DNA of 40,434 bases, taken from the IMG/VR virus record IMGVR_UViG_3300043427_001395, positions 1 to 40,434 of that record. One strand, given 5' to 3'. Position numbers and translations under genes: made by a program. This DNA comes from a virus. Of the stretch, positions 1-40,434 are shown one piece after another (positions within the stretch are counted from its first letter, which is position 1; each line of letters opens with the position of its first letter). The notes under the pieces are model-generated. The model did no database searches. It was given only the letters and a program-made list of their open reading frames with translations, and had not been told where the DNA came from.

Positions 1-127
1 GATCGAGGGACTCGACGTCCGGCTCGACGATCGGCGGCTCGACGTCGACGGACTGTCCCGGCGATCGAGCGCCGCTCGACTCGACTCGACGACCGGAGAT
101 CCCCACCGACCGGGACCGAGATCCCCC
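1..127. repeat. Terminal direct repeat, left copy (circular junction)
   Basis: These 127 bases are identical to the last 127 bases of the window (40308-40434). A perfect terminal overlap of this length means the molecule closes on itself, with a unit length of 40,307 bp. A length of exactly 127 matches a common maximum k-mer of short-read assemblers, so it is more likely an assembly overlap of a circular or circularly permuted genome than a biological terminal repeat. Features near either end should be read across the junction. Confidence 0.95.
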
Positions 128-174
128 ACCCGGACGGACTCGACGACCGGCTCGACTCGACGACGATCCCCACC
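98..174. repeat. Short repeats GATCCCC(C)ACC, possible iterons
   Basis: The word GATCCCCACC occurs at 98-107 and 165-174, with a one-base-longer form at 120-130. CTCGACTCGACGAC precedes the first and third copies (80-93 and 151-164). The arrangement resembles small iteron clusters at origins or protein-binding arrays. The local sequence is so simple that chance repetition is a real alternative. Confidence 0.35.
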
Positions 175-297
175 CGGTCCGGACGGGATCGACCCGAACC
201 CCCCCTACCCCGTGCGCCCCCGTGGGGGGTCCCCACCCCCCCTATCTCATTACATTCTCCCGTATTTTTTGACCCCCCGTATTGTCGGTGTGGGCAG

Positions 298-323
298 CTC
301 GAGTGCGGTTTCCGCTCTCCGAG
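298..323 (+). other. Potential stem-loop in leader
   Basis: GCGG (305-308) pairs with CCGC (312-315) around a TTT loop. An outer helix CTCG (298-301) with CGAG (320-323) extends it. It is one of several hairpins packed into 290-735 (others at 391-403, 408-423, 684-697 and 707-726) and may be part of a structured leader RNA or a non-coding RNA. Confidence 0.35.
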
Positions 324-706
324 GGTCGGAAGGTCAAGGGAACTCCCGCCTCGCTGCGCTCGTTGGGCTGGCGCCCTCGCTTCGCTCGGTTGCCCTCAGG
401 GCATCCGGGTCGCCCTGGCGACCTGTCTGCTGTGCGCCTGCTGTGCTTTTCAAGTCACAGCTGGCTTATGTTCTCCCGTTGGTAGCCCTACGCCGAACCA
501 ACTGCCGGACCTTGACGATGTCCACTCGTTTCGTTTTATTTCAGCTGCACCCTCGACTTACGCCTAAGCACGATCCATGCGACTGTGGGGTGATTTGGGC
601 GACGAGGTTATGAAACCCTTTCAGGTTACGGTCCCTTCGCTCCTGGCTGAACAGGCTTACTGCGGGCTGCGCCACCCTGAGTACCGCTTCCCAGCGGGAG
701 GGATGT

Positions 707-726
707 CTTCAGTTCACTAGCTGAAG
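707..726 (+). other. Hairpin upstream of first structural gene
   Basis: CTTCAG (707-712) and CTGAAG (721-726) form a perfect 6-bp stem around an 8-nt loop, extendable by a T-A pair. A second hairpin, CCGCT/AGCGG with a TCCC loop, lies at 684-697. There is no T-run, so a classical terminator is not supported. Confidence 0.4.
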
Positions 727-747
727 ATCACTACATGTCGGAGACGA

Positions 748-765
748 TACCACAGGCGTGTGGTA
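748..765. promoter_or_regulatory. 18-bp dyad before the structural operon
   Basis: TACCACA (748-754) and TGTGGTA (759-765) form a perfect 7-bp inverted repeat around GGCG. It sits 23 bases before the first start codon at 789 and just upstream of its ribosome binding site. It could be an operator for the late operon or a 5' leader hairpin. Its position and perfect symmetry are seen directly; the function is inferred. Confidence 0.45.
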
Positions 766-788
766 GGTTGAGTCGCGAAAGGGGAAAT

Positions 789-1073
789 ATGAACCGTATT
801 GAAGAAATGATGTCGACGGTCGCCAAACTTGGGAATGATGTTTTGGTTGCCCAGGTTCGTGCAGCACTCGAGATTGACGGCCACGATCCGACACCCGAGT
901 TCTGCAAGGCCGCTTTTGTCGGAATCGCCCACCTTGAGGACATTGCCCGTCGTGCTCACGACGCCGGAACTTTGACAGCGAACGAAATGATTGCCTGCCA
1001 AACCGTGGCGAGTCTCTGCATGCAGATTTGGGGCACCCTGCACGACATCCTGACCGGAGCTATCGAGCTGTAA
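789..1073 (+). CDS. Hypothetical protein, first gene of the packaging operon
   Basis: A 94-residue predicted helical protein that I do not recognise. The ATG at 789 was chosen over an in-frame ATG at 735 because a strong ribosome binding site (AAGGGGAAAT) lies directly before it. The stop overlaps the next start (TAATG), so it is translationally coupled to the small-terminase candidate. Its position suggests an early role in head assembly or packaging, but no domain or motif supports that. Confidence 0.7.
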   Translation: MNRIEEMMSTVAKLGNDVLVAQVRAALEIDGHDPTPEFCKAAFVGIAHLEDIARRAHDAGTLTANEMIACQTVASLCMQIWGTLHDILTGAIEL

Positions 1074-1627
1074 TGACAGCCCGTAAGGTGTGGAAAGACG
1101 CCGACGACATCACCGACGGCATCACCGGACGCAAACCCACCGCGCCCCGACCCCCGAAACTGGTGGTTGACGCCATCGACGACCTCCCCGTCATGTCGAA
1201 AGGCGAGAAGAAAGAGATCGAGCGGGCCAAACGGGCCGCCGACATCGAAGAATCCCGCGTCAAACGGCAGCTTGAGAAGGAAGAACAACGCAAACGGGCC
1301 GACCAGTTGAAGGCAATGGGTGAAGAACTACTCGCCCGAGGGGTCGCCTCCCGCGAAATCCTCCCTAAGTTGGCCCAGTCGATCATCGTTGACCTTGGAT
1401 TGCGTCTCGTTTCGGGCGAATGGGAAATCAAATCGGCTGAAGAAGCCACCAAAGTGTCCAAAATCTGGTACGACATCCTCCGATTGGAGATGGGACAGGC
1501 CACCACCATCAACGAACAGCGTGTCGGCACCCCCGAAGACCGTCTATCCCGCCTCGAAGAACTCAAATTGGAGGCTAAACGCCGTGTCGAAGCCGGATTG
1601 CGGGCGATTGGAGACGGATCAGGGTGA
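1073..1627 (+). CDS. terS: Probable small terminase subunit
   Basis: A 184-residue, highly charged helical protein with a Lys/Glu/Arg-rich central stretch (about residues 55-95) that looks like a coiled coil. Residues 98-140 contain a compact helical region (ARGVASREILPKLAQSI and following). It lies immediately upstream of the large terminase and overlaps it by four bases, the classical place for TerS, the subunit that recognises viral DNA and stimulates TerL. The call rests mainly on position, size and helical character; no clear helix-turn-helix was identified. The start ATG at 1073 overlaps the preceding stop. Confidence 0.6.
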   Translation: MTARKVWKDADDITDGITGRKPTAPRPPKLVVDAIDDLPVMSKGEKKEIERAKRAADIEESRVKRQLEKEEQRKRADQLKAMGEELLARGVASREILPKLAQSIIVDLGLRLVSGEWEIKSAEEATKVSKIWYDILRLEMGQATTINEQRVGTPEDRLSRLEELKLEAKRRVEAGLRAIGDGSG

Positions 1628-3195
1628 ATTTGCTGTCAGACGACGAGTTTGTCCAGCTATCTGCCGCCGAACAGGACGAATACCTACGTCTACTTGAGGC
1701 AGACCTCCAATCCTGGCGCCTGACCGGCAACATTCGGCAGGAACGCGCCCATATTCTCGTCGGCAAAACCGATTGGCTGCTTTACGGTGGGGCCGCGGGT
1801 GGTGGCAAGTCCGAACTGCTGGCCTATCACGCCCACGAACTATCAGCCAAATACCCAGGTCACCGTACCCTGCTGATCCGAACCGCCCTACCCGAGCTGC
1901 GCCGGTCCCTCATCATCCGCTCCCAAGTCCGGTACGCCCAACTAGACGTATCCGCTCAGTTGCGATCTATCGACAACGTGAAAGCCTGGTGGTATGACAA
2001 CGGGTCGATCATCGAATACGGGTATTGCTCTCGAGACGAGGACGTCGGCCAGTTCATGTCGGCTGAATACGACTTCATCGGATTCGATGAGGCCACCCAG
2101 TTCACCCCCTACCAGATGCTGATGATCTCCGGTCGACTCCGTACCAGCCGCCGCATGGCGTCCCTCGGAGTGCGAACCCACGTCATGTTCGCCACCAACC
2201 CCGGCGATAAGGGCCATACGTTCCTCTACAAGATGCTGGTCCAGCCCACGGCCAACGGCCGGTACGCCGTCGTCTACGACGTGCGAGAAGGCTTCGAGAA
2301 CCCCGACGTGGTGCGACGGGTCGAACTACCCGACGACAACAACGAACTCGCCAAAGTCGACATCCCCCACGACCCGAACGACCACCTCGTCGTCGCCTTC
2401 GTCCCCAGCACCGTTGACGACAACCCGCACATCGACCCCACCTACCGCAAGCACCTGTCGATGCTGCCGGAAACCGAACGTAAGCAGAAACTGCTCGGCG
2501 ACTGGGACACGTTCACCGGCCAGTATTTCAGCGAGTTCCGGCGCGACATCCACGTCGTCACCCCGTTCACCATCCCCGCCGACTGGCCTCGATACCGGGG
2601 CATTGACTTCGGAACCGCTAACCCCTACTGCTGCCTATGGGGCGCATGGGACCCCGCCGACGGCACCTGCTACGTCTACCGGGAGGACTACAGCAAAGGA
2701 CTCACCGCCGCCCAGCAGGCAGGCCGAGTCAAGGAGCTATCCAAGATCGACGGCAAACCGGAGCACATCGTCACCTCGGCCATCGACCCATCCACGTTCA
2801 GCAACGTGTCCGGTCTCGGCACCACCGTCGGCGCCGTCTACAACAGCCTCGGGGTGCCGGTCGTCAAAGCCAAGAACGCTCGAGTCCCAGGCTGGCAGAA
2901 CGTCCGACGCTACCTCCAACCGAGTGAGGTAACCGGAGAGCCAAAATTGAAAATTTTCGCTAACTGCGAGCACCTACTCCGCACGCTACCGGCCATGCGC
3001 CACGACAAAACCCAGGTCGAAGACATCGACACCGATGATGAAGACCACGCAGCTGACGCACTCAGATACCTGCTATCGTGCCGCCCATACATTGAAATAA
3101 CCCGCCGCCATAAAACATCGCGTGCGGATGCTGAAGGGAGAGTCCAGAAATTCATGGAGAAGCTCGACAAGACTGCCAAGAAGCGCCGGTGGTGA
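1624..3195 (+). CDS. terL: Terminase large subunit (packaging ATPase-nuclease)
   Basis: A 523-residue motor that cuts and pumps viral DNA into the prohead. The ATPase domain shows Walker A GGAAGGGKSE (residues 55-64) and Walker B FIGFDEAT (151-158). A C-terminal RNase H-like nuclease is indicated by RGIDFGTANP (325-334; Asp328 the likely metal ligand) and by the acidic DDEDHAADAL near residues 471-480. Length is normal for phage TerL. The GTG start at 1624 overlaps the previous stop. It is followed by a zinc-ribbon-like protein, a membrane peptide and the portal, as in many podovirus head modules. Confidence 0.96.
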   Translation: MNLLSDDEFVQLSAAEQDEYLRLLEADLQSWRLTGNIRQERAHILVGKTDWLLYGGAAGGGKSELLAYHAHELSAKYPGHRTLLIRTALPELRRSLIIRSQVRYAQLDVSAQLRSIDNVKAWWYDNGSIIEYGYCSRDEDVGQFMSAEYDFIGFDEATQFTPYQMLMISGRLRTSRRMASLGVRTHVMFATNPGDKGHTFLYKMLVQPTANGRYAVVYDVREGFENPDVVRRVELPDDNNELAKVDIPHDPNDHLVVAFVPSTVDDNPHIDPTYRKHLSMLPETERKQKLLGDWDTFTGQYFSEFRRDIHVVTPFTIPADWPRYRGIDFGTANPYCCLWGAWDPADGTCYVYREDYSKGLTAAQQAGRVKELSKIDGKPEHIVTSAIDPSTFSNVSGLGTTVGAVYNSLGVPVVKAKNARVPGWQNVRRYLQPSEVTGEPKLKIFANCEHLLRTLPAMRHDKTQVEDIDTDDEDHAADALRYLLSCRPYIEITRRHKTSRADAEGRVQKFMEKLDKTAKKRRW

Positions 3196-3196
3196 G

Positions 3197-3685
3197 ATGC
3201 GACTCGTCGATCACTACAACTACCTGCCCGGATGCTGCTGGTTCTGCCGAGGGGTCGCTACCCCCGTCATCGACTGCGAAATCGATCTTGATGGTGTCAA
3301 CAGTCCAGACGACGCCAACCCCTCAGCAATCACCCGCCTTTACGTCTGCCCTGACTGCGCTATTGAAATGGGCCGCATGGTCGCAAGCACACGGGCGCTC
3401 GAGTTCAATCGTATGGGAGAACTTGCACAGGCGAACCGTGTCGCTAACGAACTGGCCGAGCGAGCCGAAACGGCCGAAGCCCAACTAGAGCAGATCGCCG
3501 GTGCCATCGCTGGTGTAGCATCTCGTGTTGCGGAGAAGGCAGGCTCCGCAGAAGTTCCCGACGAGGGCCGCACCGAGTCTCCTACAACTGAGCAGAAGGA
3601 CGCTTCCCCCCTTCGGCGTCCGGGTCGCCCTCGTCGGGAACAACCAAAGCCCGAAATCAACACCGACTTCCTTGGTGACTTGTGA
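3197..3685 (+). CDS. Zinc-ribbon-like hypothetical protein between TerL and portal
   Basis: A 162-residue protein of unknown function. The N-terminal 60 residues carry two cysteine pairs (CCWFC at about 13-17 and CPDC at about 51-54), consistent with one zinc-binding fold. A helical Ala/Glu-rich middle follows (about residues 70-115), then a Pro/Arg-rich basic tail (RRPGRPRREQPKP). The basic tail suggests nucleic-acid contact. ATG 3197 was chosen because it follows the TerL stop by one base; the downstream GTG overlaps its own stop. Confidence 0.7.
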   Translation: MRLVDHYNYLPGCCWFCRGVATPVIDCEIDLDGVNSPDDANPSAITRLYVCPDCAIEMGRMVASTRALEFNRMGELAQANRVANELAERAETAEAQLEQIAGAIAGVASRVAEKAGSAEVPDEGRTESPTTEQKDASPLRRPGRPRREQPKPEINTDFLGDL

Positions 3686-3888
3686 TTATCGCAATCATCG
3701 CCATCGTCGCATTGACCGCAGTTTCGCTAGTTCTCCTCCAAGAGAACCGTCGACTGACTAACCTTGTGGTCGCACGCAACCCCGACGCGGTCATCGCCGC
3801 CGAACGGGCTGCCAAGCCACGCAAGAAGAATCAGGACGACAAGCCCCACTCAGCGTGGGCCAACCCGAGTGAGGCAGTAGGACCGTGA
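3682..3888 (+). CDS. Small single-pass membrane protein
   Basis: A 68-residue protein with an N-terminal hydrophobic segment (residues 2-19, IIAIIAIVALTAVSLVLL), then a polar, Lys-rich tail. This suggests an N-out or signal-anchor membrane peptide. It is coupled at both ends by four-base overlaps (GTGA) to the zinc-ribbon gene and the portal. Function unknown; it may be a minor virion or membrane-associated assembly factor. Confidence 0.7.
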   Translation: MIIAIIAIVALTAVSLVLLQENRRLTNLVVARNPDAVIAAERAAKPRKKNQDDKPHSAWANPSEAVGP

Positions 3889-5810
3889 AAGAGTGGGAAC
3901 CGCCGAAACCAGCAGAAGTCATCGAACTATGGAACAAGGCTGACACCTACCTCCTGAAAGAACGACGCGACTACTGGATGAACGCCAGTTACTACGCTGG
4001 CCTCCAATGGATTTGGTGGGATCACACCCGCAACATCGTGCAGGAACTTGACTACGCCAACGATGCAGAGAAGTTCACGCGCATCACCGTCGACAAGTTC
4101 GGCCCCCGAGTCACCAACCTCGTCGCCCGCCTCACCCGCTCGCCACTCGTCTGGGAAGTCGAGCCGACCGGCATCGATGACTCCAACCTTCGCCGCCAGC
4201 GTTTGCAGGAACAGTTACTGCTGTCCGAAGCGCATGAACAGTCGTGGGACGAGATTCGGGAGGAAGCCCTACTCCAAACCCTGTTCGGCGGCGTAAGCGC
4301 AATCAGCGTCGACTGGGACCCCGACATGGGCGAAGTTGTCGCCGTCGACCCCGTCACCGCTGTGCCGATCCCGGCCGGTGGCGTGCGCCTTACCCCGCTG
4401 TCCGTTTCCGAGTTCACCCTCGAGCCAGGATCAGCCGACGAGAACGCCGCCCGGTATTGGATCAGGTGCATCGCACTCCCGCCGGAGCAGGTAAAGGAAC
4501 GCTACAAGCTGGACTGGATGCCGAACCCCGACGCCGAGGCCGCCCTCTCGTCGCGCCACCGCACCCTCCTGTCGCGTCGCCCGCAAGGCCAGCCACCCCG
4601 ATTGACGCTGGTCTACTGCTACTACGAGCGCCCCACCGAAACCACCCCCGGTTGTGTCGTGCATGTCGTCAACGGCAAGCAGGTGTACGCCTACGGTGAC
4701 GGCCGAGGCTGGCCGTTCCCGTTCCCGCATCTGAACATTGTGCTCCCGCGCCAGCGTCGCATCCCGCGCACCTGGGTCGGACACACCTTGCTGTCGCCCG
4801 CTCGAGACATCCAGTACGCCTACAACCGGGCGCGCTCCACCATTCTCGAGCACATGCGAAAGGCGGCCAACGCACGCTTGATGGTGCCGGTCGGGTCGAT
4901 CGAAGACTCCGACACAGTCACCACCGACCCGGCCGACATCCTTGAGTATAACTCCGAAATCGGCGAGCCTCATTGGCAGTCGGCGCCGGACGTGCCGCGT
5001 TGGATCAGCAACGAAGCCGCCCAGCTGGAGATGGAGATGGACGACATCTTCTTCACCCACGCCGTATCTCGAGGCCAGGCTCCTGGCGACCGTAACTCCG
5101 GTTTGGCTCTGTCGGTGCTCGCCGAAAAGGACGACACGCCGCTCGGCCCGATGGCCCGCAACCAGTCGCAGGTCTGGGCCAAGATCGGCAAGATGACGTT
5201 GCAGTTGTACCGCACCTACGCCGAGCAGTCCGGCATGGTTCGCACACAGACGCTCACCACCCCGCAGGGTACGACGATCCAGTTCTCGTGGTCGGCCGAA
5301 GACATCGACGACAACCCCGTCGTCAAGGTGCCGTTGGACGCCACCGCGCCCCGATCCAAGATCGCCACCCAGTCGGTGCTCACCAGCCTCGCGGATCGTT
5401 TCCCGCAGGCGTTCGCCAACTTGGACCCCATCGCCATCGCCCGCATGCTTGACCTTCCCGACCCGAAGGGCTACCTGGCAACCACCGACCCGGACATCGC
5501 CAAGGCCGAATGGGAGAACGGCCTTCTCATGCAGGCTGTTGCCGTCATGCCCGCCATGTTCGACGACCATGCCAAGCACATCGCCCAGCACAACAAGGAG
5601 CGCAAGTCGCCGTCCTACGAGCTGGCATCGAACGAGATTCGGCAGGCCATCGACGTCCACATCCAGGCGCACGAAACCCTCGCAATGGAAGAAGCGCAGA
5701 AGCAGCTCGCAGCCATGCAACAGATGCCGGGAGCACAAGCACTCCCGCAAGCCAACGAGCCTCCCGGTTCGATGGTTCCTCAACCCCAGGCGGGACCGCC
5801 TGTCCAATAA
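3885..5810 (+). CDS. Portal protein
   Basis: A 641-residue protein placed directly after terminase and before scaffold and capsid. Features typical of podovirus portals are the length, an N-terminal region rich in Trp/Tyr (YYAGLQWIWWDHTRN near residue 45), a phage-portal-like helical core and a Gln/Pro-rich C-terminal tail after an Ala/Met/Gln helix. Twelve copies would form the DNA entry and exit ring and dock the adaptor encoded at 9192. The start is GTG at 3885, overlapping the previous stop. The assignment rests on size, order and general resemblance, not on a single catalytic motif. Confidence 0.88.
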   Translation: MKEWEPPKPAEVIELWNKADTYLLKERRDYWMNASYYAGLQWIWWDHTRNIVQELDYANDAEKFTRITVDKFGPRVTNLVARLTRSPLVWEVEPTGIDDSNLRRQRLQEQLLLSEAHEQSWDEIREEALLQTLFGGVSAISVDWDPDMGEVVAVDPVTAVPIPAGGVRLTPLSVSEFTLEPGSADENAARYWIRCIALPPEQVKERYKLDWMPNPDAEAALSSRHRTLLSRRPQGQPPRLTLVYCYYERPTETTPGCVVHVVNGKQVYAYGDGRGWPFPFPHLNIVLPRQRRIPRTWVGHTLLSPARDIQYAYNRARSTILEHMRKAANARLMVPVGSIEDSDTVTTDPADILEYNSEIGEPHWQSAPDVPRWISNEAAQLEMEMDDIFFTHAVSRGQAPGDRNSGLALSVLAEKDDTPLGPMARNQSQVWAKIGKMTLQLYRTYAEQSGMVRTQTLTTPQGTTIQFSWSAEDIDDNPVVKVPLDATAPRSKIATQSVLTSLADRFPQAFANLDPIAIARMLDLPDPKGYLATTDPDIAKAEWENGLLMQAVAVMPAMFDDHAKHIAQHNKERKSPSYELASNEIRQAIDVHIQAHETLAMEEAQKQLAAMQQMPGAQALPQANEPPGSMVPQPQAGPPVQ

Positions 5811-5819
5811 GGAGCAAGA

Positions 5820-6551
5820 ATGAGTGACCTAGCCCCCCAGGGTGCGGTGGATGCCGTTCCCGCTGGTGAGGCACCTGCCGAACCTGCCGACGTTGACTAC
5901 AAGGCTCGATGGGAAGCCGAAGTTCAGGACCGCCAGCGTGAACGCGAACGGTACAAGCCTGTCGCCCAGGCATTCCAGAACCTGCACCCCGACGACGCCC
6001 GAGCCATTCAGGACTTCGTGCGCGCCTACGCATCAGGCGACACCGAAACCGCCACACGGTGGATGATCGACAACGCCCGCACCCTGGCCGGAGACAAGTT
6101 CGACACCTACGTCTCACCCGCCCAGGAAGCCGCCATTGCCCAGCAAGCCCACGTCGACGGCGCCGCCCAGGGACTCACCCCCCAGCAGGTGGAGCAGATG
6201 GTGGAACAGCGCATCCAGCAGTTCCAGATGGCTCAGGTGCAGAAGGGCTACGAGGCCCAGATCGAGCAGACCCTCGTCCAGCACGGATACCAGCCGGACT
6301 CGCCTCTCGCCACCGCCGCCATCGTCGCCGCATCCAAGCGTCCCGACCTTGATCTGACCGCCGCGATCCGCGAGGTCGAAGAACAGGTGCTCGCTCAGGC
6401 TCAGGCCATCGCCACCCAGCGCGCCGCCGCCGCCAGCACGATGGGCAACATGCCTCCCGTGTCCAATGGCGTGGCCGCTATCAACAACCCCGTGTCCGGC
6501 ATGTCTCCGCGTGAGCGTGCAATGGCTCGCCTCGAAGCCAACGGACTGTAG
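5820..6551 (+). CDS. Capsid scaffolding protein
   Basis: A 243-residue acidic, Ala/Gln/Glu-rich, almost entirely helical protein between portal and major capsid, which is the expected place of the scaffold. The N-terminus is disordered and Pro/Ala/Glu-rich. Residues about 120-200 are Gln-rich helices, and the C-terminus (SPRERAMARLEANGL) is basic and helical, like capsid-binding tails of known scaffolds. A good ribosome binding site (AAGGAGCAAGA) precedes ATG 5820. A strong hairpin follows the stop. Confidence 0.82.
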   Translation: MSDLAPQGAVDAVPAGEAPAEPADVDYKARWEAEVQDRQRERERYKPVAQAFQNLHPDDARAIQDFVRAYASGDTETATRWMIDNARTLAGDKFDTYVSPAQEAAIAQQAHVDGAAQGLTPQQVEQMVEQRIQQFQMAQVQKGYEAQIEQTLVQHGYQPDSPLATAAIVAASKRPDLDLTAAIREVEEQVLAQAQAIATQRAAAASTMGNMPPVSNGVAAINNPVSGMSPRERAMARLEANGL

Positions 6552-6554
6552 ATC

Positions 6555-6594
6555 GTTCCCCTGCGCGTGTCTCCCCCTACGCGCGCAGGGGAAC
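6555..6594 (+). terminator. Terminator-like hairpin after scaffold gene
   Basis: GTTCCCCTGCGCG (6555-6567) and its perfect complement (6582-6594) form a 13-bp stem around a 14-nt pyrimidine-rich loop, four bases after the scaffold stop. There is no U-tract, so it may act as a partial terminator, an attenuator or a processing/stability element that sets the ratio of upstream mRNA to capsid mRNA. Confidence 0.6.
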
Positions 6595-6602
6595 ACACCT
6601 CG

Positions 6603-6622
6603 CACAACATGTTGTGTATAGT
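6603..6622 (+). promoter_or_regulatory. Palindromic operator overlapping a capsid promoter candidate
   Basis: CACAACATGTTGTG (6603-6616) is a perfect 14-bp palindrome followed at once by TATAGT (6617-6622), a good -10 hexamer. The -35 region is weak. The layout suggests a regulated promoter for the major capsid gene, with a repressor or activator bound beside the -10. No second copy of the palindrome was noticed in the window. Confidence 0.5.
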
Positions 6623-6629
6623 GATGCGT

Positions 6630-6669
6630 GTGGCCGGATAGCCACGCAACATAGTGGCTGGATAGCCAC
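6630..6669 (+). repeat. Tandem hairpin repeats in the capsid mRNA leader
   Basis: GTGGC[C/T]GGATAGCCAC occurs twice, at 6630-6645 and 6654-6669, 24 bases apart. Each copy folds as a 5-bp stem (GTGGC/GCCAC) with the loop [C/T]GGATA. They lie downstream of the TATAGT candidate, so in the 5' leader of the capsid transcript. Likely roles are mRNA stabilisation or a binding site for a translational regulator. Confidence 0.55.
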
Positions 6670-6777
6670 GACCCATTGCGACCAGAAAGCTACGGATGTG
6701 GCGATGCGAACTCGGTGGATTCCGACTAGCAGCGGTAGCGGAAACAACACCAAACCCTCATTCAAAAGGAGCCAACA

Positions 6778-8046
6778 ATGGCAGCATCACTTTCCACCGT
6801 TGATGCCATCCTGAAGGACGATTACAAAGACTTTCTGGACAACCTCAACGAAGCCAACTTCATCCTCTCCCAGGTCGAGACTCGCAAGGACACCGTTCAG
6901 GGCCGAATCGCCCGCCACGCTGTCCACCTCGGACGTTCGTCCGGTGTCGGTGCTCGCGCTGAGAATGGCACTCTCCCGACCGCAGGAAACCAGTCCTACG
7001 CCACGGTCCCGGTCCCGGTTCGGTACGTCTACGGACGCATCCAGCTGAGCGGCCCGACCATCCGTCAGGCTGTTTCGGATCGCGGAGCCTTCATCGACGC
7101 GCTCGACGCCGAAATGGAAGGCATCAAGAAGGACGCCATGAAGGACGTCAACCGCCAGCTGTGGGGCACCTCGAACGGTGTCATCGCGCAGTGCGGAACC
7201 ACGTCGTCCTCCACGACCGTCGTCTTGGCCTCCACCACCGGCTCGACCGCCCTTCGCCAGCTGTTCTTCGACGGCGGCATGGTTGTCGACATCGGAACCG
7301 TCGCAGCTCCGACCACGGTGGCCTCGGCCCGTACCGTTACCTCGGTTGACGAGACGAACAAGACCATCGCCATCTCGGGCGCTGCTGTGTCCACCACCTC
7401 GAGCCACTTCGTGTTCCGCTCGGGCGCCGGTGGAGCCAGCAACAACTCGGGTCAGCCCGGCGACGGCCAGGTCGAACTGACCGGCCTCCAGACCATCGTT
7501 GACGACTCGGCCGTGCTCCACACGATCAACCCGTCGACCCAGCCCAAGTGGAAGGCGTACGTCAACTCGAACGGTGGAACCAACCGCTCGGTGACCGAGA
7601 CGCTCATCACCGGCTCCATCATGAAGACCCTCACCAACTCGGGCAAGAAGCCCAGCCTGTTGGTGTCGGCCGAAGGTGTGAACCTGGCGATCAGCAACCT
7701 CCTCCTCTCGCTCAAGCGCAACATGGAGCAGACGCAGCTCAAGGGTGGATACGCAGGTATCCAGTTCTACAGCCCGTCGGTTTCCGGCAAGGGTGACGAG
7801 TCGCCGACGGCCCTCTACGCCGACTTCGACTGCCCGAACAACCGCCTGTACGGCATCAACCCTGAAGTGTTGGTGTTCCACCAGGTGGGCGACGGGTTCC
7901 AGTTCATGGACTTGGACGGAGCGGTGATGAACCGTAAGCCCGACCTCGACGCCTACGAGGCCACGCTCTACATGTACGGCGAACTCGCCTGCAAGCAGCG
8001 CAACGCCCACTTCGTCATCAAGGATCTCACCGAGGTGACGATCTGA
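6778..8046 (+). CDS. Major capsid protein
   Basis: A 422-residue protein in the canonical place after the scaffold and preceded by the strongest ribosome binding site in the window (AAAAGGAGCCAACA). The N-terminus has no obvious cleavable delta domain. The sequence has an HK97-fold-like alternation: a helical N-arm (SLSTVDAILKDDYKDFLDNL), a charged mid region with a spine-helix candidate (FIDALDAEMEGIKKDAMKDVNRQLWG) and Thr/Val-rich beta segments. A long structured leader and its own promoter candidate fit high expression. Confidence 0.9.
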   Translation: MAASLSTVDAILKDDYKDFLDNLNEANFILSQVETRKDTVQGRIARHAVHLGRSSGVGARAENGTLPTAGNQSYATVPVPVRYVYGRIQLSGPTIRQAVSDRGAFIDALDAEMEGIKKDAMKDVNRQLWGTSNGVIAQCGTTSSSTTVVLASTTGSTALRQLFFDGGMVVDIGTVAAPTTVASARTVTSVDETNKTIAISGAAVSTTSSHFVFRSGAGGASNNSGQPGDGQVELTGLQTIVDDSAVLHTINPSTQPKWKAYVNSNGGTNRSVTETLITGSIMKTLTNSGKKPSLLVSAEGVNLAISNLLLSLKRNMEQTQLKGGYAGIQFYSPSVSGKGDESPTALYADFDCPNNRLYGINPEVLVFHQVGDGFQFMDLDGAVMNRKPDLDAYEATLYMYGELACKQRNAHFVIKDLTEVTI

Positions 8047-8047
8047 C

Positions 8048-8368
8048 ATGGCGGCGTCTAGCTCAATCACTTGGGCGTCGGAAGTCCCCGGTACGCGCCG
8101 TGAGGTGCGTGGCACGATCACGTTCGACTCGTCGTATGCGACGGGCGGCGAGGCTGTCACGCTCGCACAGCTCGGACTGACCCGCTTGGACTGGCTGTCG
8201 GTGGAAACCACCGACGGTCACGTCCCGGCTTGGGATGGCTCGACATCAGCCCCTAAGGTCAAGTTGTTCTGGGTCGATACGACCACAGACGGCGCGCCTT
8301 TGGCCGAAGTGCCTTCGACGACCGACGTGTCGGCTGTCGTTGTTCGCTTCCACGCCACCGGCGCCTGA
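8048..8368 (+). CDS. Small head protein, possible capsid decoration
   Basis: A 106-residue beta-rich protein starting two bases after the capsid stop. It is rich in Thr, Ser and Val with alternating hydrophobic residues and ends in a short hydrophobic strand (SAVVVRFHATGA). Position, size and composition suit a capsid cement or decoration protein or a head-fibre base, but no family is recognised. A strong TTCG hairpin follows. Confidence 0.72.
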   Translation: MAASSSITWASEVPGTRREVRGTITFDSSYATGGEAVTLAQLGLTRLDWLSVETTDGHVPAWDGSTSAPKVKLFWVDTTTDGAPLAEVPSTTDVSAVVVRFHATGA

Positions 8369-8387
8369 CAACCAAAACACACGGCAG

Positions 8388-8421
8388 TTGGGGTCGGTTG
8401 CCTTCGGGTGACCGGCCCCAA
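8388..8421 (+). terminator. Stable TTCG-tetraloop hairpin after capsid genes
   Basis: A 15-bp stem (three G-T pairs) closes a TTCG tetraloop at 8403-8406, one of the most stable RNA loops. There is no U-tract and a -10-like TATGAT follows within five bases. It probably separates the abundant capsid transcript from the genes after it, either as a Rho-independent-like stop or as a 3' end protecting the capsid mRNA. Confidence 0.6.
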
Positions 8422-8425
8422 TGTC

Positions 8426-8437
8426 TATGATGGGGGC
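8426..8437 (+). promoter_or_regulatory. Candidate leaderless promoter (TATGAT)
   Basis: TATGAT at 8426-8431 lies exactly six bases before ATG 8438, so a transcript would start at or next to the start codon. This -10/start spacing recurs in the window at 17413, 19220 and 30862. There is no clear -35 hexamer and no convincing Shine-Dalgarno sequence. Confidence 0.45.
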
Positions 8438-8893
8438 ATGATGCGCGCAGCAGACCTGATGGGAAACGTCGACGGTGGATCGAACATGGCCGAAGTGTCG
8501 TTCGACGTCTACGACATCGCCACTCGAATCCAGAAAGGTGACGAGTCCGGCTGGCGGGGCGACCCGACGGCGTCTCTCATGTTCAACCCGCTCGCAGGAC
8601 GTTTTGAGGTGTGGATGGTCGACGTCATGGGCAACCCCTATGTCGCCTGCTCCCACCACCGCTGCGACCACACCCTCATCACCAAACTGATCGAAGGTGA
8701 CTGGCAGAAGGGCAAAGCCCTGCACGAAGACCTGATGAAGAAGAACAAGGCAGTCCGTGACGCCCACGAAACCGCCGAAAAAGAGAAGCGTCTCGAGCTG
8801 GCCGACAAGCTCCATTGGGCGCTCATCAAAGACCTCGGCCACTTGGACGGCGGGAACCGTCGCCAATACTCGTTCAACGCGAAAGGCAAGTAA
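8438..8893 (+). CDS. Hypothetical head-module protein
   Basis: A 151-residue protein I do not recognise. The N-terminal half is mixed alpha/beta with a CSHHRCDH cluster (about residues 68-75) that could bind a metal. The C-terminal half is a long charged helix (Lys/Glu/Asp-rich, about 85-135). ATG 8438 (or 8441) was preferred over an in-frame upstream GTG at 8408, because the latter lies inside the hairpin and the -10-like TATGAT sits six bases upstream of ATG 8438. Confidence 0.68.
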   Translation: MMRAADLMGNVDGGSNMAEVSFDVYDIATRIQKGDESGWRGDPTASLMFNPLAGRFEVWMVDVMGNPYVACSHHRCDHTLITKLIEGDWQKGKALHEDLMKKNKAVRDAHETAEKEKRLELADKLHWALIKDLGHLDGGNRRQYSFNAKGK

Positions 8894-9192
8894 TGGCCTC
8901 CTACACCGTCAATGTCGCTAAACACACCACCCTGACCCCGACGACGGTGGACAGCATCACGTTCAACAACCCGGCCTCGTTCATCCTGCTCACGAACCGC
9001 ACCACCTCGGGCGCGTCGATCTACTTCACGTTCGGCGACCCAACCAAGGGTGTCACCGATCCGACCGTTGCCGGAGACGACACCTACCACCTGGGCATCG
9101 GCCAGACGATCAGCCTCCCTGGTGACGGCACCGCCCCGCTCGTCAAACTCATCTCCAGCCAGGCGCAGGCATACAGCGTGCAGGTGATCTGA
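8893..9192 (+). CDS. Small beta-rich virion protein
   Basis: A 99-residue Thr-rich, beta-strand-rich protein (for example SITFNNPASFILLTN and ASIYFTFGDP). It is coupled to its neighbours by TAATG at the start and TGATG at the end. It lies between the head genes and the head-tail adaptor, so it may be a head decoration or head-tail completion protein. No family was recognised. Confidence 0.7.
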   Translation: MASYTVNVAKHTTLTPTTVDSITFNNPASFILLTNRTTSGASIYFTFGDPTKGVTDPTVAGDDTYHLGIGQTISLPGDGTAPLVKLISSQAQAYSVQVI

Positions 9193-9812
9193 TGAACCGT
9201 TCCGAACTCCGCAGCGCCATCAAAGACCGGCTCGCCATCCCATCAACCGGCGACGGCCTTATCACCGACTCGTTCGTCAACACCGCCATCAACGACGCCC
9301 TCGCTCGAGTTAGCGCCGAGAAAGACTGGTGGTGGCTGGCATCGACCGCCTCGCTGAATTTCGACAGCACCTACGGCCAAGCCCAGTTGCCGTCCGACTT
9401 CATGCGTGCCAACCAGCTCGTCATCAACTCGTCGCCGGTCGAACAAATCCCGTTCGAGGACTACATCGATCCGAACGGCGCCGACGCCAGTTTCGGATGG
9501 GTGATCTACGGCAACTACGTGAAGATCAACCCGATCCCCACGACCACCACGCCCGGCACGTTCTACTACTTCCGTTCCGAGCCAGCCCTCTCCAGCGACG
9601 GCGCGTCACCCCTGATGCCGGTCGCCTACCACTACGTCGTCGTCGCCTACGGCGCGTACCTGTGCGCTGCCCGACGCCAGGACGAATCTCGAGCCAGCCT
9701 CTACTTGCAGGAGTACGGCAACTGGCTTCGCACCCTGAACGACGACAACCGGGCCAGCATCAAGAAGCGCATCAAGTTCGATCGCCTCTCCGACTACGCC
9801 TCCTGGGAGTGA
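9192..9812 (+). CDS. Head-tail adaptor (tail tubular protein A / gp4-like)
   Basis: A 206-residue protein with the hallmarks of podovirus adaptors that bind under the portal. An N-terminal helix pair (INDALARVSAEKDWWWLA) is followed by a beta region (DSTYGQAQLPSDFMRANQL) with a WVIYGNYVKINPIP core. A C-terminal helical bundle comes next (YHYVVVAYGAYLCAARR and following). Its place between the small head proteins and the nozzle protein matches T7-like and P22-like head-tail modules. ATG 9192 overlaps the previous stop. Confidence 0.8.
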   Translation: MNRSELRSAIKDRLAIPSTGDGLITDSFVNTAINDALARVSAEKDWWWLASTASLNFDSTYGQAQLPSDFMRANQLVINSSPVEQIPFEDYIDPNGADASFGWVIYGNYVKINPIPTTTTPGTFYYFRSEPALSSDGASPLMPVAYHYVVVAYGAYLCAARRQDESRASLYLQEYGNWLRTLNDDNRASIKKRIKFDRLSDYASWE

Positions 9813-9813
9813 C

Positions 9814-11367
9814 ATGGGATCGTTTGCGATCACCTATGACGACTTCACCGGCGGGCATTACATGGGCAACCGTGACACCGCCCAGCCGTCGAACACCTGG
9901 ACCGGCACCAACACAATGCTCGACCCTCGAGGCAACCTGATCGCCACCAGTTCGCCGTTGTTGGAAACACTTAGCGGCCCAGTTCCTAACCCAGGTGACA
10001 CGTTCACAATTGATGGCGTTTTCACCGTTCCTGACTACGTCGTCATTTTTCATACCTATTACAACGCATTCACAGCAACGCGCACATCAAAATGCAACCT
10101 CTTTCAAATCTCTACAAACACCTTTTCGTTTGTCGCAATCACCCTCGCAGGAAATCCGCAGGGTTTCATCGCTCCCGACCAAAGCACAGACAAGGCACGT
10201 TTCTATTACGTTGACGCAACCGGGAACATTCGGCTTGTTGAATTTACCTATAAAAGCCCAATTGCCCTGGCTCAAAGTTTGGTGACAGCTACAACTAACG
10301 TCAAAACAAGCCTCTACAAATACAAGTACCGTTTGCTCGGCATTGGCCTTACCGGCACAATCCGAAACCGACTTCTGTATTCCGACCCCACAATGACCAC
10401 ATGGGGCGCGACCGACTATTACGAATTCCCTGGGCAAATTACAAACATTGCCCCTCGAACAAATGACCTTGTCGTCACCACCACGGCTGGCATTTACAGC
10501 GTGACTGGAGTGTTTGGCGAATCGGTCAACATCCAAGAAATCTTCACGTTTGCCGAAATGTCACAAGGCATGACAAACCCCGTTACTTACGGCCGGGACT
10601 TTATCTACCTGAACGATTACCTAGATTCGATGAATGGCAAGGTGTTCGCCGGTCTCGGGACCAACAAAAGTCTCATCGCAACTCTCGACCTGGAAGCTGA
10701 ACCGCCGCTCAACATCGCCCTTATTAACCCTGGCCTAGTCGCAATTGCATCGGAAACTGGCTACGCCTACATCATGGACACTTCGGCACGATGGGCCAGA
10801 TCCGTGTTTTCCAACTGGCAGGCCAATGACATAGCCGTCGGGGGATCAACCAGCACTAGCGGATCAGTCGGCACGGCAGCGGTCACGCTCGCAAATTTGC
10901 CCGGCAACATGTATTTTGCCGAACCAGCGATCAAACCATACGAACGTGACATCACCGACGTAGTGGCCTATCTGATCCGAACAAACAATACGGACATCAA
11001 GGTTTATGCCACCGTGCATACCGCCAAAGACCCAGTTACCAATGCGACAGGGTCCGTATTGTTGGCTGAATACTGGCACAACAAGCCGATGGTTGTTCGG
11101 GAAGTCATTGTCGAGGTGGAATACGTCGCCACCACAACCGGCGGCTCGGTCGCCGTCAACATTATCCCCACCGGAGCCGTTGACATCAATAGCACCGTGG
11201 CCCAAACCATGACCTCGAGCACGATTACCGCCCCAAGCGAATCGACTGCTTCTACCATCATTCATCGATTCCGAGCCAATAACGCTGGCCGTGCTTATGG
11301 GTTCAAGCCCAACATCACCCACAAGGGTGTCCGAATCCGGCGAGTCATCTGCGTCTGTGAGGACTGA
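9814..11367 (+). CDS. Tail nozzle / tail tubular protein B-like
   Basis: A 517-residue beta-rich protein directly after the adaptor. Size and order fit the nozzle (P22 gp10-like or T7 gp12-like) that extends the short tail tube. It has repeated propeller-like strands (NDLVVTTTAGIYSVTG; DFIYLNDYLDSMNGKVFAGLG) and a C-terminal Thr/Val-rich beta region. Bases from about 9960 to 10620 are clearly richer in A and T than the flanks and use codons such as ACA and CAA, suggesting an internal recombinant segment. Confidence 0.75.
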   Translation: MGSFAITYDDFTGGHYMGNRDTAQPSNTWTGTNTMLDPRGNLIATSSPLLETLSGPVPNPGDTFTIDGVFTVPDYVVIFHTYYNAFTATRTSKCNLFQISTNTFSFVAITLAGNPQGFIAPDQSTDKARFYYVDATGNIRLVEFTYKSPIALAQSLVTATTNVKTSLYKYKYRLLGIGLTGTIRNRLLYSDPTMTTWGATDYYEFPGQITNIAPRTNDLVVTTTAGIYSVTGVFGESVNIQEIFTFAEMSQGMTNPVTYGRDFIYLNDYLDSMNGKVFAGLGTNKSLIATLDLEAEPPLNIALINPGLVAIASETGYAYIMDTSARWARSVFSNWQANDIAVGGSTSTSGSVGTAAVTLANLPGNMYFAEPAIKPYERDITDVVAYLIRTNNTDIKVYATVHTAKDPVTNATGSVLLAEYWHNKPMVVREVIVEVEYVATTTGGSVAVNIIPTGAVDINSTVAQTMTSSTITAPSESTASTIIHRFRANNAGRAYGFKPNITHKGVRIRRVICVCED

Positions 11368-11672
11368 TGACACGCTTCGCATTTACGTTCCGCAATACCG
11401 ACATTGCCGAGTTCACCTCCACAACCAAAGAAACGCTCGACTCCCGAGACAACGAACTTGAGCTGTACCTGCGTCTCGCCGATCCAGTCGGCCGGATCGT
11501 CCAATGGCACACCACCACCATCCCTGTCCCCGACGGCTGGCTGCGATGCAACGGGGCCAGCGTGACCGTCTCCAGGTACAACGCCCTGTTCAAAGTCATT
11601 GGGTACACTTACGGTGGCTCCGGCGCCAATTTCACCCTGCCTACAGTTACAGACCACATCATTAGGTACTAA
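11367..11672 (+). CDS. Tail-collar-domain protein
   Basis: A 101-residue protein whose C-terminal half (residues about 44-101) carries the phage tail-collar signature: GRIVQWHTTTIPVPDGWLRCNG followed by YNALFKVIGYTYGG and FTLPTV. In larger fibres this fold forms the tip or collar. Here it stands alone as a short protein overlapping the nozzle gene (TGATG), so it probably attaches the fibre encoded next to the tail. Confidence 0.8.
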   Translation: MTRFAFTFRNTDIAEFTSTTKETLDSRDNELELYLRLADPVGRIVQWHTTTIPVPDGWLRCNGASVTVSRYNALFKVIGYTYGGSGANFTLPTVTDHIIRY

Positions 11673-11684
11673 AGGAGGCATGGC

Positions 11685-13487
11685 ATGACGATCCCCCCGT
11701 CCTTAGCGCAGCCTTCCGTATCCCAGGCGCCGTTCGAGGAAACCGACCCGAACGCAATCAACAAGACCATTCTTGACGCCAAAGGCGACCTGGTTGTTGC
11801 CTCGGCCGCCGACACCCCCGCCAAGCTCGCAGTCGGCACCGACGGCCAGGTACTCATCGCCGACTCCACCGCCCCCCTCGGCGTCAAATGGGCTACCGAC
11901 CCCACCAACGACATCGTCACCACCAAGGGCGATCTGCTCGTCGCCACCGGCCCCGACACCCTCGTCCGGCTCCCAGTCGGCTCCAACAACCAGGTGCTCG
12001 TCGCCGATTCAGCCACCACCGAGGGCGTCCGATGGTCGGCCGAAACCGACCCGAACTCCATCAACAAGGCGATCATCGACGCCAAGGGCGACATCATCGT
12101 CGGAACCGCCAACGACACCCCAGCCCGCCTCGGAGTCGGTACAGACGGCCAGTACCTCGTCGCCGACAGCCTGACCACCGAAGGCATCAAGTGGGCCACC
12201 CCGAACATCGCCCTCGGAACCGAAACGACCGGCGATTACGTCCAATCCGTCTCAGGTGGCACCGGCGTCACCGTCACCGGCGGCACGGGCGAAGGATCAA
12301 CCCCCAGCGTCGCTATCGGCCAGGACGTAGGCACAGGGTCATCCGTCGCGTTTGCGGGCCTCAACGTCGATTCTGGCACCCTCTACGTCGACGCCACCAA
12401 CAACCGGGTTGGCATCAACAACACCACCCCGGCCTACAGCCTGGACGTCACCGGCGACGGCCACTTCACCACCGACCTGACCGTCGACGGCATCCTGTAC
12501 GCCAACCACATCCACGGCGAAATCGCCGGGCCGGTCTACATCCACGTCAAGAACACCTCCGGCTCCACGATCCCGAACGGCACCCCCGTCTACATCACCG
12601 GCACCGTCGGCTCCACCCAAGTCGCCGAAGTCGCCCCCGCCGACGCCTCCTTCGCCGCCAAGATGCCCGCCATCGGCCTCACCGACGGGGCCATCGCCCA
12701 CAACGACAACGGCCACGTCGTCATCCTCGGCCCCCTCAACGGGCAGAACACCGGCAGCGGCTGGGTGCTCGGCGACCACGTCTACGTCGCGGCAGGTGGA
12801 GGAACCACCCCCACCAAACCGACCGGCGCCACCGACATCGTCCAATGCATGGGCCACGTCGGGCGACTCAACGCCCTGACCGGCGAAATCGTCGTCAACG
12901 CTGGAAGCATTGCCACCGCCCCCAACACGATCAGCATCCCTGGCAACATCAGCACCACCGCAGGCCAGTTCAATGGGTCCGGCGCCGGTCTAACCAACAT
13001 CCCCGCAGGTCAGCTGTCCGGCACCATCTCGAGCACCAACATCGGCAACGATTCGGTCGCCCTCGGCACCAAGACCACTGGCGACTACGTCCAGACGGTT
13101 AGCGCCGGAACCGGCGTGACGGTCACGGGCGGGACCGGCGAAGGCTCCACCCCGACCATCGCCATCGGCCAGGCCGTCGGCATCACCGACAGCCCGCAGT
13201 TCGTCGAAATCACCACGACCAGCAACGCCTACCTGGCTGCAGCGACAGTTACCAACAGCCTGTCAGCCAACAGCCTGTCGGCCACTACCTCGATCACCGG
13301 CGCCAGCCTTGTCATCGACGGCATTGAGATTGACACCACCGGGGCCAGCAGCAACCAGGTACTCCAATACAACGGCATCAAGTTCGTACCCGCCACAATC
13401 ACCATTTCTGGTGGCCTAGACTCCGATGGTGGTAGCGCCGCCATAGGCACTCGAGCGTTTATTATGGCCGACGGAGGCTTCGCATAA
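11685..13487 (+). CDS. Tail fibre protein with internal repeats
   Basis: A 600-residue Thr/Gly/Ala-rich fibre. Three repeats of about 40 residues (residues 32-71, 80-117 and 133-171) share the pattern KGDLxVAxxxDTxxxLxVGxxxQxLxADSxxxxGVxW. A second pair shares LGTxTTGDYVQxVSxGTGVT near residues 180 and 460. Such repeats are typical of trimeric beta-structured phage fibres. A good ribosome binding site (AGGAGG, six-base spacing) precedes ATG 11685. No chaperone or endosialidase domain was seen at the C-terminus. Confidence 0.85.
   Translation: MTIPPSLAQPSVSQAPFEETDPNAINKTILDAKGDLVVASAADTPAKLAVGTDGQVLIADSTAPLGVKWATDPTNDIVTTKGDLLVATGPDTLVRLPVGSNNQVLVADSATTEGVRWSAETDPNSINKAIIDAKGDIIVGTANDTPARLGVGTDGQYLVADSLTTEGIKWATPNIALGTETTGDYVQSVSGGTGVTVTGGTGEGSTPSVAIGQDVGTGSSVAFAGLNVDSGTLYVDATNNRVGINNTTPAYSLDVTGDGHFTTDLTVDGILYANHIHGEIAGPVYIHVKNTSGSTIPNGTPVYITGTVGSTQVAEVAPADASFAAKMPAIGLTDGAIAHNDNGHVVILGPLNGQNTGSGWVLGDHVYVAAGGGTTPTKPTGATDIVQCMGHVGRLNALTGEIVVNAGSIATAPNTISIPGNISTTAGQFNGSGAGLTNIPAGQLSGTISSTNIGNDSVALGTKTTGDYVQTVSAGTGVTVTGGTGEGSTPTIAIGQAVGITDSPQFVEITTTSNAYLAAATVTNSLSANSLSATTSITGASLVIDGIEIDTTGASSNQVLQYNGIKFVPATITISGGLDSDGGSAAIGTRAFIMADGGFA
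11778..12197 (+). repeat. Three tandem coding repeats in the tail fibre
   Basis: The three approximately 40-residue units of the fibre shaft are encoded here. They diverge at the DNA level but keep the GDLxVA, DTP.(R/K)L and VGTDGQ core. Recombination between units could change shaft length. Confidence 0.7.
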
Positions 13488-13711
13488 TGGCATCAATCAT
13501 CCAATTCAGACGAGACACCGCAGCCAACTGGACCTCGGCCAACCCGACGCTCGCCAACGGCGAAATGGGCATCGAAACCGACACCCTCAAATACAAGATT
13601 GGCGACGGCTCAACTGCCTGGACCGGCCTGGCTTACGCCAGCCTCCCTGCAAACGCCTTTACTAACCCTGCTGACGACCAGCTCGTACTTGGCATCGGCG
13701 TATTCCTCTAG
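13487..13711 (+). CDS. Fibre-tip N-terminal-domain protein (Mtd-N / hyaluronidase-N-like)
   Basis: A 74-residue protein showing the motif common to many tail-fibre and tropism proteins: IQFRRDTAANWTSANPTLANGEMGIETDTLKYKIGDGSTAW (split across residues 5-46). In other phages this forms the N-terminal attachment domain of a longer receptor-binding protein. Here it ends after 74 residues. It overlaps the fibre stop by one base (TAATG) and probably acts as a separate baseplate or fibre adaptor. Confidence 0.78.
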   Translation: MASIIQFRRDTAANWTSANPTLANGEMGIETDTLKYKIGDGSTAWTGLAYASLPANAFTNPADDQLVLGIGVFL

Positions 13712-13718
13712 GAGAATC

Positions 13719-14084
13719 ATGGCGACTTTCAGCAAAGTAAAACTGTCAAACTCATCGAACGGCAAAGGGATCGGCCTCGTAGCGACAGCGTTCCCTATCA
13801 GTACGACGATTCACCAGACAGGCACCTCGAGCACGATCATCGACGAAGTGTGGCTGTACGCCCACAACACCGATACGACAGATCGTAAGGTGACAATTGA
13901 ATACGGCGGGTCTTCTACGACTGACCTGATCGAATACACCGTGAAGGCAGAATCAGGACTTTTTCTGCTCGTTCCGGGCCTCATTCTGACTGGTACTGGT
14001 TCAGCGGTTTCGACCATTACCGGCTTTGCCGCTGCCGCTGGAGTCGTAAACATCTTCGGTTATGTGAACCGTATTACTCCGTGA
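13719..14084 (+). CDS. Small beta-rich tail protein
   Basis: A 121-residue protein with alternating strands (KVTIEYGGSSTTDLIEYTVKA; GVVNIFGYVNRITP), preceded by AGGAGAATC. It looks like a single beta-sandwich subunit. Its location between the Mtd-N-like protein and the glycine-rich adhesins suggests a tail-tip component. No family recognised. Confidence 0.7.
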   Translation: MATFSKVKLSNSSNGKGIGLVATAFPISTTIHQTGTSSTIIDEVWLYAHNTDTTDRKVTIEYGGSSTTDLIEYTVKAESGLFLLVPGLILTGTGSAVSTITGFAAAAGVVNIFGYVNRITP

Positions 14085-14094
14085 GGCTGATTCG

Positions 14095-14967
14095 ATGAGC
14101 GCACGTTACGGTTCCCGTACCCGTTCGGGTGAGGCTGTTTCTGATCTTGGTCGCCGTGCCGAAGGTGGCGGTGGTGCGCCACGCACGTTCTACTCGCAAA
14201 CATTCACATCGCCTGGCACTTGGACTTGGCCTGGAACAGTAGATCAGGTTCACGTCTTCGTCGTTGGCGGTGGCGGTGGTGGTGGTATCGCTTATGCTTC
14301 TGCCGGTGGAAGTGGTGGTGGTGGTGGCGGCGGTATCGTTTCCCGATGGGTTCCCGTAAGTGGCCCTGTACCCGTAACGATTGGGGCGGGTGCGCCTGCT
14401 GTTCTCGTGCCAACACCCAGCCCTGGAATCAACGTCTATGGACCGGACGGTGGAAGCACCTACTTCGGTCCTGCTGGACCTGGACCGATTCCCGCCATTC
14501 CTGCTAGCACGGTCGTTGGCTACGGTGGTCTAGCCGCCGCCAATGCGTCTAACCCGTTCCCCACCAGTTATTCACCTACAACCTCTGGAAGTGGTGGAAG
14601 CCAACGTCACGGTGGGCTTCAAGGTGGGGCTGGCTTCATAGGACCGAACCCTGGCGGTGGTGGCGGCTACATGGCCGATGGTGGTCAATACTTTGGCGGT
14701 ACAGGGTATTACCAGTACGCAGGTGGTGGTTCAGCAGGTGGTTTCTTGTATTCAATGGCGGCAGGGGCAGGCCAAGGAGACAGAATAGACTCCTATCAGT
14801 ATTACCCGGCACGTTTCTCAATGAACGCTGACGCTAATACTGGCGGTGGCGGTGGTGGAATGGGTCCAGTTCCGGTCAGCATCGCGCCACCAAGCCCAAT
14901 CGCACCAAGGTGGCTCTACACAGGTGCTGGCGGTTCCGGCGTAGTAATCGTGAGGTGGGTCGAATGA
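14095..14967 (+). CDS. Glycine-rich receptor-binding adhesin, copy 1
   Basis: A 290-residue adhesin. After a 30-residue leader comes the module QTFTSPGTWTWPG (residues 35-47) and then VHVFVVGGGGGGG. Long Gly/Ser tracts alternate with short loops to the C-terminus, which ends in GGSGVVIVRWVE. Such Gly-rich tracts form polyglycine-II sandwiches in phage fibre tips, with the loops contacting the receptor. A Pro-rich peptide, YFGPAGPGPIPAIP (residues 123-136), is identical in copy 2. The stop overlaps the next start (ATGA). Confidence 0.82.
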   Translation: MSARYGSRTRSGEAVSDLGRRAEGGGGAPRTFYSQTFTSPGTWTWPGTVDQVHVFVVGGGGGGGIAYASAGGSGGGGGGGIVSRWVPVSGPVPVTIGAGAPAVLVPTPSPGINVYGPDGGSTYFGPAGPGPIPAIPASTVVGYGGLAAANASNPFPTSYSPTTSGSGGSQRHGGLQGGAGFIGPNPGGGGGYMADGGQYFGGTGYYQYAGGGSAGGFLYSMAAGAGQGDRIDSYQYYPARFSMNADANTGGGGGGMGPVPVSIAPPSPIAPRWLYTGAGGSGVVIVRWVE

Positions 14968-15830
14968 TTGACGACATTGACTTCTTGCGACTGGCCGCAC
15001 CGCCCACAGCAGTCGAATACTCACAGACTTTCACTTCACCTGGGACATGGACTAAGCCAAGCAACGTATCGCAGGTATTTGCCCTCGTCGTTGGTGGCGG
15101 TGGTGGCGGTGGACATACCAACCCTGCTATCGGCAGTTCTCCTTCAGGTGGCGGCGGTGGTGGTGCGGTTGTCGGTGGGGTTGTGACCGTTACTGGCCCA
15201 ATGCCAGTCACAATCGGGAGTGGTGGTGCTGGCGGGGGTCCAAATACGCCTAACCCTGGGGCGAACTACAATGGGCAAGTCGGTGGCACTTCGTATTTCG
15301 GTCCTGCTGGTCCTGGCCCAATCCCTGCTATTCCCGTGAATACTGTCGCGGCTGGCGGTGGTGGCGGTGGCGGTGGTGCTACGAACACCACTACAAACAA
15401 TGTGAACGGTGGTGACGCACCTGTTATTGGTGGCGGTGGTGGTGGTGCGGCTAACGCGCCTTGGCAACCTTTCTACAATCGTGGTGGGCGTGGCGGTTAT
15501 GGCGCGCCAGGACGATTCTCATACAACGCCACAGGTAGCGGTGGCGGTGCTTTGAGAGGAGTCCCCGACAATGGTACTGGTTCCGACAGGCGTTACGACG
15601 GTTACCGGGGTGGTCAGGGAATCACCTGGCGGGGTATTGGCTACGGTGGCGGTGGTGCGTCCCTCAACATTCCTGGCCCTGGCGTACCTGAACAGCCTGT
15701 AGACGGTTCAGGAACCTTTGGTAACGCTACTGCGAATAGGGGTGGCGGTGGCGCAGGTTTCTACAACTACAACCCGACTGGTGGCTACAGCGGTGGATCG
15801 GGTGTTGTCATTGTCTATTGGTACGAGTAA
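14964..15830 (+). CDS. Glycine-rich receptor-binding adhesin, copy 2
   Basis: A 288-residue paralogue of the preceding protein. It shares QTFTSPGTWTKP (residues 21-32), the VVGGGGGGG tracts, the identical YFGPAGPGPIPAIP peptide (111-124) and the ending GGSGVVIVYWYE. The N-terminal leader and the loops between glycine tracts differ, as expected for diversified receptor contacts. ATG 14964 was chosen because it overlaps the previous stop; an in-frame ATG 54 bases upstream lies inside copy 1. Confidence 0.82.
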   Translation: MIDDIDFLRLAAPPTAVEYSQTFTSPGTWTKPSNVSQVFALVVGGGGGGGHTNPAIGSSPSGGGGGGAVVGGVVTVTGPMPVTIGSGGAGGGPNTPNPGANYNGQVGGTSYFGPAGPGPIPAIPVNTVAAGGGGGGGGATNTTTNNVNGGDAPVIGGGGGGAANAPWQPFYNRGGRGGYGAPGRFSYNATGSGGGALRGVPDNGTGSDRRYDGYRGGQGITWRGIGYGGGGASLNIPGPGVPEQPVDGSGTFGNATANRGGGGAGFYNYNPTGGYSGGSGVVIVYWYE

Positions 15831-15839
15831 GGACAAACT

Positions 15840-16142
15840 ATGAGCGAACGTATTGGTGTCATTCGTGATAACGGTGTGGTTGTGAACATCATTCTGTGGG
15901 CTGACCACACCGCCGAACAACTCGCCAACGATGGCGTGACTGACTGCGAGGAAGTAACCGACCTCGTGCCTCGTCCTGGTATGGGCTGGCTTTGGGACGA
16001 AAGTAATGGGTATCGCCCACCTTCGCCCTTCGCGTCGTGGACTTGGAACGGGGTAGAGTGGGAAGCACCGACACCGAAGCCAGAAGGGGACTATCTGTGG
16101 AACGAGGAAACGCAGACCTGGGACGCACTCCCGACGGAGTGA
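15840..16142 (+). CDS. Fibre-associated Trp-rich protein (tail-fibre assembly-like)
   Basis: A 100-residue protein. The first half (IGVIRDNGVVVNIILWADH) is a small domain. The second half has the repeated aromatic pattern PFASWTWNGVEWEAPTPKP and YLWNEETQTWDAL, which resembles fibre-assembly or fibre-cap proteins seen after adhesins in marine phages. It follows the two adhesins by ten bases and probably assists their folding or attachment. The call rests on motif memory and position. Confidence 0.65.
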   Translation: MSERIGVIRDNGVVVNIILWADHTAEQLANDGVTDCEEVTDLVPRPGMGWLWDESNGYRPPSPFASWTWNGVEWEAPTPKPEGDYLWNEETQTWDALPTE

Positions 16143-16741
16143 CCATCGCCCTCAACGACGGGCCAACAATCATTCGGGGCTTGTTCCCCGACGATACACA
16201 TAAGGCGATCCAAGCGTTCCTTGACGAGCGCGTGCCGCTCATGCCGGTCGGCGTAGACGAAGGCGAATTTGTTCGCACCTACGCCCACAATGTCCCATTC
16301 TTCGTCGCTATCCATCGCCAGCTCGTCGAGTTTGCCAGCAGCATTTTCGGTGAGCCGGTCAAGCCGTCGTATTGTTTCCTGTCTATGTACGAGGACAACG
16401 GCATCTGCCCACTCCACATTGACCGCCCGCAATGCCGATACACGATTGACTACCTGATTCGCCAAGATCAGGCCGAGCCGTGGCCGATCCACATCGGCGA
16501 CCACATGACCGACGAACAGCGCGCCGCGCTCGACGAAGCAGGCGAAGGCCACCCAGAAGGCGACGCAATCCAGGCTCGGATCGACCAAGAGAACTGGCAC
16601 ACCGCCCTGCTCAACCCCAACGACGCCGTGTGCTACTCCGGTACCCATTCGTGGCATTATCGTTCGGAACGGCTGAAAGGCAAAGCCGACCTCGTGTTCT
16701 TCCATTTCGTCCCGGTCGCATTCGACGGCCCTCTTGCCTGA
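16139..16741 (+). CDS. Fe(II)/2-oxoglutarate-dependent oxygenase-like protein
   Basis: A 200-residue protein with a double-stranded beta-helix pattern. PLHIDRPQCRYTIDYLIRQ supplies the HxD iron ligands (His93, Asp95); NDAVCYSGTHSWHYRSE supplies the distal His (His170 or His173) and the 2-oxoglutarate-binding Arg175. It overlaps the fibre-assembly-like gene (GTGA), so it is co-translated with the adhesin group. GTG 16139 was preferred to an upstream in-frame GTG (16097) because of this overlap. The substrate is unknown; a virion protein is a reasonable guess given the neighbours. Confidence 0.72.
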   Translation: MTIALNDGPTIIRGLFPDDTHKAIQAFLDERVPLMPVGVDEGEFVRTYAHNVPFFVAIHRQLVEFASSIFGEPVKPSYCFLSMYEDNGICPLHIDRPQCRYTIDYLIRQDQAEPWPIHIGDHMTDEQRAALDEAGEGHPEGDAIQARIDQENWHTALLNPNDAVCYSGTHSWHYRSERLKGKADLVFFHFVPVAFDGPLA

Positions 16742-16752
16742 TAGGGGAAACA

Positions 16753-17388
16753 ATGAGCGAGATCATCAAACCAGACCTGTCCATTGAGCTGCCCAAGATC
16801 GGGAAGGCCGACGCCCCTGGCGGGGGCTGGCATTTCAAGCAGGACTTCCCGCACGAATGGTGCTGGTTCAAGGACGCCTTCACGCCCGCTGAACTGGACG
16901 CGATCATCCGTATCGGTGAGCAGATCGAGATGAGCAAGGGTGTCACGGGTGGCGGCAACAACAAAGCCGTGCGCGACTCCTATGTTTCCTGGCTGTTCCC
17001 TAACGAAGTGACGGGCTGGGTGTTCGAGCGCATGGAAGCAGTCGTGCGGAACATCAACGAACAGTTCTACCGCTTCGACCTTGACGGCTTCTTCCAAGGT
17101 TTCCAGTTCACGAAATACACGGCACCAGGCCAGCATTACACCTGGCATTGCGACCGCGGGCATGGCATGGGCGTACGCAAACTGTCCATTTCGTTGCTGT
17201 TGTCCGATCCCGACGACTACGAGGGCGGCGACCTTGAACTGAAGTTCGGCGAAGAAGAGCAGCGAGCAGAACGAGTCCGAGGCATCATGACCCTGTTCCC
17301 GTCGTGGTCGCTGCATCGAGTCACCCCTGTCACCAAAGGCACCCGCTACAGCCTCGTGGCGTGGGTGTCCGGCCCCCCATTCAAATGA
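16753..17388 (+). CDS. PKHD-type prolyl-hydroxylase-like 2OG-Fe(II) oxygenase
   Basis: A 211-residue oxygenase with the complete facial triad and co-substrate Arg: WHCDRG (His132, Asp134), SWSLHRVTPV (His188) and GTRYSLVAWV (Arg198). The strand pattern KLSISLLLSDPDDYEGGDLEL is typical of PKHD/P4H domains that hydroxylate proline or other residues. Length is normal for the family. ATG 16753 follows AGGGGAAAC. It is only distantly similar to the oxygenase before it, so two separate enzymes sit directly after the adhesins. Confidence 0.88.
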   Translation: MSEIIKPDLSIELPKIGKADAPGGGWHFKQDFPHEWCWFKDAFTPAELDAIIRIGEQIEMSKGVTGGGNNKAVRDSYVSWLFPNEVTGWVFERMEAVVRNINEQFYRFDLDGFFQGFQFTKYTAPGQHYTWHCDRGHGMGVRKLSISLLLSDPDDYEGGDLELKFGEEEQRAERVRGIMTLFPSWSLHRVTPVTKGTRYSLVAWVSGPPFK

Positions 17389-17389
17389 C

Positions 17390-17418
17390 GTGACTTATCC
17401 CCACCCTGTGGGTAGCCT
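17390..17418 (+). promoter_or_regulatory. Promoter GTGACT-17-TAGCCT with a dyad in the spacer
   Basis: GTGACT (17390-17395), a 17-bp spacer and TAGCCT (17413-17418) match actinobacterial sigma-A promoters. The spacer holds the perfect hairpin CCCAC-CCT-GTGGG (17400-17412), a possible operator. The -10 lies six bases before GTG 17425, the leaderless spacing. Confidence 0.6.
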
Positions 17419-17424
17419 TTCGGC

Positions 17425-17691
17425 GTGACCAAACACCAGGAGGGGAAAGTGCAGAAGGGGTTGCTAGACGAAATAATGGCGCTCAACAACGGTCGCCCCG
17501 GCACCGTCTGTGGCATTAACAAACTGTACGAGGCTCTGCCAGCCGAAGACACCGAAGCCTTGAAGCAGGCCATCGCCGATCCAATGGTCAAGGCGACTGC
17601 CATTGCTCGAGCACTCAAGGGCCGGGGCTACCAGATCACCGACTCGGTCGTCACCCGCCACCGGCGCAAGGAGTGTGTCTGTGAGTCTTGA
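17425..17691 (+). CDS. Small helix-turn-helix-like protein
   Basis: An 88-residue protein if started at the leaderless GTG 17425, or 80 if started at GTG 17449, which follows an excellent ribosome binding site (AGGAGGGGAAA). Both may be used. The C-terminal half (DPMVKATAIARALKGRGYQITDSVVTRHRRKECVCES) has the shape of a helix-turn-helix with a recognition helix rich in Arg/His and a terminal CVC. Related small proteins are common in actinophages. It overlaps the phosphoesterase gene by 11 bases and may regulate it. Confidence 0.72.
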   Translation: MTKHQEGKVQKGLLDEIMALNNGRPGTVCGINKLYEALPAEDTEALKQAIADPMVKATAIARALKGRGYQITDSVVTRHRRKECVCES

Positions 17692-18757
17692 AGACGACAT
17701 CAAGGCGGCCAACGAAACGGACGACACCGACAAGCTCCGGGCCATGCTGATCCAGGCCCGGCGCCAACGGAACCAGGCCGACCAGATCAACGCCCAGGTC
17801 ATCGCCCGAAACCAGGAGCTGGAGAAAGCCCTGGAAATTGTCACCACCGCCGACACCGCCCAGATCGCCCCACCCAAATGGATGGTCGCCCCACCGTCCG
17901 GCCGCAAGAAGCACGCCACCCTGGTGCTTCTGCTGTCCGACACACACTTCGACGAAGTCGTGGACCCGGTCGAGGTTGGCGGCCTGAACGCCTACAGCCG
18001 GGTGATCGCCGAACAGCGCCTGCGCCTCTGGGTCGACAATGCCGTCAAGATGGCCCGCCACTACCTGGCCGGAGTCACCTTCGACGGGGTCGTCGTCATG
18101 CTCGGCGGCGACATCTTCTCCGGCGACATCCACGAAGAACTGAAAGACACCAACGAGGCCGTCATCTTGGACAGCCTGCTCCATTGGTCCGAACAGGTGG
18201 CCGCAGCCCTTGGGTGCTTCGCCGACGAGTTCGGCAAGGTTCACGTCCCGGTGGTGGTCGGCAACCACGGACGCCAGTCCCGTAAGCCCCGCATGAAACA
18301 GCGCGCCAAAACGAACTACGACTGGCTCCTGGGCAAGATGGTGGAACGCCACTACCAGGGCGACAAACGGTTCACCTTCCAGGTGTCCGAGAACGCCGAC
18401 ACCCTCGTCTCGATCTACGGCCACGGGCATCTCCTGACCCACGGCGACCAGGTGTCCGGCGGCGGCGGGATCGGCGGCATCTGGCCCCCGATCATGCGGA
18501 TGCGAGCCAGAAAAGCCCAGCGTGCGATGGAAGTCGGCCAGCCATTCGAGACCCTGTGGATGGGGCATTGGCACCAATACATCTCCACCCCCTACCTGGT
18601 CATCAACGGCTCCACCAAGGGCCTAGACGAGTACGCCTGGCTGAACAACTTCGGATACGAAGTCCCCCAACAGGCTCTCGCTATTGTGACCCCTGAGCAC
18701 AACATCACGGTTCAAGCCCCGGTGTTCTGCCAGGACCGCAAGAAGGAGAAATGGTGA
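17681..18757 (+). CDS. Calcineurin-like metallophosphoesterase
   Basis: A 358-residue protein. After an N-terminal coiled-coil-like stretch (residues 10-55), the metallophosphoesterase motifs appear in order: SDTHFDE (86-92), LGGDIFSGDIHEE (141-153), VVVGNHGRQSR and FETLWMGHWHQYIS. These supply the two-metal site (DxH, GD, GNH, GHxH). Phage members may act on DNA ends, nucleotides or other phosphoesters. GTG 17681 is seven bases after AAGGAG; an in-frame GTG at 17675 is less well spaced. The substrate cannot be predicted. Confidence 0.85.
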   Translation: MSLEDDIKAANETDDTDKLRAMLIQARRQRNQADQINAQVIARNQELEKALEIVTTADTAQIAPPKWMVAPPSGRKKHATLVLLLSDTHFDEVVDPVEVGGLNAYSRVIAEQRLRLWVDNAVKMARHYLAGVTFDGVVVMLGGDIFSGDIHEELKDTNEAVILDSLLHWSEQVAAALGCFADEFGKVHVPVVVGNHGRQSRKPRMKQRAKTNYDWLLGKMVERHYQGDKRFTFQVSENADTLVSIYGHGHLLTHGDQVSGGGGIGGIWPPIMRMRARKAQRAMEVGQPFETLWMGHWHQYISTPYLVINGSTKGLDEYAWLNNFGYEVPQQALAIVTPEHNITVQAPVFCQDRKKEKW

Positions 18758-19068
18758 ATGTTGACCGGCACGCCGTAGAAGCCCAAGAACTGGTGCCGGA
18801 CATCGTCTCGAGAAACTGGCCCGAGATCGTCCCGATGCACACGCTGGTCATCATCGACGCCATCAACGCCCACGGAAGAAGGGAACTGCTCGTCATGTGC
18901 GACTCCGAACAACCACCCTGGGTGACCAGCGGCGTACTGACCTTGGTCAAAGCCGACGTGGAAACCGAATGGGCGCACCACTACCCATACATTGACGAAG
19001 ACGAAGAAACCGACGAGGACGAGGACGAGGACGAAGATGACGACGATGAGGACTACGACGATGACTGA
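18751..19068 (+). CDS. Hypothetical protein with a polyacidic tail
   Basis: A 105-residue protein of unknown function. A compact N-terminal domain (VPMHTLVIIDAINAHGRRELLVMCD) is followed by a C-terminal tail of about 25 residues made almost only of Asp and Glu. Such tails mimic DNA or bind basic proteins. ATG 18751 overlaps the phosphoesterase stop; GTG 18754 is an alternative start. Confidence 0.7.
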   Translation: MVNVDRHAVEAQELVPDIVSRNWPEIVPMHTLVIIDAINAHGRRELLVMCDSEQPPWVTSGVLTLVKADVETEWAHHYPYIDEDEETDEDEDEDEDDDDEDYDDD

Positions 19069-19195
19069 AGTCAGCGCAGCGACCATCCGGTCGGCCCTCA
19101 AGTTCCTGTACCGATCCACGCCGGTCGGACCCGACGAAGACGCCGAGCTGTTCCGACTCATCAAGCGTCTCGAGGCTGCACTCAACAAGAAATGA
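19061..19195 (+). CDS. Small helical protein
   Basis: A 44-residue protein starting at ATG 19061, inside the end of the acidic-tail gene (8-base overlap). The sequence predicts two helices (TIRSALKFLYRST; DAELFRLIKRLEAALNKK). No family recognised. Overlap and correct codon use support it as a real small gene. Confidence 0.55.
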   Translation: MTEVSAATIRSALKFLYRSTPVGPDEDAELFRLIKRLEAALNKK

Positions 19196-19197
19196 CT

Positions 19198-19225
19198 GGT
19201 CACCGCACCCAGGTGTTGGTACGCT
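19198..19225 (+). promoter_or_regulatory. Candidate leaderless promoter with shared operator-like motif
   Basis: GGTCACCGCACCC (19198-19210) matches 12 of 13 bases of a motif in the promoter at 30839-30867. TACGCT (19220-19225) is a plausible -10, six bases before ATG 19232. No good -35 at standard spacing was found. Confidence 0.4.
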
Positions 19226-19231
19226 GACCAC

Positions 19232-19270
19232 ATGAACGGACGCACAGAAGGGAACCTGCCATGTCCATAG
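19232..19270 (+). CDS. Possible 12-residue leader peptide
   Basis: ATG 19232 opens a short frame (MNGRTEGNLPCP) whose stop lies at 19268-19270, inside the next gene, which starts at 19261 in another frame. The frame contains the next gene's ribosome binding site (AGAAGGGA). Translation of this peptide could couple or regulate the downstream gene. The evidence is only position and the -10 six bases upstream. Confidence 0.3.
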   Translation: MNGRTEGNLPCP

Positions 19271-19491
19271 TCGTTCACGCCACCATCCAATTCCACATCC
19301 CGGTCGAGGTTCTGCCCCCCGACCTGCCTGGCACCCCCGCCACCCCGGCATCCGACGCCGAAACCCCGATCAGCGGGGCCGAACAAATCTGTTACGACTT
19401 CCTCGCAAAAATCCAGCAGCTCCTGCCCGAAGGCGTCTACCCGATGCTCATGGACTCGAACTACACAAAGGCAGAGCGAATCCAGCCGTAG
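19261..19491 (+). CDS. Hypothetical protein upstream of endolysin
   Basis: A 76-residue protein with a beta-like N-terminus (VVHATIQFHIPVEVLPP), a Pro/Thr-rich linker and a helical C-terminal half (GAEQICYDFLAKIQQLLPEG). ATG 19261 follows AGAAGGGAACCTGCC. Not recognised; it may belong to the lysis group by position. Confidence 0.62.
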   Translation: MSIVVHATIQFHIPVEVLPPDLPGTPATPASDAETPISGAEQICYDFLAKIQQLLPEGVYPMLMDSNYTKAERIQP

Positions 19492-19495
19492 CGAG

Positions 19496-19508
19496 TACGC
19501 TTGGCGTC
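19496..19508 (+). promoter_or_regulatory. Candidate leaderless -10 for endolysin
   Basis: TACGCT (19496-19501) lies seven bases before ATG 19509, and no Shine-Dalgarno sequence precedes that ATG. The same hexamer stands at 19220. This fits leaderless expression of the endolysin, but no -35 was identified. Confidence 0.35.
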
Positions 19509-19991
19509 ATGGCATCACGACCCTACACCGGGAACAAAGACGCAGAAGGCGTCAAGGGCGCACGCCCCGGCACCAAGCGTTTTCAGGACACAATGGCGTT
19601 CCTGTTCGGCATGAAGAACCTCGGCATCTACGCCAACCGTCCCGTCCGAGGTGGCTCCGGCCTGTCCGTCCACGCCACCGGCCGAGCCTGCGACCTCGGC
19701 GGCACCGGCAAACAATGCAAAGAAGCCACCGCCTTTCTGTTCGACAATCGTGACCGGCTCGGCATCGAGGAATTGCATGATTATGTAGGCAACTACATCC
19801 CGACCAAGGGCTTCGGCGCCGGATACCGCTGCGACCGGGACGCCTGGAAGGTCTACGACAAGAACACCATCGGACCCGGCGGGAATTGGGTCCACTACGA
19901 AATCGCACCTGCCTTCGCTGACAACCCCGACAAGGTTGACGCAGCGTTCAAGGCAATCTTGGACGAAATCGCGGCGGCCTTGCAGAAATGA
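19509..19991 (+). CDS. Endolysin, M15-family L-alanyl/D-alanyl peptidase
   Basis: A 160-residue lytic enzyme expected to cut peptidoglycan stem peptides. It shows the zinc signature of LAS (M15/VanY-type) peptidases: SVHATGRACDLGG (His and Asp ligands, about residues 56-68) and WVHYEIAP (His ligand, about 131-138). There is no signal peptide, so release would depend on the holins encoded next. There is no separate cell-wall-binding domain. Length is normal for single-domain M15 endolysins. Confidence 0.85.
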   Translation: MASRPYTGNKDAEGVKGARPGTKRFQDTMAFLFGMKNLGIYANRPVRGGSGLSVHATGRACDLGGTGKQCKEATAFLFDNRDRLGIEELHDYVGNYIPTKGFGAGYRCDRDAWKVYDKNTIGPGGNWVHYEIAPAFADNPDKVDAAFKAILDEIAAALQK

Positions 19992-19997
19992 GGCCGT

Positions 19998-20138
19998 ATG
20001 AAAACCACCGTCCGATGGCAGCTGGCACTAGTGACAGCCGTATCACTTGCTACGCTGGCGACAGCCTGCTCTGACCGATACAGGAATCCCGCCGATGACC
20101 CAAGAAACCAGCCCCAAACCAGCACCACGGCCCCGTAG
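19998..20138 (+). CDS. Small lipoprotein of the lysis cassette
   Basis: A 46-residue protein between endolysin and holin. It has a textbook lipoprotein signal: Lys/Arg N-terminus (MKTTVRWQ), a hydrophobic core (LALVTAVSLATL) and a lipobox ATAC with the lipidated Cys at residue 24, leaving a 23-residue polar Pro/Gln/Thr tail. Its last 44 bases overlap the holin start in another frame. The arrangement recalls Rz1-like outer-membrane spanins, which would be unexpected in a Gram-positive host. An alternative is a lipid-anchored regulator of lysis. Confidence 0.6.
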   Translation: MKTTVRWQLALVTAVSLATLATACSDRYRNPADDPRNQPQTSTTAP

Positions 20139-20397
20139 GAAGCGGTTCACCGCCGAGGAGCTGGAAGCCCGCACCCGCGCCATCCTCATTATGACCCTGG
20201 CCGGGGTGCTCGGATTTTCCGTCATCGCCCTGCTCTACAGCCTGATCTTCGTGTACCAGCCTGCGGAACAGTCACCGAACGACGCCGCTTTCCTCGGCAT
20301 CCTCGAGCCGCTCATGTTCTCCATTGGTGGCGCCCTGACCGGCCTTGCCGCCGGTGGCGCAATGGCCCGACGCAACAGCGACGACGACGGAGAATGA
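20095..20397 (+). CDS. Probable holin, two transmembrane segments
   Basis: A 100-residue protein. A basic, Pro-rich N-terminus (PKPAPRPRRKRFT) is followed by two hydrophobic segments (residues about 34-56, AILIMTLAGVLGFSVIALLYSLIF; and about 70-91, LGILEPLMFSIGGALTGLAAGG), then an acidic tail. Size, topology and position after the endolysin fit a class II holin that opens the membrane at lysis. ATG 20095 lies inside the lipoprotein gene. Confidence 0.75.
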   Translation: MTQETSPKPAPRPRRKRFTAEELEARTRAILIMTLAGVLGFSVIALLYSLIFVYQPAEQSPNDAAFLGILEPLMFSIGGALTGLAAGGAMARRNSDDDGE

Positions 20398-20400
20398 CCC

Positions 20401-20655
20401 GTGGAACCGTGGTGGGTACCCGTCCTCGTCGCCGTCATCGGAGGCCCAATCGTCGCCCTGATTGAGAAGTTCCGTCGGGAAAACAAGCGCGACCACGGCA
20501 GCGTCATGGACCGCCTTGACCTCATCTCAAGCGAGATCCGGCACGACATCCGTCAGGTCCGAGGCGACCTGACATCCCACATCAACGGTCCTGCACACGG
20601 AGGCACCACACCACCTGCTAAAATGCCCCGTAAGCGCACCCCGAAGGCTAGTTAG
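20401..20655 (+). CDS. Second holin-like membrane protein
   Basis: An 84-residue protein with one N-terminal transmembrane segment (WWVPVLVAVIGGPIVALIEKF) followed by a charged helix (RENKRDHGSVMDRLDLISSEIR) and a basic tail. This shape is frequent for the second membrane protein of actinophage lysis cassettes (DUF2746-like). It probably works with the preceding holin. The GTG start at 20401 follows the holin stop by three bases. Confidence 0.7.
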   Translation: MEPWWVPVLVAVIGGPIVALIEKFRRENKRDHGSVMDRLDLISSEIRHDIRQVRGDLTSHINGPAHGGTTPPAKMPRKRTPKAS

Positions 20656-20675
20656 CCAGAGGTTCAGGAGACTTC

Positions 20676-21377
20676 ATGGCCTACGAAGCAACAGCCGAAC
20701 TCTACAAGCGGGAATACGAACTCGCTAAGAAGCGCGCCCAGTCTGCCTATGACTCGCGCATTGCCCAGTTGGCAACGGCGCACCGTCAGGCAAACCGCGA
20801 CCTGGAAGGCAACCTCGAAGCCCGCGGCATTCTGCGTTCTGGCGAAGGCATGCGCGGACGTGTCGAATTGGGTGCAGCCGAAAAGTCAGGTCAGCTCGCA
20901 GCATTGGGTGAGCGTGAAGATGCTTGGAACCGTGCCGGATTGGCGTTGGCTCAGCAGCTAGCCGAACTTGAAGCCAAGGGCTATACCGGCGGCACGACAC
21001 CGGCGCCGGGAACCACAACCCCTGGCACGCCTGGCACGCCCGGCACGCCTGGGTCGCCGTCCGACAACAAGCCGAAAGAATCAGCCCCGGCACCTACGCC
21101 ACCCGTCACCGTGCAGCCACCGAGTTCCGGTGGAATGCCACAGCCAGGAATGCCCCAGACGCGACCCGGCCAGGGAGGAATCAACGAAATTGGTTCCGGT
21201 GGCTGGCCCATTGGCACGAAGCCCCCGGCTCCCGGCGAGAAGATCGGTGGCGTCGACCGCCCGTTGCCCAACGGTGGCGCAGTCGTCAATGGTATTTACA
21301 TCCCACCCAGAACATTCCTGCCAGCGCCGAAACCGGCACCTAGGCCGACGTTGCGTCCAATCCAGGGTAGGTACTAA
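20676..21377 (+). CDS. Internal virion-like protein with Pro/Gly-rich tail
   Basis: A 233-residue protein. The N-terminal 95 residues are a long Ala/Glu/Arg helix or coiled coil (ELAKKRAQSAYDSRIAQLAT and following). The rest is a disordered Pro/Gly/Thr region with a TPGTPGTPGTPG run. It opens a block of four coupled genes that ends with the giant 1,830-residue protein, so it is likely a component of the ejected internal core of a podovirus. A good ribosome binding site (CAGGAGACTTC) precedes ATG 20676. Confidence 0.66.
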   Translation: MAYEATAELYKREYELAKKRAQSAYDSRIAQLATAHRQANRDLEGNLEARGILRSGEGMRGRVELGAAEKSGQLAALGEREDAWNRAGLALAQQLAELEAKGYTGGTTPAPGTTTPGTPGTPGTPGSPSDNKPKESAPAPTPPVTVQPPSSGGMPQPGMPQTRPGQGGINEIGSGGWPIGTKPPAPGEKIGGVDRPLPNGGAVVNGIYIPPRTFLPAPKPAPRPTLRPIQGRY

Positions 21378-21895
21378 TGGCACAGAACCCGTTCGCATCA
21401 CCCGTGTCGCAGTTGGCGCTCGACATGGCGCTCCGCAACCAGGCACTCATCCAAGACCTCCCGGCTGCTGCCGAACGTCAGCGTGGCCTCATCAACCAGC
21501 GCCTGCAACGCTATGGTGGCGACATCAGCCAATACCAGAACATCATGGACGTCGGCTACCAGCCAGCCGTCAACTCGCTCGTCACAGAAGCCACCGCAAT
21601 GCGTGACTACCTCGTCGGTTTGCCGGAGCTGTTGAGCAAGGCGGCCAAAGAAGGCAAGACCGGCACCGGAGGATCAACGTCGGGCGCTTCCGAGCTGAAA
21701 GCCTATTTCGATAACGCTCTCAAGAAGGCAGAGGACTACATGGGCCGCTTCGCCCAGCCCGTGACACGACTCGGAACCGCCGACACGGCCGAACGGTGGG
21801 CGAACCCCATCACCCCACGCCCCGCAACAGCCCGCCGAGTCACCTCCCAATCCGTCCGTCCTGGCGGCACATCATTCGGGATCAAGGTTCGATGA
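21377..21895 (+). CDS. Internal virion-like helical protein
   Basis: A 172-residue, mostly helical protein (LALDMALRNQALIQDLPAAAERQR; KAYFDNALKKAEDYMGRF) ending in a basic Thr/Arg-rich tail. ATG 21377 overlaps the previous stop (TAATG) and its own stop overlaps the next start (ATGA). Likely part of the internal core or ejection apparatus by position; no family recognised. Confidence 0.66.
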   Translation: MAQNPFASPVSQLALDMALRNQALIQDLPAAAERQRGLINQRLQRYGGDISQYQNIMDVGYQPAVNSLVTEATAMRDYLVGLPELLSKAAKEGKTGTGGSTSGASELKAYFDNALKKAEDYMGRFAQPVTRLGTADTAERWANPITPRPATARRVTSQSVRPGGTSFGIKVR

Positions 21896-23436
21896 GCCAA
21901 TCACCCATGCTTCGTGCTGGCCGCGGCGTCCGTGGCGTCACCGTCGACGACGTCGCCCGCGTAGCCAACCAAGGCTCGAGCGGCATGCGCGGCGGGTACA
22001 CGTTCTCGCGCCCATCCACCGGCCCGGCCTACGATCCCAGCGAGTTCGCCAAACTCGTCATCGGCGGCCCAGCACCCACCTATGGCGAAAAGTATGGCGG
22101 GTATCCCACTCTCGGCATGCTTGAATCGGCCGTGCAGGGCATCGCATCCCTGATCCCGCAGGCCCAACAGGATGCCCTGTCCCGAGCCGCGCAGACAGAA
22201 ACAGACATCATCAACGCCGCCCGCGGAGAACTCGTCTTCAACCCAGGCACGACGCTCACCAACACCTACGAAGACATTCGCCGCCGTCTTGAGACGCCGA
22301 TGTCTGCCAACCAAAATGTTGCATCAGCACAATCCAGACTTGCCGACCTGATGGCCCGCAAGGAATCCTTTGGTGCAGCAGAGCAGGGCTTGGAAACAAT
22401 GCAGGACTATGAGAATCGCCTGCGCCGTAGCCGCATCAAGGAAGAAGACTTCCTTGAGTCGTACCTCCCGACTCGAGCTGCCCAGCGCGCCGAATACGCC
22501 GATCTTCAGCGTCTTGTCCAGAACGCCCCGGCCGAGTTGGGCGGCACATGGGTTGAGCGTTCGCTTGCTGAAGCGCAGGCTCGACGTGATCTGCGCGACG
22601 CTAGCTACGCCGACGCGATGGAGCGCCGCAATGCTGTTGCCCTTGCCGGTACACAGGAAACGCAGTTTTTAAACCCGGCAACCGGCCAAATTGAAATTGG
22701 CATGGTGACACCAGCCGCTGGTGCTGGAGACGTCAGCATGTATGACGTCGCGCGCAGCCAGGCCACGCCGTTGGTTCGTACCGCCACCGGCGAACAGTTG
22801 ACCGAGCAGGTCGATCCGCTGCGACAGTTCGCCGCTGAACTCGCTGCCACACCCATGAGCCAGTATCAGCAGCAGATCGCCACCACCCAGTTCGGCCTCG
22901 ACCCTGCGCTTGCCGCTGGCCTGTTCGGCCCCCAAGCAGACATCAACTACATGCAAGAACAGATGGACCTCGCCGAGGCCCAAATGAAGTTCAACATGAT
23001 GCAGGCCGGATTCAACCCTGGAGCAACTACCGAAGAAATCGTCTTCCAGACCGGCGGCCCCGACGCCCTCGCCCAATACCAGCAGTTCCAGTATGAATCG
23101 GCGATGGAGAAGGCAAACGAGGGACCGGCCACGGCTGAAGAAGAAGCGTTCGACCTCGATGTCGCCAACAATCTCGGCGTGTCAGTCAAGAGCGCCGCCG
23201 GTGACTTGCCGGAACGTCTTGCTCGAGAGGCCCTTACTGACCAGGAGTTTGTCGACTTCATGGCTCAATCGAGAGATGACCTGCTCAATTCTGGCGCAGT
23301 ATCGATCGAAGAACAGAAGAACATTATTCGTGACCTAGGAAGCCAATATTTCGAACAGACAGGTGACGCCGTTAAGGCACAAATTCTTGTCAATATTTTG
23401 ATGTCGTTCGAATTTTTGCAAGCCTACGGAGGCTAG
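21892..23436 (+). CDS. Internal virion protein, 514 residues
   Basis: An Ala/Gln/Glu-rich helical protein with coiled-coil-like stretches (for example ENRLRRSRIKEEDFLESYLP and MQEQMDLAEAQMKFNMMQAG). The composition resembles ejection proteins of T7-like and P22-like phages. It lies directly before the giant virion protein. ATG 21892 overlaps the previous stop; an upstream in-frame ATG at 21796 lies inside the preceding gene. The last 200 bases become A/T-richer, anticipating the following gene. Confidence 0.7.
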   Translation: MSQSPMLRAGRGVRGVTVDDVARVANQGSSGMRGGYTFSRPSTGPAYDPSEFAKLVIGGPAPTYGEKYGGYPTLGMLESAVQGIASLIPQAQQDALSRAAQTETDIINAARGELVFNPGTTLTNTYEDIRRRLETPMSANQNVASAQSRLADLMARKESFGAAEQGLETMQDYENRLRRSRIKEEDFLESYLPTRAAQRAEYADLQRLVQNAPAELGGTWVERSLAEAQARRDLRDASYADAMERRNAVALAGTQETQFLNPATGQIEIGMVTPAAGAGDVSMYDVARSQATPLVRTATGEQLTEQVDPLRQFAAELAATPMSQYQQQIATTQFGLDPALAAGLFGPQADINYMQEQMDLAEAQMKFNMMQAGFNPGATTEEIVFQTGGPDALAQYQQFQYESAMEKANEGPATAEEEAFDLDVANNLGVSVKSAAGDLPERLAREALTDQEFVDFMAQSRDDLLNSGAVSIEEQKNIIRDLGSQYFEQTGDAVKAQILVNILMSFEFLQAYGG

Positions 23437-23438
23437 TG

Positions 23439-26400
23439 ATGGCAGATGTCCCTATCTTGGGAGCGTCAGGTAGCAACCGCAGAGCGGCAACAGTTCCTGT
23501 GCTTGGTCAAACACGCCCAACTGGGACTACGCCCAGGCCGCGCCTAGGTAAGCCCGCAGTACCGACAACAGGACGCACCGGGAAACTAAAACCGCCTGAA
23601 ATTAGAGGCGCCAAAACCAAAGATGACTCGTTTGATTTTGGGGACATTCTGGATTCAGTCAAATCTGGGGCGGGATTTGTTGGTTCAGTAATCAAGGGTT
23701 TGCCCCTGATTGCTGGCAAGCTCGGCCAAACAGTTGGTGGCTTAGGTGAATTTGTTGTCGACACAGTCCTCGATATTCCTTCTGCTTTCGGCGCCCCAGA
23801 GTTCTATCGATCCCGATTCGAACAAGATTGGGATAAGGCAAAAGAACAAGGTTTGTCAGGTTGGGACCAATGGAAATTCGCTTCACAGCGCCAATACCCT
23901 ATTTTTGCACCAATTACTGAAAGTGCTGCACGCACAGGATCAAACATTGCTGAAGTATCAACATTCGGCGTAGTTGACCTAGGCGAACCAGGGTTCGATT
24001 ATTACAACGCTTTGAAACGAGGCCAACTGGGAGCGTTGCTTCTCGAAGATATTGGCAACGTCATCATGGTCGGTCGAGCTGCTGGTGGCGGTTCTGTTTC
24101 CACAGCTGCCGGTGCAAGGCTTGCTGCAAAAGGTCTGCCGCGTACGGGTGCCGCTGTTACCGCTGTCGGCCGTTTGGCTGATGAGCCAATTAGTGCTTCT
24201 GCCCGTGGTGCAGCTGCGCTTGCTGGCCGCGGTGCTCGAGCAGCAGGTTTGTCGAAGACAGGTCAAGCGCTCGGTCGTATCGCTACAGCTGTACCAGGCG
24301 AGGTGCCCACGATCAGCGAAGCCTTCAAGGCTGGACGGCAGGGCTTGGCAATGCCTGAACCTACGGGTCCGGGCGTTGGTCCTTTCCGTCAGGCATACCG
24401 AGAGATCGTTGACATCAACACAGTCAGGGGCCTTGAACAGTTCGACAAACTGCAACAAGAAATCAACAAGGCCCGCGACGCTAAAGATGCTTTGCCGACA
24501 AACGACCCAGGCCGGTTGAAGTTCGACGAACAGATCCAGAATCTGAAGTTCCAGCAGCGCGGCGCCCTACAGAAAACCAGGCTTCCGCAAACTATCAGGC
24601 AGACAATTTTCGACATGCAACAGCGTGGCGAAGAAATGCGTACTGTTCTACAAACAGAAATTGCTCGCATTTCACGCGACGGGTTCGTGCTCGAAACGCC
24701 AGAAAAATTGCGGGCTGATGCACAAAAGTTACGTGAAGCAGCAAGAACTGCAGAAGATCCAGAAACGGGCCAGAACCAAATCGATTTGGCCGAATTTAAA
24801 GAACGTCAAGCTGCGGTCAAGGAAGCCGAACCTGGGGTCCTTGACAAGCCAGCTCCGGCATGGGTGTCACCAGTAGTCACGGCCCTTTTGACAAATCGGG
24901 CGCGAGTCATCGTACAAGAAATCAATAATGGACGATCGTTCCAAGACGTTGCTGACCTTTTGACACCAGTCGAAGTCACCCCCGATTTGGCGTTGAAGGG
25001 ATACCGATTTACAGCGGCAGACGTCGAAGCAGTTTTCAACTATGCGACAGGGCAACTAAGTGCTGCCGACCGACTCATGGTCGACATGCTTTCCATCTTG
25101 TACCAATCATGGTTCAAACTGTTTAACGACGCCAGATTGCGTGGCGTAGGCGGCACAGAACCTCTTCCGTACACCTACGCGCAACGAACTGCCGAACCTA
25201 AGTTCCTGCTCACCCAGCTCGATGCGTTGAAGCCACGCGACACAGGGCGCATCCTTAACATCCTCGATACGGCCACAGCTGGCATGATTGTTGGTGCATT
25301 CCCTGAACTTGCAAAAGAACTAGGGGTGACCACACGCAAGTTTGATGGTATTTGGAAGAAACTAGCTAAACGAGACTACGACGACCCGCTGTTCGACCTA
25401 GCCAACTTTGTGCTGGCCCAAATCAACGACCAACTTGTCAATTTGTTCCCAGACGTTTTCCGGAACGAAATGATCTATCCAGCACCTCGCCGCCCTGCGA
25501 TCATCGCCCAAAATCGTGTTCTTCAGGACGTTCGCGGCAAAGCTGTCGTTATTTTGCTTCGCGAAATTGACGAGGTTTTGAACGTCGCTGGTGACTTGGT
25601 TGGCCGCAAAACCCTCGAAAACCTTCGTAAGAAGATTAACGAGATGCCTAACTCGCCTGACCGTTTTAGCAAGAGGAAATGGCAGCAGCTTCGCCAGCAA
25701 GTGCTTGGTTTGCGGGAAAGGTTCCTTGACCCTGAATTTAGGGCGCGTCTTGAGCGTGAGATCGAGCAGGCCCGTCTTGTTGCAGCCGATCGTGTCACCA
25801 AACTGATCGAGATTGAAGAACGTATCGGGGCTATGGAAGCCACGTTGCGAACCATTGCTGCTGACCCGGAACGATTCTTCGGCGAGCAAGTGACAGCTGC
25901 ACCTGCCATTTCTGCCGCGGAAGTTGCCGCTAAGGAACTTGACAATGAAACAGCGAACGCCATGTGGCGAAAAATTCAGGCTGTTAGTAGTGACAGGACA
26001 TGGATCAGTATCTACGAAAAAACTCTCGCGACAGGAAAATTTCCAAACGGCAAGAAACTTTCTGACGCAGACCGACTCGTCGAAGAGCAAAAACTTGCCG
26101 ATCAAAAAACATTGTTAGAACAGCACAAAGCTGATCTAGCAAGATCTTTGCGGGATTTGTATGCAGACGACATACCGCAGGGAGTCGATCCTAACCTTAT
26201 TGATGAATGGCTACGGGCACGGTTTGACGTTGACAATTCGCGTTATGTAGTGCAAGAAAATACTGAGATTGCCCGTCGTTGGGCAGAAGAAGCGCCAAAA
26301 AGCAGATACGCCAGAGATAGCCAGGAATCGTTAGAAAGAGCGCGGCAAGAATTAGAATTAGATATAGAAGTGTTTGCTGAGCTATCTGCCAGAGTTGACG

Positions 26401-28931
26401 AGGCAAGGGCTTCTTTAGCTGAAGGAGTAGGGTCGGCGACCGTCACTCGTTTGCCGAGTGAACAGACGAGGCGTGCTGCTAAAGAAGCTGAAATTGCTGG
26501 GTTGCTTGAACGCGCCAGCAGGTTCGAGACACTTCTCGATTCGGAAGTAGCTGTTGCTCAGCTAGCAGAAATCAACGATGAGATCAGGCGCGTTTATTTG
26601 GAAGAGCCTGAACAGATGGTGCTTACTGAACGTGAGCGGCGCGCCGCGATGCGTGGCAAGTTGAAGGGTTTGGCACGCTACGAACAGGCGAACCTTCCTG
26701 GCGGCGAAAAGGCCCCAGCCCAGGTTTCCATGCTTAAGACGCCGCAGAAAGAGGCGCAGCGCGCTTTGGCTACAGCTGCGCGTCGCGAGGCTGCGGCCCA
26801 AGAAAAGCTGCGTAATTTGCGTGAACAGCATGCGATTTTGGACGAGGCCCCGGAGATGGTTGTTGACGCGTTGTTGGCTGGTGACCAGCCTATTGAACGC
26901 CAGCTGTCGCAGCCATTTAACCAACCGCCGCAAGTTGAGGGCGAGCAAAGCATTTATCTGCCTGGTGGTACGACGCGTCTTGCTCGAGGTGGCCGCAATC
27001 TGCCGAGTGAATTGCGTACTGAAGGTATGCCAGGTCAAACGCTTGCCTCCTATGAGCGGCTGCGCGAGACAGACCTTATGCCTTTGTCGATGACCGAGGT
27101 TGGTCAGCGCATGTCCGAGGTTTTGTCGGCCATGAACCGTAACGAAACAGTTCAGCAGATCGTTACTACACCGCAGTTCGCAACGAATGCTGCCACGTTG
27201 CTTGGCGCCAAACTTCTCTCTGAAATCGAAGCCGAAGCCATTCGGCGGGTCACCGAACAGTCGAGGATCAAGGAAGGTGACCTTGGTCTTGTACGCGATC
27301 CAAACAAGTTGAAAGAAGCCATCAAGGCCGAGTTCGGACAGTTGCTAACTGAAGAAATTGACCGCAGGGGTTATGAGCCTGTCAGCCCGGTCAAGGTCAA
27401 TGATGACGGCACATCAGCCCCCCTCGGAGATTTGTTGCAGCAGGTTTCACCCAGCCAGGTCGATGGCTTGACCTATTTGATGCGTAAGGGTCTGGCGCAG
27501 CAAATCACCCAGCAGTTCGTTATCAAGGACACGGGCAATGTACCGCCGTCCGTCTCCCGCTTGTTTGAACGTATTGGCCGTTTGACATCTGGCTGGAAGT
27601 CCGTGATCTTGCCGTTCTCGTTGCGTTGGCAGGTGGGTGACGCTGTTTCTAACGTGTTGATGGCTTGGGTACGCGGCGACATACCGCCACGCGAATTGTT
27701 TAAGTCGATGCAAGATGTTGTTGCGCGGCTTAGGGCGCAGGAACAGCAGTTCATGCAAACGATTGAGGGTTCGATCGCTGACCCCGTGATGAACACCTTG
27801 ATCGGTGCAGGATTGCAGGCCCGAGGTCTACGTCTCGCTGACATCGCCGCTCTGCGATCCGGCGTTCCAACAGCTGAAATTGGCAGCTTCGGCTTGCAAG
27901 GACCATTCAAGGGTTTCCGCGAAAAGATGCTTCGTGTCAACGAGTTCCATAACACGGTCGCCCGCCTATCGGTAGCAATGCGAAAGCTGTCCGACATTCT
28001 CGATGAGAATGGGCGCACAATCGACGAAGTCAGCCCGGCCTCCTATCTGGCCGACCCGGCAATTAGGGAAGCAATCAATGCGTCTGTCAAGCAGACGAAC
28101 GAGGCATTAGGTGCCTTCTCGGAACTTTCGCCTTGGGAAAAGAACGTCGTCCGTCAGGCATGGCCGTTCTGGTCTTGGCTTAAGTTCATCAACAAGGCTG
28201 CAGCCCAAATGGCTATCGACAATCCTGAACGTGTCCTGTTTATGGCAAACCTTGGGTCTTTGGCCCTCGAAGATGAAGATCAGGGATTCTTCGACTTCTT
28301 GCAGGGAACCGTACCGATCGAAGGATTCCTGTTCGATTTGTCGTTCCTGAATCCCTACCAGGACGCTGTGCTTTTTAAGCCGAACGTCATCAAAGCCTTG
28401 CAGGATCAGATCGGATCGTTGTCTCCCGTTATCACAACACCGTTGCAGGCGGCACAGATCCTCGCGTTCTACGCCACCGGCGACCAGCAAATCCCGCTAG
28501 GCAACTTGAGCCGCCCCGGTTATCTCGAGGGCCGACCCTCAGCAACATCGCGAACATTTGGCGACATGCTTGGCGAAATCGGCTACCTAGGGCTGACACG
28601 TTTCGGTGGCCCGTTCCGCAACATTCTGCGGGCTGTCCCATTCCAAGAAATCCCGATCATTGCGCCAGAAGGGCGTCTAATCGGGACTGATGTAGCGATT
28701 GGCAACCGCCAGGTGTTCCCACAGGGATCGGCTCGTACAGAGGGCGCTTACGCCCAGCCGAGACTTGGCCCTGTCGCCGGTCCTTTGCGAGCTTTGTTGG
28801 GAACATTTGGCACGCCAGCCCCAGTTGCCGAATTGAGCCGTATCTCGCCACAAGCCAGGCTCCAGAAGCAGCGTGAAGAAGCAGCTAGATTGCGTAGACA
28901 GCGAGAAAGGGAAGCATCCCGTGGGGAATGA
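23439..28931 (+). CDS. Giant internal virion / ejection protein (1,830 residues)
   Basis: The largest gene in the window, 14% of the genome. Near residues 70-110 lies a weakly hydrophobic Gly-rich segment (GFVGSVIKGLPLIAGKLGQTVGGLGEFVVDTVLDIP). Long charged helices and coiled coils fill residues about 320-1300. The last 450 residues contain aromatic, membrane-like stretches (GWKSVILPFSLRWQVGDAVS; VVRQAWPFWSWLKFINKA). Podoviruses encode one such very large internal protein that leaves the particle to build the DNA-translocation channel. ATG 23439 is six bases after CGGAGG, better than the adjoining GTG 23436. GC content is lower than in the flanking genes. No peptidase or transglycosylase motif was seen. 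Confidence 0.75.
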   Translation: MADVPILGASGSNRRAATVPVLGQTRPTGTTPRPRLGKPAVPTTGRTGKLKPPEIRGAKTKDDSFDFGDILDSVKSGAGFVGSVIKGLPLIAGKLGQTVGGLGEFVVDTVLDIPSAFGAPEFYRSRFEQDWDKAKEQGLSGWDQWKFASQRQYPIFAPITESAARTGSNIAEVSTFGVVDLGEPGFDYYNALKRGQLGALLLEDIGNVIMVGRAAGGGSVSTAAGARLAAKGLPRTGAAVTAVGRLADEPISASARGAAALAGRGARAAGLSKTGQALGRIATAVPGEVPTISEAFKAGRQGLAMPEPTGPGVGPFRQAYREIVDINTVRGLEQFDKLQQEINKARDAKDALPTNDPGRLKFDEQIQNLKFQQRGALQKTRLPQTIRQTIFDMQQRGEEMRTVLQTEIARISRDGFVLETPEKLRADAQKLREAARTAEDPETGQNQIDLAEFKERQAAVKEAEPGVLDKPAPAWVSPVVTALLTNRARVIVQEINNGRSFQDVADLLTPVEVTPDLALKGYRFTAADVEAVFNYATGQLSAADRLMVDMLSILYQSWFKLFNDARLRGVGGTEPLPYTYAQRTAEPKFLLTQLDALKPRDTGRILNILDTATAGMIVGAFPELAKELGVTTRKFDGIWKKLAKRDYDDPLFDLANFVLAQINDQLVNLFPDVFRNEMIYPAPRRPAIIAQNRVLQDVRGKAVVILLREIDEVLNVAGDLVGRKTLENLRKKINEMPNSPDRFSKRKWQQLRQQVLGLRERFLDPEFRARLEREIEQARLVAADRVTKLIEIEERIGAMEATLRTIAADPERFFGEQVTAAPAISAAEVAAKELDNETANAMWRKIQAVSSDRTWISIYEKTLATGKFPNGKKLSDADRLVEEQKLADQKTLLEQHKADLARSLRDLYADDIPQGVDPNLIDEWLRARFDVDNSRYVVQENTEIARRWAEEAPKSRYARDSQESLERARQELELDIEVFAELSARVDEARASLAEGVGSATVTRLPSEQTRRAAKEAEIAGLLERASRFETLLDSEVAVAQLAEINDEIRRVYLEEPEQMVLTERERRAAMRGKLKGLARYEQANLPGGEKAPAQVSMLKTPQKEAQRALATAARREAAAQEKLRNLREQHAILDEAPEMVVDALLAGDQPIERQLSQPFNQPPQVEGEQSIYLPGGTTRLARGGRNLPSELRTEGMPGQTLASYERLRETDLMPLSMTEVGQRMSEVLSAMNRNETVQQIVTTPQFATNAATLLGAKLLSEIEAEAIRRVTEQSRIKEGDLGLVRDPNKLKEAIKAEFGQLLTEEIDRRGYEPVSPVKVNDDGTSAPLGDLLQQVSPSQVDGLTYLMRKGLAQQITQQFVIKDTGNVPPSVSRLFERIGRLTSGWKSVILPFSLRWQVGDAVSNVLMAWVRGDIPPRELFKSMQDVVARLRAQEQQFMQTIEGSIADPVMNTLIGAGLQARGLRLADIAALRSGVPTAEIGSFGLQGPFKGFREKMLRVNEFHNTVARLSVAMRKLSDILDENGRTIDEVSPASYLADPAIREAINASVKQTNEALGAFSELSPWEKNVVRQAWPFWSWLKFINKAAAQMAIDNPERVLFMANLGSLALEDEDQGFFDFLQGTVPIEGFLFDLSFLNPYQDAVLFKPNVIKALQDQIGSLSPVITTPLQAAQILAFYATGDQQIPLGNLSRPGYLEGRPSATSRTFGDMLGEIGYLGLTRFGGPFRNILRAVPFQEIPIIAPEGRLIGTDVAIGNRQVFPQGSARTEGAYAQPRLGPVAGPLRALLGTFGTPAPVAELSRISPQARLQKQREEAARLRRQREREASRGE

Positions 28932-29295
28932 CAACTGGTACCTCGAGGTTCACGGGCGACGCCCTACCACCCTCAACCAGGAACGCAAACAGAACAACTG
29001 GGGCCGAAGGGCCAGCGACACTAAGTGGTGGCGCACCATGTTCGCCGAGGCCGCCCTGGAGGCTGGCATCCCCCGGTACGAAAAGATCCGGGTGTCGGTC
29101 GTCCCGCTACACAAGAACGGCCGATCACCCCAGGACACGGCCGCCTGTTTCCCGGCCGCCAAGGCCGCGATCGACGGGCTGGTCGACGCTGGAATTATCG
29201 AAGATGACACGCCGGACATTCTGACCCGAATAGACTTCCATGCACCGCTTGTCGACGGTGTCGACGGGCTACGAATCGTCGTTTGGAGCGCATAA
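28921..29295 (+). CDS. RusA-like Holliday-junction resolvase
   Basis: A 124-residue protein with the RusA pattern seen in actinophages: VPLHKNGRSPQDTAACFPAAKAAIDGLVDAGIIEDDTPDIL (in pieces from residue about 60 to 100), in which Asp residues around the helix and the EDD pair provide the metal site, followed by GVDGLRIVVW. It would cleave recombination or replication branches. The start is GTG 28921, overlapping the giant gene by 11 bases. The first conserved Asp is less certain than in canonical RusA. Confidence 0.68.
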   Translation: MGNDNWYLEVHGRRPTTLNQERKQNNWGRRASDTKWWRTMFAEAALEAGIPRYEKIRVSVVPLHKNGRSPQDTAACFPAAKAAIDGLVDAGIIEDDTPDILTRIDFHAPLVDGVDGLRIVVWSA

Positions 29296-29561
29296 TGGCA
29301 GAAGCACCTATCCAGGGATTGGCAGCAATGATGGCCGGTGGCATGCCTGGTGGCATGGGCGGCGGCGAGATGGAGAACGAGGCTGGCGAAATGGTGCCGT
29401 GTCCGACCTGTATGGGCACCGGCATGGTTCCTGAAGACGTCGCCGAGGCGATGGGTGGCGGCATGCCGTCCGGCCTCGCGATGCGGATGCCCCCGCAGTT
29501 GTCGGCGATGCCTGCCCCGCAGGGCGGTGGCATGGTGCCACCGATGAGCATGGGTGCGTGA
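29295..29561 (+). CDS. Met/Gly-rich small protein with one CxxCxGxG motif
   Basis: An 88-residue protein unusually rich in Met and Gly (GGMPGGMGGGEME; MGGGMPSGLAMRMP), with a single DnaJ-type zinc half-site CPTCMGTG (residues 36-43). One half-site would require dimerisation to bind zinc. It overlaps both neighbours (one base with RusA; TGATG with the next). Function unknown; the same motif occurs twice in the protein at 37128-37664. Confidence 0.66.
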   Translation: MAEAPIQGLAAMMAGGMPGGMGGGEMENEAGEMVPCPTCMGTGMVPEDVAEAMGGGMPSGLAMRMPPQLSAMPAPQGGGMVPPMSMGA

Positions 29562-29890
29562 TGGCTTCTCCCGCTTGGCAACGCAAGGAAGGCAAGAACC
29601 CTGAGGGTGGCTTGAACGCCGCCGGTCGAGCCTCGTACAAGCGTGAGACGGGTGGGACGTTGAAAGCCCCGGTGCAAGGTCGCCCGTCTGGCCCCGAGGA
29701 AATGCGCCGCAAGGGATCGTTCCTGTCGCGCATGGGCAACATGGCTGGCCCCGAACGCGACGAGAAGGGTAAGCCGACCCGACTACTGTTGTCCCTGCAA
29801 GCCTGGGGTGCAGACTCCAAGGCCGAAGCCAAGAGTATGGGCAAGCGACTGCTCGAGCAGTACGCCAAGCAGAAAGCAGACAAGAAATGA
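29561..29890 (+). CDS. Small basic DUF6321-like protein
   Basis: A 109-residue Lys/Arg/Gly-rich protein. The first 35 residues (WQRKEGKNPEGGLNAAGRASYKRETGG) match a short motif widespread in phages that I associate with DUF6321. The pattern continues with FLSRMGNMAGPERDEKGKPTR and a Lys-rich helix. Function is not known; it may be a DNA-associated or virion protein. ATG 29561 overlaps the previous stop. Confidence 0.7.
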   Translation: MASPAWQRKEGKNPEGGLNAAGRASYKRETGGTLKAPVQGRPSGPEEMRRKGSFLSRMGNMAGPERDEKGKPTRLLLSLQAWGADSKAEAKSMGKRLLEQYAKQKADKK

Positions 29891-30042
29891 AGAAGGCATT
29901 CTGGGATACGCCGAACCCGAACAAGAAGTCCGAGAAGCTTGGCCCAGAGGGCATCGCTCTTGCTAAGAGCATGGCACGCAAGGCCGGTCGTCCCTACCCA
30001 AACTTGGTTGATAATGCCCGAGCAGCAAGGCAGATGAAGTGA
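29887..30042 (+). CDS. Small basic protein
   Basis: A 51-residue Lys/Arg-rich peptide (MKKAFWDTPNPNKKSEKLGP and following) coupled by four-base overlaps to the genes on both sides. Such peptides often accompany DUF6321-like proteins in phages. Function unknown. Confidence 0.6.
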   Translation: MKKAFWDTPNPNKKSEKLGPEGIALAKSMARKAGRPYPNLVDNARAARQMK

Positions 30043-30185
30043 ACGAGGCAAAGATTGGCAAGGTTATGGGCGAGTTCAAGCGTGGCACGCTCCATTCCGG
30101 CAAGGGTGGCCCCGTTGTCAAGAACCCGAAACAGGCTCTCGCTATCGCTATGGCTGAAGCCGGAATGGCGCAGAACCGCAGGTAG
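30039..30185 (+). CDS. Small DUF6496-like protein
   Basis: A 48-residue peptide with the pattern KVMGEFKRGTLHSGKGGPVV followed by KNPKQALAIAMAEAGM, which matches the short phage motif VMxEFKxGxLxSG...xxRKQAIAIALSEA (DUF6496-like). GTG 30039 overlaps the previous stop. It is the last gene before a transcription restart at 30209. Function unknown. Confidence 0.65.
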   Translation: MNEAKIGKVMGEFKRGTLHSGKGGPVVKNPKQALAIAMAEAGMAQNRR

Positions 30186-30208
30186 CCAACACATTACGGT
30201 TGTATGAC

Positions 30209-30236
30209 GTGACAGCCTTTCCCGGTGGGGTAGACT
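30209..30236 (+). promoter_or_regulatory. Promoter GTGACA-16-TAGACT
   Basis: GTGACA (30209-30214), a 16-bp spacer and TAGACT (30231-30236) match a sigma-A-type promoter. The start codon of the transglycosylase-like gene is about 65 bases downstream with its own ribosome binding site (CCGGAGG), so this transcript would have a normal leader. Confidence 0.55.
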
Positions 30237-30300
30237 GGCGATACGCACACAAACGCAGACTTGACGGCCTCGACCTCGTCTGCCTACACCGGAGGATTCC

Positions 30301-30837
30301 ATGCGTATCATCACCAAAACCTTGTTCGTATTTGCGTTATCAGCCTGCGGGGTCGCTCTCGCCGAGTCTCCAGCCCCTACCACAGCCCCAGCCACAACCA
30401 CAACCGTCGCCCCCACAACGACCACGACGACGCCCCCCACGACGACGACCGTCGCCCCGACCACCACAACAACGACGCTGGCCCCGCTGACGTTCACGCC
30501 AAAGTGCCCTCAGTTCGTCCAGATCGCCCGCTCTGTCGGCTGGCCCACCGAACTACTCGAGCGCCTGGATCGGATCGCCTGGCGCGAATCTCGCTGCGAT
30601 GACGACGAAGACTCACACAACCCTGGCGATCCGGCAGGAGGGTCATTCGGCAGCATGCAGGTCAATTGCAGCTGGGTGAGGCCGAACCGCTGGTATCCCG
30701 AGGGCTACCTGTCTCGAATCGGCATCACCGACTGCAACCAACTGTTTGACCAGACCGTAAACGCCCGAGCGGCGCTCGAGTTGTGCTGGTATTCGATCAA
30801 CCGCCACGGCCATTGTTGGGACCCTTGGAAATTGTGA
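30301..30837 (+). CDS. Exported lytic-transglycosylase-like protein
   Basis: A 178-residue exported protein. The N-terminus (MRIITKTLFVFALSACG) fits a lipoprotein signal with Cys16, or a secretory signal cleaved after ALA. Residues 26-62 form a Thr/Pro/Val linker (TTTTVAPTTTT repeats). The SLT-like domain follows: LDRIAWRESRC (catalytic Glu96 candidate), GGSFGSMQVN (114-122) and a C-terminal helix with two Cys. It should cut glycan strands from outside the membrane. It has its own promoter and lies far from the endolysin, so a role in entry, superinfection or wall remodelling is possible. Confidence 0.78.
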   Translation: MRIITKTLFVFALSACGVALAESPAPTTAPATTTTVAPTTTTTTPPTTTTVAPTTTTTTLAPLTFTPKCPQFVQIARSVGWPTELLERLDRIAWRESRCDDDEDSHNPGDPAGGSFGSMQVNCSWVRPNRWYPEGYLSRIGITDCNQLFDQTVNARAALELCWYSINRHGHCWDPWKL

Positions 30838-30838
30838 C

Positions 30839-30867
30839 TTGACAGTCGGGTCACCGTACCCGATAAT
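30839..30867 (+). promoter_or_regulatory. Strong promoter TTGACA-17-GATAAT
   Basis: TTGACA (30839-30844) is a perfect -35 and GATAAT (30862-30867) a near-perfect -10, separated by 17 bp. The spacer contains the dyad CGGGT-CACCGT-ACCCG (30847-30862), whose GGTCACCGTACCC core recurs at 19198-19210. ATG 30874 lies six bases after the -10, so the HNH mRNA is probably leaderless. This is the clearest promoter in the window. Confidence 0.75.
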
Positions 30868-30873
30868 GAGGGC

Positions 30874-31650
30874 ATGGGGAACGCAAAGACCTGCTCAGTA
30901 GACGGATGCGACATCTCGCAGTTCGCAAAAGGCTATTGCAACAAGCACTACCAGAGATACCGCAAAAATGGCGACCCGACTATTGATAGACGGACCAAGT
31001 TTGTTGGGTGCATCGTAGATGGATGCGACAGTTCCCATTACGGTGGTGGTCTATGCCAGGCGCACTACCAACGGCGCTGGCGAACCGGCGACCCGCTTGG
31101 CAATAAGCGCAAGCAGCGAGGGACATGTTCAATTGAATCTTGCAAAAACCCGCATTACGGCAAAGGGCTGTGTCAACTCCATTACCAACGCCGCGTCAGA
31201 GGCGCTGAACTAAAAGCCCCAAAACGAACCTGGCCCAAAGCCAAAACCTGGGACGAGGTTCGATGGACTCTTTCTACGAGTGGTTACGTTGTCGGGACAT
31301 TCAAAGGGAAGCAATACCTACAGCACCGGATCGTATGGGAGCAGCACCACGGTCGCGCGCTACACCCATTTGAGAACATTCACCACATCAACGGCATCCG
31401 GCACGACAACCGGATCGAAAACCTCGAACTATGGACCAAGGCCCAGCCATGCGGCCAACGCCCCGAAGACCTCGTCGCCTGGGTGGTGGAGAACTACCCC
31501 GACATGATCGCTCAACAAATGAAAGGGAAAACCAATGACCAACCTGCCCGTCCCCGTCGCCCACGAAGTGGCGACAGCAACAACCAGCGGCCTACGAGCC
31601 GACCTAATGCGAGCCGACGAACGTCGAGCCGAACTGTACGCAGCCGGTGA
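30874..31650 (+). CDS. HNH endonuclease with three zinc-knuckle repeats
   Basis: A 258-residue protein. Three N-terminal repeats, each Cx4Cx9Cx2H (starting at residues 7, 48 and 86), are likely zinc-binding DNA contacts. An AP2/NUMOD-like linker (WTLSTSGYVVGTFKGKQYLQHR) follows, then the HNH core HRIVWEQHHGRALHPFENIHHINGIRHDNRIENLELW (split, about residues 150-186). The last 39 residues are read through the start of the next gene in another frame (116-bp overlap), suggesting an insertion that captured a new 3' end. It looks like a free-standing homing endonuclease with its own strong promoter. Confidence 0.85.
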   Translation: MGNAKTCSVDGCDISQFAKGYCNKHYQRYRKNGDPTIDRRTKFVGCIVDGCDSSHYGGGLCQAHYQRRWRTGDPLGNKRKQRGTCSIESCKNPHYGKGLCQLHYQRRVRGAELKAPKRTWPKAKTWDEVRWTLSTSGYVVGTFKGKQYLQHRIVWEQHHGRALHPFENIHHINGIRHDNRIENLELWTKAQPCGQRPEDLVAWVVENYPDMIAQQMKGKTNDQPARPRRPRSGDSNNQRPTSRPNASRRTSSRTVRSR

Positions 31651-32047
31651 CTGGCAGACGCTCGCCTGGGTCGTCAACGAAGCACGCAAAATCAAGTTCG
31701 AGTTGGACGCCTTCGTCCGTGAATGCGAGGAAAATGTTGCCGCGCTCATGCCCAACAAGAAGGAAGCCATCGACGGACTCGGCGTTATCGAAAAGCGCAC
31801 GACGTCATCCCGCAAATGGGAGTCGCCCGAACTTCTCCGGCATCTCGTCCGAAGCACCCTTGACCCCGACGGCACCGGCGAGTTCAAGACCGAAAACGTC
31901 CTGACGCTGGTCGAACTGCTCGAGAAGGTTCTGCCCCTGACCGGCTCGCTCGGTTGGCGTGTCACACCCCTGAAGGAGAATGGTATCGCCGTTGATACTT
32001 TCTCTGAAGTTACTTACGGCCGAAGCAACATCCAGATCACCAACTAG
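31535..32047 (+). CDS. Hypothetical protein upstream of RecT
   Basis: A 170-residue, largely helical protein (ARKIKFELDAFVRECEENVA; FKTENVLTLVELLEKVLPL). It directly precedes the RecT-like gene with an 11-base gap, so it probably belongs to the same recombination module. No family recognised. ATG 31535 follows GAAAGGGAAAACC and lies inside the 3' end of the HNH gene. Confidence 0.7.
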   Translation: MTNLPVPVAHEVATATTSGLRADLMRADERRAELYAAGDWQTLAWVVNEARKIKFELDAFVRECEENVAALMPNKKEAIDGLGVIEKRTTSSRKWESPELLRHLVRSTLDPDGTGEFKTENVLTLVELLEKVLPLTGSLGWRVTPLKENGIAVDTFSEVTYGRSNIQITN

Positions 32048-32058
32048 AAGGGAAAGCA

Positions 32059-32991
32059 ATGACAACCAACCTGCCCGAAGTGCAGCGACCCCTGTCGCCT
32101 GCCGAAGTGTCATGGAAAGTGGCACAGAAGATTGCGAACACCCCGTTCGTGCCGACCGCCTTTCGAGGCAAGCCCGAATCGGTGTACGCCGCCGTCCTGT
32201 ACGGCGAGGAACTGGGCCTCGGCCCGATGCAGTCGCTGACACAGATCCACGTCATCGAAGGCAAGCCATCCCTCGCCCCCGAAGGCATGCGTGGCCTTGT
32301 CCTGAAAGCTGGTCACCGGATCGACGTCAAGGTTGCCAGCAACGACAAGGTCGTCCTGTACGGTCGTCGCGCTGACTCTGGTTCCGAAGCCACCGTCGAA
32401 TGGACCATGAAGGATGCCCAGCTTGCTGGCCTGGCAGGCCGAGGCGCATGGAAGACCTACCCTCGAGCGATGCTCATGGCCCGAGCCACCTCGGAACTGT
32501 GCCGCATGCTGTTCGCCGACATCATCGCCGGACTGTCCTACACCCCCGAGGAAGTCATGTCCATCTCCGGCCAGGAGTACGTCATGGTCCCCGCAGAAAC
32601 CCCTCAGACGGCCCTAGATGCCCCTGAGACGCCCGCTGAGCCGATGCCCGCAGAGATAGTGCTGGAAAACGTCACAGCCCCGTCTGCGGTCGCCGAGCCG
32701 GAGGTCGCCACATCGTGGGACACCGAGGAACCCTGGCAGGAATACTTCCCCGAGGCCAAGATCGTCGAAGCCGAAATCGTGGAAGACCGCCCGGCCCCGA
32801 GCAACGACCGTGTCGCGTCGGCCAAACAGTTGAACATGATCCGAGCCATTGCGAAAGGCTTGCAAATTACACAGGATGAATTACCCTCGCTGGTGTCAGG
32901 TGTAATCAACAAAGAAGTAAACGTCCTGCAAAGCATCACAATCCAAGAAGCATCAAAAGTAATTGACTATCTGAAGGGGATGGAACAATGA
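32059..32991 (+). CDS. recT: RecT-family single-strand annealing protein
   Basis: A 310-residue protein. The core (residues about 15-175) has the RecT arrangement: FRGKPESVYAAVLYGEELGLGPMQSLTQIHVIEGKPSLAPEGMRGLVLKAGH (in pieces), then EWTMKDAQLAGLAGRGAWKTYPRAML and a conserved helix. The middle (180-240) is an acidic, Pro-rich linker. The C-terminal 50 residues are a separate helical domain. It should anneal complementary DNA strands during recombination or replication. No partner exonuclease was found next to it. Confidence 0.85.
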   Translation: MTTNLPEVQRPLSPAEVSWKVAQKIANTPFVPTAFRGKPESVYAAVLYGEELGLGPMQSLTQIHVIEGKPSLAPEGMRGLVLKAGHRIDVKVASNDKVVLYGRRADSGSEATVEWTMKDAQLAGLAGRGAWKTYPRAMLMARATSELCRMLFADIIAGLSYTPEEVMSISGQEYVMVPAETPQTALDAPETPAEPMPAEIVLENVTAPSAVAEPEVATSWDTEEPWQEYFPEAKIVEAEIVEDRPAPSNDRVASAKQLNMIRAIAKGLQITQDELPSLVSGVINKEVNVLQSITIQEASKVIDYLKGMEQ

Positions 32992-33227
32992 AAAGAATCA
33001 GTAAGAAATCACGCATTAAGGCAATGGAACTACAAATGTCCGTCATGCGTCATCAAATGCTTAAGGCAGCAGACGCGATCGATTCTTTGCGTGAAGAAAA
33101 CGAAGCTTTGCGTCAACGTGGCGATCGCCTCGTAACAGCACTTGACAAAGACGATGCAACCGTCAACTCTGCGTGGCGCATCGGCAACGCCGTTTCTGCA
33201 TGGAAAGAATTCGACATCAATGACTGA
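32988..33227 (+). CDS. Small coiled-coil protein
   Basis: A 79-residue protein with a basic N-terminus (MKRISKKSRIKA) and a clear coiled coil (MLKAADAIDSLREENEALRQRGDRLV). It overlaps RecT by four bases and the WhiB gene by eight. Local composition is A/T-richer than average. Function unknown. Confidence 0.68.
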   Translation: MKRISKKSRIKAMELQMSVMRHQMLKAADAIDSLREENEALRQRGDRLVTALDKDDATVNSAWRIGNAVSAWKEFDIND

Positions 33228-33774
33228 CAAGTTTTACATGCCGTGGGAAAACCAGATCGACCAGTCATTCAAAGAACACGCCGCCTGCCGTGGCATTGAC
33301 ACAGAACTGTTCATGCCCGGCGTCGGCGAAAACGGCAAAGAGGCTAAAGCCATCTGCAACGGCACTAAACCCACCAAAACCAACCCTGGTATGCCGGAAT
33401 GCCCAGTCAAACAAGAATGTCTCGAGTACGCCCTACAGCTACCCGGCATTACCATTGGGGTATTCGGAGGCACAACCGAACGTGAACGGCGTCTGCTAAA
33501 ACGTCAAATTGTGTCCGGGGTGAACTACATATCAAATAAACCAGTTGCAGTTCACGCAAAACGCCCCATGCGGCATGGCACATCTGCCGGGTATGAACAA
33601 CATAGGCGCCGTAGAGAAACACCCTGCGATGCCTGCAAGGAGGCACATACACAAGCCGCTAGAGGGTGGCGAAACAGGGCCAACGACCAAGTGACCATGC
33701 CTGCATTGAAGAATCTCGTAACCTTAATCCATGCCGAAAATGCACGGTCATCACGAACCGCCGACCGAGGCTGA
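33220..33774 (+). CDS. WhiB-like iron-sulfur regulator with zinc-binding extension
   Basis: A 184-residue protein. Four Cys (23, 46, 61 and 67) and the GVFGG turn (80-84) followed by TERERRLLKRQ match WhiB transcription factors, which bind a 4Fe-4S cluster and sigma factor. The spacing between the second and third Cys is 14 residues instead of the usual two. A C-terminal extension (about 117-155) has HGTSAGYEQHRRRRETPCDACKEAH (split), a Cys-pair motif common in actinophage proteins. WhiB is found only in Actinobacteria and their phages, so this fixes the host phylum. It could reprogramme host transcription. Confidence 0.82.
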   Translation: MTDKFYMPWENQIDQSFKEHAACRGIDTELFMPGVGENGKEAKAICNGTKPTKTNPGMPECPVKQECLEYALQLPGITIGVFGGTTERERRLLKRQIVSGVNYISNKPVAVHAKRPMRHGTSAGYEQHRRRRETPCDACKEAHTQAARGWRNRANDQVTMPALKNLVTLIHAENARSSRTADRG

Positions 33775-33907
33775 CTGTGATTTGTGCGGGCAGCCGGTCA
33801 ACCCGGTGACCCGCCACAACTTCCACCACCAAACCGGGACAGTTACCTGCAACACCTGCCAACAAGACAGCGTTTACTACAAATACCGAAGGGAAGAATG
33901 GGAATGA
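33731..33907 (+). CDS. Small His/Cys zinc-binding protein
   Basis: A 58-residue protein in another frame over the last 44 bases of the WhiB gene. It has two cysteine pairs, CDLC (16-19) and CNTC (40-43), with a His-rich stretch between them (RHNFHH). This is a good candidate zinc ribbon. The stop overlaps the next start. Function unknown; perhaps DNA binding. Confidence 0.6.
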   Translation: MPKMHGHHEPPTEADCDLCGQPVNPVTRHNFHHQTGTVTCNTCQQDSVYYKYRREEWE

Positions 33908-34242
33908 ACAACGTCATCCAACTGCCATTGACGTTCCGAGCAAGCGATCCGTCGACCAGCCAGCAAGCCCCCGGCAAGATCCGGCGCATGACCACCAACT
34001 ATGCGCTGCTCGGCGTCTACTGCCTGAACGACTTGACAGACGAGGAAGCTGTCGAGGTGATGCTCGGCCGCCCCGCCACGCTCGCCGATGAAGGCAAGCG
34101 TCGCCGATGCTCCGACCTGCGCGCACTCGGTTGGATCGCCCCGACTGGCGACACCCGCCCGAACGCATCGGGCCGCCAGCGAATCGTCTGCGCCATTACC
34201 GACGCCGGACGTGACGCCTGGATGGAGCAACAAAATGGATGA
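33904..34242 (+). CDS. Winged-helix-like DNA-binding protein
   Basis: A 112-residue protein. Residues 38-105 read as a winged helix: a first helix pair (LTDEEAVEVML), a recognition region (ADEGKRRRCSDLRALGWIAPTG) and a wing ending in IVCAITDAGRDAWME. Similar domains occur in phage replication and regulatory proteins. ATG 33904 overlaps the preceding stop, and the 3' end overlaps the next gene by eight bases. Its target is unknown. Confidence 0.68.
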   Translation: MNNVIQLPLTFRASDPSTSQQAPGKIRRMTTNYALLGVYCLNDLTDEEAVEVMLGRPATLADEGKRRRCSDLRALGWIAPTGDTRPNASGRQRIVCAITDAGRDAWMEQQNG

Positions 34243-34387
34243 AAAGGATCGTTTGATTGCCGAACTGCGCGAGCAGATCGAAGAACTCGAGACGCGCGTC
34301 TCCACCCTGGACATCGCCGTCAACCATTGGCAACACAACTACAAGCAGTTAGACCTGCTCTACTCACAGTTGGCCGGTCGTGGCTGA
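34235..34387 (+). CDS. Small coiled-coil protein
   Basis: A 50-residue, strongly helical peptide (LIAELREQIEELETRVSTLDIAV). It overlaps genes on both sides by eight bases. A typical actinophage small coiled coil of unknown role. Confidence 0.6.
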   Translation: MDEKDRLIAELREQIEELETRVSTLDIAVNHWQHNYKQLDLLYSQLAGRG

Positions 34388-34463
34388 CTTCCTGCTCACC
34401 CTGGTGATGGCCGCCTACATCACGGCGCTCGTCATCGCATTCTGGAAGGCATTTACCGAATGA
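34380..34463 (+). CDS. 27-residue membrane peptide
   Basis: GTG 34380 opens a 27-residue frame that is almost wholly one hydrophobic segment (FLLTLVMAAYITALVIAFW). It overlaps the previous gene by eight bases and the next by four. The tight packing supports translation. Function unknown. Confidence 0.5.
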   Translation: MADFLLTLVMAAYITALVIAFWKAFTE

Positions 34464-34612
34464 CACGCGAAGAATGGATCGCCTACGGAATGGCTAAAAA
34501 GTGGTGCACATACATAACGTGCGTCACCCATGAAGGGCCAAGAGACATAGACAAGTTTGTTGACGATGAAGACGCCTGTTGGTTCGTTTTAGAATTGCTT
34601 GACAATGAATAA
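34460..34612 (+). CDS. Small acidic protein
   Basis: A 50-residue protein with a Trp/Cys-containing first half (EEWIAYGMAKKWCTYITCV) and an acidic second half (DKFVDDEDACWFVLELLDNE). Overlaps on both sides. No family recognised. Confidence 0.5.
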   Translation: MTREEWIAYGMAKKWCTYITCVTHEGPRDIDKFVDDEDACWFVLELLDNE

Positions 34613-34748
34613 GCGTTGGAGATGCCCAAAATGCAACAACACCGTCACGACCCACGTTCCCCTCTCGGCCCCACCTACATGCGGCAGGCATACTGGCAAG
34701 AACGCAGTCGAAATGAAGGAATTGCCCACGCCACCGGCGAGCGAGTGA
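34605..34748 (+). CDS. Small zinc-ribbon-like protein
   Basis: A 47-residue protein beginning MNKRWRCPKCNNTVTTHVPL and continuing APPTCGRH. The CPKC pair and a third Cys after a TTHVPLSAPPT strand resemble small zinc ribbons common in actinophages. A second frame (34679-34828) overlaps its 3' half; both look plausible. Confidence 0.55.
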   Translation: MNKRWRCPKCNNTVTTHVPLSAPPTCGRHTGKNAVEMKELPTPPASE

Positions 34749-34828
34749 TCTACAGCACCTTCGTGCTCGCAGCCGCCATCCTCACCCTCGGGGCCACTTC
34801 GGCCCTCGTCCGAAAGATCAACAAGTGA
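34679..34828 (+). CDS. Small membrane protein
   Basis: A 49-residue frame from ATG 34679 (upstream in-frame ATGs at 34622 and 34631 would give a longer form). It has a polar N-terminus and a clear transmembrane segment (VIYSTFVLAAAILTLGATSALV) with a basic end. It shares 70 bases with the zinc-ribbon gene in another frame, so the true start is uncertain. The next gene's GTG overlaps its stop. Confidence 0.5.
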   Translation: MRQAYWQERSRNEGIAHATGERVIYSTFVLAAAILTLGATSALVRKINK

Positions 34829-35085
34829 CCCGCAACCGCATCAACATCGACGTCGATGACCGCATGGACGCCTGGATCAGCCTCACCGCCAAGGTCGCCG
34901 GAGTATCCAAAACCGAAGCCGCTAGAGCACTACTGGCCCATATGCAAGACAATCACCTGGCCGACCCTGTAGACATTACACGTCGGGTTGAAACACATCG
35001 GAAGTCGGCGAATCAGGCGCGAGGCCAGCGCCAAAAGTCTCACCGCTTGGATCAACAACAATCTGTTCCAACACATCAGCAGTAG
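34825..35085 (+). CDS. Ribbon-helix-helix-like protein
   Basis: An 86-residue protein whose first 48 residues (RINIDVDDRMDAWISLTAKVAGVSKTEAARALLAHM, in pieces) match a CopG/Arc-type ribbon-helix-helix DNA-binding domain. The polar Gln/Arg-rich C-terminus lies over the 3' end of the convergent integrase-like gene (110-bp overlap), so it may be a run-on tail. It could repress the neighbouring int-like gene. Confidence 0.6.
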   Translation: MTRNRINIDVDDRMDAWISLTAKVAGVSKTEAARALLAHMQDNHLADPVDITRRVETHRKSANQARGQRQKSHRLDQQQSVPTHQQ

Positions 35086-35917
35086 TCACATCCGAAACAG
35101 GGTTACGCAAACCAAGCGTTTCCCTAACCCACCGATCAGTCGCATGGCCCATCCATTTAGCGATAACTGCCGGTTCAACCCCACGTTCGTACTGACGTCG
35201 CACCGCAGCACGACGCAAATCCTGCACAGTTACCGGCCTACCAAGAGCAGTTGACGCAATACGACTAATTTGAACAGACGCATAATCAGAACGACGATCA
35301 GCAGACAAAGCAGTAGCTGAGCCACCCAAAGACGTGACAGGCGAAAAAACAGACGACAAACCAAGCGTCAACAACTCGAGCCGCCCAGTAACCGGGATTT
35401 CCCGCAATGTTCCACGCCTAGACGTAATACGAACCAGAGTCCTACCCTCCCAAGTTCGTACATCTGTCGGCGTAACACGCAAAGCTTCGGCACAATCCAA
35501 ACCACAAAACGCCACCATTCCAGCCAACCATTCCCAACGCGGCCCCTTAACCCCAGCAGCAGTCATGACAGCTACCAAATCATCATCCGACAAAGCAACA
35601 AAACTGATGTCGGAACGCACGCGTTTAACACACTTAGCCTCACGGAACCCATGACCAGCAATAATCCCCTCGAACAACAAATGGTCGAACCATTGCCGGA
35701 CACCAGAAAAACGGGAATGAACAGACGTCGGCGTGTATTGCAAAGCCAACCAGTCAGCAAACTGTTGAGCGTTCACAAAAGAACCGTCCAAAGCATGAAT
35801 ACCAGAAGCATCACAGAACCGCTGCCAAGTCATGATGTCTTTCTTGTATCGACGCCGAGTATGAATCGACGGCTGCGACCCCAAGAACTTCGCAGTAGCA
35901 GAACGAACAGACGACAT
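34976..35917 (-). CDS. Tyrosine-recombinase-like protein with degenerate active site
   Basis: A 313-residue protein with the two-domain layout of phage integrases: an N-terminal SAM-like core-binding domain (residues about 1-95, RRRYKKDIMTWQRFCDASG) and a catalytic-like domain (about 105-275). Landmarks are present but altered. Box I reads FCGLDCAEAL, so Arg is replaced by Asp141. The HxxR box reads QDLR (Gln232, Arg235). MGH keeps His258. No Tyr occurs at the expected place about nine residues later. It may be catalytically inactive, or use a Tyr elsewhere. The start at 35917 follows AGGAGG. Confidence 0.75.
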   Translation of the reverse strand: MSSVRSATAKFLGSQPSIHTRRRYKKDIMTWQRFCDASGIHALDGSFVNAQQFADWLALQYTPTSVHSRFSGVRQWFDHLLFEGIIAGHGFREAKCVKRVRSDISFVALSDDDLVAVMTAAGVKGPRWEWLAGMVAFCGLDCAEALRVTPTDVRTWEGRTLVRITSRRGTLREIPVTGRLELLTLGLSSVFSPVTSLGGSATALSADRRSDYASVQISRIASTALGRPVTVQDLRRAAVRRQYERGVEPAVIAKWMGHATDRWVRETLGLRNPVSDVTTADVLEQIVVDPSGETFGAGLAPDSPTSDVFQPDV

Positions 35918-35940
35918 GGTGAGAACCTCCTACAAACAAT

Positions 35941-35970
35941 GATAAACACAAACGCCCAGCGATAAACACA
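35941..35970. repeat. Direct repeats upstream of the recombinase-like gene
   Basis: GATAAACACA occurs at 35941-35950 and 35961-35970, exactly 20 bp apart (two helical turns), with a weaker third element CGATGAACG following. They lie 24 to 53 bases upstream of the minus-strand start. They could be operator sites or arm-type binding sites of the recombinase. The stretch 35918-36040 otherwise holds no gene. Confidence 0.5.
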
Positions 35971-36040
35971 CGATGAACGCAACAAATTTTTTGCTCGCCA
36001 CGCACGCCATCATGCCCACACCCAGGACTTTTTTTACAAG

Positions 36041-36328
36041 TCACAGCAATTTCACCGATTCGGTCGAGTGATCGACGCCCGCTAGGTACGCGTCGACGAT
36101 CGCGGCGAGACCGGCGACCGTCGAGGCCGGGGACATCTCGACGACGTGGAACGACCCACCGCTCGCCGACTCGATCCACACCGACCACCCGGTCGGGACC
36201 GGCCCGACCTTCCACGCCCACCCGGCCGGGAGAGCCGGGAGACGCTCGACGAGGATCGGGAGACACGAGCGCGTGTGCTCGTGACGAGCGTCGCCACGAG
36301 CACACGCGGGAAGACGTGCGAAGGTCAC
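36041..36328 (-). CDS. Hypothetical protein, last gene of the island operon
   Basis: A 95-residue protein from GTG 36328, chosen because it follows a GAGGTGACCTC ribosome site directly after the preceding stop. The core (LPAGWAWKVGPVPTGWSVWIESASGGSFHVVEM) is a beta-rich unit with several Trp, then a helix (TVAGLAAIVDAYLAGVDH). Its last bases lie at the island border and use ordinary composition. No family recognised. Confidence 0.6.
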   Translation of the reverse strand: MTFARLPACARGDARHEHTRSCLPILVERLPALPAGWAWKVGPVPTGWSVWIESASGGSFHVVEMSPASTVAGLAAIVDAYLAGVDHSTESVKLL

Positions 36329-36332
36329 GAGG

Positions 36333-36539
36333 TCACCTCGACGACGTGTCCTCGTCGAGGACGCGTCGCACGCGACACGCGACGAGAGCGACCACGAGGG
36401 ACGCGCACACGTCCCACGCGATCGGCGCCCGTGGGCCGGGATCCTCGCCCGCGAGGAACACGATCCCACCTCGAAGGATCACGAGCGAGACGACGAACGT
36501 CCCGACGAGCGTCACGATGCCGAGCCTGTCCACCTTCAC
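36333..36539 (-). CDS. Small two-pass membrane protein
   Basis: A 68-residue protein from GTG 36539, preceded by GAAGGAGATCGACC. There are two hydrophobic segments (residues about 7-26, GIVTLVGTFVVSLVILRGGIVFL; and about 40-56, WDVCASLVVALVAC) and an Arg/Asp-rich tail. It is the only membrane component of the ATPase-VWA operon and could anchor or receive the product of that module. Codon overlap with the 56-residue gene supports it. Confidence 0.6.
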   Translation of the reverse strand: MKVDRLGIVTLVGTFVVSLVILRGGIVFLAGEDPGPRAPIAWDVCASLVVALVACRVRRVLDEDTSSR

Positions 36540-36706
36540 GGTCGATCTCCTTCGTCGTCGAGCCGGGTCCGAAGTGCGGCGACCTCGCGAACGATCTCCC
36601 GAAGGAGATCGCCCACGAGATCCCACGCGTGCCGATCTCGACCGTCGGCGAGCGCGATCTCGATCGAGACGAGAGCACGTCCGACACGGTCGAGATCGAG
36701 GCTCAC
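36536..36706 (-). CDS. Small amphipathic helical protein
   Basis: A 56-residue protein from GTG 36706 with a regular amphipathic pattern (LVSIEIALADGRDRH; LVGDLLREIVREVAALRTRLDD). It overlaps the winged-helix gene upstream and the membrane-protein gene downstream, each by four bases (GTGA). The perfect coupling makes it likely real although short. Unknown function; it may be a coiled-coil subunit. Confidence 0.55.
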   Translation of the reverse strand: MSLDLDRVGRALVSIEIALADGRDRHAWDLVGDLLREIVREVAALRTRLDDEGDRP

Positions 36707-37107
36707 GAGTCGGCTCCCGTCGAGTCGTCGAGCAGTCCGTCGAGTGCTACTCGTGCGTAGTCGAGCGCGAGCCGGACGTCGTCGAGCGCCCGGACGAGCC
36801 GATCTCGCTCGACGTTGTCGAGTGTCCGTCGACGGACCGTCGAGGTCGGGACGTGCTCTCGACGACGGACCGTCGAGGTCTCACGCTCGACGTGTTCGGC
36901 GAGAACGTAGACCGACCGTCCTCGACGCTTCGTCGAGGTCCGGATCACCTCTCCCGTCCCCTTGAGGGTCGCGAGACGTGCGCTCGCCGTGTTCTGGTCG
37001 AGCCGCGTTCTCGACGCGACCTCGCTCGACGTGGCGCCCCGTTCTCCACGTTCCCGAAGGACGTCGAGGACGAGCACCCGTCCCGGTTTCCGTGTGCGTG
37101 TTCTCAT
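36703..37107 (-). CDS. Winged-helix regulator (MarR/ArsR-like)
   Basis: A 134-residue protein from ATG 37107, preceded by AAGGGGGTGAAC. Residues about 10-68 form a winged helix: VLVLDVLRERGERGATSSEVASRTRLDQNTASARLATLKGTGEVIRT, then the wing STKRRGRSVYVL (split). The C-terminal third is a basic, helical tail (LVRALDDVRLALDYARVALDGLL). It is the only evident DNA-binding protein of the island and may control the operon. Immunity repressor is an alternative, since no other repressor is obvious. Confidence 0.7.
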   Translation of the reverse strand: MRTRTRKPGRVLVLDVLRERGERGATSSEVASRTRLDQNTASARLATLKGTGEVIRTSTKRRGRSVYVLAEHVERETSTVRRREHVPTSTVRRRTLDNVERDRLVRALDDVRLALDYARVALDGLLDDSTGADS

Positions 37108-37127
37108 GTGTTCACCCCCTTTCGTTC

Positions 37128-37664
37128 TCACAAGATCACCAACCCACCGCACGACCGAAGAAAGGACGTGAATCCCTCGACGGTCTCGCGCTCGAAGGTG
37201 AACAGCGTGTCCTCGTGCTCGTGACGGCCGAGACCGTCGCACACGTCGCACGTTCCGACGTCCCGGCCGAGAGCGATCCGTCGAGTCTCGTCGAGGACGA
37301 TCGACGGGAGATCGAGAAGACGACCGATCTCGTCGGTCCGAATCCCGGTCCCTTCACACGTCGAGCAGTCGACGAGGTCGAGGCTCGCGTAATGGTCGAG
37401 CATCGCCCGGATCGCTTCGTCGATCTCTCCGGTCGAGAGATCTGCGGCGAGCGCGTCGGCGATCCGTCGAGTCGTCTCCGCGTCGAGCCGGACCGGATTG
37501 TCGACCGGCCGAAGACCTCGACCGATCGTCTCGTGATCGAGAAGCTCCGGGTGGGCGAATCCGATCCACGTCCACAGTCGAGGCCACGCTCGACCCCGAA
37601 CCCTCGCGTGATGCGCGTCGGTCGCCGGGTCGAGCGCGACGAGGTCGATGTAGGTCTCGATCAT
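37128..37664 (-). CDS. Protein with two CxxCxGxG zinc motifs, partner of VWA protein
   Basis: A 178-residue protein. The N-terminal 100 residues are mixed alpha/beta with a helical middle (LDAETTRRIADALAADLSTGEIDEAIRAML). CSTCEGTG and CDVCDGLG (about residues 110-145) are DnaJ-type zinc half-sites that together can bind one zinc, separated by an insert of about 30 residues. DnaJ zinc domains bind unfolded protein. ATG 37664 overlaps the VWA stop (ATGA); an upstream ATG at 37679 lies inside the VWA gene. It suggests a substrate adaptor for the ATPase-VWA pair. Confidence 0.68.
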   Translation of the reverse strand: MIETYIDLVALDPATDAHHARVRGRAWPRLWTWIGFAHPELLDHETIGRGLRPVDNPVRLDAETTRRIADALAADLSTGEIDEAIRAMLDHYASLDLVDCSTCEGTGIRTDEIGRLLDLPSIVLDETRRIALGRDVGTCDVCDGLGRHEHEDTLFTFERETVEGFTSFLRSCGGLVIL

Positions 37665-39181
37665 CGTCGACCCCCCCATACTTCGGCGACGCGTGCGTCG
37701 GTGAGACCGTGAGTCAGGTTCCGTGCGTACTTCGCCGGGAGACGTCCCGTCTTCGAGCGTCGGAGAGCGTCGATCGCGTCCTCGACGTCGTCGACCATGT
37801 GAACCCCGTGGCGTCCGACGTCGGCGATGATCGAGAGCCGATCTGCGGCCGAAGCGAAGTCGTCCGTCGAGTAGGTGACGTACCCGTCACATACCCACAC
37901 GATCGGCTCGCTTCCTCGACGGACCGAGAGCGCGTAGTCGAGCGCGGGACGGTCGCAACCGTTCCCACCGTTCCCTTCTCGCAACCTCGACGCGATCCGT
38001 CCTCGATCGGCGAGCACCCACACGTTCGGGACGCCCGGTCGTCGAGGACGCGTCGAGTAACCGATCACGAGACACCCGGCCGACACCTTCACGATCTCTT
38101 CGATGTCGCGCATCGAGAGACGCATAGAGCCGGACTGATCGATCAGCACGATCCCGCCGGTCGAGCGAACGTCACGAGAGAAGATGCGACGGTCCGGGTC
38201 CGTGAGAAGGAGATCGATCCGTCGAGGGACGATCCCGACGTCCGTCCTCGATCGGCGGCGTCCCATCTCGTTCGGCGCCCACCTGTTGAGAGCGACCGAT
38301 CGGTCCCATACGAGAGGCGCCCACGTCGTCGTGGTCGACGTCTCGACGACCTCGTCACCGGGAACGTCTGGAAGGACATCGCCGGGACTGTTCGAGCCAC
38401 CGTCGAGAAGCGCGTCGATCGTCTTCGCGAGGTTCGCCGTGAACGTGAACCCGCGAGGGACCACGACCGTCTTCTGCTCGACGTTGGCGTCGGCCCGGTA
38501 CTCGTCGAGATCCTCGTCGAGCCGGATCGGTTTCGTCGACGCGATCGCCGATCGCAACGCGACACCGAGTCGAGCACCGCGTCCCTTCTTCCCGATTCGT
38601 CCCCGGAGACCGTTCGAGCGTGCGTCGACGACGATCGATTCCTCGACCTTCGAGACGAATGAGGCGAGACGATCGGCCGTGTCCGGATCGATGTCCCGGA
38701 CACCCTTCACGAAGTCGGCGTGTCCCTTCGTGAACATCGTCCCGATCGCCATCTCGACGAGCGCCCGGACTGACTTCGATTCGGCGACCCGTCGACCCAT
38801 CGTCCGTTCCGATCCGTCGACGAGAGCGTCGAGATCGAACCCGGCCGACATCGCGAGCAGATTCACCCGGACTTCTTCCACCGCTCGAATCGTCGAGCCG
38901 GTAATCCCGAGCACCTTCTCGATCTCGTCGAGGTTGTCCGGCGACACCTTCGCGTGCGTCATCTCGTGCGCTCGAATCACGCGAGCCGACATCGAGTCCC
39001 CGACCGGGACGCGCATCCGTCGACGATCGAGATCGGTCCACGCTTCACCACGAACCGGGAGACCTTCCTCGACGATCCACGGTCCGGCTTCTCGATCTCG
39101 ACGTGTGATCGCTTCGGGGAACGCGGAGACGGGACGCGTTGAGCGTCCCGTCCCCTTCGATCCGTTCGAGATCGACGTCAC
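37661..39181 (-). CDS. HExxH metallopeptidase-like and VWA-domain fusion
   Basis: A 506-residue protein. Residues 67-76 (ARVIRAHEMTH) carry an HExxH zinc motif, with VEEVRVNLL (101-109) as a possible third-ligand helix, as in CobT-like and DUF2201-like phage proteins. The C-terminal half is a von Willebrand factor A domain: MIDAS IDQSGSM (347-353), GNGGNGCDR (403-411) and VWVCDGYVT (428-436, Asp432). VWA proteins of this class work with a MoxR/CobS ATPase to remodel or metallate targets. GTG 39181 overlaps the ATPase stop by four bases. The HExxH and VWA pairing in one chain is notable. Confidence 0.82.
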   Translation of the reverse strand: MTSISNGSKGTGRSTRPVSAFPEAITRRDREAGPWIVEEGLPVRGEAWTDLDRRRMRVPVGDSMSARVIRAHEMTHAKVSPDNLDEIEKVLGITGSTIRAVEEVRVNLLAMSAGFDLDALVDGSERTMGRRVAESKSVRALVEMAIGTMFTKGHADFVKGVRDIDPDTADRLASFVSKVEESIVVDARSNGLRGRIGKKGRGARLGVALRSAIASTKPIRLDEDLDEYRADANVEQKTVVVPRGFTFTANLAKTIDALLDGGSNSPGDVLPDVPGDEVVETSTTTTWAPLVWDRSVALNRWAPNEMGRRRSRTDVGIVPRRIDLLLTDPDRRIFSRDVRSTGGIVLIDQSGSMRLSMRDIEEIVKVSAGCLVIGYSTRPRRPGVPNVWVLADRGRIASRLREGNGGNGCDRPALDYALSVRRGSEPIVWVCDGYVTYSTDDFASAADRLSIIADVGRHGVHMVDDVEDAIDALRRSKTGRLPAKYARNLTHGLTDARVAEVWGGRR

Positions 39182-39912
39182 GACAGTTCCTCGATCTTGA
39201 GAGCGTCGAGGACCGTCGTCGACTGTTCGCCGAAGACGAGCGACGCGGCTCGATCAACACCGAGTTTCGCGCGGAGACGATCGAACTCGAAGAACGCGCG
39301 GAGCGAGAACCGGCGACCGGGATCGGCGTCGGCGCTCGACGAGGCGAACGATCGAAGATCAGCCGAGAGACGTTCGAGAGCCTTCGGGTGCGGCCGATCG
39401 ATCCGGATCGCGATCGGGAAACGATCTCGAAGAGCGGTCGGAAGATCGCCCATCCGTTCGAGATTCGTCGTCATGACGACCGAGAACCCTTCACGCGGTC
39501 GCACAACTTCCTTCGTGATCGGATTCGTCCACGAGGCCGATTCCGGAGAGTCCGTCATCGCGAGCAATTCCGAGAGCACGTCACCCGACGCCTTGTCGAT
39601 CTCGTCGAGCACCGCACGACCCCCGACCTTCCACGCGTCGACGAGCGGCCCGTCATTCCACGCGAACATCCCCGACTCTGTCGGCTTCATGTGACCGGTC
39701 ACCGACGCGGTCGTCATGTCCTCTGAACACACCACACGAAACGCGTGACGCGTCACATTCCCGAGAGAGTCCGTCGAGGACGGGACACCGAGGGACATTC
39801 CCCCGAACGTCTTCCCCGTCCCCGGGGGACCGAACAGAATCAAACGATCGACGCCCGACGCGAGAGCGTCTGCCACGTCCTTCCAACACTGCGGCGTTTC
39901 CACCGTTTCCAT
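39178..39912 (-). CDS. MoxR/CobS-like AAA+ ATPase
   Basis: A 244-residue single AAA+ module. Walker A GPPGTGKT (28-35), Walker B AVLDEID (100-106), sensor-1 MTTN (147-150) and arginine finger ALRDRF (160-165) are all intact. It is slightly shorter than typical MoxR because the C-terminal lid is compact. The order ATPase then VWA, with overlapping codons, is the conserved layout of MoxR-VWA and CobS-CobT systems, where the ATPase hexamer drives remodelling through the VWA adaptor. The start follows AGAAGGGAAC. First gene of the island operon. Confidence 0.9.
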   Translation of the reverse strand: METVETPQCWKDVADALASGVDRLILFGPPGTGKTFGGMSLGVPSSTDSLGNVTRHAFRVVCSEDMTTASVTGHMKPTESGMFAWNDGPLVDAWKVGGRAVLDEIDKASGDVLSELLAMTDSPESASWTNPITKEVVRPREGFSVVMTTNLERMGDLPTALRDRFPIAIRIDRPHPKALERLSADLRSFASSSADADPGRRFSLRAFFEFDRLRAKLGVDRAASLVFGEQSTTVLDALKIEELS

Positions 39913-39926
39913 AATGTTCCCTTCTC

Positions 39927-39945
39927 GCTCGCCCCGATGGCGAGC
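39927..39945 (-). other. Hairpin in leader of ATPase operon
   Basis: GCTCGCC (39927-39933) and GGCGAGC (39939-39945) form a perfect 7-bp stem around a 5-nt loop, 15 bases upstream of the ATPase start codon. In the mRNA it would lie just before the ribosome binding site and could modulate translation or bind a repressor. Confidence 0.45.
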
Positions 39946-39953
39946 AGAAGACC

Positions 39954-39983
39954 AGCCTAGCGGCCGGCGATAACCCGTGTCCC
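39954..39983 (-). promoter_or_regulatory. Possible promoter of the ATPase-VWA operon
   Basis: Read on the minus strand, GGGACA (39983-39978), an 18-bp spacer and TAGGCT (39959-39954) form a moderate sigma-A-like promoter about 40 bases before the start codon. The composition here is ordinary rather than TCGA-rich. No better candidate was found in the leader. Confidence 0.4.
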
Positions 39984-39984
39984 A

Positions 39985-40307
39985 TCATTCCCCACCATCT
40001 CCCACCGGCCAGCCGACGCGATTCGAGGTCGAGCGTGATCGAGGACGTCGATCCGTCGGAACGCACGCCACGGGAAGACGGGAGAGGGAAGAGGTGGGGA
40101 CGCGAGTCCCGAAGGGACGTGGCGTCGGCGATCGACCGACGGGAGATCGAGGGTTTCGTGCTCGATGTCGGCGATCGGCGGGATCGGCGGCTCGACGAGG
40201 TCGAGGACCGGGATCGGCCGGGGAAACGGCTCTCACGTTGCGCTGTGATCGACGATCTCGATCGGGACGTGGTGAAGGTGCTGGGGATCGACCGGGGATC
40301 GGAGAGG
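39985..40307. other. Island intergenic region without a supported gene
   Basis: All three minus-strand frames are open for long stretches because of the TCGA-rich composition. One frame reads Pro-rich text (LVEPPIPPIADIEHETLDLP), but it has an in-frame stop just upstream and no start codon. Another reads across the junction with only weak GTG starts. I cannot choose between a degraded gene and non-coding DNA. Together with 1-290 it separates the two divergent operons. Confidence 0.4.
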
Positions 40308-40434
40308 GATCGAGGGACTCGACGTCCGGCTCGACGATCGGCGGCTCGACGTCGACGGACTGTCCCGGCGATCGAGCGCCGCTCGACTCGACTCGACGAC
40401 CGGAGATCCCCACCGACCGGGACCGAGATCCCCC
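40308..40434. repeat. Terminal direct repeat, right copy (circular junction)
   Basis: Exact copy of positions 1-127. It falls inside the TCGA-rich segment, so that segment runs without a break across the junction and is not an end artefact. Bases 40308-40434 should not be counted twice in genome length. Confidence 0.95.

Follow-up and report, generated by a model that had tools for sequence, protein, structure and literature searches.

A phage gene pair of a MoxR-type ATPase and a VWA protein with a predicted zincin-like domain, and its chromosomal relatives near lexA

ATP-driven remodelling of protein complexes by MoxR-VWA pairs is supported by established work (PMC7159879). In RavA-ViaA, NorQ-NorD, CbbQ-CbbO and midasin, the AAA+ protein goes with a MIDAS-bearing VWA, and the partners are described as chaperone or activase cofactors. 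One MoxR and vWA core is also common to the ternary conflict systems (VMAP, iSTAND, FtsH; PMC7159879). Among phages, the jumbo phages of group 2.2 carry a MoxR gene adjoining the gene of a vWA protein whose N-terminal domain is described as a metallopeptidase (Iyer et al. 2021, PMC7824862), and CobS/CobT-like genes occur in cyanophages, pelagiphages, Gordonia and Microbacterium phages and the isolated phage DSL-LC01.

The gene pair studied here is encoded by virus record IMGVR_UViG_3300043427_001395, whose whole length of 40,434 nucleotides is referred to as the window. Compared by published description, it is like the jumbo-phage pair, consisting of an AAA+ MoxR protein and a vWA protein that has a predicted metallopeptidase domain at its N-terminus; this architecture has been described before, and the window family is one that has no Pfam or NCBIfam model. 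Different from the jumbo-phage pair, it belongs to a 40-kb temperate actinophage-type genome, has a replication-side context and possesses chromosomal relatives. The zincin-like domain sets it apart from RavA-ViaA and the other chaperone pairs. It shares its core with the conflict systems, and no VMAP, iSTAND or effector partner was recognised among the identified recurrent neighbours. The phage CobS/CobT-like genes resemble the window pair in the CobS-like ATPase and in the layout of the partner, in which an N-terminal HExxH is followed by E[E/D]xR and a C-terminal VWA. However, the CobT-like partners are 560–790 residues in size, compared to about 440–520 in the window family, and share no blast-level similarity with the window VWA protein; in the cyanophages examined, the two genes are separated and in another order.

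The window starts and ends with an exact 127-base direct terminal repeat (1–127 and 40308–40434); with identical ends, the record was therefore read as complete, and it looks like a genome of ∼40.3 kb. It also encodes terminase, portal, major head protein, RecT, HNH, WhiB and integrase, and represents a temperate tailed phage; WhiB points to an actinobacterial host. The operon is located between the integrase and the terminase, within the phage genome, in the integrase-side region, and is oriented against the structural genes. Its features are as follows.

39178–39912, minus strand: MoxR/midasin-type AAA+ ATPase, 244 residues (AAA_5, phrog and midasin matches)
39178–39181, minus strand: GTGA overlap between the stop codon of the ATPase gene and the VWA start codon (sequence)
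37661–39181, minus strand: VWA protein, 506 residues, GTG start, predicted N-terminal zincin-like domain and C-terminal VWA (phrog_33218, AlphaFold2, BFVD)
37661–37664, minus strand: ATGA overlap of the VWA stop and the second in-frame ATG of the double-CxxC protein (sequence)
37128–37679, minus strand: double-CxxC zinc-ribbon-like protein, 183 residues from the first ATG, likely start 37664 (CxxC conservation, AlphaFold2)
36703–37251, minus strand: winged-helix (MarR/HTH_20-like) protein, likely start near 37107 (MarR_2, 1.7e-4)
34976–35917, minus strand: tyrosine recombinase (integrase), bordering the operon region (phrog_1, 4.5e-14)

The three minus-strand ORFs that the sequence-only reading had described as coupled by four-base overlaps were confirmed. 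From its first ATG, the double-CxxC gene overlaps the VWA gene by 19 bases; its second ATG (37664) agrees better with the starts of the homologues and is likely the one used, and with this start the GTGA and ATGA overlaps make the description a fair one. The fourth gene encodes the winged-helix protein, which is 71% identical in the nearest relative, L010, at the same position; all four genes are present in L010 in unchanged order. Host-flank sequence was considered as the source of the operon and ruled out, as the operon in L015, the contig of L010, is joined unbroken to terminase on one side and to integrase on the other.

The tetranucleotide TCGA occurs 151 times between 36001 and 40434 of the window (4.4 kb), ∼10 times the expectation, and rises sharply just past the integrase. 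L015 has this island too; it is possibly a mobile cassette or the product of selection on the sequence word.

Scanning of viral contigs yielded 226 stretches with relatives of the VWA protein, of which 80 were retained as loci; genome contigs contributed 51 loci. Among the 140 loci whose VWA gene has an intact start, 139 have the ATPase gene immediately before it in the same orientation. The pairing is obligate, and the ATPase and VWA genes are the firm core of the operon; the –4 overlap between them is also present in most chromosomal loci. The pair represents a widespread, unnamed family, of which some bacteria carry chromosomal copies. The VWA protein matches phrog_33218 (5.5e-43), annotated as of unknown function. 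No model in Pfam or NCBIfam meaningfully covers the 80 VWA members, NCBIfam giving noise matches; noise was also all that was returned by searching PDB sequences with the VWA profile of 80 rows and, at E 10, by a search of 50,697 isolated-phage entries, where no VWA protein match was found. In PADLOC, none of the tested VWA proteins matched and the ATPase reached IetA at the P-loop level only, which leaves the earlier suggestion of a role in anti-phage defence without family support.

The motifs of the two proteins on which the following analyses are based are listed below.

39808–39831, minus strand: Walker A GPPGTGKT, residues 28–35 of the ATPase (sequence)
38954–38968, minus strand: HEMTH (HExxH), residues 72–76 of the VWA protein, predicted zinc site on predicted helix 64–79 (conservation)
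38873–38878, minus strand: E102-E103 (EExRV), candidate third zinc ligand on predicted helix 95–112 (conservation)
38126–38140, minus strand: MIDAS DQSGS, residues 348–352 of the VWA protein (conservation)

The ATPase matches AAA_5 (2.9e-17, above the cut-off), phrog_16448 (7.7e-32) and the CobS-like phrog_249 (6e-15). Its closest PDB match is midasin (9e-26), with NorQ and CbbQ also being kin. Walker A and B, sensor N150 and the arginine region D163-R164 are invariant or nearly so in 118 homologues. With this conserved AAA core and the adjoining VWA partner, the assignment as a MoxR-type ATPase holds.

Conservation in the VWA protein was analysed in 81 non-redundant homologues of <80% identity. 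The MIDAS is intact, as D348, S350, S352 and D432 are present in 81 of 81 homologues each, and so are N407 and D410. H72, E73 and H76 are found in 80, 81 and 80 of the 81 homologues, and E102, E103 and R105 in 80, 79 and 80, respectively; these residues are conserved alike in phage and chromosomal copies, and HExxH greatly exceeds chance occurrence. One search pattern included HExxH, whereas 40 rows could not have come from it; 39 of these 40 retain the motif, and ascertainment is therefore not the cause of the conservation. Of the two exceptional rows in these counts, one has a gap that is masked sequence. The other is a divergent viral homologue (L113:3700-5076), in which both histidines of the motif are replaced by Arg and the MIDAS remains intact.

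The AlphaFold2 model of the VWA protein, built with 80 sequences, has a mean pLDDT of 88.5. Three strands (36–40, 48–50 and 55–59) precede three helices (64–79, 84–91 and 95–112), with HExxH on the first helix and E102-E103 on the third. Such a layout of strand, HExxH helix and acidic helix is expected for a gluzincin-like domain, and the N-terminal domain is thus predicted to be of zincin-like topology. Whole-chain Foldseek against PDB did not find a match to any known zincin; the best matches are VWA-type (integrin A-domain and TFIIH subunits), all weaker than E 0.001. Among the viral models of BFVD, the top match is at 1.8e-24, followed by phage CobT/vWF-like proteins. Taken together, the HExxH and MIDAS motifs proposed in the sequence-only reading are real and near-invariant, and the HExxH motif would sit in a metallopeptidase-like fold; DUF2201, one of the families named there for comparison, has no counterpart here, as none of the 80 VWA members matched DUF2201_N (PF13203) at E≤0.1.

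Kinship to phage CobS/CobT-like pairs, also anticipated in that reading, is supported by the phrog_249 and BFVD matches and by profile alignment. The HExxH-EExR segment aligns with six actinophage CobT-like proteins at E 1.1e-4, and with four cyanophage or pelagiphage 'peptidase'/CobT proteins at E 0.0047 and an hhalign probability of 7.5%, which is weak alone. Both sets retain HExxH and, further along, a Glu or Glu-Asp and an Arg, and the kinship of the cyanophage and pelagiphage proteins appears persuasive through this common motif order, not through the alignment score. The 'peptidase' label of cyanophage CobT has been called a mistake (PMC8651126). In the four cyanophage and pelagiphage CobT proteins (L014:2089-4443, L232, L233 and L234), HExxH and E-D-x-R are invariant; judged from these motifs, the annotation may be right for the N-terminal domain, and HExxH reopens the annotation of cyanophage CobT.

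The CobS-family match of the ATPase and the CobT-like proteins returned by the structure search of its partner would also suit a cobaltochelatase helper (CobST), which inserts cobalt together with host CobN and raises B12 for ribonucleotide reduction, a role proposed for viral CobST (PMC8651126). However, CobN (PF02514) was detected in none of 22 records, comprising the window and 21 bacterial genomes with the pair, while control matches were obtained in 5 of 14; the CobT family itself (PF06213), another comparison suggested earlier, does not match the VWA protein. With CobN undetected in every carrier searched, a cobaltochelatase role is unlikely, and the CobST helper as a whole seems to us highly improbable.

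We place the pair, with good confidence, among AAA+/MoxR-VWA systems with a zincin-type domain. As for its activity, we favour a phage AAA+/co-chaperone pair of the MoxR-VWA kind that probably clips its clients in an ATP-driven manner through the metallopeptidase domain of the VWA partner. The ATPase would form a hexameric ring, on which the VWA domain would dock through the MIDAS metal, or the same metal would grip an acidic residue of the client. Remodelling driven by ATP would then present the client to the zinc site, where it would be clipped; it is the added zincin-like domain that suggests cutting of some clients. If this is true, an energy-driven metalloprotease is encoded by a large set of environmental phages, probably including many actinophages, and the enzyme is missing from every curated protein-family library searched. 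A pure remodelling chaperone, activating or disassembling complexes like RavA-ViaA, NorQD and CbbQO, with HExxH in a peptide- or zinc-binding fold free of protease activity, would be in keeping with the PDB kin of the ATPase (midasin, NorQ and CbbQ) and with the MoxR-VWA pairs studied to date, which are chaperones or activases (PMC7159879, PMC3893208). On the other hand, HExxH with its would-be catalytic Glu is kept in 80 of 81 homologues, as would be expected of a functional enzyme; a zinc site with a structural role only could do without E73, and the sole member that lost the motif (L113) changed both His at once. We thus consider this chaperone reading rather unlikely next to client clipping, although proteolysis may be dispensable in places, as the loss in L113 suggests.

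Which clients would be clipped was approached through gene neighbours. In the viral loci, a replication-initiation-like protein is recurrent (66 of 105 loci); other named neighbours are primase/helicase, a DUF1599-like protein, metallophosphoesterase and HslV-like peptidase. None of the ten recurrent neighbour families examined is structural. Tentatively, the clients could be early-phase proteins that act in DNA replication, repair or host control, rather than virion proteins or the corrin ring; phage early genes are a mixed bag as a guide to clients. Virion-protein maturation, one of the jobs first suggested for the operon, has been proposed in print for the MoxR and metallopeptidase-vWA architecture of jumbo phages (PMC7824862), and MoxR-vWA chaperones assemble complexes in other systems (PMC7159879). 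With the MoxR-vWA proteins of Acidianus two-tailed virus as the model, the pair would then be an assembly or maturation chaperone-protease that remodels and trims structural proteins. The integrase-side position of the operon and its orientation against the structural genes, the replication-type neighbours elsewhere and the chromosomal homologues, which are located in a lexA cluster devoid of virion genes, all disfavour this role, and we judge it unlikely. HslV/proteasome-like peptidase genes are repeatedly found close to the pair, in L062 (9388-10029) and 23 other viral loci, and one is found in L235 (6245-6934).

The double-CxxC protein belongs, as a divergent member, to a widespread phage family with the consensus MGMDVYGxNPxSExGEYFRNNVWWWRPLW and two CxxC pairs. 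Both CxxC motifs are invariant in 69 homologues, but only the second forms a full CxxCxGxG, so that the earlier description of a double CxxCxGxG stands for the cysteine pairs and not for the complete repeats. Against DnaJ Cys-rich (PF00684), the protein scores 16.9 bits, below the cut-off of 32.7, and has two CxxC pairs, not four CxxCxGxG repeats. Its AlphaFold2 model (pLDDT 93) has no significant fold match in PDB, the DnaJ Cys-rich domain being at E 2.6; judged from this model, 'DnaJ-type' appears to be a motif label and not a fold.

The genes overlap or abut in the window and L010, as would be the case in a true three- or four-gene machine whose double-CxxC protein selects the substrates. 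Of 38 long contigs encoding the VWA protein, 14 also have the Cys family, and of 39 long Cys-family contigs, 16 encode the VWA protein; co-occurring mutually, the pair and the Cys family therefore share phage lineages. However, a Cys gene close to the pair was counted in 11 of 80 loci only, with 7 of these 11 having it on the opposite strand, and it adjoins the pair only in the window and L010; elsewhere the two are kilobases apart, as in DSL-LC01, where the Cys gene is ∼6.5 kb from that phage's own CobST-like pair. None of the 51 bacterial-genome loci has it in the flanks either. We conclude that the Cys protein is not a dedicated subunit of the pair, and hold the larger machine to be quite improbable; together with the winged-helix protein, it represents an accessory or passenger gene of the phage lineage, not a core subunit. 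The motif reading made from sequence was good, whereas its three-subunit machine, with a DnaJ-type substrate-binding subunit, is not supported.

The chromosomal branch at lexA, the DNA-damage regulator gene, was unexpected. About 30 genome loci from Acidimicrobiia-like MAGs (including L217, L199, L190, L194 and L225) have the chromosomal pair followed by LysM, nrdR, PIG-L and dinB. In the 18 loci where lexA was identified, it is divergent and either adjoins the pair or is set off by transporter genes. The titles of the carrier MAGs are unreliable as taxonomy, some bins being named Bifidobacterium, Acidobacteria or Saccharibacteria. Of the 21 genomes searched, 20 have one copy of the pair and the remaining one has an extra weak match; the pair was found in 3 of 118 genomes sampled from the order of one carrier. 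A quick, unrooted maximum-likelihood tree groups the 22 chromosomal rows together (SH-aLRT 82), within diversity that is largely viral. Any direction of transfer between phage and chromosome read from such a tree is a suggestion, and one clade of chromosomal copies is possibly the result of domestication. It is conceivable, though rather doubtful, that an Acidimicrobiia-like lineage domesticated an ATP-driven metalloprotease pair from phages a single time, between lexA and LysM-nrdR-dinB, that the pair serves a DNA-damage or cell-division response there, and that phages use the same machine on that pathway. The copies by lexA offer a route to testing what such pairs do in a cell.

LexA-box-like sites are present in the lexA-side intergenic region, but in 19 of 28 loci the 170 bases preceding the ATPase contain none, and these loci include some with transporter genes between lexA and the pair; any SOS (LexA) control of the chromosomal pair is therefore putative. 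Direct linkage to ribonucleotide reductase, suggested by nrdR, was rejected, with the RNR gene located ∼105 kb off on the same contig or on a different contig.

In 9 freshwater actinobacterial loci, the pair is followed by a protein of 401–411 residues (L176:9399-10634, L211:577-1782); the L211 copy has no Pfam match and the L176 copy no PDB sequence match. In the L183–L225 chromosomal loci, one conserved element, CGACCGTT, is located 27–79 bases before the point where the ATPase domain match begins and is exact in 21 of 28. It is absent from 106 viral loci, has a background of 0.12 per kb, and remains with the pair where transporter genes part the pair from lexA.
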